The notes below the pieces were generated by a model that searched no databases, was not told where the DNA came from, and was given only the letters and a program-made list of their open reading frames with translations. A stretch of 64,000 nt of DNA, from NCBI GenBank assembly GCA_015055745.1, contig SVHS01000005.1:1-64000 (forward strand), read 5' to 3'. Positions 1 through 64,000 of this stretch are shown here, piece after piece. Numbering within the stretch: position 1 is the stretch's first letter; each line of letters opens with the position of its first letter. Origin of the DNA: Clostridiales bacterium. Lineage in GTDB: Bacteria > Bacillota > Clostridia > Christensenellales > UBA1242. Both the position numbers and the translations under genes were made by a program.

Positions 1-12
1 CTATATTTATTG

Positions 13-1584
13 TCAAAAAAGGTTGTAAAACAATAAAAAACACATATCTTTCGATATGTGCTTAATTTCTATGTCGTAATAAGTGGGTAAGACACCTGTC
101 TTGCCTCCTATATCATAGCCTGCCACAAACGAATACAGCCCTTCACTATTTACATTATTTGCGAGCATTTTATTGACTATATCGACCGTCTCTGTCTTTA
201 TATCTATGTTTGTACTAGTGTCACTGACCTTATACAAAACTTTATCTTCTGTCTCCATACTCTGCATAATATGAGGTGTGATATCTTTGCCTGTAGTAAT
301 TTTTGCGTACACAGTAGCCATTTGGAGCTCTGTCACAGCTATGGCATGACCAAAACCTATACGAGCCAAATCTACCGTTCTCACGCTCTCTTTCGGCATA
401 ATAATACCGCTAGATTCACTAGATATATCTACTCCTGTCTTTTGTCCTAACTCAAACAAATCAAGGTATTCGTAATATCTATCTACTCCTAATCTCAAAG
501 CTAGATTTACAAATACGCAATTGCAACTATTTTTAAAAGCTTCCAATAAATTAATACTGCCATGTCCAGTAGTCTTCCAACATTTAATAGTTTCCCCATC
601 GACGGTACATCGACCTCCACAGTAAAATCTCTCATCAATACTCGTCTTGCCGTCATTCAATGCAGCTGCGAGCGTGATGAGCTTGAAAGTACTACCAGGC
701 TCATAGACATCTACTACAGTCGTATTTTTACTCATTGATTGCAATGCTGAGATATCATTTCTGGGTATATTGTTTAGATCAAAGCTAGGCAGACAGCTCA
801 TCGCTTTTATTCCACCAGTCCGTGCGTCCAATATTAGTCCACTGACACTGAGTGCCTCATGCTCTACATATGCCACCATCAGCTCTCGCTCAAGTATGGT
901 CTGCATTTGCACATCTAGTGTGGTATATAGACTCACACCATCGACACTTGGGATATAATAACTCAGTGAATTTTCTATCTCCTTACCCTGTGCGTTGGTC
1001 TGAGTGAGACTCTTGCCATCTACACCCTTTAGATATTTGTCGTAATAACTCTCCAGTCCTGCTTGACCAACATTGTCGATAGTACAATACCCCAATACCT
1101 GTGTGAGCAAGCTATCATATGGATAGACTCTAGCTACATTTTGAGATAAATATATGCCGTCATATTTTGCTAGCTCTTTAGCAATCGATTCATCTACCTG
1201 CATTTTGATGAGCATTTCACTAAAGCTAGTATTTGTGACCTTTTCTCTTGCCTTGTCATAATCGACATTTAGTAATTCGCTTATCTTTGAGGCCAAGACA
1301 TTTGGCTCACTGACATTCCTTGCTCTGACATAGACATCATAAGTAGTGACAGTAGTGGCAAGGCTCACTCCTGAACAGTCCAAGATCTCTCCTCTCTTGC
1401 TACTAAGCGGCAAATCTCTCAGCCACTGCTCCGATGCCAAAATCTGCAGATTTTTACCATTGATGATCTGCAAATAAAAAAGTCGTGTAAATAAAGCAAA
1501 AAATATCACGACTAAAGCTATGATGATAGATATAAATCTTCTTTGTATGGAATAAATATTGTAAAATGTTTTAAACTTCTTCAT
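13..1584 (-). CDS. ftsI: Penicillin-binding protein 2-type transpeptidase (FtsI/SpoVD-like), C-terminus apparently truncated
   Basis: N-terminal TM, PBP dimerisation region, SxxK (GSTFKLIT), SxN (SCN) and KTG (GGKTGV) motifs; follows rsmH and an FtsL-like gene. Only ~26 residues follow KTG. Confidence 0.8.
   Translation of the reverse strand: MKKFKTFYNIYSIQRRFISIIIALVVIFFALFTRLFYLQIINGKNLQILASEQWLRDLPLSSKRGEILDCSGVSLATTVTTYDVYVRARNVSEPNVLASKISELLNVDYDKAREKVTNTSFSEMLIKMQVDESIAKELAKYDGIYLSQNVARVYPYDSLLTQVLGYCTIDNVGQAGLESYYDKYLKGVDGKSLTQTNAQGKEIENSLSYYIPSVDGVSLYTTLDVQMQTILERELMVAYVEHEALSVSGLILDARTGGIKAMSCLPSFDLNNIPRNDISALQSMSKNTTVVDVYEPGSTFKLITLAAALNDGKTSIDERFYCGGRCTVDGETIKCWKTTGHGSINLLEAFKNSCNCVFVNLALRLGVDRYYEYLDLFELGQKTGVDISSESSGIIMPKESVRTVDLARIGFGHAIAVTELQMATVYAKITTGKDITPHIMQSMETEDKVLYKVSDTSTNIDIKTETVDIVNKMLANNVNSEGLYSFVAGYDIGGKTGVLPTYYDIEIKHISKDMCFLLFYNLF
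32..60 (-). terminator. Rho-independent terminator inside the annotated PBP frame
   Basis: Perfect 8-bp stem CACATATC/GATATGTG (41-48/53-60), 4-nt loop, T-run on the minus strand. Confidence 0.7.
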
Positions 1585-1630
1585 ATAAAATTATATTTAA
1601 AAAATAAAAAAAGAGAACGTAAGTCCTCCT

Positions 1631-2161
1631 TTATCCCAACAAATTTCTAAATAAAATAGTAATTTTGTCCAAGAAAGTAATCTCTTGCTTGTCGTCAGAA
1701 TAATCTCTAGGCACATTGAGCGAATACTCAAATGTAGTATGGTTTTCAAGATTTGTAGTATCTTCAAGATCCGCAAGTCTTTCTGTCTGATTTTTCATAG
1801 TCTGAGTATTGTCATCTATTTGCCCTTTTAGATGAAATAATGTAAATAGATTGATAAGTACAAACGCTAGAAGTAGTGTGACTACTGAGATATATACACC
1901 AGTGACGACCTTTAGGCGCTTCTTAAGTAGTACCTTTCTCTCGTCAGTTTTTTGAGTAAAAACTCTATCTTCTGACTTGACATTTTGTTCTACTTGAGTG
2001 ACTCCTTTTATATCTGGAGCGGTCTTGATTTCTTTTTCACTTTTTAGTAGGTCTTCTAGGCGTGGCAAACTATCGAGCCTCGTCTCTTCTTCTGTCTTGA
2101 CACTCGATTCGGTCTGTATAGAGGCTGTAGATTCTACCTCTTGTTCAAACTTTTCTTCCAT
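1631..2161 (-). CDS. FtsL/DivIC-like single-TM septum protein
   Basis: Single TM followed by a short coiled region; position between rsmH and the PBP, typical of ftsL. Confidence 0.55.
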   Translation of the reverse strand: MEEKFEQEVESTASIQTESSVKTEEETRLDSLPRLEDLLKSEKEIKTAPDIKGVTQVEQNVKSEDRVFTQKTDERKVLLKKRLKVVTGVYISVVTLLLAFVLINLFTLFHLKGQIDDNTQTMKNQTERLADLEDTTNLENHTTFEYSLNVPRDYSDDKQEITFLDKITILFRNLLG

Positions 2162-2168
2162 ACCTTCC

Positions 2169-3098
2169 TTACAATTTTTCTGCTATCCTTAGCTTTGCGC
2201 TACCCGATCTGGAATTTGCCAACAATTCATTGTCTTCCGGCACGATCGGATGCTTGGTGATAAGTCTAATATCTGCCTTGTGACCACAGACGCATTTTGG
2301 TATGCGCGGTGGACACAAGCAATCTGTAGCGTGTGTCTTAAATGTAGTCTTGACTATCCTATCCTCTAGCGGATGGAATGTAATTATACATAGTCTACCA
2401 TCTTTTTTCAATTTTGACAACATTTTTTCGACAGCTATCGGCAAATCATTGAGCTCATTATTTACCTCAATCCTGATAGCTTGAAATACTTTGTTGCAAA
2501 GACTGGGCTTATTTTGAAACTTTGGTGGATAGCTAGAGACCACTATATCCTTTAGCTCAAAGGTAGTCTCCAATGGCTTGTTTTCACGAAATTTCACGAT
2601 TTTTCGAGCTATTTGCTTTGAATTCTTTTCCTCGCCATACATAAACATTATGTGAGCCAAATTTTCTTCCGAATAAGTATTGACCACTTGATACGCGTCT
2701 AGAGACTGGCTTTTGTCCATGCGCATATCTAATCTCGCATCTCGCATAAAGCTAAAGCCACGCTCTGCTGTATCTATCTGATAGCTACTCACCCCAAGGT
2801 CTGCCAATATACCGTCCACCGCATCTATATCTAGCTCTTTTAGTACATCATCTATATCTGCAAAATTTCGATTTACAAAAGTGATCTTATCTGCATGATC
2901 TTTTAATCGGTCTTGAGCAAAGGAAAGCGCGTCAGTGTCTTTGTCAAAACAGATAAGCCTACCTGTAGTGAGCCTTTTGGCGATCTCTAACGAATGTCCG
3001 CCACCGCCAGTGGTGCAATCAACGTAAATACCGTCAGGCTTGATATTGAGCCCGACTATGCTCTCTTCTTTCAATACTGAGATATGCTTAAATTCCAT
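2169..3098 (-). CDS. rsmH: 16S rRNA (cytosine1402-N4)-methyltransferase RsmH
   Basis: HISVLKEE..., DCTTGGGGHS SAM motif, ILADLGVSSYQID, ITFHPLEDRIVK. Confidence 0.97.
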   Translation of the reverse strand: MEFKHISVLKEESIVGLNIKPDGIYVDCTTGGGGHSLEIAKRLTTGRLICFDKDTDALSFAQDRLKDHADKITFVNRNFADIDDVLKELDIDAVDGILADLGVSSYQIDTAERGFSFMRDARLDMRMDKSQSLDAYQVVNTYSEENLAHIMFMYGEEKNSKQIARKIVKFRENKPLETTFELKDIVVSSYPPKFQNKPSLCNKVFQAIRIEVNNELNDLPIAVEKMLSKLKKDGRLCIITFHPLEDRIVKTTFKTHATDCLCPPRIPKCVCGHKADIRLITKHPIVPEDNELLANSRSGSAKLRIAEKL

Positions 3099-3793
3099 TA
3101 TTTTATTTCCACCAATCTATTTTTCACTGCATCACAACTAGTGAGATAATATTTTACTCCATTGATTTCATTGTATAGCATCTTTGGATTGACATAACCG
3201 TGTAAATGACCAAATATCACACTGTCTACTCCATACTCTTCTAACAAGCGAGTGTATTCGCTAGGCTCGATCTTGTTGTTAAACGGAGGATAATGCGTGA
3301 TAAATATTATCTTCTCATCATTAGTCTGGAGCTTTTTGGCACTTTTTAGTGACAATTCAGCTCTGATCACCTCTCTAGCGTAGATTTTCTGATTTTCTTC
3401 TGTATCCAGCTTGCCTTCTGGGATCAGCCAACCACGATTGCCACAAAAGATATATTCACCTAGCTTGATGGCGTCATTTTGCAAGGCATAAGTCTTCTCA
3501 GGGAGCAAAGTTCTTACTTTACTTAAGCTACTCCACCAATAATCATGATTTCCTCTGATGATGATCTTGTGCCCTTTTAGATTTTTGATAAACTCAAAGT
3601 CAGGCACTACTTCATCTAGCTTCATTGCCCAAGAGTAATCCCCTGCCAATATCACTACATCTTCGTCTGATACTTTTTCTTGCCAGTCTTTCTCTATCTT
3701 ATCTAAATACTCGTGCCAAACAGGGCCAAATATATCCATTGGCTTTTTATTGTTGACATCTAGATGAAGATCACTGATAGAAAATATCTGCAT
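3098..3793 (-). CDS. Metallophosphoesterase
   Basis: ISDLHLD, LAGDYSW, RGNHDYWW, THYPP, GHLHGY motifs. Confidence 0.9.
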   Translation of the reverse strand: MQIFSISDLHLDVNNKKPMDIFGPVWHEYLDKIEKDWQEKVSDEDVVILAGDYSWAMKLDEVVPDFEFIKNLKGHKIIIRGNHDYWWSSLSKVRTLLPEKTYALQNDAIKLGEYIFCGNRGWLIPEGKLDTEENQKIYAREVIRAELSLKSAKKLQTNDEKIIFITHYPPFNNKIEPSEYTRLLEEYGVDSVIFGHLHGYVNPKMLYNEINGVKYYLTSCDAVKNRLVEIK

Positions 3794-4449
3794 TATTGTT
3801 CCTTTTTTTGATTTCTTTCATTTCGCTGATACAGTATCATGAGCTTTGGACGATTGTAGCGCTGTATCATGACTGGCAGAGTGTTGATGAGCACATTGGC
3901 GACTATCATAGGTAAAGCCACCAATAATGCAAGGCGTAGATTGATAAATATGATCGCAAAGCTAAAAATCGCACCATAAAGATGCATAATCTCAGCATAG
4001 CAAGTCTCTTGCATAAACTTGTAGACATATTCATTATCTGCCATATCCGCCACTTCACTCTTACTAAAGTTTACTAGATATTTGCCAGCTTCGGGTACTT
4101 TATCCTTCCATTTCCTGATACCGATCTTCTCATAAAACTTCCTCTCCCATTTCGGTACAGCAAATCTCTTTTTGAATGGGTCAAAATATTTCTTTGGCAT
4201 CACAAATCTTGTAAATAAAGCAAATATCGCATCTATAGCTACTAGCCCTATTAAGCAGTACATCGCAGTAAGTGCCACTTCGCCACTAGTGACTGATAAA
4301 AGAGGTGTTCCTACAAAAACACCCAATATCAGCCCTATAAATGTAAAAACTAATATAAAAATAGCGAAAAGCATAATTTTCCTAAAATAAATATTAATAA
4401 AATTAAATTTTTTTGTCAAATGAAATATGAAAAACTCGATCATATTCAC
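3793..4449 (-). CDS. Membrane protein resembling the glycosyl-4,4'-diaponeurosporenoate acyltransferase (CrtO-like) family
   Basis: Several TMs and C-terminal LPVMIQRYNRPKL motif recognised from that family. Confidence 0.5.
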   Translation of the reverse strand: MNMIEFFIFHLTKKFNFINIYFRKIMLFAIFILVFTFIGLILGVFVGTPLLSVTSGEVALTAMYCLIGLVAIDAIFALFTRFVMPKKYFDPFKKRFAVPKWERKFYEKIGIRKWKDKVPEAGKYLVNFSKSEVADMADNEYVYKFMQETCYAEIMHLYGAIFSFAIIFINLRLALLVALPMIVANVLINTLPVMIQRYNRPKLMILYQRNERNQKKEQ

Positions 4450-4500
4450 AAAAAATTTGAAAAATGAATAATAAATAATGTAAAATTTTAGGAGGTAAAA

Positions 4501-5166
4501 ATGTCTTTTTATACAGATGCTAGGCCTGGTATTTTCCCAGGTCAGACTAACAATGTCATGAATGGGCTATGTGAGAGGATATGTATCCAAGCGACTAAAG
4601 TATTTGATGCTTGTATGAATCAAACTCAGCTAGACAATTATCCTTTGGCTCTCAGTGACTTCAATCCAGCCAACCCTGCTACTCCACTTACTTTTGTAAG
4701 CGGAAACTCTGTAGGTAGCGCTGCCACTGTCAGCAATCTTATAATCACAAGATTTGATGACAGACCAAATTTCGCCCGTGTGCAAGCAAATATCAATATC
4801 CCTGTGGTGGTGACCTACACTGACGCAAATGGTGTGCCTGGTACTGCATCAGGCACCATCACTATCCCACAAGATGTAATACTATACGTGCCACAACCTA
4901 GTCTTACTCCGATAGATGTCATCGCATTTGGCACTGCCGTGATAGCCAGCGCCACATTTGACCCCAACACTGGAGGATTGGTCGTCAACGTTTGCGTCAC
5001 TACTATATTGAAAGTAGTAGCTGTAGTAGATGTGCTAGTACCTAGCTATGGATATTGTCCTATCCCACCATGCACACCATTTACAGGAAATGACGTTTGC
5101 CCAGGAGTATTTGACCTACCTCTATACCCTACTGCCGTAAGCCCGCAATCTTCAAACACTAGATAA
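4501..5166 (+). CDS. Conserved protein, possible spore-surface/coat-like
   Basis: Strong RBS (aggaggtaaaa-ATG); N-terminal CERICIQATKVFDAC resembles clostridial Cys-containing coat-like proteins; Pro/Thr/Val-rich beta-type composition. Confidence 0.6.
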   Translation: MSFYTDARPGIFPGQTNNVMNGLCERICIQATKVFDACMNQTQLDNYPLALSDFNPANPATPLTFVSGNSVGSAATVSNLIITRFDDRPNFARVQANINIPVVVTYTDANGVPGTASGTITIPQDVILYVPQPSLTPIDVIAFGTAVIASATFDPNTGGLVVNVCVTTILKVVAVVDVLVPSYGYCPIPPCTPFTGNDVCPGVFDLPLYPTAVSPQSSNTR

Positions 5167-5191
5167 AAAAAAGAGCATTTGCTCTTTTTTT
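5165..5191. terminator. Bidirectional terminator
   Basis: AAAAAAAGAGCA-TT-TGCTCTTTTTTT between convergent genes. Confidence 0.85.
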
Positions 5192-5195
5192 ATAA

Positions 5196-6254
5196 CTATA
5201 TCTTAAATTGGTATTTCATATCTCCCATACGACAAGTAGGCACATAACCTGCCTCTGCTTTGATAAGGTCTGGGATACGATTGACTATAGATGCACAAGT
5301 CATCTCTACTGTAGCTGGACGATTTACCACCACTGTAGTAGTAGGCTCTCCTTCGATAGTCCATTCATTGCTATCAAACTCGTCCTTTGAGTATACTTTA
5401 CCGATACATTGTGTCTCTAGTGTGATGCCTTCTTTAGTCGTAGTGGTCACTACAGCGCTCATACCTGTAGCGCGACCTTTTTTAATAGTCATATCTAGTG
5501 TAGAAGAGTAAATATCTTCTTTAGCTTTGTGAGGGATACATTTTTGAGTCTGACTCACCACTGTAAGACCTAGATATTCACATAACCAACCATTGACATT
5601 CCACATATATGAAGGTAAAAATTCACCTTTATCTATCATTTTCTTTCTCACAGCATCAGTGACATCATCAGCAGAAGCGACGTCTCGCTCAAACTCTTTC
5701 ATAGTAAGTCCTGCACCATGTGCTCTAGCTAGCGCGATACCATAATCTTCTACATTGTAGCTAGACTTACCTACAATCTTCTTTACATTATGAGTAGTAC
5801 CCGCCATGTTTGTGATGAGACTACCCCAGCTGAAATCTTGATAACCTGAGCCCGTGATAGTGCAATTATTCTCTTTTGCCACTCTATCAATCTCTGCAGT
5901 CATCTTCTTTGCACTATTGGCAGGATAGAATGCTTCTTCACAAGTAGTGATAGCATTGACGCCACACTTAGCACAAGTCATGAGCACATCATAGCAGTCC
6001 TTAAATAAACTCACAGTAGTCACGATAGCCACATCTGGCTTCAATTTCTTGAGCATCTTCTCCAAATTAGCGATGTCATAGATAGTGACACCAAAATCTT
6101 TCTTGCCACCCATTACCACCTTGATATCTTTACCTATAATTTTCTCATTGATATCAAAGCCTGCAAGTACCTTGCCACCCTTCTCCATCACATAGCGCAT
6201 AGTATACTTGCTCATTTTGCCACAGCCGATCTGTACAACTTTTGTTTGTTTCAT
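5196..6254 (-). CDS. NAD(P)-binding dehydrogenase, dihydrodipicolinate reductase-like / 2,4-diaminopentanoate dehydrogenase-like
   Basis: N-terminal Rossmann VVQIGCGKMSKY; overall resemblance to Ord/DapB-like dehydrogenases. Confidence 0.65.
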   Translation of the reverse strand: MKQTKVVQIGCGKMSKYTMRYVMEKGGKVLAGFDINEKIIGKDIKVVMGGKKDFGVTIYDIANLEKMLKKLKPDVAIVTTVSLFKDCYDVLMTCAKCGVNAITTCEEAFYPANSAKKMTAEIDRVAKENNCTITGSGYQDFSWGSLITNMAGTTHNVKKIVGKSSYNVEDYGIALARAHGAGLTMKEFERDVASADDVTDAVRKKMIDKGEFLPSYMWNVNGWLCEYLGLTVVSQTQKCIPHKAKEDIYSSTLDMTIKKGRATGMSAVVTTTTKEGITLETQCIGKVYSKDEFDSNEWTIEGEPTTTVVVNRPATVEMTCASIVNRIPDLIKAEAGYVPTCRMGDMKYQFKI

Positions 6255-6365
6255 ATAATCCCCTTTTTAATTATATGTATTATACCACCTAATCGACATA
6301 AATACAAATGATTTTCAAAATTTATAGAAATTTTTTAATGAAACACTTTATTAATTTGAGACATA

Positions 6366-6394
6366 AAAAATGGAGAATGCATACACATTCTCCA
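6366..6394 (-). terminator. rnpB terminator
   Basis: GGAGAATG/CATTCTCC stem followed by a T-run on the minus strand. Confidence 0.8.
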
Positions 6395-6419
6395 CCATCC
6401 AAAAGGATGAAAGCATTTA

Positions 6420-6773
6420 GGTGGCAGTTTGGCCTATAAGCCGAGTTCTGTTTTAGATGGTCATCTATCTAGTCTATGTATTGCTACATATCTCTAGCGG
6501 TATTTTTAATATCCTGGCGAGCAACCGTAACGGATATTTTAACCTTGCTTCGGGTGGGGTTTACATGGACCAAGCTTGTCGCCAAGCTTGCGGTGAGCTC
6601 TTGCCTCGCCTTTTCATCCTTACTAACCACTCAGGGGTATAGCGGTTATTTTCTGTTGCACTTTCCTTCGAGTCGCCTCGACTTGCCGTTAGCAAGCACC
6701 CTGCTCTATGAAGCTCGGACTTTCCTCAAACCAAGCCTTACGCTTAGCTTGCGACCATCTGACCAAGCTGACG
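6420..6773 (-). ncRNA. rnpB: RNase P RNA, class A-like
   Basis: Minus strand contains GAGGAAAGTCCGAGCTTC, AGAGCAGGGTGC, GGAAAGTGCAACAGAAAATAACCGC, GAGGCAAGAGCTCACCG, AACCCCACCCGAAGCAAG, ACAGAACTCGGCTTATAGGCC. Confidence 0.97.
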
Positions 6774-6778
6774 ATTAC

Positions 6779-6806
6779 ATTCTAACATAGAATTTGAGTT
6801 TGTCAA
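6779..6806 (-). promoter_or_regulatory. rnpB promoter
   Basis: TTGACA-16-TAGAAT on the minus strand upstream of rnpB. Confidence 0.7.
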
Positions 6807-6893
6807 TACCCTTTTTTAAAATTTTTTGTGATTTTTTTGCTAAAACCTGTATTAATTCAGCTAATCAAACAAGAAAAAAGCCCGATAAAGGGC

Positions 6894-7478
6894 TTATTTT
6901 ACTAAATATTCATCTAATATTGCTCCTACTTCATTTACTCCCAGCTTTTTACTAGCACTGGTAGGAATGATGAGATTATTATTGAATCTTACTTCTTTTG
7001 CTATCTTATTTATACTATTATTTAGATCACTACGAGACAATTTATCCGTCTTGGTGAGAATGATGACACTAGATATCTCATGTGTAGCCAAAAAATCTAA
7101 CATTTGCTTATCTAGCTCTGATGGCAACAATCTACTATCCAATAGTACAAAAACGAGCTTAAGCTGTGCATTTTCCACAAAATAATCATTCATGACGGTA
7201 TCCCAGCTGTCTGCTATATTTTTACCCGCTTTATGAAAGCCATATCCAGGCAAATCTACGAGATAAAATTGATTGTTGATATTAAAATAATTGACCAAGC
7301 GGGTCCTACCTGGAGTACTACTAGTCTTGGCTAATTTACTATTATTGGTCAGCAAATTAATAAGACTACTTTTACCCACATTACTCCTACCTACTATAGC
7401 TACTTGTGGTAGATCATCTACTATAAACTCAGCTTTTTTACTTGCACTCTTTATAAATTTCGCATTTATGAATCTCAT
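6894..7478 (-). CDS. engB: Ribosome biogenesis GTP-binding protein EngB/YsxC
   Basis: GRSNVGKSSLIN, TPGRTRLVNYF, DLPGYGFHK, LTKTDKL. Confidence 0.96.
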   Translation of the reverse strand: MRFINAKFIKSASKKAEFIVDDLPQVAIVGRSNVGKSSLINLLTNNSKLAKTSSTPGRTRLVNYFNINNQFYLVDLPGYGFHKAGKNIADSWDTVMNDYFVENAQLKLVFVLLDSRLLPSELDKQMLDFLATHEISSVIILTKTDKLSRSDLNNSINKIAKEVRFNNNLIIPTSASKKLGVNEVGAILDEYLVK

Positions 7479-7484
7479 GTTTTC

Positions 7485-7513
7485 ATTATATCATACTTAT
7501 CTAAAATAGTCAA
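7485..7513 (-). promoter_or_regulatory. engB promoter, predicted leaderless
   Basis: TTGACT-17-TATAAT (with TGN extension), then GAAAAC (6 nt), then ATG. Confidence 0.75.
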
Positions 7514-7541
7514 ATTTTAAATAAAAAAAGTAGGACTAAGC

Positions 7542-7982
7542 CTACTTTGTGATATCATTTACTTTTTGATTTTGATAAATTTTGTAAGTCTCTTCTGCAA
7601 AATTAAGCACACTAGACACATTATCATGTACGAGATTACAAACATTTTTATCACCCGCATATAAACGCAATATCACTAAATCTTCATCGGTGTCTTCGGC
7701 ACAAATGTCCTTCTCTATCTTAATTTTCCAGCCCTTATTAATCAATTTTTGTAATCTTGATGGTTTTGTAACGATTTCATTATATTCAAAACCTTCTTCT
7801 GACAAGTAGTATATAGATGTCATACCTAATGCAGACACGAGATTGGTAGATATAATACTAATATTCTCCATCTCTTTGTCTTTATTAGACATGGTTACTT
7901 TTATCATTTTTTCTTGCTCTGATGTAATATGGATCGTATAACCATCATTTAATGCTTTATCTAAACCGTATAAAATATTCAT
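7542..7982 (-). CDS. Hypothetical protein
   Basis: Intact ORF; AAGGAG RBS supports the internal ATG (MNILYGLDKAL) over the longer ORF start at 8033; terminator downstream. Confidence 0.7.
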   Translation of the reverse strand: MNILYGLDKALNDGYTIHITSEQEKMIKVTMSNKDKEMENISIISTNLVSALGMTSIYYLSEEGFEYNEIVTKPSRLQKLINKGWKIKIEKDICAEDTDEDLVILRLYAGDKNVCNLVHDNVSSVLNFAEETYKIYQNQKVNDITK

Positions 7983-8059
7983 TTTTTCTCCTTGATATAT
8001 TTTTATTATATATCTTTTTTCTATTTGTGTCAATAGATAAAATTGCTATAACAATCTAC

Positions 8060-8088
8060 TTGACAATATCGAACATTTGTTCTATTAT
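8060..8088 (+). promoter_or_regulatory. dinB promoter with LexA/SOS box in the spacer (box 8071-8082)
   Basis: TTGACA-17-TATTAT; spacer contains GAACATTTGTTC, matching GAAC-N4-GTTC. Confidence 0.85.
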
Positions 8089-8116
8089 ATAATTGATATA
8101 GCTATGAGGAAGTATT

Positions 8117-9295
8117 ATGAATAGGATTATATTGCATATTGATATGAACAACTTTTATGCATCAGTAGAGTGTTTGATGAATCCAAGTCTAAAAAATTAT
8201 GCTGTAGCAGTAGCTGGAGACCCAAACAAACGCACTGGCATTATTCTGGCTAAAAACTATCTAGCCAAAGTATACGGAGTCAAGACTGGTGAAGCTATAT
8301 GGGAAGCAAAGCAAAAATGCCCTACTCTTATCTGTGTGGCTCCACATTTTGATAAATATGAGGAATATAGCAAGCGAGCACACAAGATTTATTATCAATA
8401 TACCGACCTAATAGAACCTTTTGGTATAGACGAATGCTGGCTAGATGTGACAGATAGCTTAAAATTATTCAATTGTACTCCCATGGAGCTAGCAAATAAA
8501 ATACAGCAACAAATCATGGAAGAGCTTGGACTTTCTACCTCTATAGGAGTAAGCTTCGGGAAGACCTTAGCTAAGCTAGGTAGCGACATGAAAAAACCCA
8601 TGGGACTCACTCTAATCGATGAAAACAATCATATCGATATACTCAAAAAGCTAAAAGTCGAAGATATGATAATGATAGGTCGTCACACAACCAAAAAGCT
8701 ACACGATATAAATGTTTATTCGCTTTATGATTTATACCTACTGGACAAAAGGTTTTTGCAAGAAAAATTTGGTGTAATAGGACTACACATACATAATGCT
8801 GTAAGCGGCATAAATGATGATCGGCTTATTACCCCATGTGATGAAGATACCAAGAGTGTAGGAAATGGTGCTACAGCAGTGAAAGATATGATTACCCATG
8901 AAGAGATAAAAGATTTCTTGCATGACTTATCTATGAAAGTATCTAGACGCCTTAGATCGCACGGCTTTTCTGCCAAGACTATCCATGTGACTATAAAATT
9001 TGCAGACTTTACATACTTGTCTGCTCAAGACACTAAAACCTATCATTTCTCAAATGAGCAAGATATCTTTAAGTACGCTTATGAGATTTTTCTCGGACTA
9101 GTGGGAGAAAAATTCGCACCAGTACGAGCTCTAAGAATTTGTACCACAAATCTCATCAATAGAAAAGACCAAATACAGGTCAATCTATTTGCCAATATAA
9201 AAAATGAGAGTCTATGCTCCACTATAGACAATCTAAAAGAAAAATATGGAAATAATATCATATCTCTAGCAAAAGATTATAAAGATTTTGTCTAG
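8117..9295 (+). CDS. dinB: DNA polymerase IV (Y-family)
   Basis: HIDMNNFYASVE, GIDECWLDVTDS, STSIGVSFGKTLAKLGSDMKKP. Confidence 0.96.
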   Translation: MNRIILHIDMNNFYASVECLMNPSLKNYAVAVAGDPNKRTGIILAKNYLAKVYGVKTGEAIWEAKQKCPTLICVAPHFDKYEEYSKRAHKIYYQYTDLIEPFGIDECWLDVTDSLKLFNCTPMELANKIQQQIMEELGLSTSIGVSFGKTLAKLGSDMKKPMGLTLIDENNHIDILKKLKVEDMIMIGRHTTKKLHDINVYSLYDLYLLDKRFLQEKFGVIGLHIHNAVSGINDDRLITPCDEDTKSVGNGATAVKDMITHEEIKDFLHDLSMKVSRRLRSHGFSAKTIHVTIKFADFTYLSAQDTKTYHFSNEQDIFKYAYEIFLGLVGEKFAPVRALRICTTNLINRKDQIQVNLFANIKNESLCSTIDNLKEKYGNNIISLAKDYKDFV

Positions 9296-9333
9296 ATAAA
9301 ATATAAAATTTTGTTATTACATATAATAAATAT

Positions 9334-9873
9334 ATGAAAAAAGGTGCATTTTTATTGATTTTTATGATAATTTTTACTTTTTCTTTAGCTGGATATAAAT
9401 TTATAGTAGCGATATCGCACCCATTGAAATACCAGGAAACAATCATAAAGTATGCCAACATCTATGACTTATCTCCCACCCTAATAGCTAGCATAATCAA
9501 TACAGAAAGCTCATTTAACACAGGAGCCGTGTCAAACAAAGATGCTATCGGACTGATGCAGATAAAGCTCACCACTGCAAACTACTTAAATGACCTACAC
9601 AAACGAGACCATATAAAGCGTGAAGACCTATTTGATAGCGAAATAAATATAGAATATGGCTGTATGTATTTAAAATACTTGATGGACAGATTTGACGACC
9701 AATATACCGCCATATCAGCATACAATGCAGGCGAGACAAGAGTACGTACTTGGCTAAAAGATAAAGAATACTCCAGCGACGGCATCACCTTAAATAATAT
9801 ACCGTATAAAGAGACTAGAAATTATCTAATAAAAATAAAACAAAATATGAAATTTTATAAAAAATTAATTTAA
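9334..9873 (+). CDS. Lytic transglycosylase (SLT domain)
   Basis: LIASIINTESSFN...AIGLMQI...AYNAGETRV; N-terminal TM. Confidence 0.9.
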   Translation: MKKGAFLLIFMIIFTFSLAGYKFIVAISHPLKYQETIIKYANIYDLSPTLIASIINTESSFNTGAVSNKDAIGLMQIKLTTANYLNDLHKRDHIKREDLFDSEINIEYGCMYLKYLMDRFDDQYTAISAYNAGETRVRTWLKDKEYSSDGITLNNIPYKETRNYLIKIKQNMKFYKKLI

Positions 9874-9919
9874 TTTTTATGTTAAATTAATTTTTTTATT
9901 TACATATAAATCATTATAA

Positions 9920-11032
9920 TTATTTTTCTTTTTTATGTGATATTTTCAAATTTTTTACTATTTTATAGATTTTTATGCGAATTTTTTTATTAAATTTAAT
10001 ATTTTTTAATAATTTTTTATTGTATTTATATTGTATCAATTTTATTATCATCAATATCACTAATGCTATGACATATACTCCGCTAATAATACCCGATATT
10101 ACATACAAATATTGTACTATAAATCCATAGCCGAAATTTGAAATAATAAGATTGAAAAGCACGACTATAATGGATGTAAATTTTGATTTTTTATCCCGTA
10201 TCAAAATCCTTTGCATATTGAAGCTACATATCATCAAAGTAGAAAACAATGCCAAAATCAAAGTAGCAAAATAGATATAATAAAACCATGGAGATACATT
10301 TTGACTGAGCTCAAACATCGGCATATCTGTACTAAATGATTGACTTGCAAAGACCAAAATATTTAACAATATGATAAAACATATGCTCAATATCACAGCA
10401 AGCTTACCTTTACTTTTTAGCTTTGTTTCAAACAGTACTGGTAATGCTGCAACAAAATTGTTTACTCCAAACAATAAGCCATAATACACCGCCATAAAAC
10501 CGTTTCGTGTAGTGATGGTCATATTGACATTTTGAGGAGTAATATTTTTGATAGAGTTTACGACTATGACAGTAATCATAACAGGTATGATGACATTTGC
10601 CACCATTTTGATCTTACCGATACCACCTATCAACAATACAAATGTCAATATGCTAAGTATGATAGATGGAATCTTGTATCCTACTCCAAAAAACGTATCA
10701 AATAGATAGTCAGCGCCAGCCAGCATTCCAGCAGATGTGATAGCAAAGTTTATTAGCATCACTATATTTGAGAGTTTGCATAGTTTACCAAACATGGCGG
10801 TATTAAATTCGTTGTAGCTATTTAACTCTAATTTATGACTCACATATTGTATAACAAAAAATAAATAAATATATAAAAGTGCGAAAGATACTAAACCAAT
10901 AAGTGATGCACCACCAAAATCAAAGAAAAAGACACAAATTTCTTTTCCTGAGGCAAAGCCCACACCGATAATAGCGCCTAAAATTAAAAAATAGTCCACT
11001 ATAGTGGACCACAATTTATTTCCACCTTTCAT
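9920..11032 (-). CDS. YkvI-family membrane protein
   Basis: FLILGAIIGVGFASGKEI and about 10 hydrophobic segments. Confidence 0.8.
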   Translation of the reverse strand: MKGGNKLWSTIVDYFLILGAIIGVGFASGKEICVFFFDFGGASLIGLVSFALLYIYLFFVIQYVSHKLELNSYNEFNTAMFGKLCKLSNIVMLINFAITSAGMLAGADYLFDTFFGVGYKIPSIILSILTFVLLIGGIGKIKMVANVIIPVMITVIVVNSIKNITPQNVNMTITTRNGFMAVYYGLLFGVNNFVAALPVLFETKLKSKGKLAVILSICFIILLNILVFASQSFSTDMPMFELSQNVSPWFYYIYFATLILALFSTLMICSFNMQRILIRDKKSKFTSIIVVLFNLIISNFGYGFIVQYLYVISGIISGVYVIALVILMIIKLIQYKYNKKLLKNIKFNKKIRIKIYKIVKNLKISHKKEK

Positions 11033-11063
11033 ATAAAAATATATGAAAGATGAGCTAAAAAGA

Positions 11064-11759
11064 TTACTTCATCATGATAATTCTACCACAATGCTCACAT
11101 GGCAACATTTTCTTTGTCTTCAATTTCTCTATAAAGTTTAGAGGAAGCTCTACCTTACAGCCACCACAGAATACATCTTCAAGATTTACATACACAGGGA
11201 AAATACCTTTTTCTTTCATCTCTTTATATTTTTCGTATTTTTCCTTATCTTCAACCTTTGGCTCTAATTCTTTGATTTTCTTTTCTACATCTGCTATCTT
11301 TGGAGCTACTTCATTTCGTTTTTGCTCAATCTTAGCTTTGATATTTGCAGAACGAAGCTTAGCTTCTGTGAGCTTATTTGATAGTTCAGCACTTTTTCTG
11401 ACTACTTCTTCTGCTTTTCTGACAAGCTCCTCTACTCGTCTATTTTCTTCGCTTAATTCACCCACTAGGCTATTTGAATCACTGATCAAAGAACCGATAT
11501 TTTCAAGATTAATATTGTCTACATTACGTTTCTTTAAAATCTCGCTATCGCCTCTATATTTTGATAGCTTATTTAATGCTTTATCATAATTTTTTACTAT
11601 CTCATTGGCTTGAGCCTCGAGCTGCTCAAATCTCGCACGACCTTCTTGCATGATCTTTCTATAATTTTTAAAATCAATGCTTGCAGGACACTTGTCTACT
11701 TCTCTATTTAGAGCTAAAATTTGTCTATCCAATTTTTGTATTTCTAGTATTGTCTTCAT
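11064..11759 (-). CDS. Coiled-coil protein with C4-type zinc ribbon
   Basis: Long coiled coil, C-terminal CGGCKVELPLNF...PCEHCGRII. Confidence 0.8.
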   Translation of the reverse strand: MKTILEIQKLDRQILALNREVDKCPASIDFKNYRKIMQEGRARFEQLEAQANEIVKNYDKALNKLSKYRGDSEILKKRNVDNINLENIGSLISDSNSLVGELSEENRRVEELVRKAEEVVRKSAELSNKLTEAKLRSANIKAKIEQKRNEVAPKIADVEKKIKELEPKVEDKEKYEKYKEMKEKGIFPVYVNLEDVFCGGCKVELPLNFIEKLKTKKMLPCEHCGRIIMMK

Positions 11760-12878
11760 TTATTTTCTCCCTTTACTGCTATCTTCATCTTCTTCTGACA
11801 AATCATCACGAAGTCTCTTGAGCTTTGACGGATGTCTAAGTTTCCTAAGAGCCTTTGCCTCAATCTGACGGATACGCTCACGTGTCACAGAAAACTCTCT
11901 ACCGACCTCTTCTAGTGTCCTAGGATGAGCATCGTCTAGACCATAACGCAAACGAATAACTTTTTGTTCTCTAGGGGTAAGTGTCTCCAATACGCTCATC
12001 AATTGCTCTTTTAGCATATTTTGCATAGCTATATCTTGTGGAGAAAGCGCATTTTCATCTGGAATAAGGTCTCCTATCTTGCTATCTTCTTCGTGTCCCA
12101 TCTTGCTCTCTAGTGAGATAGGGTCTTGAGATATCCTCTGTACCTCGATGACTTTGTCTACCGTAGTGCCGAGCTTTTCTGCTATCTCCTCTACTGTCGG
12201 GTCTCTACCTAGCTCTTGCAAAAGCTCCTTTGCAGCTTTGTTGTGCTTTAGGATAGTCTCTACCATATGCACTGGTACACGCATCAATCTAGCCTGATCT
12301 GATATAGCACGTGTGATACTCTGTCTGATCCACCAAGTACCATAAGTAGAAAATTTGAAGCCCTTGGTATAGTCAAATTTTTCTACTGCTTTCATTAGTC
12401 CTGTATTACCTTCTTGGATAAGATCCAAGAAAGTCATATTATATTTGTTTTGATAACGTTTTGCTATACTTACTACCAATCTAAGATTTGACTCGATTAG
12501 CTTATTTCTAGCATATTCACTCTTTTCCTCTACTAGCATACGACTGAGCTCACGCTCTTCGTCTGGAGACAAAAGCGGGATATTACCTATCTCCTTTAGA
12601 TACATCTTGACTGGATCATTTACATTGATCTGGCTAATGATATTTTCTAGCTCTTTATCATCTACTGGTATGTCACTCACAGTGTCATTGATAGTGATAC
12701 CATTTTCTATCAAAAATTTCTTAATTTCTTCGATCTCATTACCATCTATTTCGTCATATTTTTCTACTAGCTTTCTACATAAGTTATCATCGGAAATTGA
12801 TTTTTGATGATTATCCTTAAATTGTTGTAATAGCTTTTCCTCTATTTCTTGTACATCAACCATTCTTTTTCTCCTCAA
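11760..12878 (-). CDS. rpoD: RNA polymerase primary sigma factor
   Basis: [37 protein letters not shown]; region 4 [30 protein letters not shown]. Confidence 0.98.
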
Positions 12879-13377
12879 ATTCTTCCTTTATCTTCACTCT
12901 TGTCCAATATATAACATAATCTTTAAAATCTATCTTTTTGGCTTCTTGATACTTATCTATCGCATCGAGTAGCCCAATGTTTGCCACTTGCACCAAGTCT
13001 TGAATATCTACATCTTTGTGCAAAGTGTAATAATTTAAACATAGATATAAAATATCCTTTAATTGTGAATTTATAATCAATTCTCGAGTTTTTTCGCTCT
13101 TGGTAGCCTTATAATCTAATAAAGCTTGTCTCAAAGCCTTATCATTTAACGTTTTGGCTTTTTTGATGTCTATGTAATAATCCAACACTTTCTCAAGCTC
13201 TGTCTCTACCACATCTTCTGTCTTGCTCGGCTCAAACATAGCCCTATAATACTGTCTAATATCAGCTCTCTTGTACCTACCATTTTGCGCTAGCTCGATA
13301 TACTCACCTTCGATATCTTCTACGCCTAGCGCTTGTAAATACTTGTAGAGCTCATCTGTCTTGTCTACCTGTATCAC
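12856..13377 (-). CDS. Sigma-70 region-2-like protein lacking regions 3/4
   Basis: C-terminal half [70 protein letters not shown] aligns by eye to sigma-70 2.1-2.4; overlaps dnaG and rpoD. Confidence 0.7.
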
Positions 13378-15146
13378 TTTTTCTCCTTATTTATCTTGTC
13401 TGTAATGTCTTTTAGTTTGTTTAGATAAAAATATTTTTCATCATCAGTCTCACTATTTAGCATCTGATTTTTGACCTTGTCTCTCTCACACTCTAGCTCA
13501 TAAATCTTGACACGCTGGATAGTGTCGTGCAAATAGCTCGAAAAAACCTCATCACCAGGGAAAACATAATTTATCACCCTGTCTATCAACGAATTGGCTT
13601 TTATTTCAAAATTATCAAACAATGTAGAGACGTTGTAATCTTTATTATCCTCTATCTTTTGTTTTAAAAACTCATATAACTTACTTAATTCATCATCGGA
13701 CACAAAAAGTCCTGATATTTCATCGAAATTTTTAATTTTTTTATACAACATAGAAGACAAAAGCATGATTTTACTCTCGCGGATAAAATTATCCCTAATA
13801 TCATCACTAGCAGGCATCTCTTGGGTAGGTCTCACTACAGAAACCTCTGTAGAATGAAGACTCTTCCTCAATGCATCTATCGGCACACGCACTAGCTTTT
13901 GTACTTCGCTAAGATATATCTCTTGCTCTGCTGGGAGAGAAAATTTTGAGATATAATTGAGCGCCTCTTGAATATATTTTGTCCTCTCATTGTTTGATGT
14001 CAAATCGTATTTCGTAGCACTATCTTTCAATACAAAATCTACACAATCTTGTCCTGAATAAAGCTCTTCTAAAAACGCTTCCTTGCCGTATTTTTTTATG
14101 TATTCGTCTGGATCTTTCGCTCTATTTAGTCGTACAACTTTGATATTTAGTCCGACTTGCTTTAATGTATCTATCGCTTTGTATGTCGCCATAGTACCTG
14201 CATTGTCTCCATCAAGGCACAAGATCACATTGTCTACCAGCTGTTTGATTTTCTTCGCATGAAGCGGTGTCAATGCAGTGCCCATACAACCGATAGTATT
14301 GGATATACCTATCTGATGACAGGCGATGACATCAATATGCCCTTCTACTATAATGATAGTGTCTAGCATATGCTCTTTTTTTAGATCTCTGACAAAGTTA
14401 TATGCAAATAGTATTTCACTCTTATTAAATACCACTGTCTGAGGTGTATTTTTATACTTGGCGTGGGTCGGATTGTCGTCTACTGATCTACCAGAATAAG
14501 CCACCACATCACCAAAACCATTCATGATAGGGAACAAAAGTCTACCACCATAAAAATCATATGATCCGTGCTCATTTTTGCCGACTACACCTGCCATAAC
14601 CATCTCATCATATGTAAAACCTAGATGGTGCAAATACTTGACCAAATCATCATAATTTAGTGATGCTCCGATCTGGAATTTATCTATCATCTCATCACTT
14701 ATCTGCCTAGATCTCAAGTACTTCGCCTGCAGAGAATCAGGATTCTTCAAAAGATTTTGATGATAAAACTCGGTAGTATGTCGTAAAATCTGATACACTC
14801 TATCTCGCTCATGCTTTCTCTTCTGCATTTCTTCGCTGTCTGCATGGCTAGGCATCTGCATACCACAGTTTTTACACAAGATCTCAACCGCGGTCATGAA
14901 ATCCACATTTTCCATTTTCATAATAAAATTGATGACATTACCGCTCTCTCCACAGCCAAAACACTTAAAAAACTGACCATCTTGCTTGATAGAAAAAGAT
15001 GGTGTCTTTTCATTATGAAATGGACAGCATGCCCAAAAATTGCCACCGCGACGATTTAGAGTAAGATATTTGCTTGCGACATCTACGATATCGTTTTTAG
15101 CTCTCAATTCCTCCAAAAAATCCGGTGTCAGACTTACATTTGCCAT
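13374..15146 (-). CDS. dnaG: DNA primase
   Basis: Zinc finger CPFHNEKTPSF...CFGCGESGN; TOPRIM IVEGHIDVIA, LDGDNAG. Confidence 0.97.
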   Translation of the reverse strand: MANVSLTPDFLEELRAKNDIVDVASKYLTLNRRGGNFWACCPFHNEKTPSFSIKQDGQFFKCFGCGESGNVINFIMKMENVDFMTAVEILCKNCGMQMPSHADSEEMQKRKHERDRVYQILRHTTEFYHQNLLKNPDSLQAKYLRSRQISDEMIDKFQIGASLNYDDLVKYLHHLGFTYDEMVMAGVVGKNEHGSYDFYGGRLLFPIMNGFGDVVAYSGRSVDDNPTHAKYKNTPQTVVFNKSEILFAYNFVRDLKKEHMLDTIIIVEGHIDVIACHQIGISNTIGCMGTALTPLHAKKIKQLVDNVILCLDGDNAGTMATYKAIDTLKQVGLNIKVVRLNRAKDPDEYIKKYGKEAFLEELYSGQDCVDFVLKDSATKYDLTSNNERTKYIQEALNYISKFSLPAEQEIYLSEVQKLVRVPIDALRKSLHSTEVSVVRPTQEMPASDDIRDNFIRESKIMLLSSMLYKKIKNFDEISGLFVSDDELSKLYEFLKQKIEDNKDYNVSTLFDNFEIKANSLIDRVINYVFPGDEVFSSYLHDTIQRVKIYELECERDKVKNQMLNSETDDEKYFYLNKLKDITDKINKEKK

Positions 15147-15297
15147 TTAATCTCCGATGTTTAGCTAAGTACAACAAAAAAATAGGATATCCTTTAAAAA
15201 ATACTATAATTTAAGTATCTTAAAACCCCTCTTCATAACTTAATACACCAAAATTTGAAATTCTCCTGAAAATTTTTAAAAATTTTACGACGAAAAA

Positions 15298-15325
15298 ACG
15301 CTAGACAAATCTAGCGTCTTTTCTA
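15298..15325 (-). terminator. Terminator downstream of ppdK
   Basis: CGCTAGA...TCTAGCG hairpin; T-run on the minus strand. Confidence 0.7.
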
Positions 15326-15373
15326 TAAACCAAGCTAAGCGACTACTTGTGTGCTTTGTTTATCATTAGTAAT

Positions 15374-15415
15374 TTATTTTCTCTTGTTCTTGATATTTGC
15401 CTGAGCTGCAGCGCG
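15374..15415 (-). pseudogene. Relic of a second ppdK 3' end
   Basis: Minus strand encodes R-AAAQANIKNKR-K-stop; AAAQANIKNKR is identical to the PPDK C-terminus (RLAAAQANIKNKR) but uses different synonymous codons. Confidence 0.75.
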
Positions 15416-15535
15416 TCACAAATCTCATCTCTGCTAGTTTGCTCTTCGCAAACACGCGCTTTTATTCGTTTGTTCCTTTTCCCTACAAAACATCTGTTTT
15501 GTGGGAACCCTGTACGTTTATCCTTGCTCTACAAA

Positions 15536-18175
15536 CTATCTTTTATTTTTAATATTAGCTTGAGCTGCGGCTAAACGTGCGATTGGAACACGGAATGGTG
15601 AGCAAGACACATAATCAAGGCCGATCTTGTGACAGAACTCGATACTTGAAGGATCTCCGCCGTGCTCACCACAGATACCTGCGTGCAAGCTAGGACGAGC
15701 ACCCTTACCAAGGCTCACAGCCATCTCCATCAACTTACCTACACCTGTAGTGTCTAGACGAGCGAATGGATCTGACTCATAAATCTTATTTGCATAATAT
15801 GAAGGCAAGAACTTACCAGCATCATCACGGCTAAAGCCGAATGTCATCTGAGTAAGATCATTTGTACCAAAGCAGAAGAACTCAGCTTCGCTAGCGATAG
15901 CGTCAGCAGTAAGCGCTGCTCTAGGTATCTCGATCATAGTACCTACTTCATACTTCAAGCTTGAATTAGCCTCAGCGATAACTGCATCAGCAGTCTCTAC
16001 GACCAATTTCTTAACGAACTTTAATTCTTTGATTTCACCTACTAGCGGAATCATAATCTCTGGCTTTACATTCCACTCTGGGTGTCTCTTCTGCACATTG
16101 ATAGCTGCTTTGATGACAGCTTTTGTCTGCATTACAGCAATCTCTGGATATGTCACAGTCAAACGACATCCACGGTGACCCATCATAGGGTTAAACTCAT
16201 GAAGATCATTGATGATTTGCTTAATCTGAGCTACAGTCTTGTTTTGATTCTTAGCTAGAGTAGCTATATCTTCTTCGTTTGTAGGAACAAACTCATGTAG
16301 AGGTGGATCCAAGAAACGAATACATACTGGCTGACCTTTCAAAGCCTCCATCAAACCTTCAAAATCTTTTTGTTGCATTGGCTCAATTTTATTTAGAGCT
16401 ACTATTCTTTCTTCTTCTGTGTCTGAGCAGATCATCTCGCGGAATGCCCCGATCCTATCAGCATCAAAGAACATATGCTCTGTACGACATAGACCGATAC
16501 CTTGAGCTCCTAGCTCTACTGCTCTCTCTGCATCTGCTGGAGTGTCAGCATTTGTCCTTACGCCTAAAGCTTTGTATTTATCAGCAAGACGCATGATCCT
16601 ACCAAAATAACCACTATTTGGATCAGCCGGTACAGTCTTGATCATAGTGTCATAGATATTACCTGTAGAACCATCTAGAGAAATGCCATCTCCCTCACGA
16701 TAAACTTTACCAGCAAGAGTAAAGCACTTATTCTCTTCGTCCATCTTAATATCGCCACAGCCTGATACACAGCAAGTACCCATACCACGAGCTACTACTG
16801 CTGCATGAGATGTCTGACCACCACGTACAGTCAAGATACCTTGAGCATATTTCATACCCTCGATATCCTCTGGGCTAGTCTCTAGACGCACAAGGATAAC
16901 CTTCTCGCCTTTCTTACCATGCTCTACAGCATCTTCTGCTGTAAATACGATAGTGCCAGCAGCTGCACCTGGAGATGCTGCGATACCTTTACCTACCACA
17001 TTATTTTTATCTGCGTTTTTCAATGCTTCTGCATCAAATGTAGGGTGCAATAACATATCTAAAGTCTTAGCGTCAATCTGCATCAATGCTTCTTCCTCTG
17101 ATATCATACCCTCATCAATCAAATCACAAGCGATTCTGATAGCTGCAGCTGCAGTTCTCTTACCATTACGAGTCTGTAGCATATAAAGTTTTTTATCCTC
17201 GATAGTAAACTCCATATCCTGCATATCTCTATAATGATTTTCTAGAGTCTTACAAATGTCTTGGAACTGAGCATAACACTCAGGCATTACTTCTGCCATC
17301 TTCTCGATAGGCATAGGTGTACGCACACCTGCTACTACGTCTTCGCCCTGAGCGTTCATCAAGAACTCTCCCATCAAGCCCTTTTCACCAGTAGCTGGAT
17401 TACGAGTAAATGCCACACCTGTACCAGATGTCTCACCCATATTACCGAATGCCATCATCTGCACGTTGACCGCTGTACCCCAAGAATATGGAATATCGTG
17501 GTCCATACGATAGATATTTGCTCTAGGATTATCCCAAGAACGGAACACTGCCTTTACAGCTTCGAATAATTGCTCTTTTGGATCACTAGGGAAATCTTTA
17601 CCTAATTGATTCTTATACTCAGCCTTGAATTGATTTGCCAATTCTTTAAGATCATCAGCAGTCAAATCAACGTCGTATACAATACCTTTTTTCTCTTTCA
17701 TTTGGTCGATAAGCTTTTCAAAATATTTCTTACCCACTTCCATTACTACATCTGAGAACATCTGGATAAATCTTCTATAACAGTCCCATGCCCAACGTGG
17801 ATTACCACTCTTGTTTGACAATGTCTCTACTACTTCGTCATTTAGACCAAGGTTTAGGATAGTATCCATCATACCTGGCATACTAGCTCTAGCACCAGAA
17901 CGAACTGATACCAACAAAGGATTTTCTTTATCACCAAACTTTTTGCCAGTGATATTTTCCATCTTTGTGATGTTTTCCATGATTTCGGCTCTTATGTGCT
18001 CATTGATCTGTCTGCCGTCTTCATAGTACTGAGTACATGCCTCAGTAGAAATAGTGAAGCCTTGTGGCACTGGAAGACCTATCTTAGTCATCTCAGCAAG
18101 GTTTGCACCCTTACCACCAAGAAGCTCTCTCATGCTAGCATTACCTTCACTAAATAAGTAAACGTACTTCTTCAT
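15536..18175 (-). CDS. ppdK: Pyruvate, phosphate dikinase
   Basis: GGKGANLAEM, GGQTSHAAVVARGMG phospho-His, LCRTEHMFF, GICGEHGGDP. Confidence 0.98.
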   Translation of the reverse strand: MKKYVYLFSEGNASMRELLGGKGANLAEMTKIGLPVPQGFTISTEACTQYYEDGRQINEHIRAEIMENITKMENITGKKFGDKENPLLVSVRSGARASMPGMMDTILNLGLNDEVVETLSNKSGNPRWAWDCYRRFIQMFSDVVMEVGKKYFEKLIDQMKEKKGIVYDVDLTADDLKELANQFKAEYKNQLGKDFPSDPKEQLFEAVKAVFRSWDNPRANIYRMDHDIPYSWGTAVNVQMMAFGNMGETSGTGVAFTRNPATGEKGLMGEFLMNAQGEDVVAGVRTPMPIEKMAEVMPECYAQFQDICKTLENHYRDMQDMEFTIEDKKLYMLQTRNGKRTAAAAIRIACDLIDEGMISEEEALMQIDAKTLDMLLHPTFDAEALKNADKNNVVGKGIAASPGAAAGTIVFTAEDAVEHGKKGEKVILVRLETSPEDIEGMKYAQGILTVRGGQTSHAAVVARGMGTCCVSGCGDIKMDEENKCFTLAGKVYREGDGISLDGSTGNIYDTMIKTVPADPNSGYFGRIMRLADKYKALGVRTNADTPADAERAVELGAQGIGLCRTEHMFFDADRIGAFREMICSDTEEERIVALNKIEPMQQKDFEGLMEALKGQPVCIRFLDPPLHEFVPTNEEDIATLAKNQNKTVAQIKQIINDLHEFNPMMGHRGCRLTVTYPEIAVMQTKAVIKAAINVQKRHPEWNVKPEIMIPLVGEIKELKFVKKLVVETADAVIAEANSSLKYEVGTMIEIPRAALTADAIASEAEFFCFGTNDLTQMTFGFSRDDAGKFLPSYYANKIYESDPFARLDTTGVGKLMEMAVSLGKGARPSLHAGICGEHGGDPSSIEFCHKIGLDYVSCSPFRVPIARLAAAQANIKNKR

Positions 18176-18224
18176 ATTTTCTCCCTTTAATTTTAGACTA
18201 TTTTAGTCTACATAAATATTAAAA

Positions 18225-18255
18225 AAAAATCAACTAAATTGCGTTGATTTTTCAT
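18225..18255 (-). terminator. Terminator downstream of recO
   Basis: AAATCAAC/GTTGATTT stem; T-run on the minus strand. Confidence 0.65.
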
Positions 18256-18270
18256 TTTTCTAAATCTTTT

Positions 18271-18942
18271 TCAGATAAACTCAAAAGCTTTGATATCTTC
18301 TCCTAAGCGAATATATATGATATTGTGAAGCATACGAAGGATTTGCTTATAAATAGTAGTATTTTCTTCACTTTGTTCGCCTGTGGCTATACTTCTCAAT
18401 ATACGATAGACTTTTTTGTCCAACGGAGTGCTATTTGCGTCTTTTGTGATTTTGATATCTCCGGTAAATGTATCTAGATATACATAATCCGCATCGACCA
18501 GCTCGAGCCCCACACCAGAAAAAGACAAAAACTGAAGTATGTAGTCAATGGTAGAGATATATTCATCTGATGTCTCGATATTTTTTAGAGCAGATATCGT
18601 GAGTAGAAATAAGTCTTCTTCTCTCTTCTCTGCGGGCAGAATTGACTTTAGCATATCTAGCACGATATATCCACACATTGTCTTGTGGTAGTCAGTGAAA
18701 ATGCCATAATAATTGTCAATGATATTTGCATTAGCAATCGTTTTATTATTAGATGTTCCTACCATAGTAAAATCCGCAAAAGTAAATGGCTGAGCGATAG
18801 CTTTCATTTTAGCACTATCTCTTCTCACACCTCTAAATTTTGCTGTAATAATACCTTGCTCGTATGTAAAAATGGAGGCGAGTTTATCCGCCTCTTTATA
18901 ATCAATTAATTTAATTACTAATCCTTTTACTTTTGTATCCAT
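18271..18942 (-). CDS. recO: DNA repair protein RecO
   Basis: N-terminal KGLVIKLIDYKEADKLASIFT, FRGVRR; located downstream of era. Confidence 0.85.
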   Translation of the reverse strand: MDTKVKGLVIKLIDYKEADKLASIFTYEQGIITAKFRGVRRDSAKMKAIAQPFTFADFTMVGTSNNKTIANANIIDNYYGIFTDYHKTMCGYIVLDMLKSILPAEKREEDLFLLTISALKNIETSDEYISTIDYILQFLSFSGVGLELVDADYVYLDTFTGDIKITKDANSTPLDKKVYRILRSIATGEQSEENTTIYKQILRMLHNIIYIRLGEDIKAFEFI

Positions 18943-18946
18943 TATT

Positions 18947-19093
18947 CTATAAAGTATATTCGTTAGCGTTCTCTTCTATAAATAAAGGCTCTTTTGACTT
19001 TTCCATATTTTTGTACATCATGAAAAACTCTATCCTACCTGTAAGGTTGAATAACTGTCTATAACTTTTGATCAAAACTTGATAATCTTTCAT
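18947..19093 (-). CDS. YqzL-like small protein (48 aa)
   Basis: MKDYQVLIKSYRQLFNLTGRIEFFMMYKNMEKSKEPLFIEENANEYTL; sits between era and recO as yqzL does in Bacillus; absent from the ORF track. Confidence 0.65.
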   Translation of the reverse strand: MKDYQVLIKSYRQLFNLTGRIEFFMMYKNMEKSKEPLFIEENANEYTL

Positions 19094-19135
19094 AATGCAC
19101 CACCTTTTAATTTATTTTATGTCTATGTGTGTAAA

Positions 19136-20500
19136 TTATTCACTCACATTGAGACCAAATTCAGCTATAGCCTTGCTATCATTTCTCCAGTTTGCCTTTA
19201 CTTTGACATAAATCTCTAGATTTATCTGCTCGCCTACGATTTTTTCTATAGACTTCCTAGCCAGAGTAGAGATTTTTTTGATCATCTCTCCGCCCTTACC
19301 TAAAATGATAGCTTTGTGAGAGTCTTTTTCGCAATACATATCTGCACTGATTTGGATAGGAGTAGCGTCTTCTAGATACTGAGTCACTACCACCTGTACT
19401 CCGTGAGGAATCTCATCATCAAGGCATAGCAAAGCTTTTTCTCGCACCATCTCCGCCACCATATGTCGTAGATTTTTGTCTGTATACTCCTCTATTGGAT
19501 AATATCTCATCTCAAAATCATATGTCGGCAAATATTTCTTTATCATATCGAGCAACACATCTGTATTTTTACCCTTCATAGCTGAGATAGGTAATATCTC
19601 GTCTACTTTGGCTACAGTATTTAGCTCTGATAGCTGAGGATAAAGCTTTTCGTACTTCGTCTCATCTATTTTATTTATCAAAAGTATCTTTTTTGCATTT
19701 TGGTTGACTTTATTTATAAGTTTTTCGTACTGAGGCACTAGTGGCTTATTCGCTACGATCAACATAAGGATAATCTCAGTGTCTTCTTGAGCATTTGCTA
19801 TATGCTTATCCATCTCATCGTCGATCTTGGTAGCTCGCTTGTGATAGCCCGGAGTGTCTACAAACACTATCTGACAATCGTCATCATTGTATATACCTTG
19901 TATATTTTCTCTAGTGGTCTGAGACTTCGGACTGACGATAGCGACATGCTCACCTACTAGCTGATTGATAATCGTACTCTTGCCAGCATTGGTCTCTCCC
20001 AAGATAGTGACAAAGCCACTCTTAAACATCTGTCTAGATATGCCGACCTTGCCCATAATCTCTTCTTGCTTTTGTGTCATAAGCTCTTCATCTATCTTTT
20101 CCATATGGTCATAGCCCAATATATGCAATAGTCCATGGCAAAGCAAGAAACAAACTTCTCGCCTTAAGCTATGTCCATACTCTTCTGCCTGCTCCCTCGC
20201 TCTATCTAAGCAAATGTATATATCTCCGATAGTAAGGGTCTTGTCTACATTATCAATGTATTCTTTATAATCACTGAGTCTTAGCTTTTTCCCTACTCTT
20301 AGGTCGATATAAGGATAAGTCAACACATCTGTCACTTTGTCTATATCCCTAGTAGATTTATTGAGAGCACGTATCTCTTCGGAAGATACAAAGCTGAGTA
20401 ATACTTTGGCTCGCTTTGGCAGCGAAAAAGTCTGCTCGACAGTATCATATACTCTAGTCAAGTCAGCGATGTAATCACACTCTCCAAAAATCTCAATCAT
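19136..20500 (-). CDS. era: YbeY endoribonuclease - Era GTPase fusion
   Basis: N-terminal YbeY (HGLLHILGYDH) fused in frame to Era (GETNAGKSTIINQL, DTPGYH, NKID, C-terminal KH domain). Confidence 0.93.
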   Translation of the reverse strand: MIEIFGECDYIADLTRVYDTVEQTFSLPKRAKVLLSFVSSEEIRALNKSTRDIDKVTDVLTYPYIDLRVGKKLRLSDYKEYIDNVDKTLTIGDIYICLDRAREQAEEYGHSLRREVCFLLCHGLLHILGYDHMEKIDEELMTQKQEEIMGKVGISRQMFKSGFVTILGETNAGKSTIINQLVGEHVAIVSPKSQTTRENIQGIYNDDDCQIVFVDTPGYHKRATKIDDEMDKHIANAQEDTEIILMLIVANKPLVPQYEKLINKVNQNAKKILLINKIDETKYEKLYPQLSELNTVAKVDEILPISAMKGKNTDVLLDMIKKYLPTYDFEMRYYPIEEYTDKNLRHMVAEMVREKALLCLDDEIPHGVQVVVTQYLEDATPIQISADMYCEKDSHKAIILGKGGEMIKKISTLARKSIEKIVGEQINLEIYVKVKANWRNDSKAIAEFGLNVSE

Positions 20501-21581
20501 TTATCACACCTAGTACTGATATGACGGTCATCGCATACATTGTATCATCTACTATAGTAGTCGTACACTTTTCACTCAAGATCTCACCATTGGGCAGAGC
20601 TTCGTGCGCTTGGTCTACGCTCTCTGCGATCAAAGTATCCTTTTCTGTAGCGAAATCATGCTGTATCTCTTGCTTAGCTAGCTCATGATACACCGTGACC
20701 GTCCTCATAAGTGGCACCAAGTCACTTATATATTCATTATACACAACCGTCTCAAAAAGAGCAAATGAATTTTTACGTTTGCCAGAAAATAAATTTAACC
20801 TCATAAATCTATACTGATACTCTGTCATGGTCTTGCCTGTGCGGACAAGGACTGTCTCTATCCGCTTCATTTCACACTTAGTCACCACATACATCTCTGC
20901 GACTATCTCTGCCATAGGCTCGACACTTACTTTATCACCGTTAGTATTTACATTAAACGGAAACACCAAGATATCTCCCGCATTGACATAATCTCCTACT
21001 TTGACATTGATAGTACCTGTGATGAGATTGATAGAGCGAATGACACCATTTTGTGAGGCTATTATGGGAGCGTACTCCGTCTCATTATATACTAACTTTT
21101 CACTCAGATTGATAATGATAGCTGTACCCTCTCTGATGACTGACACTTGGGCTATCCTATCATAATTGTTCATCAAGATTTCTTCTATCTCTTCGCTAGA
21201 TTGGAGATTGATCTTGCCTGTTTTGATATTATTGTCAGCCAATACTGTCAAAATATCTTGAGTAGATAGCTCTACAGTGCCATATATCTGTATCTGCCAA
21301 GTATACGCAGAAGCAAATATAGAAAAAATCACACCGACAAACACCCCTATCAATACTCCGATATTGGCGAGCAATAGCTTGGGCAATCGCTTTATTTTGG
21401 TCGGATACTGCTGTATCTTAAAGTTTGTGATGAGTCTTTTTACTTTTTTTATATCCTTGTCTTGTATCTCAAAGGATACTTTATCATGGCTAGGTCTTAC
21501 CACATTTTGTAGTGTCACTTTGCGAAGGTAAAGACTCTTTAAGAGATTGTCGATATTGTAGCCTGTAAGATCGTATTTCAT
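20493..21581 (-). CDS. yqfD: Sporulation protein YqfD
   Basis: YqfD-like architecture (single TM, then ISEKL...GVIRSINLITGTINVKVGDYVNAGDILV); adjacent to a yqfC-like gene. Confidence 0.85.
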   Translation of the reverse strand: MKYDLTGYNIDNLLKSLYLRKVTLQNVVRPSHDKVSFEIQDKDIKKVKRLITNFKIQQYPTKIKRLPKLLLANIGVLIGVFVGVIFSIFASAYTWQIQIYGTVELSTQDILTVLADNNIKTGKINLQSSEEIEEILMNNYDRIAQVSVIREGTAIIINLSEKLVYNETEYAPIIASQNGVIRSINLITGTINVKVGDYVNAGDILVFPFNVNTNGDKVSVEPMAEIVAEMYVVTKCEMKRIETVLVRTGKTMTEYQYRFMRLNLFSGKRKNSFALFETVVYNEYISDLVPLMRTVTVYHELAKQEIQHDFATEKDTLIAESVDQAHEALPNGEILSEKCTTTIVDDTMYAMTVISVLGVIND

Positions 21582-21838
21582 CTAGTCATCACCGCCGTAA
21601 TCTCGCCCTCTAGTACACAGGTCGTCTTGTCTAAATATTTCACTCGGATACTATTACCCTCTACCACCAAAGTCTTCTTCCTAAGCTCAAATATCATCTC
21701 ACTTTCTCCGAAGCTCACTACCGACTTTATCCCCTCGATATACAGTCCTCTGCCACCGAGATTTATCGTGCGGTAATTGATCGATGTATCCACACTGGAC
21801 ATAAACTTCTCTATCTCATCTATCATACTCATATACAA
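21578..21838 (-). CDS. yqfC: YabP/YqfC-family sporulation protein
   Basis: Small beta-rich protein (INLGGRGLYIEGIKSVVSFGESEMIFELRKKTLVVEGNSI) immediately upstream of yqfD. Confidence 0.8.
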   Translation of the reverse strand: MYMSMIDEIEKFMSSVDTSINYRTINLGGRGLYIEGIKSVVSFGESEMIFELRKKTLVVEGNSIRVKYLDKTTCVLEGEITAVMTR

Positions 21839-21866
21839 GTATATGCCTAGCCAAAGAAAAAAAGAC

Positions 21867-22091
21867 TTACCTGTCTTTTGCTTCTTTTAATGCCTCTATC
21901 TCCAAATATATCGTACGCGCCATGATGAATATCATCAGCACTATCAGATACAAAAGCGTACCAAAACAAAATGAAAAAATGCTTATCATTTTTTTGCATA
22001 AATAAACAATAAAAAATGTCTCATAAAATACAAAGCCTATTAGACCAATAATAATTAGCCATTTGAATACTGATGACATCTTTGTTTTCAT
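21867..22091 (-). CDS. Small membrane protein, unknown
   Basis: 74 aa, two hydrophobic segments. Confidence 0.5.
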   Translation of the reverse strand: MKTKMSSVFKWLIIIGLIGFVFYETFFIVYLCKKMISIFSFCFGTLLYLIVLMIFIMARTIYLEIEALKEAKDR

Positions 22092-22188
22092 GTTTTGATA
22101 TTAAAACTAAATTTTAAAATTGTCAAGCAATATTCACTGATTGTTGGAATTTTAAAATAAATTCTTCACTAAAACTTAGACTACTAAC

Positions 22189-22617
22189 ATGGAAGAATTT
22201 GTAATTAGATTTAATGAATTATTAAATGAAAAAGGTAAAATTGAGGATTTGGTTAAATATTTAAATCTAAAATCTGCATCTACTATTTATAATTGGGTAA
22301 ACGGTGATTTTATGCCAAGTTTACCTAATTTAATTAAGATAGCTAACTACTTTTCATGCAATTTAGATTATTTACTTGGCTTAACGGATAATCACGAGAC
22401 TGTAAATAATAGCAATTTAGTACCTTTTAATGTTAGATTGAGAGAAATTATCGACAAAAATCGTTCGTCTCAATATAAATTATTGAAAGATGATTTTATT
22501 TCTAGAGGTCATTTAAATTCTTGGTTAAATTTAAAAAGATTACCTTCTACAGCTAATGCAATTAAAATTGCCAATTATTTCCATGAATCTGTAGATTTTG
22601 TTGTAGGTCGTGTATAG
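22189..22617 (+). CDS. Tandem XRE-type HTH protein
   Basis: Two HTH-like repeats: KSASTIYNWVNGDFMPSLPNLIKIANYFSCNLDYLLGL and SRGHLNSWLNLKRLPSTANAIKIANYFHESVDFVVG. Confidence 0.8.
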   Translation: MEEFVIRFNELLNEKGKIEDLVKYLNLKSASTIYNWVNGDFMPSLPNLIKIANYFSCNLDYLLGLTDNHETVNNSNLVPFNVRLREIIDKNRSSQYKLLKDDFISRGHLNSWLNLKRLPSTANAIKIANYFHESVDFVVGRV

Positions 22618-22729
22618 ATTCTTCGACGCACTTCGTTTGCTCAGAATGACAGGCAGTGTGGGGAGTGTTTGCCCGAGCGACTTAGCGAAGGCGTTTAGCG
22701 AGCGGTGAACACTTACCACAATGACTGTC
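22618..22729. repeat. Composite REP/MITE-like palindromic element
   Basis: Short palindrome ATTCT...AGAAT (22618-22647) directly followed by an 82-bp inverted repeat GACAG-4-TGTGG-2-AGTGTT...AACACT-2-CCACA-4-CTGTC (22648-22729). Confidence 0.75.
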
Positions 22730-22795
22730 ATAACCTTAACTTTATAAGTGAAAGGCGAATTCCTCGAGTACCCACTATACTTTACGAAAACAAAA

Positions 22796-22822
22796 AAATA
22801 GCCAATGGTGGCTATTTTTTCA
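22796..22822 (-). terminator. Terminator downstream of the ABC-F gene
   Basis: AAAATAGCCA/TGGCTATTTT. Confidence 0.75.
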
Positions 22823-24392
22823 TCTGAGTATCGCAATAGGTCTCATAATCAGTCTCATGGTCGTACTCAAGAGTGCTATTGATACGAATGATACGATTGG
22901 CTACTGTAGAGATAATCTCTTCATCATGAGTCGAGAAGATCATGCAGCCGTCGAATCTCTCCATACCTTTATTTAGCGCCGTGATAGACTCTAGATCTAG
23001 ATGGTTGGTCGGCTCATCGAGTAGCAAGAAATTACCTGACTGGAGCATCATACGAGCTAACATACAACGTACTTTTTCTCCACCGGATAGTACTTTTGCT
23101 TTTTTCTCAGCTTCTTCTCCGCTAAATAGCATACGACCTAGCCAACTACGCAAGAATGTAGCGTCTGTCTCTTTTGTATACTGACCTATCCAGTCTACAA
23201 GAGATAAATCTGAGCCCTCGAAGAAGTCATTGTTATTTTGAGGAAGGTACGTCGGAGTGATAGTCTTGCCCCACTTTACTTCGCCCTTGTAGTCAGTATC
23301 TTTGCCTGACAAGATATCAAATAGTGCTGTGACGACATTACTATTGTCACTCATGATAGCTATCTTATTGTCTGGGCGTACCGTAAATGACACGTTTTCA
23401 AATAGACCTTTTTTCGTCAAATTGTTTACAAACAAGATATCATTGCCGATACGTTGCTCAAACTTGAAATCAATATATGGATATTTTCTACTGCTTGGTT
23501 TGATATCCTCTATAGTCAATCTCTCAAGCTCTTTCTTCCTACTAGTAGCTTGCTTTGACTTTGAGGCATTGGCTGAGAATCGTGCGATAAATTCTTGCAA
23601 TTCTTTTGCTCTCTGCTCTGCTTTTTTGTTTTGGTCTTTTTGCTGTTTTAATGCTAGCTGACTAGACTCGTACCAAAAGTCATAGTTTCCTAGATAGAGA
23701 TTTATCTTACCATAGTCTATATCACAAATATGAGTACATACTTTATTTAAAAAGTGCCTATTGTGGCTGACGATGAGGATAGTATTTTCAAAATTCATAA
23801 TGAAATCCTCTAGCCAACGGATAGTCTTCACGTCAAGGTTATTGGTAGGCTCGTCTAGGATAAGGTTGTCAGGATTTGAAAACAAAGCCTGTGCGAGCAA
23901 TACTTTTACCTTGATCTTACTATCCACATTTGCCATCAATTCATAATGGAGCTCACTCGGGATATCTAGTGAATTTAGCAATGCCTCAGCGTCGCTCTCT
24001 GCATTGTAGCCATCTAGCTCCATAAACTCAGTCTCAAGGTCACCTAATCTGATACCGTCTTCTTCTGTAAAGTCAGACTTCTGGAAATATGCCTCTCTCT
24101 CGTCCATAATCTCGACCAATCTCTTGTGTCCCATCAATACTGTACGGAGTACTGTAAAATCATTGTACTTTTCTTGATCTTGTTCTAGGACTGAGAGCCT
24201 CTCTTTAGACGGAATAGATACATCGCCCTTATTTGGCTCTAGCTCACCAGATAGTACCTTCATAAATGTAGATTTACCTGCACCATTGGCTCCTATGACA
24301 CCATAACAATTACCTTTAGTAAACTTTAGATTGACCTCTTCAAATAATTTTCTACTACCAAATTGCACTGCAACATTATTTACTGTAATCAA
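22812..24392 (-). CDS. ABC-F family ATP-binding protein (YbiT/YkpA-like)
   Basis: Two ABC domains: GANGAGKST, LDEPTNNLD, LSGGEKVRCMLARMML, LDEPTNHLD. Confidence 0.95.
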   Translation of the reverse strand: MITVNNVAVQFGSRKLFEEVNLKFTKGNCYGVIGANGAGKSTFMKVLSGELEPNKGDVSIPSKERLSVLEQDQEKYNDFTVLRTVLMGHKRLVEIMDEREAYFQKSDFTEEDGIRLGDLETEFMELDGYNAESDAEALLNSLDIPSELHYELMANVDSKIKVKVLLAQALFSNPDNLILDEPTNNLDVKTIRWLEDFIMNFENTILIVSHNRHFLNKVCTHICDIDYGKINLYLGNYDFWYESSQLALKQQKDQNKKAEQRAKELQEFIARFSANASKSKQATSRKKELERLTIEDIKPSSRKYPYIDFKFEQRIGNDILFVNNLTKKGLFENVSFTVRPDNKIAIMSDNSNVVTALFDILSGKDTDYKGEVKWGKTITPTYLPQNNNDFFEGSDLSLVDWIGQYTKETDATFLRSWLGRMLFSGEEAEKKAKVLSGGEKVRCMLARMMLQSGNFLLLDEPTNHLDLESITALNKGMERFDGCMIFSTHDEEIISTVANRIIRINSTLEYDHETDYETYCDTQMKK

Positions 24393-24487
24393 GATATTTC
24401 TCCTTTAATCTATATTTCGCCACTAATCTAACACAAAAAAAATTAATTTGCAAGATTATTTACAAAAAAGAATAATATTTTAAAATA

Positions 24488-25147
24488 TTACTCTTTATCC
24501 TTGTTTTCTTGTTTTTTACTATTTAATGGAACATACCTATATGCTATGATACAAGCGATGATCACCAATGCACCCAATAGATATCCTGCAATAATGTCTG
24601 TAGCAAAATGCACTCCCAAATATACCCTACTGATACCTGAGATGAATATTGCTACACCTAGCAAAATGCTAAGCGTAATCTTGAGTGGCTTATTGGATAT
24701 ATGCTTGATCACCACAAATATCAAAAAGCCATACATAGCCATACTGAGCATTGCGTGCGCTGAAGGGAAACTATAACCCGTCTCTTCAATGAGAGCTATA
24801 GCTAATGGTCTATCTCTGTGTACGATAAATTTCACCACAGTGCTCACACCTGCTGCCAACACAATATTTGCCAAGGTCCAGACTTTGACTTTCTTATCCT
24901 TAGCAAATACAGCTATCAATACAGCCAACACCACCAACAAATATACTGAACCTAGATGAGTGAATATCTTAAAAAACATAGTAAGTCCGTCATTTCTGAC
25001 ACCCAATATATAATCTATCATCACTCTATCCAGTGAAAAATTTTGCCCTGCCAGCACCATAATCATCAGCACTAAAAAACCTATAGCAAGTACACTAGCT
25101 AAGATGATATTTAATATTAAACTCTTGTCTACTCTTTTCTTTTCCAT
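24488..25147 (-). CDS. PAP2-family phosphatase
   Basis: KFIVHRDRP...SFPSAHAM...SRVYLGVHFATDIIAG. Confidence 0.95.
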   Translation of the reverse strand: MEKKRVDKSLILNIILASVLAIGFLVLMIMVLAGQNFSLDRVMIDYILGVRNDGLTMFFKIFTHLGSVYLLVVLAVLIAVFAKDKKVKVWTLANIVLAAGVSTVVKFIVHRDRPLAIALIEETGYSFPSAHAMLSMAMYGFLIFVVIKHISNKPLKITLSILLGVAIFISGISRVYLGVHFATDIIAGYLLGALVIIACIIAYRYVPLNSKKQENKDKE

Positions 25148-25193
25148 ATTTTCTCACCATTATATAAGAAAAAATCTTGTAAAAACAAGACTC

Positions 25194-25628
25194 TTATCTA
25201 TTGATAAATCTCCTCACAGCATCAAAACTATCGCAATCAGTGTGCTGAGTATAGTACACCAAGCAAGCCATACTATTTACTTCCATCAATACGTCCAAAG
25301 CCACCTTTACGATATCTTTGGTACTGATCTCTTGCTGCTGCATTTTCAAAAGATCACTCTCAATCTTATTTACAATATCATCGATAGATACTGACATATC
25401 TACACAGTATGTAGCGTATTGGATACTCTCAGCTAGCTTCTCAGCCTTGAAAGGCTCACGCATATTGTCTACATTGGTGACTACCATAGGATTGGTCTCC
25501 ACTGTCTCATATGTAGTGAAACGTTTGCCACATACTAGGCACTCTCTACGACGACGAATGCTAGTATCCTTTAAATATCTACTATCTACCACTTTGCTAT
25601 CTATATTGCCACAAAAAATACATTTCAT
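25194..25628 (-). CDS. nrdR: Transcriptional repressor NrdR
   Basis: MKCIFCGNIDSKVVDSR...RRRRECLVCGKRFTTYE, ATP-cone. Confidence 0.97.
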   Translation of the reverse strand: MKCIFCGNIDSKVVDSRYLKDTSIRRRRECLVCGKRFTTYETVETNPMVVTNVDNMREPFKAEKLAESIQYATYCVDMSVSIDDIVNKIESDLLKMQQQEISTKDIVKVALDVLMEVNSMACLVYYTQHTDCDSFDAVRRFINR

Positions 25629-25714
25629 TCTTTCTTTCTCCTGTGTATATTATGGCATATTTTGTCTAATTTACCAAACGATTTTATCGTATTTTTATTT
25701 TTTATTTTCTAATT

Positions 25715-26029
25715 TTACACTTTACATGAGATGGTATTATCTCTTTTATTACCTTTGTTGTCCCCTTTGCCCTGATGAGAGTGCTCATCTATATATAGCT
25801 CCACCAAAATGACATCTACACCAATCTTGCATACACAATCAAATGGAATAAATATATCTTTGCCACCTTTGAATAATCCTAAAAAGCCTTGATTCGGCTG
25901 TGGCACGACAAAACCTAGAGCACAGGCAGATACTACATCAAATATAATATCTGTGATATGCCCTAGGCACTTTCCGTCCACCGTATTGATGACTTGCTTA
26001 GATTTTAGCTCTAAGAAAGAAGCTTCCAT
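25715..26029 (-). CDS. YlmC/YmxH-family PRC-barrel sporulation protein
   Basis: LKSKQVINTVDGKCLGHITDIIFD...GKDIFIPFDCVCKIGVDVILVE. Confidence 0.85.
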   Translation of the reverse strand: MEASFLELKSKQVINTVDGKCLGHITDIIFDVVSACALGFVVPQPNQGFLGLFKGGKDIFIPFDCVCKIGVDVILVELYIDEHSHQGKGDNKGNKRDNTISCKV

Positions 26030-26102
26030 ATTTTAAAATATGCCACATTTCGTCAAAAGTTGCCATTAAACAAAAAACCACCATATAAATGGTGAATTTT
26101 CT

Positions 26103-26253
26103 TAATCTTTTTTAAAAGTAATGCTGCCCAAAGTATTATTAATTTCTTTTAAAATTTGCATTTGCTTTAAATCTGGCATACCTATGCTCCATAACATTCC
26201 TATTGGACCAAACACATATCCTATCCAATAATACTGAACATATTATCCTCCAT
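26103..26253 (-). pseudogene. Frameshifted small ORF
   Basis: ATG start MEDNMF..., then a 1-nt frame change into QYYWIGYVFGPIGMLWSIGMPDLKQMQILKEINNTLGSITFKKD-stop. Confidence 0.45.
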
Positions 26254-26315
26254 ATTTTTAGTCTATCATTTACTCTCACACAATGTCTAGCAAATTATAA
26301 ATATTTATTTTATTC

Positions 26316-27206
26316 TTACTCTATTTCTACTCTAAATTCATCAGTATTTATATTGCCTTCATAAATGATGTACACACCGCCAAACATCTCATCATAGTCT
26401 TCAAATACAGCTTGAAAATCTTCTCCGTCTAATATAAATGATATACTTTGCTCTTCACTCAATTTATCCTTTATATAATCTTTATTTAAGTACTCGTCAT
26501 CTAATAATGAATCTTTTCTACGCACTAACTTTGATACTGTTTTTTCAAGAATGGTCTTATAATAATAGTCTAAATCTTCTTTTATTTTATCTGCAGTCTC
26601 TAGCGACAAATCCGTATTCTCACTATCTTTATAGTAGCTAAAAGATACTTTTATACCGTCCTTAGTAAAGACTGATACAAATTCATCATTTGGATATAAA
26701 ATAAACTCTGTACCTTCATTAGAAAATTTTGATTTTGGATCTTTCCAATACAAAACATTTTTTGCCACTACATCAATATCTGCTATCTGATGAGCTATAT
26801 ATTTATTGTCTTTTGTCACAATAACAATGTCTCCATAGCCCTCATCAGCATCACTGATAGTATGCTCTACTGACACTATATCCGCACATTTAATCTCAAT
26901 CAACCTACCTTCGTCGATATAGATAGATTCGTTTTCATAATATATTGCCAGCTCTGAATAAGAATTGTATCTAAAAGCTATCTTTTGCTTTTTTCTCTCC
27001 TTGAGATAAAGATAAAAACACACTATAGAAGTCGTAAATAATACGAATTCAATCAATACCACAAGCCATAAATTTTGTGTAGCTATAAACGCCACCATCA
27101 AAAACGCAATACCTATACCAAAACACGCAAGTGCAGGTTTCCAGTACTTTGTCTCTATTATTACTTCTTCTCTATGTCCTATTGGCACTTTATAATCCAT
27201 ATTCAC
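26316..27206 (-). CDS. Membrane protein, unknown
   Basis: Two N-terminal TMs, soluble C-terminal domain. Confidence 0.7.
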   Translation of the reverse strand: MNMDYKVPIGHREEVIIETKYWKPALACFGIGIAFLMVAFIATQNLWLVVLIEFVLFTTSIVCFYLYLKERKKQKIAFRYNSYSELAIYYENESIYIDEGRLIEIKCADIVSVEHTISDADEGYGDIVIVTKDNKYIAHQIADIDVVAKNVLYWKDPKSKFSNEGTEFILYPNDEFVSVFTKDGIKVSFSYYKDSENTDLSLETADKIKEDLDYYYKTILEKTVSKLVRRKDSLLDDEYLNKDYIKDKLSEEQSISFILDGEDFQAVFEDYDEMFGGVYIIYEGNINTDEFRVEIE

Positions 27207-27210
27207 CTCA

Positions 27211-29643
27211 CTAATTTAGATACAATCCCACATCTTTTAGTGTTAGCTTAGCCTTTTTGATAAGAGGCTTGCATGCACTCGTCCTAGACTGTATCGGTAT
27301 CTCATTGACATCTACGGCGTAAATCTCAGATTTGTCTTCTAGTATCACCTCTCCTGTCACTATAGGAGATATGATACTAAATATCGTCTCTTTACCTGTG
27401 ATAATCTTGAGACCTTTTCTATTTCTTGCTCCGACAGGGATTTCATTTAGACTAAATTTCTTTGCACTACCGTCTGGTGTCACTACCAATACTCTATCCA
27501 GAGTGTTTACTTGACTAGCAAACATCGCTTTAGCTTTATCATTTAGACTCATGCCTATCACACCACCACTATTTCTCTTTGTGAGAGGGACGGTCTTGTA
27601 TTCACAATTTACTGCCATACCGTCGTTGCTCACTATCAAGATAGACGGCATATTGTCATTGATTTGTACAGTGATAAGTCTATCAAAATCTTTCAATTTT
27701 AGAGCAATACTATTTGACTTGAGAGTTTCGTATTCTTTCGTCTCCACTCTCTTGATATATCCATCTTGGGTGACCATAATAAGCTCTGGATTCTCTAGCA
27801 TTTCTTTTTCATCAAATAGCGCAATGATTTTCTCTTTAGTCTCAGCGTTGGTAATCTGGCTAAAAGCTGTACCCTTTTGATTGAATTTTACATTAGGTAC
27901 ATCTCTCACAGCCAATCTAAAGAAATTACCAAAGTTTGTAAATACGCACACATTGCTATTTGTACTAGTCCTAGCGATGACTTTGTGTAAAGCATTAATA
28001 TTGTCATACTTATAATTTGCACTAGCGTTTTGGATCTGTTTGATATCCAAAGCTTTTACCCTAAGGCCATCGTTTGTCACCGCTACCGCACACTCTGTAT
28101 CCAAAAGCTTTTCGATAGGTGTAATATCATAATTTTCAAAATTGGCTACTATCTTTGTCTTTCTCTCTGTAGCGTATTTTGCTTTGATCTCTAGCATTTC
28201 TTTTTTGATAACCTTAAATTGTTTTGCCTGACTAGCTAGTATAGCATTATATTCTTCTATATCTTTGCGTAGCTGAGCTAGCTCTTCTTGTAGCTTGACA
28301 GTCTCGAGATTGGTGAGTCTACTCAATCTCATATCTAGGATAGCCTGAGTCTGTACATCTGTGAGCAAAAATCTCTCCATGAGCTTTGCTTTGGCATCAC
28401 TAGTAGAGCTAGATGTCTTGATAATTCTAATCACTTCATCGATATTTTGAATAGCGATACACAACCCTTCTACTATATGTGCTCTAGCCTTGGCTCTATC
28501 TAGATCAAACTGCGTCCTCCTCACTATGATATCTAACTGGAATCTTGTATAATAAGACAGGTAATCCAATAGTCCTAATTGTTTTGGACTGCCGTCTGCG
28601 ATAGCTACTACATTGTAATTGAAATTTAACTGCATATCAGTGTGCTTTAATAAAAGTGCTAAGATATTGTCTACATCTGCATCTTTTTTGAGCGTGATGA
28701 CTGCTCTGATACCTTGCTTGTCCGACTCATCTAAGATATCTATGATATCTGCTAGCTCGTCTTTCATTTTTTCTTTCAACGCACCGACCGATTTTAAAAA
28801 CTCCGCCTTATTTACCTGATAAGGTAGCTCTGTGATGACGATATTTGTCTTACCATTTTTCTCATCTTCTAGATGGAATACAGCACGCATCGCCACCTTA
28901 CCTCTACCTGTGGTATAAGCTTCCAACATTTCGTTGCCAGCACATACCATACCACCTGTAGGAAAATCTGGACCTTTGACATACTGCATCATTTCTTCCA
29001 ACGTAATCTTAGGATTATCAATATAAGCAATACAGCCATCAATCATCTCACCTAGATTGTGAGTGGGTATATTTGTAGCCAAACCAACCGCAATACCTGA
29101 TGCACCATTTACAAATAAATTTGGGAATCTACCAGTCAAATAATCTGGCTCTTTTAAAGTATCGTCAAAATTGAAACTATAAGTGACTGTATCTTTATCC
29201 AAATCCTTCATCAACTCTAAAGCTAACGGAGTAAGCTTTACTTCTGTATAACGCATCGCTGCAGCTCCATCACCATCTATTGAGCCAAAGTTTCCTTGAC
29301 CTTCGACCAATCTCTCACCCATGACAAAATCTTGTGCCATTCTGACCATAGCACCATATACTGAGCTGTCGCCGTGTGGGTGAAATTTACCCAATGTGTC
29401 ACCTACTATACGAGCAGACTTTTTAAAAGGCTTGTCTGGAGTGACACCGAGCTCTAACATATCAAATAGTATACGTCTTTGCACGGGTTTTAGTCCGTCT
29501 TCCACTCTAGGCAAAGCTCTATCCATAATGACGTATTCACTATAAGGAAGCATTGATGTAGACATCACTTCTTCTACTGTCTTTTCAAAAAGGTGACCAG
29601 TAGGTACGATGTCTTTTACGTTATGTTCTTTATCTCTACTCAT
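27211..29643 (-). CDS. Type IIA topoisomerase subunit A (gyrase A / topo IV ParC)
   Basis: [34 protein letters not shown] active-site Tyr. No canonical QRRGGKG GyrA box seen, so could be ParC. RBS AAGGAGG supports start MSRDKEH; overlaps the subunit B gene. Confidence 0.93.
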
Positions 29644-31582
29644 CTTTGTCCTCCTTATTCTTTTCAAAGCTGTCTACCTTATTGAAATTGGCATAGCGAT
29701 TGATAAAATCTTTTCTAGGACCTACATCATCGCCCATCCACATACTTATCTCTTTATCTGCCTGTACAGCATCTTCTACACTGACTCTGATCATGCTCCT
29801 TCTCGCAGGATCCATAGTGGTGGTCCATAGCTGCTCTGCACTCATTTCTCCTAGTCCTTTGTATCGCTGTAAATTGTAATTTTTTAGATTTTTTGTGATA
29901 TTTTCTAGCTCTTCATCTGTATAGCAATACCACTCTTTATCTTTGGCTGTCACTTTGTACAATGGTGGCATACCAACATAAATATTACCATTGGTAATCA
30001 ATGGTCTCATATATCTAAAGAAGAAAGTAAGCAATATGCATCTAATATGCATACCGTCTTGGTCCGCATCACTAAGAATAATGATCTTGTTATACTTTAA
30101 ATTTTCTAGTTTGAAATCTTCTCCTATGCCAGTACCTATCGCACCGATGATAGTCCTGATTTCCTCATTTGCCAACACTTGATCTATCCTCTTCTTTTCG
30201 CTATTTAGAGGCTTACCACGTAGTGGTAGTATAGCCTGATAGTATCTATCTCTACCCTGCTTTGCTGTACCACCCGCAGAGTCTCCCTCTACGATAAATA
30301 CTTCGTTTATATCTGGATTTCTACTCGTACAGCTAGCGAGCTTACCTATGAGCATAGTAGACTCGATAGAGTTTTTACTCCTAGCCAAATCTTTTGCTCT
30401 CTTGGCAGCTTGTCTCACTCTAGCAGCGCCTTTTGCTTTTTCTATGATGATATTTCCGATATTTTCATTCTTTTTGCTAGCAAAAAACTCTGTAAGTCCT
30501 TGATTACATACATTTTCTACCCTCGCTCTAGCCTCTACATTGCCTAGCTTAGTCTTGGTCTGTCCTTCAAACTGCACATTTTTCATCTTGATAGACAAAA
30601 CCGCTACCATACCTTCTCTAAAGTCATCTCCAATAAATGCTGGATCTTTGTCTTTGATAAGACCATGCTTTTTGGCAAAATCATTGAGCACTTTTGTAAG
30701 CGCTATCTTAAACCCTACTTCATGAGTACCACCCTCTGGAGTAGGGATATTATTTACAAAGCTGAATATATTGTCAGTATAATTGTCTACATACTGCAAT
30801 GCTAAAGATACATAAGTGTCTTCTATCTCATTTTCAATATATATAGGTGGTACAAAAAGTGGTTTTTTATCCATAGTAAGGAATGTCACATAATCCCTAA
30901 TACCACCTTCATAACACAAAGACTCACGAGCATTTGTCCTCTCGTCGATCAGCTCTATATGAATGCCTTTATTTAAAAATGCAGTCTCCTTAAGCCTCTC
31001 TAGTACAGTATTGTAGTCAAACTTTGTATCCTTAAATACTCTATCGTCAGGCAAAAATTTTACATACGTTCCTTTTAATGTCGTATTGCCTACTTCTTTA
31101 AGTTTTTCTACAGGCACACCGCTGTGAATCTTACCGTTTTTCTCCACAGACTCAAAGCGCGCGAAGTACTTTTTACCGTCTTTGTATATGGTCACCTCTA
31201 AAAATCTACTAAGGGCATTGGTCACTGAAGCACCCACACCATGTAGACCTCCTGAGTATTTATAATTGTTGTCACCAAACTTACCGCCAGCATGTAGCTG
31301 AGTAAACACCACCTCTACACCGCTAATCTTTAGCTTTGGATGTGGACTGACAGGTATACCTCTACCATTGTCAAATACTGACGCAGTGCCGTCTTTGTGA
31401 AGAGTCACCTCGACTTTATTACCAAAGCCGTTCGCCACCTCGTCTACTGCATTGTCTATAATCTCCCACAATAAATGATGAAGACCTTTGACACCTGTAG
31501 TACCAATATACATACCCGGACGCATACGTACTGCATCTAGACCTTCTAATACTATTAAATCTTTCGAATCATAACTAGCCAC
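29636..31582 (-). CDS. Type IIA topoisomerase subunit B (GyrB/ParE)
   Basis: [57 protein letters not shown] start. Confidence 0.95.
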
Positions 31583-31635
31583 GATAATTCCCCTTTTAAC
31601 ATATTCTATAGGGATATTATAACAAATTTTTTAAA

Positions 31636-32706
31636 TTAAATCAATTTTTTTGCTAGCACACCTGTATTAAAATATGAATATTTTTTTATTTCCTTTGTGT
31701 TTGCCACTATTTTTTCCATAAGAGTAATATAATCAATACCGATAGGCTCGTATAGATAAAATGCCATACTACCTGGGATAGTATTTATTTCGTTGAAATA
31801 CAGCTGATCTGTAGCTTTGTCATAAATATAATCAATCCTCACAACCCCACTCACATTAAGCTTTTTGTATATCTCAGAAGTATAATTTATAATCTTTTCT
31901 TCTAGTTCTGGCGAGATCCTTGCAGGGAGAATCCTATCTACACCTTTTACTTTGTCGTGATTGTCATACTTATCTTCAAAGGTCAAAAAGTTTGATTTGG
32001 TGATCGGATTCTCTATAGCGCTAAGCATCAAGCCATCTATATCAGCAAAACAGGCTTGATTGTACTCAGCCATATCCACTATCCTTTCTTCCACCAATGC
32101 ATCATCATACATCTCAAATATCGCTTCTATTTGCTCAAGATAATTTTTCTTATCGCACGCTTTGACACCAATACTAGACCCAAGACTATTTGGCTTGACT
32201 ATCAGCTGATGAGAAAAAGTATCATTGATAATCTTGATACTAACTTCCAAATTTTCCCTGGTGACTTTTATACCTTTTACAGTAGGTACGACATCTTTTA
32301 AAATTTCTTTTGCAAGACTCTTATCCATAGCAATATGTGATGATAGGGAATCTGCACCAGTACATTTGATATCATTCACAGCAAAAAATCCATACAAATC
32401 ACCATTTTCTCCCACTCCTCCGTGGCAACAATTGATCACTGTATCAATATCACAATATTTTTTAAGCATCAAGCCTTTTAGATATATAGCTCCATGTAAA
32501 ATGATGATTTCTTTCAATTTTATACTGTTTTTATCATCAAAATAAGCCAAATCATTCACTTTAGTCGCGAGATAAAATCGATTATCCAATCCTAGATAGA
32601 TCTTCTCGATAGATTGAGGATAATTTTTTGCCAATTGCATTCCTGTGATGATAGAGATATCATGCTCCGGACTAGCTCCGCCAAATATAACACATAACTT
32701 TTTCAT
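31636..32706 (-). CDS. ddl: D-alanine--D-alanine ligase
   Basis: FGGASPEHDISIITG, CCHGGVGENGDLYGFF, KPNSLGSSIGV, YFNEINTIPG. Confidence 0.95.
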   Translation of the reverse strand: MKKLCVIFGGASPEHDISIITGMQLAKNYPQSIEKIYLGLDNRFYLATKVNDLAYFDDKNSIKLKEIIILHGAIYLKGLMLKKYCDIDTVINCCHGGVGENGDLYGFFAVNDIKCTGADSLSSHIAMDKSLAKEILKDVVPTVKGIKVTRENLEVSIKIINDTFSHQLIVKPNSLGSSIGVKACDKKNYLEQIEAIFEMYDDALVEERIVDMAEYNQACFADIDGLMLSAIENPITKSNFLTFEDKYDNHDKVKGVDRILPARISPELEEKIINYTSEIYKKLNVSGVVRIDYIYDKATDQLYFNEINTIPGSMAFYLYEPIGIDYITLMEKIVANTKEIKKYSYFNTGVLAKKLI

Positions 32707-32760
32707 ACTGTTATGTATGTAAAATTTTTTTGTTTTGACAGCATATATGGATAATAGGAG

Positions 32761-32782
32761 ACCCTTCGACTACGCAGAGGGT
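32761..32782. repeat. Short REP-like palindrome
   Basis: ACCCTTCGACTACGCAGAGGGT; same pattern as ATTCTTCGAC...TCAGAAT at 22618 with compensated stem. Confidence 0.6.
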
Positions 32783-32791
32783 GACATTTAC

Positions 32792-33496
32792 ATGAATTTT
32801 ATCTTTAAGCAAGAAATCATCGATTATGATTACATCTACTCTCGCAAAGGCTCCACTGTGCTCTTTCTGCACGGTTGGGGAGGTAATAAAAAATCTTTTT
32901 TATCGACCATCAATCTGCTAAAACCAAACTACAATATCCTCACCATTACTATACCTACCACAGACAAAACAAATGAAGTCTGGGATATGTATGACTACAG
33001 TGAATTGATCATACGCATTTTACAAATACACGGACTAGACAAAATATATGTCGTGTGCCACAGCTTTGGATTTCGAATAGCATGCCTAATAAAAGACAAG
33101 ATTCATATAGATAAAATCATAGTCACTGGTGGAGCTGGTCCAAAAAAATCTAATGTGTTTAAAAGGATCAGCACACAAAATAATCGCATACTTTTGAGTC
33201 AAAAAAGATTTGCTTATCTTTATAAGAACATTTCCAGCAAAGATTATCAGAGTCTCGACCAAATCAACAAACAGACTTTTAAAAACATCGTCAATCTAAA
33301 CCTACTCCACGCTTTACCCAACAATCATGACATGCTCATCTTTTGGGGAAAGAAAGATAGAGACACAAAACCTTGGATAGCAAAATATTTATCAAAAACG
33401 AATACTGCAAAAACAATATACACAAATAGTGATCATTTTGCATATTTAAAAGAGAATGCAAAATTTAATAATGAGGTATTAAAATTTTTGAAATGA
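32792..33496 (+). CDS. Alpha/beta hydrolase
   Basis: VLFLHGWGGNKKSF, VCHSFG nucleophile elbow, DHFAYL. Real start likely MNFIFKQEIID; upstream 19 codons come from the repeat. Confidence 0.88.
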   Translation: MNFIFKQEIIDYDYIYSRKGSTVLFLHGWGGNKKSFLSTINLLKPNYNILTITIPTTDKTNEVWDMYDYSELIIRILQIHGLDKIYVVCHSFGFRIACLIKDKIHIDKIIVTGGAGPKKSNVFKRISTQNNRILLSQKRFAYLYKNISSKDYQSLDQINKQTFKNIVNLNLLHALPNNHDMLIFWGKKDRDTKPWIAKYLSKTNTAKTIYTNSDHFAYLKENAKFNNEVLKFLK

Positions 33497-34995
33497 GTAT
33501 TTTTTATACATTAAATGCGGTATTTTTGATATTAAATTTGATATTTTTACAAAAATTTTTACATATTTATCAATTAAAAGATTATAACAATACAAGATAT
33601 TTTAAATATTTTTTCGATAAAAAAATAATATTTTATTTACTAATTTTTATTGTTTTTATGGTCCAATTATTTGTAAATAATTTAATATTTTACACGGTGA
33701 CAAATGTAGGCATTTTTATTATCAGCATCATCTTCTACACCCACCTAATCAAAGCAAATAAAACACCTCTTCATTTGACTGGAAAAATCAAAAGACTATT
33801 TATCATATCTACTATTATACTAGTATGTACTAGCTTCATAAAAGTCGGCTTTTGCCTTATATCTTTTATGTCTCTTTTGTCTCCGATCCTAGCAAATATT
33901 ACAAATATTTATGATAAAATAAAAAACCATAGATACATAAAATCCGCTCAAAATAAACTAAAGATTTATGCCCCAAAAATAATAGCCATCACTGGTAGCA
34001 ATGGAAAAACTAGCGTAAAAAATATACTATTACAAATGCTAAAAACCAAGTACAAAACCATAGCTTCTCCCGCCAGCTACAACACTCCTCTAGGTATCAG
34101 CAAATTTCTAAACGAAGAGCTCACCAAAGACCACGAGTATATCATATTGGAATACGGAGCTAGACACAAAAAAGATGTGAAAAAATTGTGTCGAACTTTT
34201 GGAGCAGACTACGGCATTTTGACCACCATTGCCCCTCAACATTTGGAATCATTTCACAACATAGAAAATATTTATCTCACAAAAAATGAATTGGTAAAAT
34301 ATTTACAAAATAAATTATGTATTTTCAATATTGACAATATATATTGTAGACGTTCTTATCTAGAAAAAGAAGGTGAAAAGATATCAGTATCAATACATGA
34401 AAAAGCGGATATTTTTGCAAAAAATCTAAAAATTTCATCAATAAACATGAAATTTAATATGTTTTTCAATCAGTTTAACAAAAAAATAACCACAAATTTA
34501 TTGGGAAGGCACAATATCACAAATATCCTTTTAGCATCAGCACTCGCTCTACACTTGAATATTGATATAGAAGAAATAGCAAAAACCATAAGTTCGCTAC
34601 AACCCACCGAACATAGACTACAGCTCATAAAATCAAGAATAAATATCATTGATGATAGCTACAATTGTTCTCTTGCAAGCGCAGAAGAAGCATTATATAC
34701 CCTATCACATTTCGAAGGCAAAAAGATGATAGCCACTCCAGGTATAATAGAATGCGGAAACATGAGCTACGAGATAAATTTTCGACTAGGTGTAATGATG
34801 AAAAATTTTGATTACATTATTGTCATAGGGAAACAAAATAAAAAAGCGATTTTAGACGGACTAAAAACGCAAAAATTTGATGACAAGAAAATTTTATTGG
34901 CAGAAAATCTTGAGTCTAGCAAAAAATATTTTTCACTGCTCGCAGACGGAGACACCTTGCTACTATTAAATGATCTACCTGACGATTATCACTAG
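33493..34995 (+). CDS. MurF-like Mur ligase with N-terminal multi-TM domain
   Basis: TGSNGKTSVKN, YNTPLGI, EYGARHKKDVKKLC, GRHNITNILLASALAL, IIDDSYN; ~160-aa hydrophobic N-terminus. Confidence 0.85.
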   Translation: MSIFYTLNAVFLILNLIFLQKFLHIYQLKDYNNTRYFKYFFDKKIIFYLLIFIVFMVQLFVNNLIFYTVTNVGIFIISIIFYTHLIKANKTPLHLTGKIKRLFIISTIILVCTSFIKVGFCLISFMSLLSPILANITNIYDKIKNHRYIKSAQNKLKIYAPKIIAITGSNGKTSVKNILLQMLKTKYKTIASPASYNTPLGISKFLNEELTKDHEYIILEYGARHKKDVKKLCRTFGADYGILTTIAPQHLESFHNIENIYLTKNELVKYLQNKLCIFNIDNIYCRRSYLEKEGEKISVSIHEKADIFAKNLKISSINMKFNMFFNQFNKKITTNLLGRHNITNILLASALALHLNIDIEEIAKTISSLQPTEHRLQLIKSRINIIDDSYNCSLASAEEALYTLSHFEGKKMIATPGIIECGNMSYEINFRLGVMMKNFDYIIVIGKQNKKAILDGLKTQKFDDKKILLAENLESSKKYFSLLADGDTLLLLNDLPDDYH

Positions 34996-36035
34996 ACAGA
35001 CAAAAACATTTCTACAGCATCACTACCGTCAGCATAATATCCTTTCCTTATCCTTCCTTCAGTAAACCCAAGCTTTTTATATAGAAGATATGCTGTAATA
35101 TTTTTATAACTCACTTCTAGACTAAGTGTCTTTATATCTCTATCATGAGCAAAAGCTTTTGTTTGATTTATCAATCTAGTAGCCAAACCAAGATTTCTAA
35201 AATCTTTCTTCACTGCTACACTTATGATATTTATTTCATTAGTGATTTGCAATATAATAAAGCCAACAAATTCACCATTGAATACAGCTTTGAATGTAGC
35301 ATAATTTTTATTATCCAAAGCAGTGACAATATCACTCTCAGATAAAGTATTGGAAGTAATACTTTCATTTTCTAGCAACAAAATATCTTGCAGATCTGAC
35401 ATTTCTGCTGGCAATATTTCGACTTCGCCTCTTTTTAGCTTTTCATTTTCTGCTTGAGAGAGCTGATAATACACAGGCACTAGAGCGTCATCTATGCTCC
35501 TTTCATAACACGCCAACAATATATTAGCATCAGGACTCACTACAAAGCAATCTATCTCATCGTCAGCCTTAAAAACACCTATTGGCTTACTTTCTGCCAA
35601 ATCAATAAGCTCTTTTTGTGTAAGATTTCTCTCATATTTGCACAATACTTCATGTATCCATTTCGCCACAAAATAGCTATCATTGCTACCTTTTATAGCC
35701 ACAGTATCTATATTAGGATTTTGACTCTTGGCTAAAGCAAATAGATAATCAAGATTATTTACACCCTTGGCTACTTTATTTACACTATCTCTAAATGCTT
35801 TAATAGTAGCGATACCTACTCTGATACCAGTAAAAGAACCAGGACCTATTACCACACCAAATTCATCTATATCATTGACCTTAAGTCCATTTTCGCCCAA
35901 CAACGTGTCAATCAATGGCAACATAGCTTCATTGTGCTTTACTGGAGTATCATTTGTCTTAAAAAAAACTTTGTCTTGGACCTGCAAGACAATAAAAAGC
36001 TCTTCATTAGCTGTATTTATCAACAATCTATTCAT
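34992..36035 (-). CDS. tsaB: TsaB - RimI (GNAT acetyltransferase) fusion
   Basis: N-terminal LLINTANE...VIGPGSFTGIRVGIATIKA (TsaB); C-terminal GNAT VAVKKDFRNLGLATRLINQ...LEVSYKNITAYLLYKKLGF. Confidence 0.9.
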   Translation of the reverse strand: MNRLLINTANEELFIVLQVQDKVFFKTNDTPVKHNEAMLPLIDTLLGENGLKVNDIDEFGVVIGPGSFTGIRVGIATIKAFRDSVNKVAKGVNNLDYLFALAKSQNPNIDTVAIKGSNDSYFVAKWIHEVLCKYERNLTQKELIDLAESKPIGVFKADDEIDCFVVSPDANILLACYERSIDDALVPVYYQLSQAENEKLKRGEVEILPAEMSDLQDILLLENESITSNTLSESDIVTALDNKNYATFKAVFNGEFVGFIILQITNEINIISVAVKKDFRNLGLATRLINQTKAFAHDRDIKTLSLEVSYKNITAYLLYKKLGFTEGRIRKGYYADGSDAVEMFLSV

Positions 36036-36438
36036 CTATCTCAAACTCTCTAGTATTTTCATCTACCACTTTTATATTTATTTTTTTAGTATTCTTGGGA
36101 AGGAGCGGTGCAATATTTTCACTCCATTCTATGAAAATTATACTGTCCCTATCTCCCAACACTTCATCAAAACCCGCTTCGATCGCCTCTTCGCTACTGA
36201 TCCTATACGTGTCAAAATGATGTAAGATACATTTACCCTTATATGTCTTTAATATAGCAAAAGTAGGACTATTCACTACCTCTTTTACACCAAGAAACGC
36301 AAAAACAAACTGCGTGAAAGTAGTCTTGCCGGCACCCAAGTCACCATTTAGCAAGACCACATCACCTTTATTTAATGAGTCAGCAAATCTTTTTGCCAAC
36401 TTTTTCGTTTCTTCTAGTGAATGAACCAATGTACGCAT
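36028..36438 (-). CDS. tsaE: tRNA t6A synthesis ATPase TsaE
   Basis: [14 protein letters not shown]...[12 protein letters not shown]...HHFDTYRI...IEWSE. Confidence 0.95.
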
Positions 36439-37703
36439 TAACGAATAACCTTTGTAATCACTTTCACTGGCTTGATTTCTGTATTTGTGATCCTCACACA
36501 GCCAGCGATAGCCTCCCTATATTTTTCAAAATCTTCTTTATCTTTATAGTAAAATGACACTATAATATCACCTGGACGTACATAGTCGCCAATCTTCACT
36601 CTCAATACTGCGCCAATATTGCCATCATGAGAATCTTCACACAATCTCCTAGTAAGCTCGCCAAGCATGAGTGAATTGATATTGCCGACATAACCTTCCC
36701 TATCTGCCACAAAGTTTGTAGACTGATATGGCTGAAATAATTTTGCATCAGCCACAAGCTGCTTATCTCCACCCTGAGCCTTGACTATCTCTAAAAATCT
36801 GCTATATGCAGTACCATTATCCAAAGCCATAGCCACCATATCAATCACATCTTCTTTCTTTAGCTTTGGCTCAGCTGCCAATATCATTTCTGTAGCATAT
36901 TGTATAGACACATCTCTTAGTAAACATTTTTTGCCTTGCAATACATTGATAGCATCAGCCACCTCGATAGCATTACCGATCCCCTCACCGATAGTCTGCC
37001 ATGTGTTTGTGATTACTATTATTGACTTCACACCAGACTTTTTAAACACATATTTTAGTATGTCAGCTAATTTTTCAGCCTTGGCACGAGTCTTGACTAT
37101 AGATGCATCACCATACTTTACATCTACCAACACAACCTTTGCACCACTAGCCATCTTTTTACTAGCGATAGATGCAGCGAGAAGATTGATATCATTTTCG
37201 ATACCACATTGCTCACGCAATTCATATAAAAGCTTGTCAGCAGGACACATATCTCCACTGTGTGACAAAATGCAAGCGTTGGTAGTATCTAAGGCCTTCT
37301 CTATCTCTTTTTCGGTCAATTGAACTTTAAAACCTGGTATAGCACCAAATCTATCAGCTGTACCATTTGTAAACACAAAAGACTTTGCAGTAGTCTTGAT
37401 GATCTTGTATCCAAGACTAGCAATCAAAGGAATCAACACCACACTAGTAGCATCTCCGATACCGCCTGTAGAATGCTTTTCGAAAATACAATGATTGTAT
37501 TTCAACACTCTACCACTATCACGCATAGCTTGTGATAGATACAAAACCTCTCTCTTGGTCATACCAAAAGAATTTAACCCCAAAAACATCTTCATCACAG
37601 ACTTGTCCAATCCGCGCTTCATTAGCATATCTACAATACTATAATAATCTGCCAAAGTCAACTCGTGTGCTCTAGCTTTCTTTTCTATCAATTCACCCAA
37701 CAT
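36438..37703 (-). CDS. Thymidine/pyrimidine-nucleoside phosphorylase family
   Basis: KKARAHELT, KHSTGGIGDATS, SIASKKMASGAK, VDVKYG; start at MLGEL with an AAGGGTG RBS. Confidence 0.88.
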   Translation of the reverse strand: MLGELIEKKARAHELTLADYYSIVDMLMKRGLDKSVMKMFLGLNSFGMTKREVLYLSQAMRDSGRVLKYNHCIFEKHSTGGIGDATSVVLIPLIASLGYKIIKTTAKSFVFTNGTADRFGAIPGFKVQLTEKEIEKALDTTNACILSHSGDMCPADKLLYELREQCGIENDINLLAASIASKKMASGAKVVLVDVKYGDASIVKTRAKAEKLADILKYVFKKSGVKSIIVITNTWQTIGEGIGNAIEVADAINVLQGKKCLLRDVSIQYATEMILAAEPKLKKEDVIDMVAMALDNGTAYSRFLEIVKAQGGDKQLVADAKLFQPYQSTNFVADREGYVGNINSLMLGELTRRLCEDSHDGNIGAVLRVKIGDYVRPGDIIVSFYYKDKEDFEKYREAIAGCVRITNTEIKPVKVITKVIR

Positions 37704-37823
37704 ACTTTTCACCCTTAACTATATTTTATAGTTTATCGAACGATTTGTCAAACAATATGTCGATATTTTTAGATTTATTATTCGATTTTGAATAAATCAA
37801 TTTTTTTTTGAAATAATTGAGAT

Positions 37824-38582
37824 ATGTCAAGATTTAAAATAGTCAATTTGATAGATAAAATATTTGTAAGTATAGCAGTTTTTCTCATCATTTATGCATG
37901 GATTAATTTTTTTGTTAGAGATCTTATCACAACATTTATCATCAGTTTGGTATTTAGTTTTGCTGTTGTGTTTTTATTGTATTTCTTTATAAATAAAAAA
38001 CAAACTAAAATATCTACAAACAAAAAAAATTTGGAAGATATAAATGAAAAACATTTAGCATTTAGACTAATGTCAAATGAAGAAAAACTAAGACTAATAT
38101 ACGACATCATTTCAACTCAATATGAAAAAAAATTGGACGGCAAGACCACCGTCATTTTAGCCACCCATATAGAAAAACTTTCTCAAAACGATCTAATCAA
38201 TATAATATGTGAAGTCGATGAAAAATTTGATACAATAGAAATCATCTGCAATGAATATCAACCAAATATCAGACTAGATATTTTAAGTGGTAAAAAAATC
38301 AAACTGGTGGACAAAAACAAACTCTATAAAGATTACTTTGAGAAAGCGAACATTTTCCCAGACTTGAATAAAATAAATACAAAAATAAATAAACCCACTT
38401 TTAAAGAAATCTTAAAAAATTTCTTCCTCCCACACAAAGCAAAATCCTACTTTTTCTGCGGACTAATTTTGATTTTTAGCAGTATAATTTTACCTTATCA
38501 TTATTACTACATTATCTTTGGTACTGTACTTTTGATTTTTGCGATATTGTGTAAAATCTATCCACTCATACATCGCGATTAA
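37824..38582 (+). CDS. Membrane protein, unknown
   Basis: Intact 252-aa ORF with N- and C-terminal TM pairs. Confidence 0.65.
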   Translation: MSRFKIVNLIDKIFVSIAVFLIIYAWINFFVRDLITTFIISLVFSFAVVFLLYFFINKKQTKISTNKKNLEDINEKHLAFRLMSNEEKLRLIYDIISTQYEKKLDGKTTVILATHIEKLSQNDLINIICEVDEKFDTIEIICNEYQPNIRLDILSGKKIKLVDKNKLYKDYFEKANIFPDLNKINTKINKPTFKEILKNFFLPHKAKSYFFCGLILIFSSIILPYHYYYIIFGTVLLIFAILCKIYPLIHRD

Positions 38583-39687
38583 TATTTTTTAAAGCATAGA
38601 TGAGATAATCGATTTCTTCTTTTGTATTATTGTAATCCAATGACACACGTACCGCACCTCGCTCTAATGTGCCAAGCTTTTTGTGTATCAAAGGAGCACA
38701 ATGTAGCCCTGCTCTAACGCATATATTATAATCCTCATTTAGCACATTTGCCACCATGATAGAATCCATATTTTTTATATTAAATGACACCACATTAAGC
38801 GAATCTTCTGATGAATAAATTTCTAAAAAATTGAGTTTTTTGAGCATTTTATATAGATATTTGCTTAGATTTTGCTCAATTTTTATGATTTTTTCAAAAT
38901 TTTTATTCAAAAAGTCCACACCAGCGCTGAGACTCAAAATAGGAATAGTAGCTATTGTCCCACTCTCAAATCCTTCCACTGAATCAATCGGCTGAGACAA
39001 ATCTTCACTATATGTTCCAGTACCTCCATACATTATTGGATTTAATTTTACACCATCGCGGACTATCAATCCTCCCACTCCTGTAGTAGCGAGCAAACCT
39101 TTATGTCCTGCGAATGCAAACATATCTACGCCAAGTTTTTCAAGATTTATACACATATGTCCACTCGCCTGAGCTCCATCGACTAAATACAATAAATTAT
39201 ATTTTTTACAAATCTTTGCCACATTTGATACATCGCAGACATCTCCAGTCACATTTGATACCATTGTAGTGATGACAAGTTTTGTATTTGAACGAATATT
39301 TTTTTCTAATTCACTTTTAAAATCTTTCAAGTCACACCATAAAACTGACACTTCCACACCTTCAGATTTTTTATGCTCTAGCGGACGCAAAATAGAATTG
39401 TGTTCATAACAGCTCACAATCACATGATCACCATTTTTCAATGTACCTAATATGGCCAGATTTAGTGCCTCTGTACAATTTTTAGTAAATATAAGTGAAT
39501 GATGCTTTGCACCAAAAAAATCTTTTACTTTTTCTCTGGTATCAAAAATCTTCTCCGCAACTCGCTGAGACAATGTATGACCTGATCTGCCAGGGTTGGC
39601 CGTATAAAAATTTATAGCCTCGATAACTGCATTTTTTACTATCTTTGGCTTTATAAAACTCGTAGCCGCGTTATCAAAATATATCAT
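38566..39687 (-). CDS. Class V aminotransferase / cysteine desulfurase-like
   Basis: YFDNAATSFIKP, HSLIFTKNCTEALN, DGAQASGH, AGHKGL, VRAGLHCAPLIH. Confidence 0.93.
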   Translation of the reverse strand: MIYFDNAATSFIKPKIVKNAVIEAINFYTANPGRSGHTLSQRVAEKIFDTREKVKDFFGAKHHSLIFTKNCTEALNLAILGTLKNGDHVIVSCYEHNSILRPLEHKKSEGVEVSVLWCDLKDFKSELEKNIRSNTKLVITTMVSNVTGDVCDVSNVAKICKKYNLLYLVDGAQASGHMCINLEKLGVDMFAFAGHKGLLATTGVGGLIVRDGVKLNPIMYGGTGTYSEDLSQPIDSVEGFESGTIATIPILSLSAGVDFLNKNFEKIIKIEQNLSKYLYKMLKKLNFLEIYSSEDSLNVVSFNIKNMDSIMVANVLNEDYNICVRAGLHCAPLIHKKLGTLERGAVRVSLDYNNTKEEIDYLIYALKNINRDV

Positions 39688-39732
39688 ATAACACATTATG
39701 AAAATTTTGAATATTTTGTTATAGGAGGTCGT

Positions 39733-39993
39733 ATGAAATATTTAATCGTTGCTTTCACATCTAGAAACAACCTTCTTCAATTTGCAAAAATTTTGCGATA
39801 CAACGGAATACCAGCGACAGTCATAAATACACCTCGATGTATTTCTATCAGCTGTGGCTTGAGCATAAAGACAGACCTTGGATATTATGAGCATATATCC
39901 ACCTTGCTACGCAGTACTAATCTAGGTGGATTTTTAGGTGTTTTCTTGATAGAAAGACAAGGCATGAGCGAATCTGCGAAGAGACTTAAATAA
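39733..39993 (+). CDS. DUF3343 (putative Se/S carrier-like) protein
   Basis: VAFTSRNNLLQFAKILRYNGIPATVINTPRCISISCGLSIKTD; divergent from the cysteine desulfurase. Confidence 0.8.
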   Translation: MKYLIVAFTSRNNLLQFAKILRYNGIPATVINTPRCISISCGLSIKTDLGYYEHISTLLRSTNLGGFLGVFLIERQGMSESAKRLK

Positions 39994-39998
39994 ATATA

Positions 39999-40027
39999 TT
40001 GACTTATTTGCTATTTTTTGCTATAAT
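39999..40027 (+). promoter_or_regulatory. nth promoter, predicted leaderless
   Basis: TTGACT-17-TATAAT (TGC extended), then AAAGTG (6 nt), then ATG at 40034. Confidence 0.8.
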
Positions 40028-40033
40028 AAAGTG

Positions 40034-40660
40034 ATGTCAAAGATGGAAAAAATTACTTCATATTTAGACAGATTGTACCCAAGTCCAAAATGTGCATTAG
40101 ATTTTTCTACACCTTACGAGCTACTGGTAGCAGTGATACTATCAGCTCAATGCACCGACAAACGAGTAAATATTGTGACCAAAGAGCTATTTAAGATTGC
40201 AAACACGCCTGAAAAAATGATAAACTTAGGTATAGAAAAATTGAAAGAAATCATACACCCATGTGGATTTTTCAACAACAAATCAAAGGCAATCATAGAT
40301 ACTAGCAATGATTTGATAAACAAATTTGACGGACAAGTCCCTAGCACCATGGAAGATCTTACATCTCTAAAAGGTGTGGGTAGAAAAACCGCAAATGTCG
40401 TAATAGCAAATGCTTTTGGAGGACAAACTATAGCTGTAGATACCCATGTGCTACGAATATCTAAAAGATTGGGGCTCACAAAAGAAAATGCATCTCCTCT
40501 ACAGTGTGAAAAAGATTTGATGAGACTTTTACCAAAGGACAGATACACTCTACACCATCATCAGACGATTTGGTTTGGCAGAGAGCATTGCAGAGCTATC
40601 AATCCAAAATGCGAAGATTGCGAATTAAAAGATATATGTAAATATAAAAAAGGAAAATAA
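40034..40660 (+). CDS. nth: Endonuclease III
   Basis: LLVAVILSAQCTDKRVN, LKGVGRKTANVV, AVDTHV, 4Fe-4S C-X6-CxxC-X5-C. Confidence 0.97.
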   Translation: MSKMEKITSYLDRLYPSPKCALDFSTPYELLVAVILSAQCTDKRVNIVTKELFKIANTPEKMINLGIEKLKEIIHPCGFFNNKSKAIIDTSNDLINKFDGQVPSTMEDLTSLKGVGRKTANVVIANAFGGQTIAVDTHVLRISKRLGLTKENASPLQCEKDLMRLLPKDRYTLHHHQTIWFGREHCRAINPKCEDCELKDICKYKKGK

Positions 40661-40661
40661 T

Positions 40662-41930
40662 ATGAATTTAGACAAAGTGACTATCTCTATAAAAGCTGGC
40701 AATGGCGGAAGCGGTAAAGTAAACTTCCATAGAGAAAAATTTGTAGAAAAAGGCGGACCAGACGGAGGCGACGGAGGTAATGGAGGCTCTATATTTTTTG
40801 TAGCCGACAGCTCTAAAAATACACTTATAGATTTCCAATATGTAAAAAAGTTTGAAGCAGAAAATGGAGGCGGTGGTGGCGTAAAGCTACAAAATGGTAA
40901 AAATGGAAAAGATATCTATATCAAAGTCCCTCGTGGTACAGTCATAAAAGATAGTGAGACAAATCAAGTCTTAGCAGATATGTATGAAGATGGATATACA
41001 TACTGCGCACTAAAAGGTGGCAGAGGCGGAAAGGGAAACAATTTCTTCAAATCCCCTACTTGTCAATCACCTAGATTTAGTCAGTTAGGAGAAGTGACTA
41101 AGACATATAAAGTGACTCTAGAACTAAAAACTATCGCAGATGTAGCATTGGTCGGCAAACCAAATGTCGGCAAGTCTACTCTCCTTAGCGTCATCTCAAA
41201 TGCTAAGCCAAAGATTGCTGACTACGAATTTACTACCTTATCTCCAAATCTAGGTGTAGTAAAAATATATGATGATAGCTTTGTGGTGGCTGATATCCCA
41301 GGGCTTATCGACGGAGCTAGCGAAGGCGCTGGCCTTGGACATGAGTTTTTAGCCCACATTGAACGCACTCGTCTTGTCGTACATGTAATAGATGCTTCTA
41401 GCTATTATGGCAATGATATCGTAGACGACTACAAGACTATCAATAAAGAATTGAAAAAGTACAATGAAAAACTATCAAAACTACCTCAAATAGTCGCTTT
41501 TACAAAGCTTGATTTGGTAGACAATGTGGAAGAAAAAATCGCATATTTTAAGTCTAAAATAAAAGACAAAGTAGAAATTGTGCCAATCAGCTCTGTCACT
41601 AGAAAAAATGTGGACGACTTGATAAAGAAAGTATACTCAACGCTATCTTCACTACCAAAAAGCGAACCGATCCCTGTGGAGCAAACTGAGCTAGAGAAAA
41701 AAGATACTACAAGCGTGAAGATTGACAGATTAGACGGTCATGAGTGGAGACTTTCTGGAGGATATTTAGAAAATTTACAAAGAGGTATTGTATTCAATGA
41801 TACTCAGTCACTCGCATATTTCCAACTTAGACTCCAAAAAGACGGTATCATGGATATGCTAAAAGAAGCAGGCGTCGAGGACGGGGATACTATCCACTTT
41901 GGTAGTCTGCAATATGAAATTTATTTCTAA
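40662..41930 (+). CDS. obgE: GTPase ObgE/CgtA
   Basis: Gly-rich Obg domain, GKPNVGKSTLLS, DIPGLIDGASEGAGLGHEFL, OCT domain. Confidence 0.98.
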   Translation: MNLDKVTISIKAGNGGSGKVNFHREKFVEKGGPDGGDGGNGGSIFFVADSSKNTLIDFQYVKKFEAENGGGGGVKLQNGKNGKDIYIKVPRGTVIKDSETNQVLADMYEDGYTYCALKGGRGGKGNNFFKSPTCQSPRFSQLGEVTKTYKVTLELKTIADVALVGKPNVGKSTLLSVISNAKPKIADYEFTTLSPNLGVVKIYDDSFVVADIPGLIDGASEGAGLGHEFLAHIERTRLVVHVIDASSYYGNDIVDDYKTINKELKKYNEKLSKLPQIVAFTKLDLVDNVEEKIAYFKSKIKDKVEIVPISSVTRKNVDDLIKKVYSTLSSLPKSEPIPVEQTELEKKDTTSVKIDRLDGHEWRLSGGYLENLQRGIVFNDTQSLAYFQLRLQKDGIMDMLKEAGVEDGDTIHFGSLQYEIYF

Positions 41931-41942
41931 TAGGGAGAAATT

Positions 41943-42236
41943 ATGATAGACAAAAAGACAAGAATAAAGTTAAGAAGTATCGCTTCTACTATAAAGCCAA
42001 TCGTATGGGTAGGCAAAGACGGATTTAGTGAAAATGTGTTGAAGCAAATAGAAGAAGAGCTATACAATCACGAATTGATAAAAATATCCCTCCAAGAAAA
42101 CACTCCTATCCCTAATGAATTTGAGATCACAGAAATAGCTGTAAAGTTAGGTGCAGAGGTGGTGACTACTATCGGTAGAAAAATCGTACTATACAAACAC
42201 AGCGAAAAGAAAAATATTAAGCATATCCTTGCTTAA
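41943..42236 (+). CDS. yhbY: YhbY-family RNA-binding (CRM) protein
   Basis: LRSIASTIKPIVWVGKDGFSENVLKQIEEEL...GRKIVLYK. Confidence 0.93.
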   Translation: MIDKKTRIKLRSIASTIKPIVWVGKDGFSENVLKQIEEELYNHELIKISLQENTPIPNEFEITEIAVKLGAEVVTTIGRKIVLYKHSEKKNIKHILA

Positions 42237-42248
42237 TATTTTTTTATT
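42213..42248 (+). terminator. Terminator
   Basis: AAATATTAAGCA/TGCTTAATATTT plus T-run. Confidence 0.8.
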
Positions 42249-42717
42249 CCACCTTAGTATATTCTTTGATTTGAAAATCTGTTTGTTTGACAGCAGATTT
42301 TTTATTTGCATTGTTTGATTTTTGTCCGCCCTTTAATAATCCACTCAGCAAAGAAGATAATCCATTATTTGATGTCAGCATAGAAAGGATATTACCAAGC
42401 CCTCCTCCTTTGCTAACACCACCTAATAATGACGCAATATTCCCTATTCCTTCCCCCTTAAACATTCCCAATAGTGGTGTCAAATTTTTTAAATCAAATG
42501 GAAATACTTTTTGCTCTGTGTTTTGTTTGTTTTCTTTCGGCTTTGGAATACAGTCACATTTCCCTTTTTTGAAGTTATTGTTCACATAATGATTTGGCAT
42601 ACATTCATATGGTTCTTGAAAAACTACTTTCCGAGTGCCACCTTTCGGAATATCATATCTTTGAATATAAGCATTTGGTTCTGGGAAAAGAGCAAACCTA
42701 CTATCTTCATTTTCCAT
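42244..42717 (-). CDS. Hypothetical protein, Gly/Leu/Ser-rich C-terminus
   Basis: Intact ORF; ...LLGMFKGEGIGNIASLLGGVSKGGGLGNILSML... Confidence 0.6.
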   Translation of the reverse strand: MENEDSRFALFPEPNAYIQRYDIPKGGTRKVVFQEPYECMPNHYVNNNFKKGKCDCIPKPKENKQNTEQKVFPFDLKNLTPLLGMFKGEGIGNIASLLGGVSKGGGLGNILSMLTSNNGLSSLLSGLLKGGQKSNNANKKSAVKQTDFQIKEYTKVE

Positions 42718-42799
42718 ACTTATATCTATGCAAATTTTTAAATTTTGCTCATCATGTGACAGCTAAATTTTTTTTATCATATATACCATTGAGGTAATT

Positions 42800-43081
42800 A
42801 TGCCAAGAGATTTTAAGAGTTTTGCAAAAGAAAATGAAAAAGTAATAAACGACAATAAAGATAAAGCAAATGAATATCAAGATATCCTCAATAAATACAA
42901 AAACATGGACAACAACGAACTTATGTCAAATCTTTTTAGCGAAGCGACCAAACTCAAAAAAGAAGGAAAACTAGACTCTCAGACTTTGTGTTCTTTGCAG
43001 TCTACACTATCACCATTTTTAAACACAGAACAACAAGAAATGTTGAAAAATTTGGTCAATGCTATAAATGAACAAAAATAA
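42800..43081 (+). CDS. Small helical conserved protein
   Basis: 93 aa with RBS (gaggtaatt-ATG); overlaps the subtilase start. Confidence 0.7.
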   Translation: MPRDFKSFAKENEKVINDNKDKANEYQDILNKYKNMDNNELMSNLFSEATKLKKEGKLDSQTLCSLQSTLSPFLNTEQQEMLKNLVNAINEQK

Positions 43082-44171
43082 AGTAAGTAATCAAATTTTA
43101 AATAAAGTTTCTACTTTTTCACTAAAAAATCATGAAAAAGTAATCATTTCCAGTGCAAATTTTAACAAAACAAAAAAATTTTTGGATTTTTATAAATACA
43201 AATATATTCCTTATCGATTCGCCAATTGTTTTTACTTGCTCGCAGATATGGACGATATCTCCATACTTTCTGAGCAGGAAAATATAGATTACATACATCA
43301 AGTAGCAGATGTACAAACTCAAGATCAAGAAAAAAACTTTATCCATTTAGACAAGATCACAGAGGGAAAATATTTGGGAAAAGGTCAAACGATTTGTTTT
43401 ATCGATACAGGCATTCACCCACATCTTGATTTTATTCTTCCTCGCAATAGAATCATAAAATTTATCGACTTGATCAATAATAAAAAGTATCCTTACGATG
43501 ATAACGGACATGGCACTTTTGTGGCAGGCATCGCATGCGGTAATGGGATATATGACAAGCAAAATACTGGATTTGCTCCACTTTCAAATATTATCGCAAT
43601 CAAGGCTTTAAATAAAAATGGTAATAGCGATAGTAATGTAATATTGGACGCCATGCAATGGGTGTATGAAAATCATAAAGTATACAACATATCCGTGGTG
43701 TGTATGAGCTTTGGAGCTGATGCAAATGCCAATCTTGACCCACTCTCTCGTGGCGCAGAAGCTCTGTGGGAAATAGGCATCACTGTGGTCGCCGCTGCAG
43801 GCAACAGCGGACCAGAAAAAAATAGTATTAAATCTCCAGGAAATAACCCCAATATTATCACGGTAGGCGCACTGGACATCAAGAACATGCAGACAGCAAA
43901 TTTTAGTAGCAGAGGTCCCACTATCTATGGACACAAGCCTGATCTGCTCGCGCCTGCAGTAGATATCACTTCTTGTAATAATCTCAATACACCTTACACT
44001 ATCATGAGTGGCACTAGTGTAGCCACTCCGATCATAGCAGGTATATGCGCAGACATTAAAAGTAGAAATCCAAAACTGACTAATAATGAAATAAAAAACT
44101 TCCTACTCTCTCATTGCACGAAGATCACAGGTGACATCGACACAGAGGGAGCTGGTTATTTGAATTTTTGA
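43068..44171 (+). CDS. Subtilisin-like serine protease (S8), no evident signal peptide
   Basis: D: CFIDTGIHPH; H: NGHGTFVAGI; S: SGTSVATPIIAG. Confidence 0.95.
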   Translation: MNKNKVSNQILNKVSTFSLKNHEKVIISSANFNKTKKFLDFYKYKYIPYRFANCFYLLADMDDISILSEQENIDYIHQVADVQTQDQEKNFIHLDKITEGKYLGKGQTICFIDTGIHPHLDFILPRNRIIKFIDLINNKKYPYDDNGHGTFVAGIACGNGIYDKQNTGFAPLSNIIAIKALNKNGNSDSNVILDAMQWVYENHKVYNISVVCMSFGADANANLDPLSRGAEALWEIGITVVAAAGNSGPEKNSIKSPGNNPNIITVGALDIKNMQTANFSSRGPTIYGHKPDLLAPAVDITSCNNLNTPYTIMSGTSVATPIIAGICADIKSRNPKLTNNEIKNFLLSHCTKITGDIDTEGAGYLNF

Positions 44172-44182
44172 CAAATAAAATA

Positions 44183-44211
44183 TTTACATTTTTGTCTCGC
44201 CGTGATATAAT
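44183..44211 (+). promoter_or_regulatory. Promoter of the degenerate ABC gene, predicted leaderless
   Basis: TTTACA-17-TATAAT (TGA extended), 6 nt, ATG. Confidence 0.75.
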
Positions 44212-44217
44212 ATTTAC

Positions 44218-44838
44218 ATGATAAAACTACAAAATATTTACATAAAATATCATAGCGATTTTTACTCTCTATACGACTACTCTAGAGATATAAAATCTCA
44301 CACTTTATTCGTGGGAGATTTTTTTAGTGGCAGTCTCGCTCTTATGCGTATATTGAGCGGAATTGACACAAATTATCAAGGGAATTGTATCATAGATGAA
44401 ATAGATATAAAAGATATAAAAAATAAAGATTTCACTGTCGCTTATCTACCTCAAGATCCTGTATTGTTTAACTATAAAACTGTAGAAAAAAATCTCATTT
44501 ATACACTGAAAATACGAAAAATAAATAAAAATATAATAAAAAACACTGTTTTTGAATATAAAAATCATTATAAAATTAATTTTTTTGATAAAAAAATAAA
44601 ATCTTTAAATATAAGCGAAAGAAAAATAGTAGCACTCTTAAGAGCTATTATTAGAAAGCCAAAGTATATATTATTGGAAAATTTTTATGAAAATTTAGAT
44701 GAAAAATATTTTCCTATTGTCAATCAGATTTTATCAGATATAAAAAATAATACCACCATAATTGCCTGTGAAAATGAAAGGAAAAACATTGATATATTTG
44801 ATGACTTTGATATTGTAAAATTGTCAAATTCTAACTAA
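44218..44838 (+). CDS. Degenerate ABC-type ATPase (pseudo-ATPase)
   Basis: ABC fold cues (Q-loop AYLPQDPVLFNYKTVEKNL, D-loop-like ENLD) but Walker A VGDFFSGSL, signature LNISERK, Walker B YILLEN. Confidence 0.7.
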   Translation: MIKLQNIYIKYHSDFYSLYDYSRDIKSHTLFVGDFFSGSLALMRILSGIDTNYQGNCIIDEIDIKDIKNKDFTVAYLPQDPVLFNYKTVEKNLIYTLKIRKINKNIIKNTVFEYKNHYKINFFDKKIKSLNISERKIVALLRAIIRKPKYILLENFYENLDEKYFPIVNQILSDIKNNTTIIACENERKNIDIFDDFDIVKLSNSN

Positions 44839-44849
44839 AGCTTTTCGGA

Positions 44850-44891
44850 TATACTAAGACAAACAAAAAAGGAAGCTCATCTTCCTTTTTT
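44850..44891. terminator. Bidirectional terminator
   Basis: AAAAAAGGAAG/CTTCCTTTTTT. Confidence 0.8.
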
Positions 44892-44895
44892 ATTT

Positions 44896-47370
44896 TTATT
44901 CACTAGGTTTGGTCAAGAAAATCAATTTATTTTCTTTACAATCCACCAAGACTATATTACCTTTTAAAATCTCTCCACGAAGCATTCTATCAGCCAATTC
45001 ATCTTCTATTTTGCTAGTGATCAATCTTTTCATTGGCCTTGCTCCAAAGTCATCATTTGTGCCATTTTTTACAAGGTAATTTAAAGTAGATGTAGTGAAC
45101 TTTAACTCTACTCCACTTTGTTTTAGATTTTTATTCAAGTCAGCTAACATTTTCTTAGCGATATCTTTCAAAACTTGTGGTGAAAGCCTGTTGAAATTTA
45201 CAATATTGTCGATACGGTTGATGATCTCTGGCTTGAAATATTTTTTGAGCTCACTAAGCATCATCTGAGATTTATCTTCGTCGTCATTTTTCTCATTGAA
45301 ACCAAGACTAACATTCTTTTTATTCAATTTGTCACTACCGATATTTGATGTCAAAATAATGATAGTATTTTTAAAGCTAACGATTTTACCATGACTGTCT
45401 GTAAGTCTGCCATCGTCCAAGATTTGAAGTAGCATATTAAATACTTCTGGGTGAGCTTTTTCTATCTCATCAAATAAGACTACGCTATATGGTTTTCTCC
45501 TTACCTGCTCGGTCAATTGACCTCCGTCATCAAAACCCACATATCCCGGAGGACTACCAATGAGCTTTGACACACTGTGAGCTTCCATAAATTCACTCAT
45601 GTCAAGACGAATGATTTTATTTTCATCATCAAACAACGCTTCTGCCAAAGCTTTGCTCAATTCGGTCTTACCGACACCTGTAGGTCCAAGGAACAAGAAA
45701 CTACCTATCGGACGCTTTGGATCTCGGATACCGATACGGCTACGTCTGATTGCTTTTGCCACTTTCTCCACTGCCTCATCTTGTCCTTTTACTCTCTCGG
45801 TCAGAGTTTTTTCTAGATTGAGGAGTTTTTCCGCTTCACCCTCTGTGAGCTTTGTGAGAGGAATATTCGTCCATTTGCTGATCACTTCTGCCACATCATT
45901 TTCTGTGATGACAGCATTGGTCTGATCTGCGCTGACTGGTAGAGATTTTTGTCTATCAATCTCATCTTTTATCTGAGTGATTTTATCTCTTAGTTTACCA
46001 GCCTTTTCAAAATCTTCTTGGTTGACAGCGTCTTCTTTCTCAGCCTCAAGCTTTACAAGTTTTGCTTTCAAAGACTTTATCTCAGTGCTATCATAGTTTG
46101 TCTTGACTTTTGCTCTACTAGATGCCTCATCGATAAGATCAATTGCTTTGTCTGGCAGACTCCTATCTTGGATATACCTATCTGACAATGTGGCAGCAGC
46201 TTTGATAGCCTCATCTGTAATCTTTACTTTGTGGAACGCTTCGTATGAATCTTTAAGCCCTGTCAAGATAGCAATAGTCTGCTCGACTGTAGGCGGATCT
46301 ACTGTGATAGGCTGGAACCTTCGCTCCAAGGCTTTATCTTTTTCAATATATTTTCTATATTCATCTGTAGTGGTAGCGCCGATAGTCTGCATTTCTCCTC
46401 TAGCAAGATACGGCTTGAGCATATCTGCTGGATTGGTCTCACCTTTGTCACTTCCGACTTGAGCTAAAGTGTGTATCTCGTCTATAAATACTATGATATC
46501 TCTATTAGAAGTAATCATCTCGATAGCATTTTTTAGCTTTTCTTCCATGCTACCACGATATTTTGTACCAGCCATCAATCCACCAATATCTAGACTATAA
46601 ATGGTCTTATTTTTTAGCAACGCAGGCACATCACCAGAAACTATTCTTCTAGCTAATCCCTCTACTACAGCGGTCTTACCCACACCTGCTTCACCGATAA
46701 GGACTGGATTGTTTTTTGTCTTTCTACATAGTATCTCTATCATGCGCTCTATCTCTGAATCTCTGCCGATAATTGGATCTATTTTTCCATTTTTTGCTCG
46801 TAGAGTCAAATCACTACCCATATCAAGCAATTCTTGAGGCAATTCACTCACATATGCGTCTTGTTTGCTTGCCTGAGGATTCTTTTGTTCATGATTTTTC
46901 AAATTACCTACCTGTACAAATCCATCAGTGTCAAAGCTTGAGTCATTGGCATTATTTATAATGCTAATAGCTTTGTTTCTCATCTCATATACATTGAGCT
47001 TTAATACCCCTGCCAAAATATTGATAGCAAAGCTATCATCTTGGCTAAGCATCGCCACCAACAAATGCTCAGTAGATATATACGCAGAGTGTGTCTTTTT
47101 GGCCACACTATTGGCTATCATGAGCATCTCTTTTACACGCGGAGTGAGCTCGACTACACTTGACGGGATACCGCCACTACCGACATTATTTAAAATCTCT
47201 TGGATAATATCTGGACTCACACGATACGCTTGGAGCAATTTTTTTGATTTGCTCTCCACTTTGCTAAGTGCATACAAAATATGCTCAGTGCCCACCTCAT
47301 TTGTCCTATGCGCAGCAAATTGTGATGCCACCTGCAAACATTTGTTTGCTAAATCTGTAAGATTGTACAT
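44896..47370 (-). CDS. clpC: ATP-dependent Clp protease ATPase ClpC
   Basis: Two AAA domains (GEAGVGKTA; GPTGVGKTEL), UVR segment, Clp N-domain repeats (EVGTEHILYAL, YISTEHLLVAM). Confidence 0.97.
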   Translation of the reverse strand: MYNLTDLANKCLQVASQFAAHRTNEVGTEHILYALSKVESKSKKLLQAYRVSPDIIQEILNNVGSGGIPSSVVELTPRVKEMLMIANSVAKKTHSAYISTEHLLVAMLSQDDSFAINILAGVLKLNVYEMRNKAISIINNANDSSFDTDGFVQVGNLKNHEQKNPQASKQDAYVSELPQELLDMGSDLTLRAKNGKIDPIIGRDSEIERMIEILCRKTKNNPVLIGEAGVGKTAVVEGLARRIVSGDVPALLKNKTIYSLDIGGLMAGTKYRGSMEEKLKNAIEMITSNRDIIVFIDEIHTLAQVGSDKGETNPADMLKPYLARGEMQTIGATTTDEYRKYIEKDKALERRFQPITVDPPTVEQTIAILTGLKDSYEAFHKVKITDEAIKAAATLSDRYIQDRSLPDKAIDLIDEASSRAKVKTNYDSTEIKSLKAKLVKLEAEKEDAVNQEDFEKAGKLRDKITQIKDEIDRQKSLPVSADQTNAVITENDVAEVISKWTNIPLTKLTEGEAEKLLNLEKTLTERVKGQDEAVEKVAKAIRRSRIGIRDPKRPIGSFLFLGPTGVGKTELSKALAEALFDDENKIIRLDMSEFMEAHSVSKLIGSPPGYVGFDDGGQLTEQVRRKPYSVVLFDEIEKAHPEVFNMLLQILDDGRLTDSHGKIVSFKNTIIILTSNIGSDKLNKKNVSLGFNEKNDDEDKSQMMLSELKKYFKPEIINRIDNIVNFNRLSPQVLKDIAKKMLADLNKNLKQSGVELKFTTSTLNYLVKNGTNDDFGARPMKRLITSKIEDELADRMLRGEILKGNIVLVDCKENKLIFLTKPSE

Positions 47371-47372
47371 AA

Positions 47373-48182
47373 TTATTCTCCTTTTAAGATAGATTTCACT
47401 TTGCTAGCCAAATCTTTCAGTTCACTTTGTGAGATAAATTCTTGATTTTGATCTTGTGTCAATTTTTGTAGCTTGTTTATAGTCTCTACTTTGATATTTG
47501 TAAGCCCTAAATTGATGCCATTTCTAACATGAATGATTAGCTTATTTAATTCATCAAAAGTCAATATATATGCACTACTTAATATCGCGATACTTCTACA
47601 CATCTTATCCATAAGCTCATCATGTTTGTTTAAATCTAGTATCTTAATACTTTCGACTTCTAAATCTTGCAATTTTTGGATAGTTTTTTCAAAATCTTCA
47701 CGTATTTGGTTTTCACCCATGCCTAGATTACACATTGTAGAAATCTTGTACACACTTGGAAGCTTTGTTTCTATCAAAACATAACCTAGCTTAGCTAGAT
47801 TTTGTCTAAGCTGATCCATTTTACCCAAAACTTTGATAGAGTCTAGGCACATCTCACACTCAAGACGCACGCCTGCACCTATTTTTTTGATATCACTCAT
47901 GAGATAACCATATTCATCACTGTATGCAAAGCTTATCTTGTGAGAAAGATAATCTGCTACTTCTTTTGCTTGCTCAAATGCTGTATTGGAATAGCCATCT
48001 ACTCTAGACTCGATAGTCAAATGCTCTCCATCAAAGAGTGTAATATGAGTACTCTTTCCGTCCAATAACTTCTCTATTTTTTCTTTGATCTCTTGCTTTT
48101 CTTCATCTTTTAGCTTAGGCACAAATTTGTAGTCTTTTAGATTTCTAAAGATACTTACTTTTGTAGATAATACATTATTCAT
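47373..48182 (-). CDS. mcsB: McsB-like protein with degenerate guanidino-kinase active site
   Basis: Position mcsA-X-clpC; alignable scaffold AYSDEYGYLMSDIKKIGAGVRLECEM..., GINLGLTNI...; catalytic motifs replaced. Confidence 0.85.
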   Translation of the reverse strand: MNNVLSTKVSIFRNLKDYKFVPKLKDEEKQEIKEKIEKLLDGKSTHITLFDGEHLTIESRVDGYSNTAFEQAKEVADYLSHKISFAYSDEYGYLMSDIKKIGAGVRLECEMCLDSIKVLGKMDQLRQNLAKLGYVLIETKLPSVYKISTMCNLGMGENQIREDFEKTIQKLQDLEVESIKILDLNKHDELMDKMCRSIAILSSAYILTFDELNKLIIHVRNGINLGLTNIKVETINKLQKLTQDQNQEFISQSELKDLASKVKSILKGE

Positions 48183-48675
48183 TTGCACTCTCCAATTTTA
48201 CGATTTGTTTTTTAATCTTTGCCGCGTCTTCATATCTTTCTTCTTGTACTGCAAGCTTCATCTCAGCTCTGAGAGCTTTGATTTTTTCCTCAGGTGTTTG
48301 TTTCTTTGCTCTAGCATTAGATTTTGTACCAATCGCATCTTGCTGATGCTTATCAAAAGGGGCTATCCTTTTTACTATTTTGGCTATCTCTTCCCTAAAC
48401 GCTTCATAACAGTTTGGACAACCAAATCTTCCGCTAGACTTAAACTCTCTAAGACTAGTCTTGCATACAGGACATGATACATTTTCCACTTTTTCGAATG
48501 GCAAAAAATCAGCAAAACTCATAAACATATCATCAAAAAGACTAGTAGGAGAAGTATTGAAGACTCCTTCTTTTATAGCACATTCACGACATAAGCTAGT
48601 CTTTTGACTCACTCCGTTTACTATCAAAGTAGAACGATACACACTAGGACGACCACATTTATTACAATTTTCCAT
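48175..48675 (-). CDS. mcsA: McsA, zinc-finger activator/UVR protein
   Basis: CNKCGRP...CRECA, CPVCKTS...CPNCYEAF, C-terminal UVR domain. Confidence 0.92.
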   Translation of the reverse strand: MENCNKCGRPSVYRSTLIVNGVSQKTSLCRECAIKEGVFNTSPTSLFDDMFMSFADFLPFEKVENVSCPVCKTSLREFKSSGRFGCPNCYEAFREEIAKIVKRIAPFDKHQQDAIGTKSNARAKKQTPEEKIKALRAEMKLAVQEERYEDAAKIKKQIVKLESANE

Positions 48676-48684
48676 ATTTCCTCC

Positions 48685-49152
48685 TTATTTTCTATCCTCT
48701 AATTTCATCAATTCTATTATAACCTGTCTCAATATATTTGCTCTCAGCTTATTATCCATATTTATAGGATTATTTAGTGCTTTTGCGCTAATTGTACTCT
48801 TTATCAACTCACATTCTCTCTCACTGAGAAGCTTCCTCTCGCATAAATGAGACAAAATCTGATTTGCTTGCAGAATACTAATCGGCTCATCACATAATAC
48901 CAAGGCATTTTTTAAAAAATTGTTGTCACTATCTTGCACTCTCAGCACTTTGATATACCCACTACCACCTCTTTGACTCTCTACTACAAAACCTCGATTG
49001 ACAGTAAAGCGAGTATTTAAAACATAATTTATCTGACTAGGCACACAAGAAAAGAATTTTGCCAAATCATTTCTACTTAGCTCAATAAACTCATCTTCAT
49101 CTAAGCTAGACATAATAAATTCTTCTATCAAGTCGCTAATACTCCTACTCAT
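48685..49152 (-). CDS. ctsR: Transcriptional repressor CtsR
   Basis: SDLIEEFI...FSCVPSQINYVLNTRFTVNRGFVVESQRGGSGYIKV. Confidence 0.95.
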   Translation of the reverse strand: MSRSISDLIEEFIMSSLDEDEFIELSRNDLAKFFSCVPSQINYVLNTRFTVNRGFVVESQRGGSGYIKVLRVQDSDNNFLKNALVLCDEPISILQANQILSHLCERKLLSERECELIKSTISAKALNNPINMDNKLRANILRQVIIELMKLEDRK

Positions 49153-49171
49153 TTTACCCTCCTTTTATGAA

Positions 49172-49188
49172 TTTGACTATCTTTGACC
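49172..49188 (-). promoter_or_regulatory. CtsR operator
   Basis: Minus strand GGTCAAAGATAGTCAAA, a direct heptad repeat matching RGTCAAANANRGTCAAA just upstream of ctsR. Confidence 0.9.
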
Positions 49189-49287
49189 TTTGTAATAATT
49201 ATATTCATATATTATCCATTTGTCAAGAGAAAAATGCAAAAATTTATTTTTTACAAAAAAAATTTCACAACGGGTGTGAAATTTATA

Positions 49288-50061
49288 TTATGTATGCTTC
49301 TCTACTACCTCTTCTTCGTCTGGCTCTATTCTAGTACGGAGAGTGCAAAGCTTGTATACACCTAGCACTACAAAGCCCATAGCCATGTGAGCCACGACTA
49401 ACAATGTCGTATAAAGAATCTGTGATGCATTATGTATACTTTTTAAGAATGGTAATGGCACTCCTGCTGGGTTTGCCAAAAACATCAAATTACCACCTGA
49501 CAATATATTGATAAAAATAGCCAAGATCATAAATATGCTACAAAATAGGCAATATTTACCTACCGACTTCATAGTCGGCTGGATAGATTTTGTGACAAAT
49601 ATCATGACACCACAATATACCATGATAGAATGATATACCATGCTATATATACACTGAAAATGCCATATAGGGTAAGTACTAAATGATGTAGATGGTGATA
49701 TGATAAATATAACACCAGCAATAATACCTGCCATAGCGATATAAGACCTGCCTAAATCATTGATTAATTGTCTTTTTGACCACATACACCATAACGCATA
49801 TATGAAAAGTGAACAAAAGTACAATGGAACCCAAGAGTTTACTCCAAAGATATTGCATGACCAAGTCCACATTATCTTAAATAATTCTAAACATGTGAGT
49901 ACTATAGCAAATACTCTACAAAGCTTGGTATATGTACCACTAGTCATATGTCGGGTAAATACCACAGCCACCGCGATCAAAACAAAGCATATCACTATAC
50001 TAATAATATGCGCTGTACTAAATAATCCAACTGGTGGATATATACCCATTTTGCTAAACAT
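49288..50061 (-). CDS. YwaF-family (TIGR02206-like) integral membrane protein
   Basis: Conserved topology and motifs LYFCSL, YHSIMVYCG. Confidence 0.75.
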   Translation of the reverse strand: MFSKMGIYPPVGLFSTAHIISIVICFVLIAVAVVFTRHMTSGTYTKLCRVFAIVLTCLELFKIMWTWSCNIFGVNSWVPLYFCSLFIYALWCMWSKRQLINDLGRSYIAMAGIIAGVIFIISPSTSFSTYPIWHFQCIYSMVYHSIMVYCGVMIFVTKSIQPTMKSVGKYCLFCSIFMILAIFINILSGGNLMFLANPAGVPLPFLKSIHNASQILYTTLLVVAHMAMGFVVLGVYKLCTLRTRIEPDEEEVVEKHT

Positions 50062-50067
50062 GATTTT

Positions 50068-50096
50068 ATAATATCAAAATATATAAAAAATTACAA
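50068..50096 (-). promoter_or_regulatory. Promoter of the YwaF-like gene, predicted leaderless
   Basis: TTGTAA-17-TATTAT (TGA extended), AAAATC (6 nt), ATG. Confidence 0.7.
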
Positions 50097-50168
50097 TTAT
50101 TTTTCTGAAATTTTACACAAATTTACAAAACTTTTACATTTTATGTGTTATTGCATTTATATGTGTGA

Positions 50169-51974
50169 TCATTTCCTAAAATGATCATAAATAGCCTGTG
50201 CAGTAATCTTATTTACCCCTTTTGTATCACACAGCTCATCAAAAGTAGCATTTTTGATATTTTCTATAGTCCTAAATTTACTAAGTAATGCACGTCTGAC
50301 AGCTGGTCCTACTCCTCGGATAGATTCTAGTCCACCCTTGTACACTCCTTTAGCTCTGAGCTGACGATTAAACGTAATGGCAAACCTATGTGCTTCATCT
50401 CGAGCAAGCTGTACAAGTCTCAATGAATAGCTACCTTTACTCAGCATATATGGGATAGATTCATTTGGCTTGAATACTTCTTCTTCACGCTTAGCTAGGC
50501 TTATGAGGTCATTTTTGAAATGATATTTTTCCAATACTTCCATTGCTACGCCGAGCTGACCTTTACCTCCGTCTATAATGATAAGGTCTGGCAAAGATGA
50601 AAAGCTAATATCATCACTATCTAATTTTTCCATACGACGAGTGAGTACCTCTCTCATGGACGCAAAGTCATCTATAAAATCTACAGTCTCTATCTTAAAT
50701 TTTCTATACATAGATACTGCTTTTTCACCATTTATGAGTACCACCATACTAGCTACAGTATAAGTACCGTAAGTATGAGATATATCATAGCATTCTATCC
50801 TCTTTGGCTCACGCTTTAGCTTTAGATCTTTTTTGAGCTGCCGCATAGCTCCAATACTAGCATTTGTCTGTTTTACATTTTTATCAAGATTTTTCTCTAT
50901 ATGGATACGAGCATTTTTCTCTGCCATCTGCAATAGCTGATATTTCACGCTATCTATTTTTGGCTTTGTGACTGTGATTTTCTTTTTAAATTTGTCAGCC
51001 AGATATATCTCTATCTCCCTAGTATCAATATCTGATATAATAATCTCATCTGCTGTCATAGGGTGTGACGCATAATACTGCATGATAAATTGAGTATACG
51101 CCTCATCTTCTTCTAGGTAGTTTAGAATATCAAAAGTCTGCACTCCTTGCAATTTACCACCACGTATCACTAGCATACACATAGCAGAAAACTCTCCACT
51201 GGTGATTAATTTAAACACATCATAGTCTACTAAACTGCCAAGACTAGTAATGACCTTGGATTGGAGTTTTTCTAACATTTTGAGTCTGTCTCTAAGCTGT
51301 AATGCCGTCTCATAGTTTTGATTTTTGGACGCTATATCCATCTTTTCTCGTAATATTTGCTCTACTTTATTAGTGTCACCTTTTAAAAACTTTATAGCTT
51401 CATTTACAATAGCTAGATAATCTTGTCTACTGATTTGCTTATTGCACGGCGCGGTACAAAGATGCATCTCTCTAAATAAGCATGGCTTTTGAGATTTTTT
51501 ATTTTCGCTCATAGGCTGTCTGCATTTTCTCAATGGAAAAGCATAATCCATGATAGCCAATATATCCTTTGCAGATACTCCAGCCATATAAGGACCGAAA
51601 TATTTGTCATTTTTATTTACTTTCCTACTGATCTCAAAGTGTGGAAAATCTTCTTTCATATTCACTTTGATATAAGCATAAGTCTTGCTATCTTTTAGGA
51701 GAATATTATAGTAAGGCTTATATTTTTTGATGAGATTATTTTCAAGAGCCAAAGCCTCAATTTCATTATTCACTACAAAAAAGTCAAAGTCAGCTACATT
51801 TTTGACCATGTTTTGTACTTTCACATGGTCTTGTTTACGTAAAAAATACTGACTCACCCTTTTCTTTAGATTTTTTGCCTTGCCGACATATATAACGTTT
51901 TCATCTTTATCTTTCATGATATAGACTCCTGCGTCATTTGGCAACCTTTTGACCTTATCTAAAATAATATCCAT
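50169..51974 (-). CDS. uvrC: Excinuclease ABC subunit C
   Basis: LPNDAGVYIMKDKDENVIYVGKAKNLKKRVSQYF, CYDISHTYG, IDGGKGQL, C-terminal HhH. Confidence 0.97.
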   Translation of the reverse strand: MDIILDKVKRLPNDAGVYIMKDKDENVIYVGKAKNLKKRVSQYFLRKQDHVKVQNMVKNVADFDFFVVNNEIEALALENNLIKKYKPYYNILLKDSKTYAYIKVNMKEDFPHFEISRKVNKNDKYFGPYMAGVSAKDILAIMDYAFPLRKCRQPMSENKKSQKPCLFREMHLCTAPCNKQISRQDYLAIVNEAIKFLKGDTNKVEQILREKMDIASKNQNYETALQLRDRLKMLEKLQSKVITSLGSLVDYDVFKLITSGEFSAMCMLVIRGGKLQGVQTFDILNYLEEDEAYTQFIMQYYASHPMTADEIIISDIDTREIEIYLADKFKKKITVTKPKIDSVKYQLLQMAEKNARIHIEKNLDKNVKQTNASIGAMRQLKKDLKLKREPKRIECYDISHTYGTYTVASMVVLINGEKAVSMYRKFKIETVDFIDDFASMREVLTRRMEKLDSDDISFSSLPDLIIIDGGKGQLGVAMEVLEKYHFKNDLISLAKREEEVFKPNESIPYMLSKGSYSLRLVQLARDEAHRFAITFNRQLRAKGVYKGGLESIRGVGPAVRRALLSKFRTIENIKNATFDELCDTKGVNKITAQAIYDHFRK

Positions 51975-51980
51975 ATAGAT

Positions 51981-52009
51981 AGTATAGCACAAAATTTTGG
52001 TTTATTAAA
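51981..52009 (-). promoter_or_regulatory. uvrC promoter, predicted leaderless
   Basis: TTTAAT-17-TATACT (TGC extended), ATCTAT (6 nt), ATG. Confidence 0.65.
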
Positions 52010-52041
52010 ATAATTTAATTTATATTTTCATACAATTATCT

Positions 52042-52953
52042 ATGAAATGGATAAAAAAATATTGGTATAAAATCTTAAATATCGCTCTTATCGTCTTCGT
52101 CTTGATATATTCTATCACTGTGGCTTTTAAAAAAGTGCATGAGTACAAAATGTACGAAGAGCAAGAAATAGAGATCGAAATGTATACTATCTGGCACATA
52201 GAGACATTTGAAGGTGGAGGCAAAGCTAGAATAAACTATCTAAAATCAATCGCTCGCTCTATCGAAAAGTCTAATGCTGGAGTATTGTTTGTCATTCGAG
52301 CTATAGATGCGGATAAATTAGCTAGTGAATTGACCTTCGACACTCCAGATATCATATCGTTTGGCTACGGTGTCGGAAAAACTATCTTACCGATACTAAA
52401 ATCTCAAGACACCGCTTATGATATCCGTGATGAGCTGATAGAAAGTGGTAGCTTCAATAGAAATCTCTACGCCTTACCTTATATAATGAGCGGATATGCT
52501 ATGTTTACTCACTCAGCAGAGAGTACAGAATTTCACTGCGGACAGACAAATTTTACCAAGCCTGAAATTATATATAATACTCTCAATTTAAGTCCTATAG
52601 AGACAGAGGCTCAGTATGATGCATATAAAGATTTTGTATACAACAAAAATGTAAAACTTTTAGGCACTGGAAGAGATCTATATAGAGTAAATAATCTAAA
52701 TAATATCGGACGAGCAAACGCTCAGATCACCCCTATCGATACTTACACCGATCTTATACAATATATAGGTACTACAAAGAATGATTCCATCACAAAAAAA
52801 TATCTAAATGCTATATTTAGTATGGAAAATCAGCAAGCTCTAGTAGACTACTCTCTCTTCTCCAGTCTTTATATCAAAATCTATCAAAATGGAATATATA
52901 GTGATATGGAAGATGCTATCATGAGTGCATCTATCCCTAGAGTATTTGAATGA
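52042..52953 (+). CDS. Membrane-anchored extracellular solute-binding-like protein
   Basis: N-terminal TM without lipobox Cys; MYTIWHIETFEGGGKARINYLKSIARSIEK resembles family-1 SBPs. Confidence 0.6.
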   Translation: MKWIKKYWYKILNIALIVFVLIYSITVAFKKVHEYKMYEEQEIEIEMYTIWHIETFEGGGKARINYLKSIARSIEKSNAGVLFVIRAIDADKLASELTFDTPDIISFGYGVGKTILPILKSQDTAYDIRDELIESGSFNRNLYALPYIMSGYAMFTHSAESTEFHCGQTNFTKPEIIYNTLNLSPIETEAQYDAYKDFVYNKNVKLLGTGRDLYRVNNLNNIGRANAQITPIDTYTDLIQYIGTTKNDSITKKYLNAIFSMENQQALVDYSLFSSLYIKIYQNGIYSDMEDAIMSASIPRVFE

Positions 52954-53816
52954 AAAATATAAAAGAAATAGAAATCATAGACGATGCTGACTTGAAAGAC
53001 TTTTGCACACTAAAAGTAGGTGGCAAAGCAAAAAAGCTATATATAGTTTACACTATTGGTCAGCTATTAGAAGTGTATTATTATATTGTATCACACAATA
53101 TAAGGTGCAAAACAATAGGATTGGGATCAAATCTACTATTTAGTAGTGAAGGTTATGATGGTGCTATAATAGTCAATAAAAGTAATAATATATTATATAA
53201 AAAAAATACCATCTACGCAGACAGCGGAGTCACTCTCGCTACCCTAATACACGAATGTCAAAGTCGCGGTTTGACTGGTCTAGAAAATCTGGCAGGTATT
53301 CCTTCTACTGTAGGAGGTGCTGTAGTAAATAATACTGGCGCTTTTGGTGTAGAGTTTGGCGACTGTGTAGAATATGTAGAGGCAATATACAGAAACAAAA
53401 CATTACGTCTGACTAAAGAACAGTGTAAATTTAGCTATAGAACTAGTATATTTAAGTCTGGTGATTATATCATCACGAGAGTGAAATTAAAGCTTACACT
53501 AGATAGCAAAGAAAATATAACAGATAGAATGATATCAGTCTTACGGCAAAAATCAATCTCTCAGCCACTAGACTATCCTAGCGCCGGGAGTGTATTTAAG
53601 CGTGGAGAGTTTATTCCAGCAAAAGTCATCGACACCTTAGGACTAAAAGGTGTCAGAGTCGGTGATGCTCAGATATCCTCTAAGCACGCAGGCTTTATCA
53701 TAAATACTGGCGATGCCTCTAGTGATGATATCTTATCCCTTATACATCTCATCAATGAAAAAGTAAAGTCTGTATACGACAAAACATTTGACTTAGAGAT
53801 AGAAATAGTCAAATAA
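52950..53816 (+). CDS. murB: UDP-N-acetylenolpyruvoylglucosamine reductase
   Basis: TLKVGGKAK, GLGSNLLFS, LAGIPSTVGGAVVNNTGAFG, YPSAGSVFKR. Confidence 0.96.
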   Translation: MKNIKEIEIIDDADLKDFCTLKVGGKAKKLYIVYTIGQLLEVYYYIVSHNIRCKTIGLGSNLLFSSEGYDGAIIVNKSNNILYKKNTIYADSGVTLATLIHECQSRGLTGLENLAGIPSTVGGAVVNNTGAFGVEFGDCVEYVEAIYRNKTLRLTKEQCKFSYRTSIFKSGDYIITRVKLKLTLDSKENITDRMISVLRQKSISQPLDYPSAGSVFKRGEFIPAKVIDTLGLKGVRVGDAQISSKHAGFIINTGDASSDDILSLIHLINEKVKSVYDKTFDLEIEIVK

Positions 53817-53832
53817 ATTTTAATAAAATTAG

Positions 53833-53862
53833 CAAACGAAAATCTTAAATGTTTGCTTTATT
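53833..53862 (+). terminator. murB terminator
   Basis: AGCAAAC/GTTTGCT plus T-run. Confidence 0.6.
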
Positions 53863-53898
53863 TTTTTACTCATGATATAATGTCATTAGGAGAAAAAT

Positions 53899-54675
53899 AT
53901 GGCACTATTAGGAGATTACCATACACATACTAAATATTCTAGAGGAAATCATGCAAAAGGCACTATAGAAGATAATGTGCGAGCAGCATATGACAAAGGA
54001 CTAAGACAAATAGCTATCTCTGACCATGGATTCAATCAAAAGCTCTATGGCGTAAGACGAAACGACATACCAAAAGTAAAAGAAGAGATCAATGATGCTA
54101 TGGAGCGCTACCCTATCGAAGTACTCCTCGGCGTGGAGGCTAATCTAATCTCTAGTCAAGGCGATATAGACATTATCCCAGAAGATTATGACAATCTGGA
54201 TATAGTTTTGTGTGGATTCCATAGATTTGTCCGCTCTACTAGTAAACGTGAGCAATTTAGCTTTATCTTGAAAAATATAATGTGTGAGATCTTCCACCAT
54301 ACTAGTAAAAAACAACGTGAAAAAAATACAAATGCGTATATAAATGCTATGAGGAAATATGATATCGACATCATCACTCACCTAAATCATGCTTGTAAAG
54401 TCGATGTGGAAAAAGTGGCACGTGTAGCAAAAGAAACTGATACCCTAATAGAGCTAAATGGAAAAAGACTAGGCATGAGTGATGCTGAGATCATGAAATG
54501 CTATGAATTGGGCTGCAAATTCGTAATAGACAGTGACGCCCACAGTCCACAGCGCGTGGGAGAATGCCATCTTGGTCTAGAGGCTGCATTGAGACTCAGG
54601 ATCCCCGATAGTGCTATAGTAAACTACAATAGTTTACCTACATTTAAAAAAGAAAAACGTAAGAAAAGGAGCTAA
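53899..54675 (+). CDS. PHP-domain phosphoesterase
   Basis: GDYHTHTKYSRG, ISDHGFNQ, GVEANL, DSDAHSPQRVGE. Confidence 0.92.
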   Translation: MALLGDYHTHTKYSRGNHAKGTIEDNVRAAYDKGLRQIAISDHGFNQKLYGVRRNDIPKVKEEINDAMERYPIEVLLGVEANLISSQGDIDIIPEDYDNLDIVLCGFHRFVRSTSKREQFSFILKNIMCEIFHHTSKKQREKNTNAYINAMRKYDIDIITHLNHACKVDVEKVARVAKETDTLIELNGKRLGMSDAEIMKCYELGCKFVIDSDAHSPQRVGECHLGLEAALRLRIPDSAIVNYNSLPTFKKEKRKKRS

Positions 54676-54677
54676 AG

Positions 54678-55559
54678 ATGATCGACTGCAAATCACAAAT
54701 ACTTTCTACTATACCTGATAGCAACTGTTGCAGTCTATCATTTTTAAATGTACTAATTTTTTCTAGTGCAAAGATTAGCGTGGACTACTCTTACCTAATC
54801 ATCAATTCTTACAATGTGGTGCTAGAAAAAGCTGAGAAAATCATAAAAAACTTTTATCCTAATGTAGATATATACAGTTGGGATAATTTTTTGATGTTAA
54901 AAGGCAAGTTATATGATTTGCTAAATGATATCGGCTATAACGACAGCCTTGATTTGACTCATTTTGCCAATGATTGTGACAAAATGACCTTACTTAAATC
55001 ATTATTTGTGGCATGCGGAGGCTTTTATTACAATCAAGACAATAACAAAAACTCTAAAGGCTACAATCTCGAATTTGTACTACGAGATGAAGACACAGCA
55101 GAGATACTACTCTCATTGCTAAAAGAGCATGATTTCTCATTGAAAAAAATCAAAAGACAAAATAGCCACGTAGTATATACCAAAAATAGCAACATCATAT
55201 GTGATTTGTTTGTATTTTTGGGAGCTGGCTACACTGCCCTAGAGATACAAAATAGTCTTGCCATGAGAGAAATGCGAAATAATGTAAACAGGCAGAATAA
55301 TTGCTTTGAATTTAATCTCGAAAAAACTATCAGTGCAAGCAACGAGCAAATAGATGCCATAAACTTTATCATCGAGCATTATTCTATCGAATATCTAGAT
55401 GAAAATCTAAGAGAAGTAGCTCTTGCTAGACTAGTCAATCCTGATGCGACTTTGAGTGAGCTAAAGACAATAATGAATAGCAACATCAGTCGTGCTGGTA
55501 TCAAATATAGATTGGACAAAATCATAGACATATATCACAAGCTAAAAGGAGACAAATAA
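54678..55559 (+). CDS. whiA: WhiA-family DNA-binding protein
   Basis: LLKSLFVACGGF, NSLAMREMRNNVNRQNNCFEFNLEKTISASNEQIDAINFI, HTH LSELKTIMNSNISRAGIKYRLDKI. Confidence 0.92.
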   Translation: MIDCKSQILSTIPDSNCCSLSFLNVLIFSSAKISVDYSYLIINSYNVVLEKAEKIIKNFYPNVDIYSWDNFLMLKGKLYDLLNDIGYNDSLDLTHFANDCDKMTLLKSLFVACGGFYYNQDNNKNSKGYNLEFVLRDEDTAEILLSLLKEHDFSLKKIKRQNSHVVYTKNSNIICDLFVFLGAGYTALEIQNSLAMREMRNNVNRQNNCFEFNLEKTISASNEQIDAINFIIEHYSIEYLDENLREVALARLVNPDATLSELKTIMNSNISRAGIKYRLDKIIDIYHKLKGDK

Positions 55560-58500
55560 TGAAGCCATTTGTACATCTACACGTACATACTGAATATTCC
55601 CTACTGGACGGTGCTGCTCGTATCAAAAAAATGGTAAAATTGGCCAAAGAATACAATATGCCGGCAGTAGCCATCACTGATCATGGCAATATGTATGGCG
55701 CAGTGACATTCTTTGACGCATGCCATGACGCAGGTATAAAGGCTATATTTGGTACAGAATTTTATGTAGCAGACGACCTTACCAATAAAAATGGCAAACA
55801 AAAGCTTGCTCACCTCGTATTACTTGCAAAAAATGAGATTGGATACAAAAATATTAGTATGCTAAATACAATCGCCTTTAGAGATGGATTTTATTACAAG
55901 CCACGCATTGACTACAAGACTCTAGCACAGTATCATGAAGGCTTGGTATGTCTATCTGCTTGTCTAGCTGGTGATGTGCCAAGATTGATACTAGATGAGC
56001 AGTATCAAAAAGCAGAAGAATTGATATTATGGTTCAAGTCAATTTTCGGTGAAGACTATTATCTTGAAATACAGCACAACGGCATCGCAGAGCAAGAAAT
56101 AGTCAACGAAAAGCTCCGCGAATATTCAAAAAAATTTGGTATCAAGCTAGTCGCCACAAATGATGTACATTACTTAAATCAAGACGATGCTGAGATGCAA
56201 GACGTATTGATGTGTGTATCTATGCAAAAATTTGTCGACGACCCAGATAGGTTAAAATTCCCTACTGATGAGCTATATTTCAAGACATATGACCAAATGT
56301 TAGCTGGATTACCAAATGACGAAGAAGCTCTAGCCACTACTCTAGAGATAGCTGAGAAATGTAATTATCAGTTTGAATACGGTAAATACCTCTTCCCTCA
56401 CTATGAGCCAGAAGGTGGCTATCGACCAGAGATAGGTAATACACCAAAAGAATACTTACTCCATATCGTAGACCAAGGTGTAAAGAAAAAAATGGGCGGT
56501 TATACTGACGAGATCAGAGCTAGGATAGATAGTGAATTGGCAGTCATAGAAAAGCAAGGTTTTATCGAATATTTCCTTATAGTGTGGGATTATATCAACG
56601 CCGCTAGAAATATGGGAATCTCCGTAGGTCCAGGACGTGGCTCTGGCGCGGGCTCCCTCATCGCCTACACCATGGGTATCACAAATATTGACCCTCTTAA
56701 ATTTGAGCTATTCTTTGAGCGTTTCCTAAATAGCGAAAGAGTCTCTGCGCCCGACTTTGATATTGACTTTCAAGATACTAGACGAGATGAAGTCATAGCT
56801 TATGTCAGGAAAAAATATGGAGATGACAGGATCGCTCGTATCATCACTTTTGGTACTATGAAAGCAAAAAATGCTATCAAAGACGTAGGTCGTGTGCTAC
56901 GAGTGCCTTACTCTGTATGCGATAAAATCACCAAAAATATCCCAATGTACAAGAGTCCTATCTTACCTAAAGCATTCGGTTTTAGCGAGCCAAAAGAAGG
57001 AGACAAAGATTTCGGTACTGTATACGCTGTGCCTGAGCTTATCGAAATGTATAATTCTGATCCTCAAGTAAAGAAAATGGTAGATATCGCCATGAAAGTC
57101 GAAGACTTCCCTAGACAGAGTAGTACTCACGCTTGTGGTGTCATCATCGGTGCAGATATCTTGGACAAGCACGTCCCTCTAGCTAGAAATGGAGACGATA
57201 TCACTACTCAATATCAAGGTGTGGAAATGGAGCACCTTGGACATCTTAAGATGGACTTTTTGGGCTTAAGAAACTTGACAGATATTATGGAGACTACAAA
57301 GTTAGTCAAAAAAATACATGATGTGGAGATTGATTTTGAAAAATGTACTTATGATGACCCAAATGTCTACAAGCTAATCTCTACAGGAAATACAGAAGGT
57401 ATATTCCAAATAGAGTCGGCAGGGTTCCAAAAGTTTATGAAAGAGCTACAGCCTACATGTATAGAAGATATCGTCGCTGCGGTGTCACTATATCGACCTG
57501 GCCCTATGGACAGTATCCCAAAATATGTACACAACAAGCATCATCCAGAAGATACCACATATGACCACCCTATCCTAGAGCCAATACTAAAAGTCACCTA
57601 CGGCTGTATGGTATATCAAGAGCAAGTAATGAAGGTATGTCAAGAGCTAGCAGGCTTTTCTCTAGGTCAAGCTGATAATATACGTCGTGCCATGGGTAAA
57701 AAGAAACTACAAGAAATGCTCAAATGGAAAGAAGCGTTCCTTCACGGCAAAGAAGCATTTACTGACGAACATGGAAAGTACAACCCTGCTATCGACGGAG
57801 CTATCAATCGTGGTGTCAGCGAAGAGGTCGCAAACAAGATTTGGAACGACATGGAGGCATTTGCTTCATATGCGTTTAACAAATCTCACGCAGCGGCTTA
57901 CTCTCTCATCACTTATCAGACAGCATATCTTAAAACTTATTATTTACCTGAATTTATCACCGCTACTCTAAATAACCGTATCACTAATATAGATAAACTA
58001 AAACATTATATTGCATATGCAAAGCAAGAAAAAATCGAAGTTTTACCTCCTGACATCAATCTAAGCGATGTATATTTCAATACTGATGGAAAAAAGATTC
58101 GTTTTGGTCTCTCTGCCCTAAAGAATGTAGGCATCGGTGTGATGGAGGAAATCATAAAAGACCGTGAAGAAAATGGACCATATAAAGACTTTAACGACTT
58201 TATATGGAGAGCTAATCCTCAGGCTTTAAATAAGCGATGTATCGAGTCTCTCATCAAATCTGGAGCATTTGACTGCTTTGGAAAGACGAGGAGTCAGCTA
58301 ATGGCAGTATTCTCTATCATGGTAGATAGATGTCTTGATAGAAAGAAAAAAGCCATGGACGGTCAAATGAACCTATTTGGTGATATTATAGAAGATACAA
58401 AACTGATAGAAGAAAACGAATACCCTAATCTCAATGAATTTGTAAACACTGTAAAGCTTCAATACGAAAAAGAAATCGCGGGTACATATCTGTCAGGTCA

Positions 58501-59176
58501 TCCATTGGATACTTATATGGATATAATCAAAAACTTTACATTTGACTCTAGCTTTATCCCTAGCGACTCTGGTGAAGAAGATGATGAAATGGGCACCTTT
58601 GATGATCTGGCATCTGACGAGACTGAGCTATATAAAGGTCTAAAAAATGGAGATATTGTGACTTGTGGAGGTGTGATCACATCACTCAGAGTGATGCAGA
58701 CCAAATCAGGTGGAAGAATGGCATTTGCTGAGATAGAAGATTTGACTGGTGTATTTGATGTAGTATTCTTCCCTAAGCAGTATGACAAATTTAAAGACAT
58801 ATTGGCTGCAGACGTATTGGTAGCCATGAAAGGAAAATTTACTATTCGTGACGGACATAAGCCTAGTATCACAGTAGATAATGTCGAGCTAATGGAAAAA
58901 CATTCTGATGAAGAAAGTGACAGCCCTGCAGAGATAGAAGAGATCGAAGTCATAAAGCCTAAAAAATTGTGGCTAAAGTACAATCTCAATGATGGCATCA
59001 TACATGATGCAGTAAAGAAAATCTTATCCAGCTATAATGGTATAGACGAAGTCTATGTAAAGGATACCGCTACAAACAAAGCCTATAAAATGAACTCCAT
59101 GGTGACTATCCGTGAAAGCCTAATCTATGAGCTAGAGACAATATTGGATAAAGCTGATATATTTATCCAAAATTAA
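55559..59176 (+). CDS. dnaE: DNA polymerase III subunit alpha
   Basis: PHP HLHVHTEYSLLDG, VGPGRGSGAGSL, PDFDIDFQDTRRDE, C-terminal OB fold. Confidence 0.98.
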   Translation: MKPFVHLHVHTEYSLLDGAARIKKMVKLAKEYNMPAVAITDHGNMYGAVTFFDACHDAGIKAIFGTEFYVADDLTNKNGKQKLAHLVLLAKNEIGYKNISMLNTIAFRDGFYYKPRIDYKTLAQYHEGLVCLSACLAGDVPRLILDEQYQKAEELILWFKSIFGEDYYLEIQHNGIAEQEIVNEKLREYSKKFGIKLVATNDVHYLNQDDAEMQDVLMCVSMQKFVDDPDRLKFPTDELYFKTYDQMLAGLPNDEEALATTLEIAEKCNYQFEYGKYLFPHYEPEGGYRPEIGNTPKEYLLHIVDQGVKKKMGGYTDEIRARIDSELAVIEKQGFIEYFLIVWDYINAARNMGISVGPGRGSGAGSLIAYTMGITNIDPLKFELFFERFLNSERVSAPDFDIDFQDTRRDEVIAYVRKKYGDDRIARIITFGTMKAKNAIKDVGRVLRVPYSVCDKITKNIPMYKSPILPKAFGFSEPKEGDKDFGTVYAVPELIEMYNSDPQVKKMVDIAMKVEDFPRQSSTHACGVIIGADILDKHVPLARNGDDITTQYQGVEMEHLGHLKMDFLGLRNLTDIMETTKLVKKIHDVEIDFEKCTYDDPNVYKLISTGNTEGIFQIESAGFQKFMKELQPTCIEDIVAAVSLYRPGPMDSIPKYVHNKHHPEDTTYDHPILEPILKVTYGCMVYQEQVMKVCQELAGFSLGQADNIRRAMGKKKLQEMLKWKEAFLHGKEAFTDEHGKYNPAIDGAINRGVSEEVANKIWNDMEAFASYAFNKSHAAAYSLITYQTAYLKTYYLPEFITATLNNRITNIDKLKHYIAYAKQEKIEVLPPDINLSDVYFNTDGKKIRFGLSALKNVGIGVMEEIIKDREENGPYKDFNDFIWRANPQALNKRCIESLIKSGAFDCFGKTRSQLMAVFSIMVDRCLDRKKKAMDGQMNLFGDIIEDTKLIEENEYPNLNEFVNTVKLQYEKEIAGTYLSGHPLDTYMDIIKNFTFDSSFIPSDSGEEDDEMGTFDDLASDETELYKGLKNGDIVTCGGVITSLRVMQTKSGGRMAFAEIEDLTGVFDVVFFPKQYDKFKDILAADVLVAMKGKFTIRDGHKPSITVDNVELMEKHSDEESDSPAEIEEIEVIKPKKLWLKYNLNDGIIHDAVKKILSSYNGIDEVYVKDTATNKAYKMNSMVTIRESLIYELETILDKADIFIQN

Positions 59177-59235
59177 TTTATTAAATAAATAAAAAATATA
59201 AAATTTAATTATTTATTAATTAAAATAATAAATTA

Positions 59236-59265
59236 AAAAAATCCACGAATTTTGTGGATTTTTTA
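59236..59265. terminator. Bidirectional terminator
   Basis: AAAAAATCCAC/GTGGATTTTTT. Confidence 0.8.
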
Positions 59266-59514
59266 ATATTCTTCTTCCTGAGTTTTTACTGGCTTTTTCT
59301 TTTTATAACCAAATAATTTTAATCTACCCTTAGAAAATACCGTCACTATCAAAATATATAGACTAAATACTCCTATCACTACATAAATTAGACGACTAAA
59401 AATATTGGCTTGTGTACCAAAAATACCTGCAATGAAATCATACTGCAAAGCACCTATCATGAGCCAATTTAGCCCACCTAGACAAGTAAAAATAAAAGCA
59501 AATAATCTAAACAT
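59263..59514 (-). CDS. DUF378 (YuzA-like) membrane protein
   Basis: LGGLNWLMIGALQYDFIAGIFG. Confidence 0.9.
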   Translation of the reverse strand: MFRLFAFIFTCLGGLNWLMIGALQYDFIAGIFGTQANIFSRLIYVVIGVFSLYILIVTVFSKGRLKLFGYKKKKPVKTQEEEY

Positions 59515-59553
59515 AAAATACTCCTATTTATAGTTTTAATTATTTGCCCTTTT

Positions 59554-60738
59554 TTATTCTTTATTATTAGGATTTTCTTCTGATTCGTTATATCTAGTCA
59601 CATTTTTTATTAGTGATTTGTATCCGATAGGTGTAATCTTCTCGACAACACTATAAGGACAAGCTGTATGACATTTGTCGCAGAAGATACATTTTTTGTA
59701 GTCTACCTCGGCATACAATTCACCCTCTTTATCATACTTCATCATGATAGCACCGCTAGGGCAGATCTTACTGCACACTCCGCAGCCTTTGCATTTCTTT
59801 TTATCAATCTTCACTCTGTCTTGGTGAGACCTAAAATACTGCTTTGATTGTTTTTTATTATCAGACAGTCTTGTATCTTGATCAAACTCTACTAACGCAA
59901 AGTCTTTGATGACAAAGTCTTCTATCTTTTTATCTACTAACTTATAAGGCTTTTCACTATCAAAATATCCTCTATCTTCTGCTTGTTTTAATATGGTGTC
60001 TTTGTATTTGATACCTAAGATATCCATAATGCTAGCGTCTAGACTAAAAGCGTCCTCTGATATAGCCAAGCATGACAGCATTCTCTGAGTATTGTTTGCC
60101 TCCAATGCGACGATACCATCTAAGACATTTAGTACAAGCTTATCTCCTATTGTCTCTAGCATATCGATTATGTAATGGTGGTATTCACCTAATGTCGACA
60201 TACGATTTTTGACCAAAGTTTTCAATTCTGCAGGTATCAAACCAAAGATATTTGCACAAGCTCCTACATATCCTTTATCTATCTTTATCTTGCCGACATT
60301 CACTATAGCATCTACCTGAGTAGCGATATCAAGCAATGTCAATTTTTTAGTCATCACACCATTTGGGACTTCTACATCACATACTGATAAGTCATGATTT
60401 AGCTCACAAGTAGTAAGATTCGCCACTTCTAACATGCCTGTATTTAGATATGCCTGATCCAAATTGATAAGGCTCGCCTTGCCATACGGGCTATCCGCCA
60501 CCACGCAAGCCACACCTCTCTTTGTGAGCACATTGACAAGTCCTCGAATGATAGATGGATGAGTACATTGTGCCTTATCTGGCACTTCACTATTTGGCAT
60601 ACAGGTCTTCAATAGCACTTTCATCTTTGGCTTAAAAAGTCGATTTAGATTGAGACTAGTAAAAGCTTTTTCTACAGTCTCGTCTACTAAATCTTGACTA
60701 TAATCATCTAAATAATTTAATGAAACAGCATTATTCAT
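59554..60738 (-). CDS. DUF362 protein with two 4Fe-4S clusters
   Basis: DUF362-like body, CKGCGVCSKICPSGAI and CIFCDKCHTACPYSV. Confidence 0.92.
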   Translation of the reverse strand: MNNAVSLNYLDDYSQDLVDETVEKAFTSLNLNRLFKPKMKVLLKTCMPNSEVPDKAQCTHPSIIRGLVNVLTKRGVACVVADSPYGKASLINLDQAYLNTGMLEVANLTTCELNHDLSVCDVEVPNGVMTKKLTLLDIATQVDAIVNVGKIKIDKGYVGACANIFGLIPAELKTLVKNRMSTLGEYHHYIIDMLETIGDKLVLNVLDGIVALEANNTQRMLSCLAISEDAFSLDASIMDILGIKYKDTILKQAEDRGYFDSEKPYKLVDKKIEDFVIKDFALVEFDQDTRLSDNKKQSKQYFRSHQDRVKIDKKKCKGCGVCSKICPSGAIMMKYDKEGELYAEVDYKKCIFCDKCHTACPYSVVEKITPIGYKSLIKNVTRYNESEENPNNKE

Positions 60739-60744
60739 ACTATT

Positions 60745-60773
60745 ATGCTACTAAAATTTATAGAAAATGTCAA
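60745..60773 (-). promoter_or_regulatory. Promoter of the DUF362 gene, predicted leaderless
   Basis: TTGACA-17-TAGCAT, AATAGT (6 nt), ATG. Confidence 0.7.
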
Positions 60774-60789
60774 ATAAATTCTTTTTTGT

Positions 60790-60818
60790 TTGATTTTTTT
60801 GTGAGTTTTTAATAAAAT
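60790..60818 (+). promoter_or_regulatory. Promoter of the 60825 gene, predicted leaderless
   Basis: TTGATT-17-TAAAAT, AATACT (6 nt), ATG. Confidence 0.65.
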
Positions 60819-60824
60819 AATACT

Positions 60825-61085
60825 ATGATTAAAATATGGGGTAAATTATTAAGTCATGACAAAATCATAAAAAGTAATACTATAGAGGTAGACGAGAAAA
60901 ATACTTCTTTTTTTGACATGCTAAAAGATCTATGCGCAAGCCTTAATATCCCTACTCCAGTGCTACTCGACAAACACGTATATGACTTTAACCTTTTCAA
61001 TATCTGCATTTTTAGACCAGATGATTTTATAGATAGCGTCGTATTTGATAGATTTGTATTAGAGCACTTGAAAAATGATAAATAA
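60825..61085 (+). CDS. Conserved hypothetical protein (86 aa)
   Basis: IWGKLLSHDKIIKSNTIEV...IPTPVLLDKHVYDFNLFNICIFRPDDFID; upstream of pfkA. Confidence 0.7.
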   Translation: MIKIWGKLLSHDKIIKSNTIEVDEKNTSFFDMLKDLCASLNIPTPVLLDKHVYDFNLFNICIFRPDDFIDSVVFDRFVLEHLKNDK

Positions 61086-61096
61086 AAGGATTGATT

Positions 61097-61999
61097 ATGA
61101 TAAAAAAAATTGCAATTCTTACTAGTGGTGGTGATGCTCCAGGCATGAATTCTGCCATATTTGGCGTATACACTGCCTGTGTACAACATAAAATTAAATT
61201 GTATGGTGTGATAGGTGGATATGATGGATTGATAGACAACAAGTTCACTGAAATCACATTTGACACACTAAATGGCAGGATAAATAGCGGTGGAAGCATC
61301 ATCAAAAGCAGTAGAAGTCCTAGATTTTTGAAAGATACTTATATAAAAAAGGCTATCAAAAATATAAAGGACAATAAGATAGATGCACTTGTCGTTATCG
61401 GCGGTGATGGTAGTATAAGGGGTGCCATGGAGCTAAGAGACGCAGGTATCAGTGTGATTACTTTACCTGGCACGATTGATAATGATTTACATTTTTCGCA
61501 CACTATCGGATATGATACTGCCACGAATAATATCGTAAAAGCTGTAGATAATATATGCGATTCACTCTCTTCTTTTGATTATGGCTGTGTGGTAAAGATA
61601 ATGGGTAGGAGCTGTCCAGATCTACTACTTAGTAGCGCTCAAGCATTACACACCGACTTACTGGTGACATCTAAAGATTTTGATCTAAACAGTCTAGTGA
61701 AAAAAATTAAAGCTACTCATGACAAAAATCATTTGCCTACTGTAGTACTGGTACTAGAAGATGTAGTAGATTGTACTGAGCTGGCAAATATTTTACAAGA
61801 AAAATGCAAATTTCAATTTAGACCGCATATACTAGGTTATATCCAGCGTGGAGGCTCTCCTACTGCCTTTGATAGAAAGTATGGATACTCTGCTGGTATC
61901 ATGGCTGTAGACTGCATTTTGACTAAAGAGACAGGCTTCGCCATAGGTATGCAAGGAGAATGTTTGGTAAAAAAACCTTTTGCTGAGACTGTAAAATAA
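61097..61999 (+). CDS. pfkA: 6-phosphofructokinase
   Basis: LTSGGDAPGMN, VVIGGDGSIRGA, PGTIDNDL, IGYDTA, MGR, GYIQRGGSPTAFDR; RBS aaagga. Confidence 0.93.
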   Translation: MIKKIAILTSGGDAPGMNSAIFGVYTACVQHKIKLYGVIGGYDGLIDNKFTEITFDTLNGRINSGGSIIKSSRSPRFLKDTYIKKAIKNIKDNKIDALVVIGGDGSIRGAMELRDAGISVITLPGTIDNDLHFSHTIGYDTATNNIVKAVDNICDSLSSFDYGCVVKIMGRSCPDLLLSSAQALHTDLLVTSKDFDLNSLVKKIKATHDKNHLPTVVLVLEDVVDCTELANILQEKCKFQFRPHILGYIQRGGSPTAFDRKYGYSAGIMAVDCILTKETGFAIGMQGECLVKKPFAETVK

Positions 62000-62014
62000 T
62001 TTGCACAAAAACCC

Positions 62015-62044
62015 TTGACATTGCATAAAAATAAATGATATAAT
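62015..62044 (+). promoter_or_regulatory. greA promoter
   Basis: TTGACA-18-TATAAT. Confidence 0.85.
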
Positions 62045-62050
62045 CACAGC

Positions 62051-62158
62051 ATTGTGAAAATAAATCTCACAATCATTATAAAAGAAAACAATTTTCTTAT
62101 GAAAATATGTTTTATTGTTAGAAACAATAACAAAGTGACGCGCGAAAACGCTCACTTT
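62051..62158 (+). promoter_or_regulatory. Four-hairpin structured greA 5'UTR
   Basis: ATTGTGA/TCACAAT; AAGAAAA/TTTTCTT; TTATTGTT/AACAATAA; AAAGTGA(c)GCG/CGCTCACTTT. Confidence 0.6.
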
Positions 62159-62182
62159 ATTTATTGTATTTAGGAGGCACAT

Positions 62183-62653
62183 ATGGATGAAAAAACTTTT
62201 ATGACACCGGAAGGTTATCAAAGGACTAAAGAAAGATTGGATTATTTAAAGACAGAAAAAAGACAAGAGGTCGCAAATAAAATAGCAGAAGCTAGAAGCT
62301 ATGGAGACCTTAGTGAAAATAGTGAATATGAAGTAGCTCGTGATGAACAAGCTAGCGTAGAGGCAGAGATTTTTGAGCTAGAAAACAAGCTCAAGTCAGC
62401 AGAGATCATTGATCCTAAGAAAGTGAATACAAATAAGGTGGGCATAGGCTGTAATGTCACTATCACAAATATGAAGACCAACGCTACCGTAGAATATAAA
62501 ATCGTAGGTGACACTGACTCTGACCCACTAAACGGTCTTATCAGTAATGCTTCACCTATCGGAGCTGGTCTAATGGGTAAAAAAGTCGGCGACATCACTA
62601 CTATCAAGACTCCTGCTGGTATGGTCCAATTCAAAATCACTAAAATTAAATAA
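62183..62653 (+). CDS. greA: Transcription elongation factor GreA
   Basis: MTPEGYQRTKERLDYLKTEKR...AEARSYGDLSENSEYEVARDEQ. Confidence 0.98.
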   Translation: MDEKTFMTPEGYQRTKERLDYLKTEKRQEVANKIAEARSYGDLSENSEYEVARDEQASVEAEIFELENKLKSAEIIDPKKVNTNKVGIGCNVTITNMKTNATVEYKIVGDTDSDPLNGLISNASPIGAGLMGKKVGDITTIKTPAGMVQFKITKIK

Positions 62654-62661
62654 CAATTTTG

Positions 62662-62686
62662 ACCGCTATTTAGCGGTTTTTCTTTG
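62662..62686 (+). terminator. greA terminator
   Basis: ACCGCTA/TAGCGGT plus T-run. Confidence 0.8.
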
Positions 62687-62712
62687 TGTAAAATACACTT
62701 TTGTGCTATAAT
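62684..62712 (+). promoter_or_regulatory. holB promoter, predicted leaderless
   Basis: TTGTGT-17-TATAAT (TGC extended), AATCCC (6 nt), ATG at 62719. Confidence 0.75.
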
Positions 62713-62718
62713 AATCCC

Positions 62719-63645
62719 ATGATAGAAACTATAAAAGATACTAGTGTATATGCTGCTCTTAATTTGTCACATCACCTATATCACGCATATCTACTCTACT
62801 CTGCAGATAAAGAGCTTAACAACAATATCGCTCTAGCATTTGCAAAACAAATAGTCTGCGAAAAAGGTACAATATGTGGCAAATGTTTTGGCTGTAAACA
62901 ATTTGTATCACACTCTCATCCTGACGTTATCATTGTAAATCAAGACTCTATCAAAGTAGAAGATGCTAGCAAGATTATAAATCAGCTCAGCACAAAGCCT
63001 ATCTCTAGTCAGTATAAAGTATTCGTAATTCTTAATGCTGAAAACATCAATGAAATAGCGCAAAATAAACTATTAAAATCACTCGAAGAGCCAAATTCTT
63101 CTACGATATTTATCTTGACCAGCAGTAAGACAGATAAGCTACTCCCTACTATCATGAGTAGATTACACAAAGTGTATGTACCGAAGTTAGATAAGGCAGA
63201 TATCATAGAGATATCTCAAGAGCTAAAAGGACAAAATATAAATATCTCAAAATATTTCAATACAGACATGACTCTTAGCGATATGATCAATTTTGAGACT
63301 AATAAAAATTATATCCAGACTCTAAATACTATCCACAAGATATTTATTGACCTAAAATCATCTCAAGACATACCTAGAGTATCATCTAGCGTCCGAGATA
63401 TAGACAAAGCTCTTTTCTTCCCGTTGATGCAAAGCTTGTTTATCTCTTGTATCAACACAGATGGAAAATTTAGCGACGAGCAAACGGCGATTATAAAACA
63501 AATATTTTCAAAAAAGGCTCTCATTAAATGCCTGCCACATATCGAAGATGCTTATAAAAAACAAATGTCAAATGTAAACTTTACTTACATTTTGGACAAC
63601 TTATTATTTAATATTTTAAAGGAGAAATTCTTATGCAAGCAGTAG
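62719..63645 (+). CDS. holB: DNA polymerase III subunit delta'
   Basis: HHLYHAYLLYS...CGKCFGCKQFVSHSHPDV...ENINEIAQNKLLKSLEEP...ILTSSKTDKLLPTIMSR. Confidence 0.92.
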   Translation: MIETIKDTSVYAALNLSHHLYHAYLLYSADKELNNNIALAFAKQIVCEKGTICGKCFGCKQFVSHSHPDVIIVNQDSIKVEDASKIINQLSTKPISSQYKVFVILNAENINEIAQNKLLKSLEEPNSSTIFILTSSKTDKLLPTIMSRLHKVYVPKLDKADIIEISQELKGQNINISKYFNTDMTLSDMINFETNKNYIQTLNTIHKIFIDLKSSQDIPRVSSSVRDIDKALFFPLMQSLFISCINTDGKFSDEQTAIIKQIFSKKALIKCLPHIEDAYKKQMSNVNFTYILDNLLFNILKEKFLCKQ

Positions 63646-64000
63646 AAATATTACTCGCAAACTTACCTATCACTATTTACGCTACACCAAATGAAAACGT
63701 CAATACAGGTGAGCGCGTGATAGTCTCTACTACAAACGGTCTTGAGCTAGGTATAGTAAAAAATAAAGTGGACACCAACGAAGATTTAGCTACCATCGTG
63801 CGCAAAGCCACACAGGAAGACATCACTACAAACTGTGAAAACTGCAAACTCTCTCGCTCTTTATTGTCAGAGATAAAAAAAGAAGCTCAAAGACTCGGTC
63901 TAGATATGAAGATCGGCTTTGTCTGCTACAATCTAGATAAGACAAAATTATCTATCAATTACACTGCTGATGATAGAGTCGACTTTCGTGAGCTAATCAA
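63633..64000 (+). CDS. PSP1-domain protein (YaaT/RicT-like), truncated by window end
   Basis: Translation MQAVEILLANLPITIYATPNENVNTGERVIVSTTNGLELGIVKN...CYNLDKTKLSINYTADDRVDFREL; downstream of holB as in Bacillus. Confidence 0.88.
   Translation, partial: MQAVEILLANLPITIYATPNENVNTGERVIVSTTNGLELGIVKNKVDTNEDLATIVRKATQEDITTNCENCKLSRSLLSEIKKEAQRLGLDMKIGFVCYNLDKTKLSINYTADDRVDFRELI

Follow-up and report, generated by a model that had tools for sequence, protein, structure and literature searches.

What does McsB do in a bacterium whose copy has lost the residues of the kinase active site? McsB tags damaged proteins for destruction, and a YwlE-type phosphatase removes the pArg tag. In a member of Candidatus Onthoplasma, a genus of gut bacteria with tiny genomes, a preliminary description of the DNA had proposed a pseudo-McsB that has lost its arginine-kinase site within an intact ctsR-mcsA-mcsB-clpC operon. 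Alignments, a perfect CtsR box and the order of the operon bear this proposal out. Our analysis suggests that the protein most likely serves ClpC and CtsR as an adaptor that is regulated by McsA and does not depend on kinase activity.

The operon and its altered McsB

The operon lies on the minus strand of the window, by which we mean the whole stretch of 64,000 nucleotides analysed here, taken from a genome of 0.876 Mb that is 96.7% complete. It begins with a predicted sigma-A-type promoter (TTGACA-17-TATAAT, 49198..49226, 12/12 consensus match). The CtsR operator, described earlier as retained, is predicted between this promoter and ctsR as an exact consensus match, GGTCAAAGATAGTCAAA (49172..49188), and is the sole site in the window with fewer than three mismatches. 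The genes that follow encode the heat-shock repressor CtsR (48685..49152; PF05848 107 bits, PF17727 46 bits), the two-zinc-finger McsB partner McsA (48175..48675; NF053706 E 5e-23, under its equivalog cut-off), the pseudo-McsB (47373..48182; 269 aa from an ATG start, the mechanical ORF opening instead at GTG 48188) and the AAA+ unfoldase ClpC (44896..47370), recognized by its Clp_N, AAA_2 and ClpB_D2-small domains and its operon position. A pattern scan predicts a terminator-like hairpin, with no strand assigned, 3' of clpC (44865..44891). The genes mcsA and mcsB overlap by 8 bases and 2 bases separate mcsB from clpC, so that mcsB holds the place between mcsA and clpC in the ctsR operon that is expected of a McsB homologue. 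ClpP is also encoded in this genome, in which our search found no MecA. Just past the end of the operon, on the opposite strand, lies a subtilisin-like serine protease ORF (43068-44171), recognized by eye from a GTSVATP motif.

Both its sequence and its predicted fold identify the ORF at 47373-48182(-) as a McsB homologue. HMM and structure alignments, proposed as a check in the preliminary description, matched McsB families and the McsB fold and found the catalytic residues lost. The protein matches PF00217 with 55.6 bits (E 6e-15, cut-off 22.4) and the McsB NCBIfams with E-values of 9e-33 (NF002194) and 5e-31, both matches lying far under their equivalog cut-offs (385 bits for NF002194), and McsB chains rank first in a PDB sequence search. 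AlphaFold2 models of the window protein and of a full-length congener (pLDDT 80.8 and 84.4) both show the two-domain McsB fold, with B. subtilis and Geobacillus McsB as their top PDB structure matches (TMq 0.76–0.79); the loop of the former Cys segment is of low confidence in both. It is the single PF00217 match in the genome, and the PF00217 profile search thus found neither another protein of this family nor the second canonical McsB whose existence had been raised as a point to check.

Substitutions were read after aligning the protein to canonical relatives and to McsB chains of Geobacillus/Bacillus; residue numbers follow the B. subtilis McsB sequence, which agrees with the PDB alignments. 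The window protein carries R29K, R31S, E120D, E121G, R125T, C167D, N170K and R207I. On the minus strand, the N-terminal phosphate-binding motif, canonically SSRIRLARN, has degenerated to STKVSIFRN (48141..48167; R29K and R31S, with R34 kept), LNEEDH is LFDGEH (48021..48038; E121G) and the former catalytic-Cys segment, canonically SCPTNVGTGLR, reads SDIKKIGAGVR (47865..47897; C167D at 47892-47894). These three changes and the missing RDxxRA had all been described and are all real in the alignments; the C-terminal RDxxRA pArg-receptor segment is deleted genus-wide. Absent from the earlier list is the deletion of the guanidino lid loop that carries R207 and E212, of which a remnant without RGxYGEGS persists at 47751..47774(-). 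Each of the substitutions R29K, R31K, R34K, R125K, R176K, R207K and R337K alone abolishes the in vitro kinase activity of B. subtilis McsB (PMC7235348). Among these seven arginines, the window protein retains R34 and R176 only, with Lys at 29, Ser at 31, Thr at 125 and Ile at 207. The features by which an active kinase is recognized, namely the NEEDH and lid glutamates, the essential arginines, C167 and RDxxRA, are accordingly not those of the window McsB. Judged from its residues, the McsB of Candidatus Onthoplasma can almost certainly no longer transfer phosphate to arginine.

We did not treat the Cys as the key marker. Loss of C167 alone is not diagnostic, because Ser occurs in otherwise complete sites accompanied by a phosphatase: in g34, g28 and g31, residue 167 is Ser, all other scored catalytic residues are intact and a PF01451 phosphatase is present. 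In g34 (L012, L059, L110 and others), Cys is replaced by Ser throughout the genus while the other scored residues and the phosphatase are kept, and its McsB is likely to be an active Ser-type enzyme.

The protein is shorter than B. subtilis McsB, as stated earlier, although the missing residues number ~94 rather than ~80. About 55 are missing genus-wide. A codon alignment with congeners places a further in-frame loss of ~37 codons, confined to the window genome, between codons 43 and 44 (48051..48056, minus strand); this loss may be real or may be an assembly error.

Conservation and selection within the genus

All 17 Candidatus Onthoplasma genomes in the family sample encode one low-scoring McsB each, in an open frame. 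A second collection held 34 loci, four of them McsB of distant Bacillota and 30 from congeners; in one of the latter the contig ends within the locus. The named collection represents these congeners by MAGs or assemblies of uncultured organisms, and the two congeners that carry species names both belong to Candidatus Onthoplasma, Christensenellales. Signs of ongoing pseudogenisation had been suggested as something to look for in relatives; the frame, reported as intact in the window, is open throughout the genus loci.

The altered site is shared by the genus. In a residue alignment of the window with 26 congeners (27 rows in all), N119F, D122E, E159D and R161Y are fixed in 27/27, and R34, H123 and R272 are invariant. 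C167 is replaced by D in 16 rows and N in 11; Arg occurs at positions 31 and 125 in none of the 27, R207 is absent in 26, and E121 persists in 8 rows and gives way to G or D in 19. Close to the lost Cys lies the McsA-docking loop YSDEYGY (47904..47924, minus strand), which corresponds to Y147-Y153 of the S. aureus McsA-McsB docking interface described in a review (PMC12467219). Positions 159 and 161–164 of this loop are fixed or nearly so in the 27 rows, and the motif is nearly invariant in the genus, yet the Cys four residues further on has been lost. The partner is equally conserved: the zinc fingers of McsA remain, as had been claimed, and none of its eight zinc Cys varies in 30/30 congeners, the window among them.

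Clade-wide conservation and dN/dS had been put forward as checks, and both favour retention. By the Nei-Gojobori method, mcsB dN/dS is 0.03–0.14 in all but one of the eight closest usable congeneric pairs, the exception being a nearly identical pair with a value of 0; the window mcsB, which has no close relative, is not among these pairs, so that its own branch lies outside the estimate. For the same pairs, ClpC gives about 0.01–0.04 and McsA 0.01–0.10; pairs with the distant L042 were left out, their dS being saturated or unreliable. The median McsB/ClpC distance ratio is about 3.9 in the genus versus 0.9–2.4 in canonical genera, and McsB thus evolves faster relative to ClpC here, which indicates that constraint is relaxed. 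Given that the frame is always open and dN/dS does not exceed 0.14, we regard mcsB as encoding a maintained pseudokinase rather than as a dying gene, and the close pairs of the genus do combine lost catalytic residues with purifying selection.

Loss of the phosphatase and of mcsB across the family

A profile search that detected PF01451 in B. subtilis and ten others, used as controls, found this YwlE-type phosphatase in 0/34 Candidatus Onthoplasma genomes, so that the cognate phosphatase by which pArg signalling is recognized in a genome is missing from all of them. With the genus left without a YwlE-type eraser of pArg, these bacteria have probably ceased to use pArg as a degradation mark.

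The same association was found well beyond the genus. In a family survey, we scored nine catalytic positions in 107 genomes with McsB, taking 8–9/9 residues as canonical and 6/9 or fewer as degenerate, against the presence of PF01451. Canonical McsB was accompanied by PF01451 in 70 genomes and lacked it in 3, versus 1 and 33 for degenerate McsB. In the high-quality subset (at least 90% complete, at most 5% contaminated), 48/48 canonical and 0/29 degenerate genomes had the phosphatase, active-site state and PF01451 being concordant in 77/77, and removal of the window's genus left 48 with and 0 without among canonical genomes and 0 with and 12 without among degenerate ones. Fisher tests of the association, which take no account of shared ancestry, give p 1e-12 to 1e-23. 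A ClpC tree of 117 genomes places degeneration at six origins, four of them forced by well-supported branches; the phosphatase changes in the same way in 4/4 independent pairs (p 0.125), a test that falls short of significance because the events are too few. The pArg writer and eraser have been dismantled together, while the scaffold persists.

The sole degenerate genome with PF01451, G140, was rejected as a counter-example, since the motif of its phosphatase, CHGNICRS, is tyrosine-type and contamination of the genome amounts to 7%. We read 20 phosphatase loci. Those of G140 and G125 belong to the tyrosine type; in the other 18, the position that marks YwlE is Thr in 14 and Ile, Val or Ser in 3, and one has no motif. 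Locus L138 (G127, g19) encodes a McsB with R125K, R176K and R207K and with catalytic Glu and Cys intact, in a genome with no PF01451 phosphatase, and could possibly represent an intermediate at an early stage of kinase loss. Genera g45 and g119 of family f4, in the same order, again encode degenerate McsB (L183-L188); their genomes measure 1.6–2.5 Mb, and degeneration is therefore not confined to very small genomes. The link is looser in f4: four of the six degenerate genomes lack PF01451 and two have a divergent one, and several genomes with high-scoring McsB have only tyrosine-type motifs or no match.

Other genera have lost mcsB altogether. Sampled genomes of g15, g41, g27, g13 and g5 (L147-L158) contain ctsR-mcsA-clpC without mcsB, and those of g17, g23 and g3 contain ctsR-clpC only, so that one family holds the canonical, pseudokinase, McsA-only and bare states side by side. 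A hidden mcsB in g41 was considered, since the contigs of L093 and G106:C4 are equal in length, and rejected: mcsA runs directly into clpC, and L093 and G106:C4 share no 25-mers. Considering that McsA is kept without its kinase in L147-L158, it probably has an independent function. On the ClpC tree, g27 falls inside or beside the window's genus, which implies that the role of McsB is dispensable somewhere. In g11 (L048-L050), a degenerate McsB occurs with McsA and ClpC and no CtsR was detected, which points to clients other than CtsR and to a role there that would not be the control of CtsR.

These comparisons separate the suggestions made from the window alone. Retention as a non-catalytic protein is favoured by the single McsB, the genus-wide state, purifying selection, the preserved McsA-binding elements and the lack of PF01451. 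A pArg mark supplied from elsewhere finds no support, given that the eraser is missing and no other PF00217 protein was found. The EHIL/EHLL glutamates of ClpC, offered as a sign of pArg recognition, fail as evidence: most genera without McsB retain them too, and they are therefore uninformative on pArg.

A maintained scaffold and its relation to known systems

For the McsB of Candidatus Onthoplasma, we infer kinase inactivity, McsA binding and an adaptor or anti-repressor role. It is probable that this is a maintained pseudokinase, a McsB scaffold acting on CtsR and ClpC under McsA control as a kinase-independent adaptor. The protein retains the two-domain fold, the loop for docking McsA and the gene position flanked by mcsA and clpC; bound to McsA, its two-zinc-finger, thiol-sensing partner, it would be held in check near ClpC. 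Upon protein or thiol stress, McsB would be released from McsA and would help strip CtsR from DNA, or it could hand over CtsR, perhaps along with further clients, to ClpCP. Published work makes such a McsA-controlled scaffold the best-supported reading, given the kinase-independent role described for McsB (PMC7235348, PMC5506225): in thiol stress, McsA releases McsB, which strips CtsR from DNA with kinase activity prevented (PMC5506225). Against this reading, the ClpC adaptor function of B. subtilis McsB mostly requires kinase activity (PMC5506225).

A gene on its way out after the loss of pArg signalling, and kept temporarily, would also account for a McsB that evolves faster relative to ClpC than canonical McsB does, for the ~37 further codons missing from the window copy and for the absence of mcsB already seen in g27, g15, g41 and others. 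We consider such decay unlikely, since open frames in all genus loci and dN/dS values of at most 0.14 in close pairs are joined by derived residues that are fixed rather than drifting and by a conserved docking loop. The fixed residues could instead belong to a pocket that, with the YGYLMS loop, accepts another ligand or reaction: F119, E122-H123 and D/N167 are fixed or two-choice in 27/27 rows, and in established structures of canonical McsB the segments that hold them form the active site. However, the lid loop is deleted, the phosphate-binding arginines are lost, the Cys-segment loop has low confidence in both models and the conservation may stem from McsA docking alone. A new function of the pocket is thus quite unlikely, and similar doubt attaches to its extended form, a phosphagen-kinase fold that answers stress via McsA without arginine phosphorylation.

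Retention of mcsB solely for translational coupling of mcsA to clpC agrees with the 8-base overlap and the 2-base gap but is very improbable, because coupling would not keep amino-acid positions under purifying selection and g15 and g41 couple mcsA straight to clpC without mcsB. Persistence of pArg signalling, whether by a McsB active through an altered mechanism or by another kinase that makes pArg, would suit the intact CtsR, ClpC and McsA; we hold it to be extremely improbable, given the loss of residues at which one mutation suffices to inactivate B. subtilis McsB, the lack of a second PF00217 protein and of a PF01451 phosphatase in our searches and the ClpC EH glutamates kept elsewhere without McsB.

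The maintained-scaffold reading bears on a matter unsettled in B. subtilis, namely how far the role of McsB is separable from arginine phosphorylation. The family offers a natural experiment, repeated several times, in which loss of the kinase site goes with loss of the phosphatase; McsA, CtsR and ClpC remain, but lineages differ over the McsB scaffold, which some have kept for long and others have discarded. It supplies ready-made kinase-dead McsB proteins for dissecting adaptor function, gives an ordered view of the dismantling of a post-translational marking system and cautions that the presence of mcsB alone does not imply pArg signalling. Our literature search, largely outside subscription journals, found no published description of a natural pseudo-McsB or of its co-loss with YwlE.

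Among known systems, the McsB kinases of B. subtilis (6tv6), G. stearothermophilus (6fh1-3) and S. aureus (8gqd) share with the window protein the fold (TMq 0.69–0.79), the two-domain architecture, the McsA-docking loop and the operon position; unlike them, the window protein lacks the catalytic Glu and Cys, the set of phosphate-binding Arg and the lid loop, and its C-terminal pArg-receptor segment is deleted. Genera of the same family with canonical McsB and PF01451 (g9, g19, g34, g38-g42) have the same operon context in many cases but differ in keeping 8–9/9 site residues and in having a phosphatase, whose motif is mostly the YwlE-type Thr one (CTGNTCRS-like). The site is lost, as in the window, in the degenerate McsB of g11, g25, g32, three g19 genomes and, in another family, g45/g119. 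No YwlE-type phosphatase was found in these genomes, g119 having a divergent PF01451 protein; unlike in the window, other residues are lost and the C-terminal RA motif is often kept. On the ClpC tree, the degenerate McsB of g11, g25, g32 and the three g19 genomes has separate origins. The closest laboratory counterpart is the kinase-dead B. subtilis McsB C167S, whose adaptor effect on the turnover of MgsR is partly preserved (PMC7235348). Both proteins are expected to lack kinase function, but the state of the window McsB is natural and genus-wide, involves many more losses and is accompanied by the absence of a YwlE-type phosphatase.
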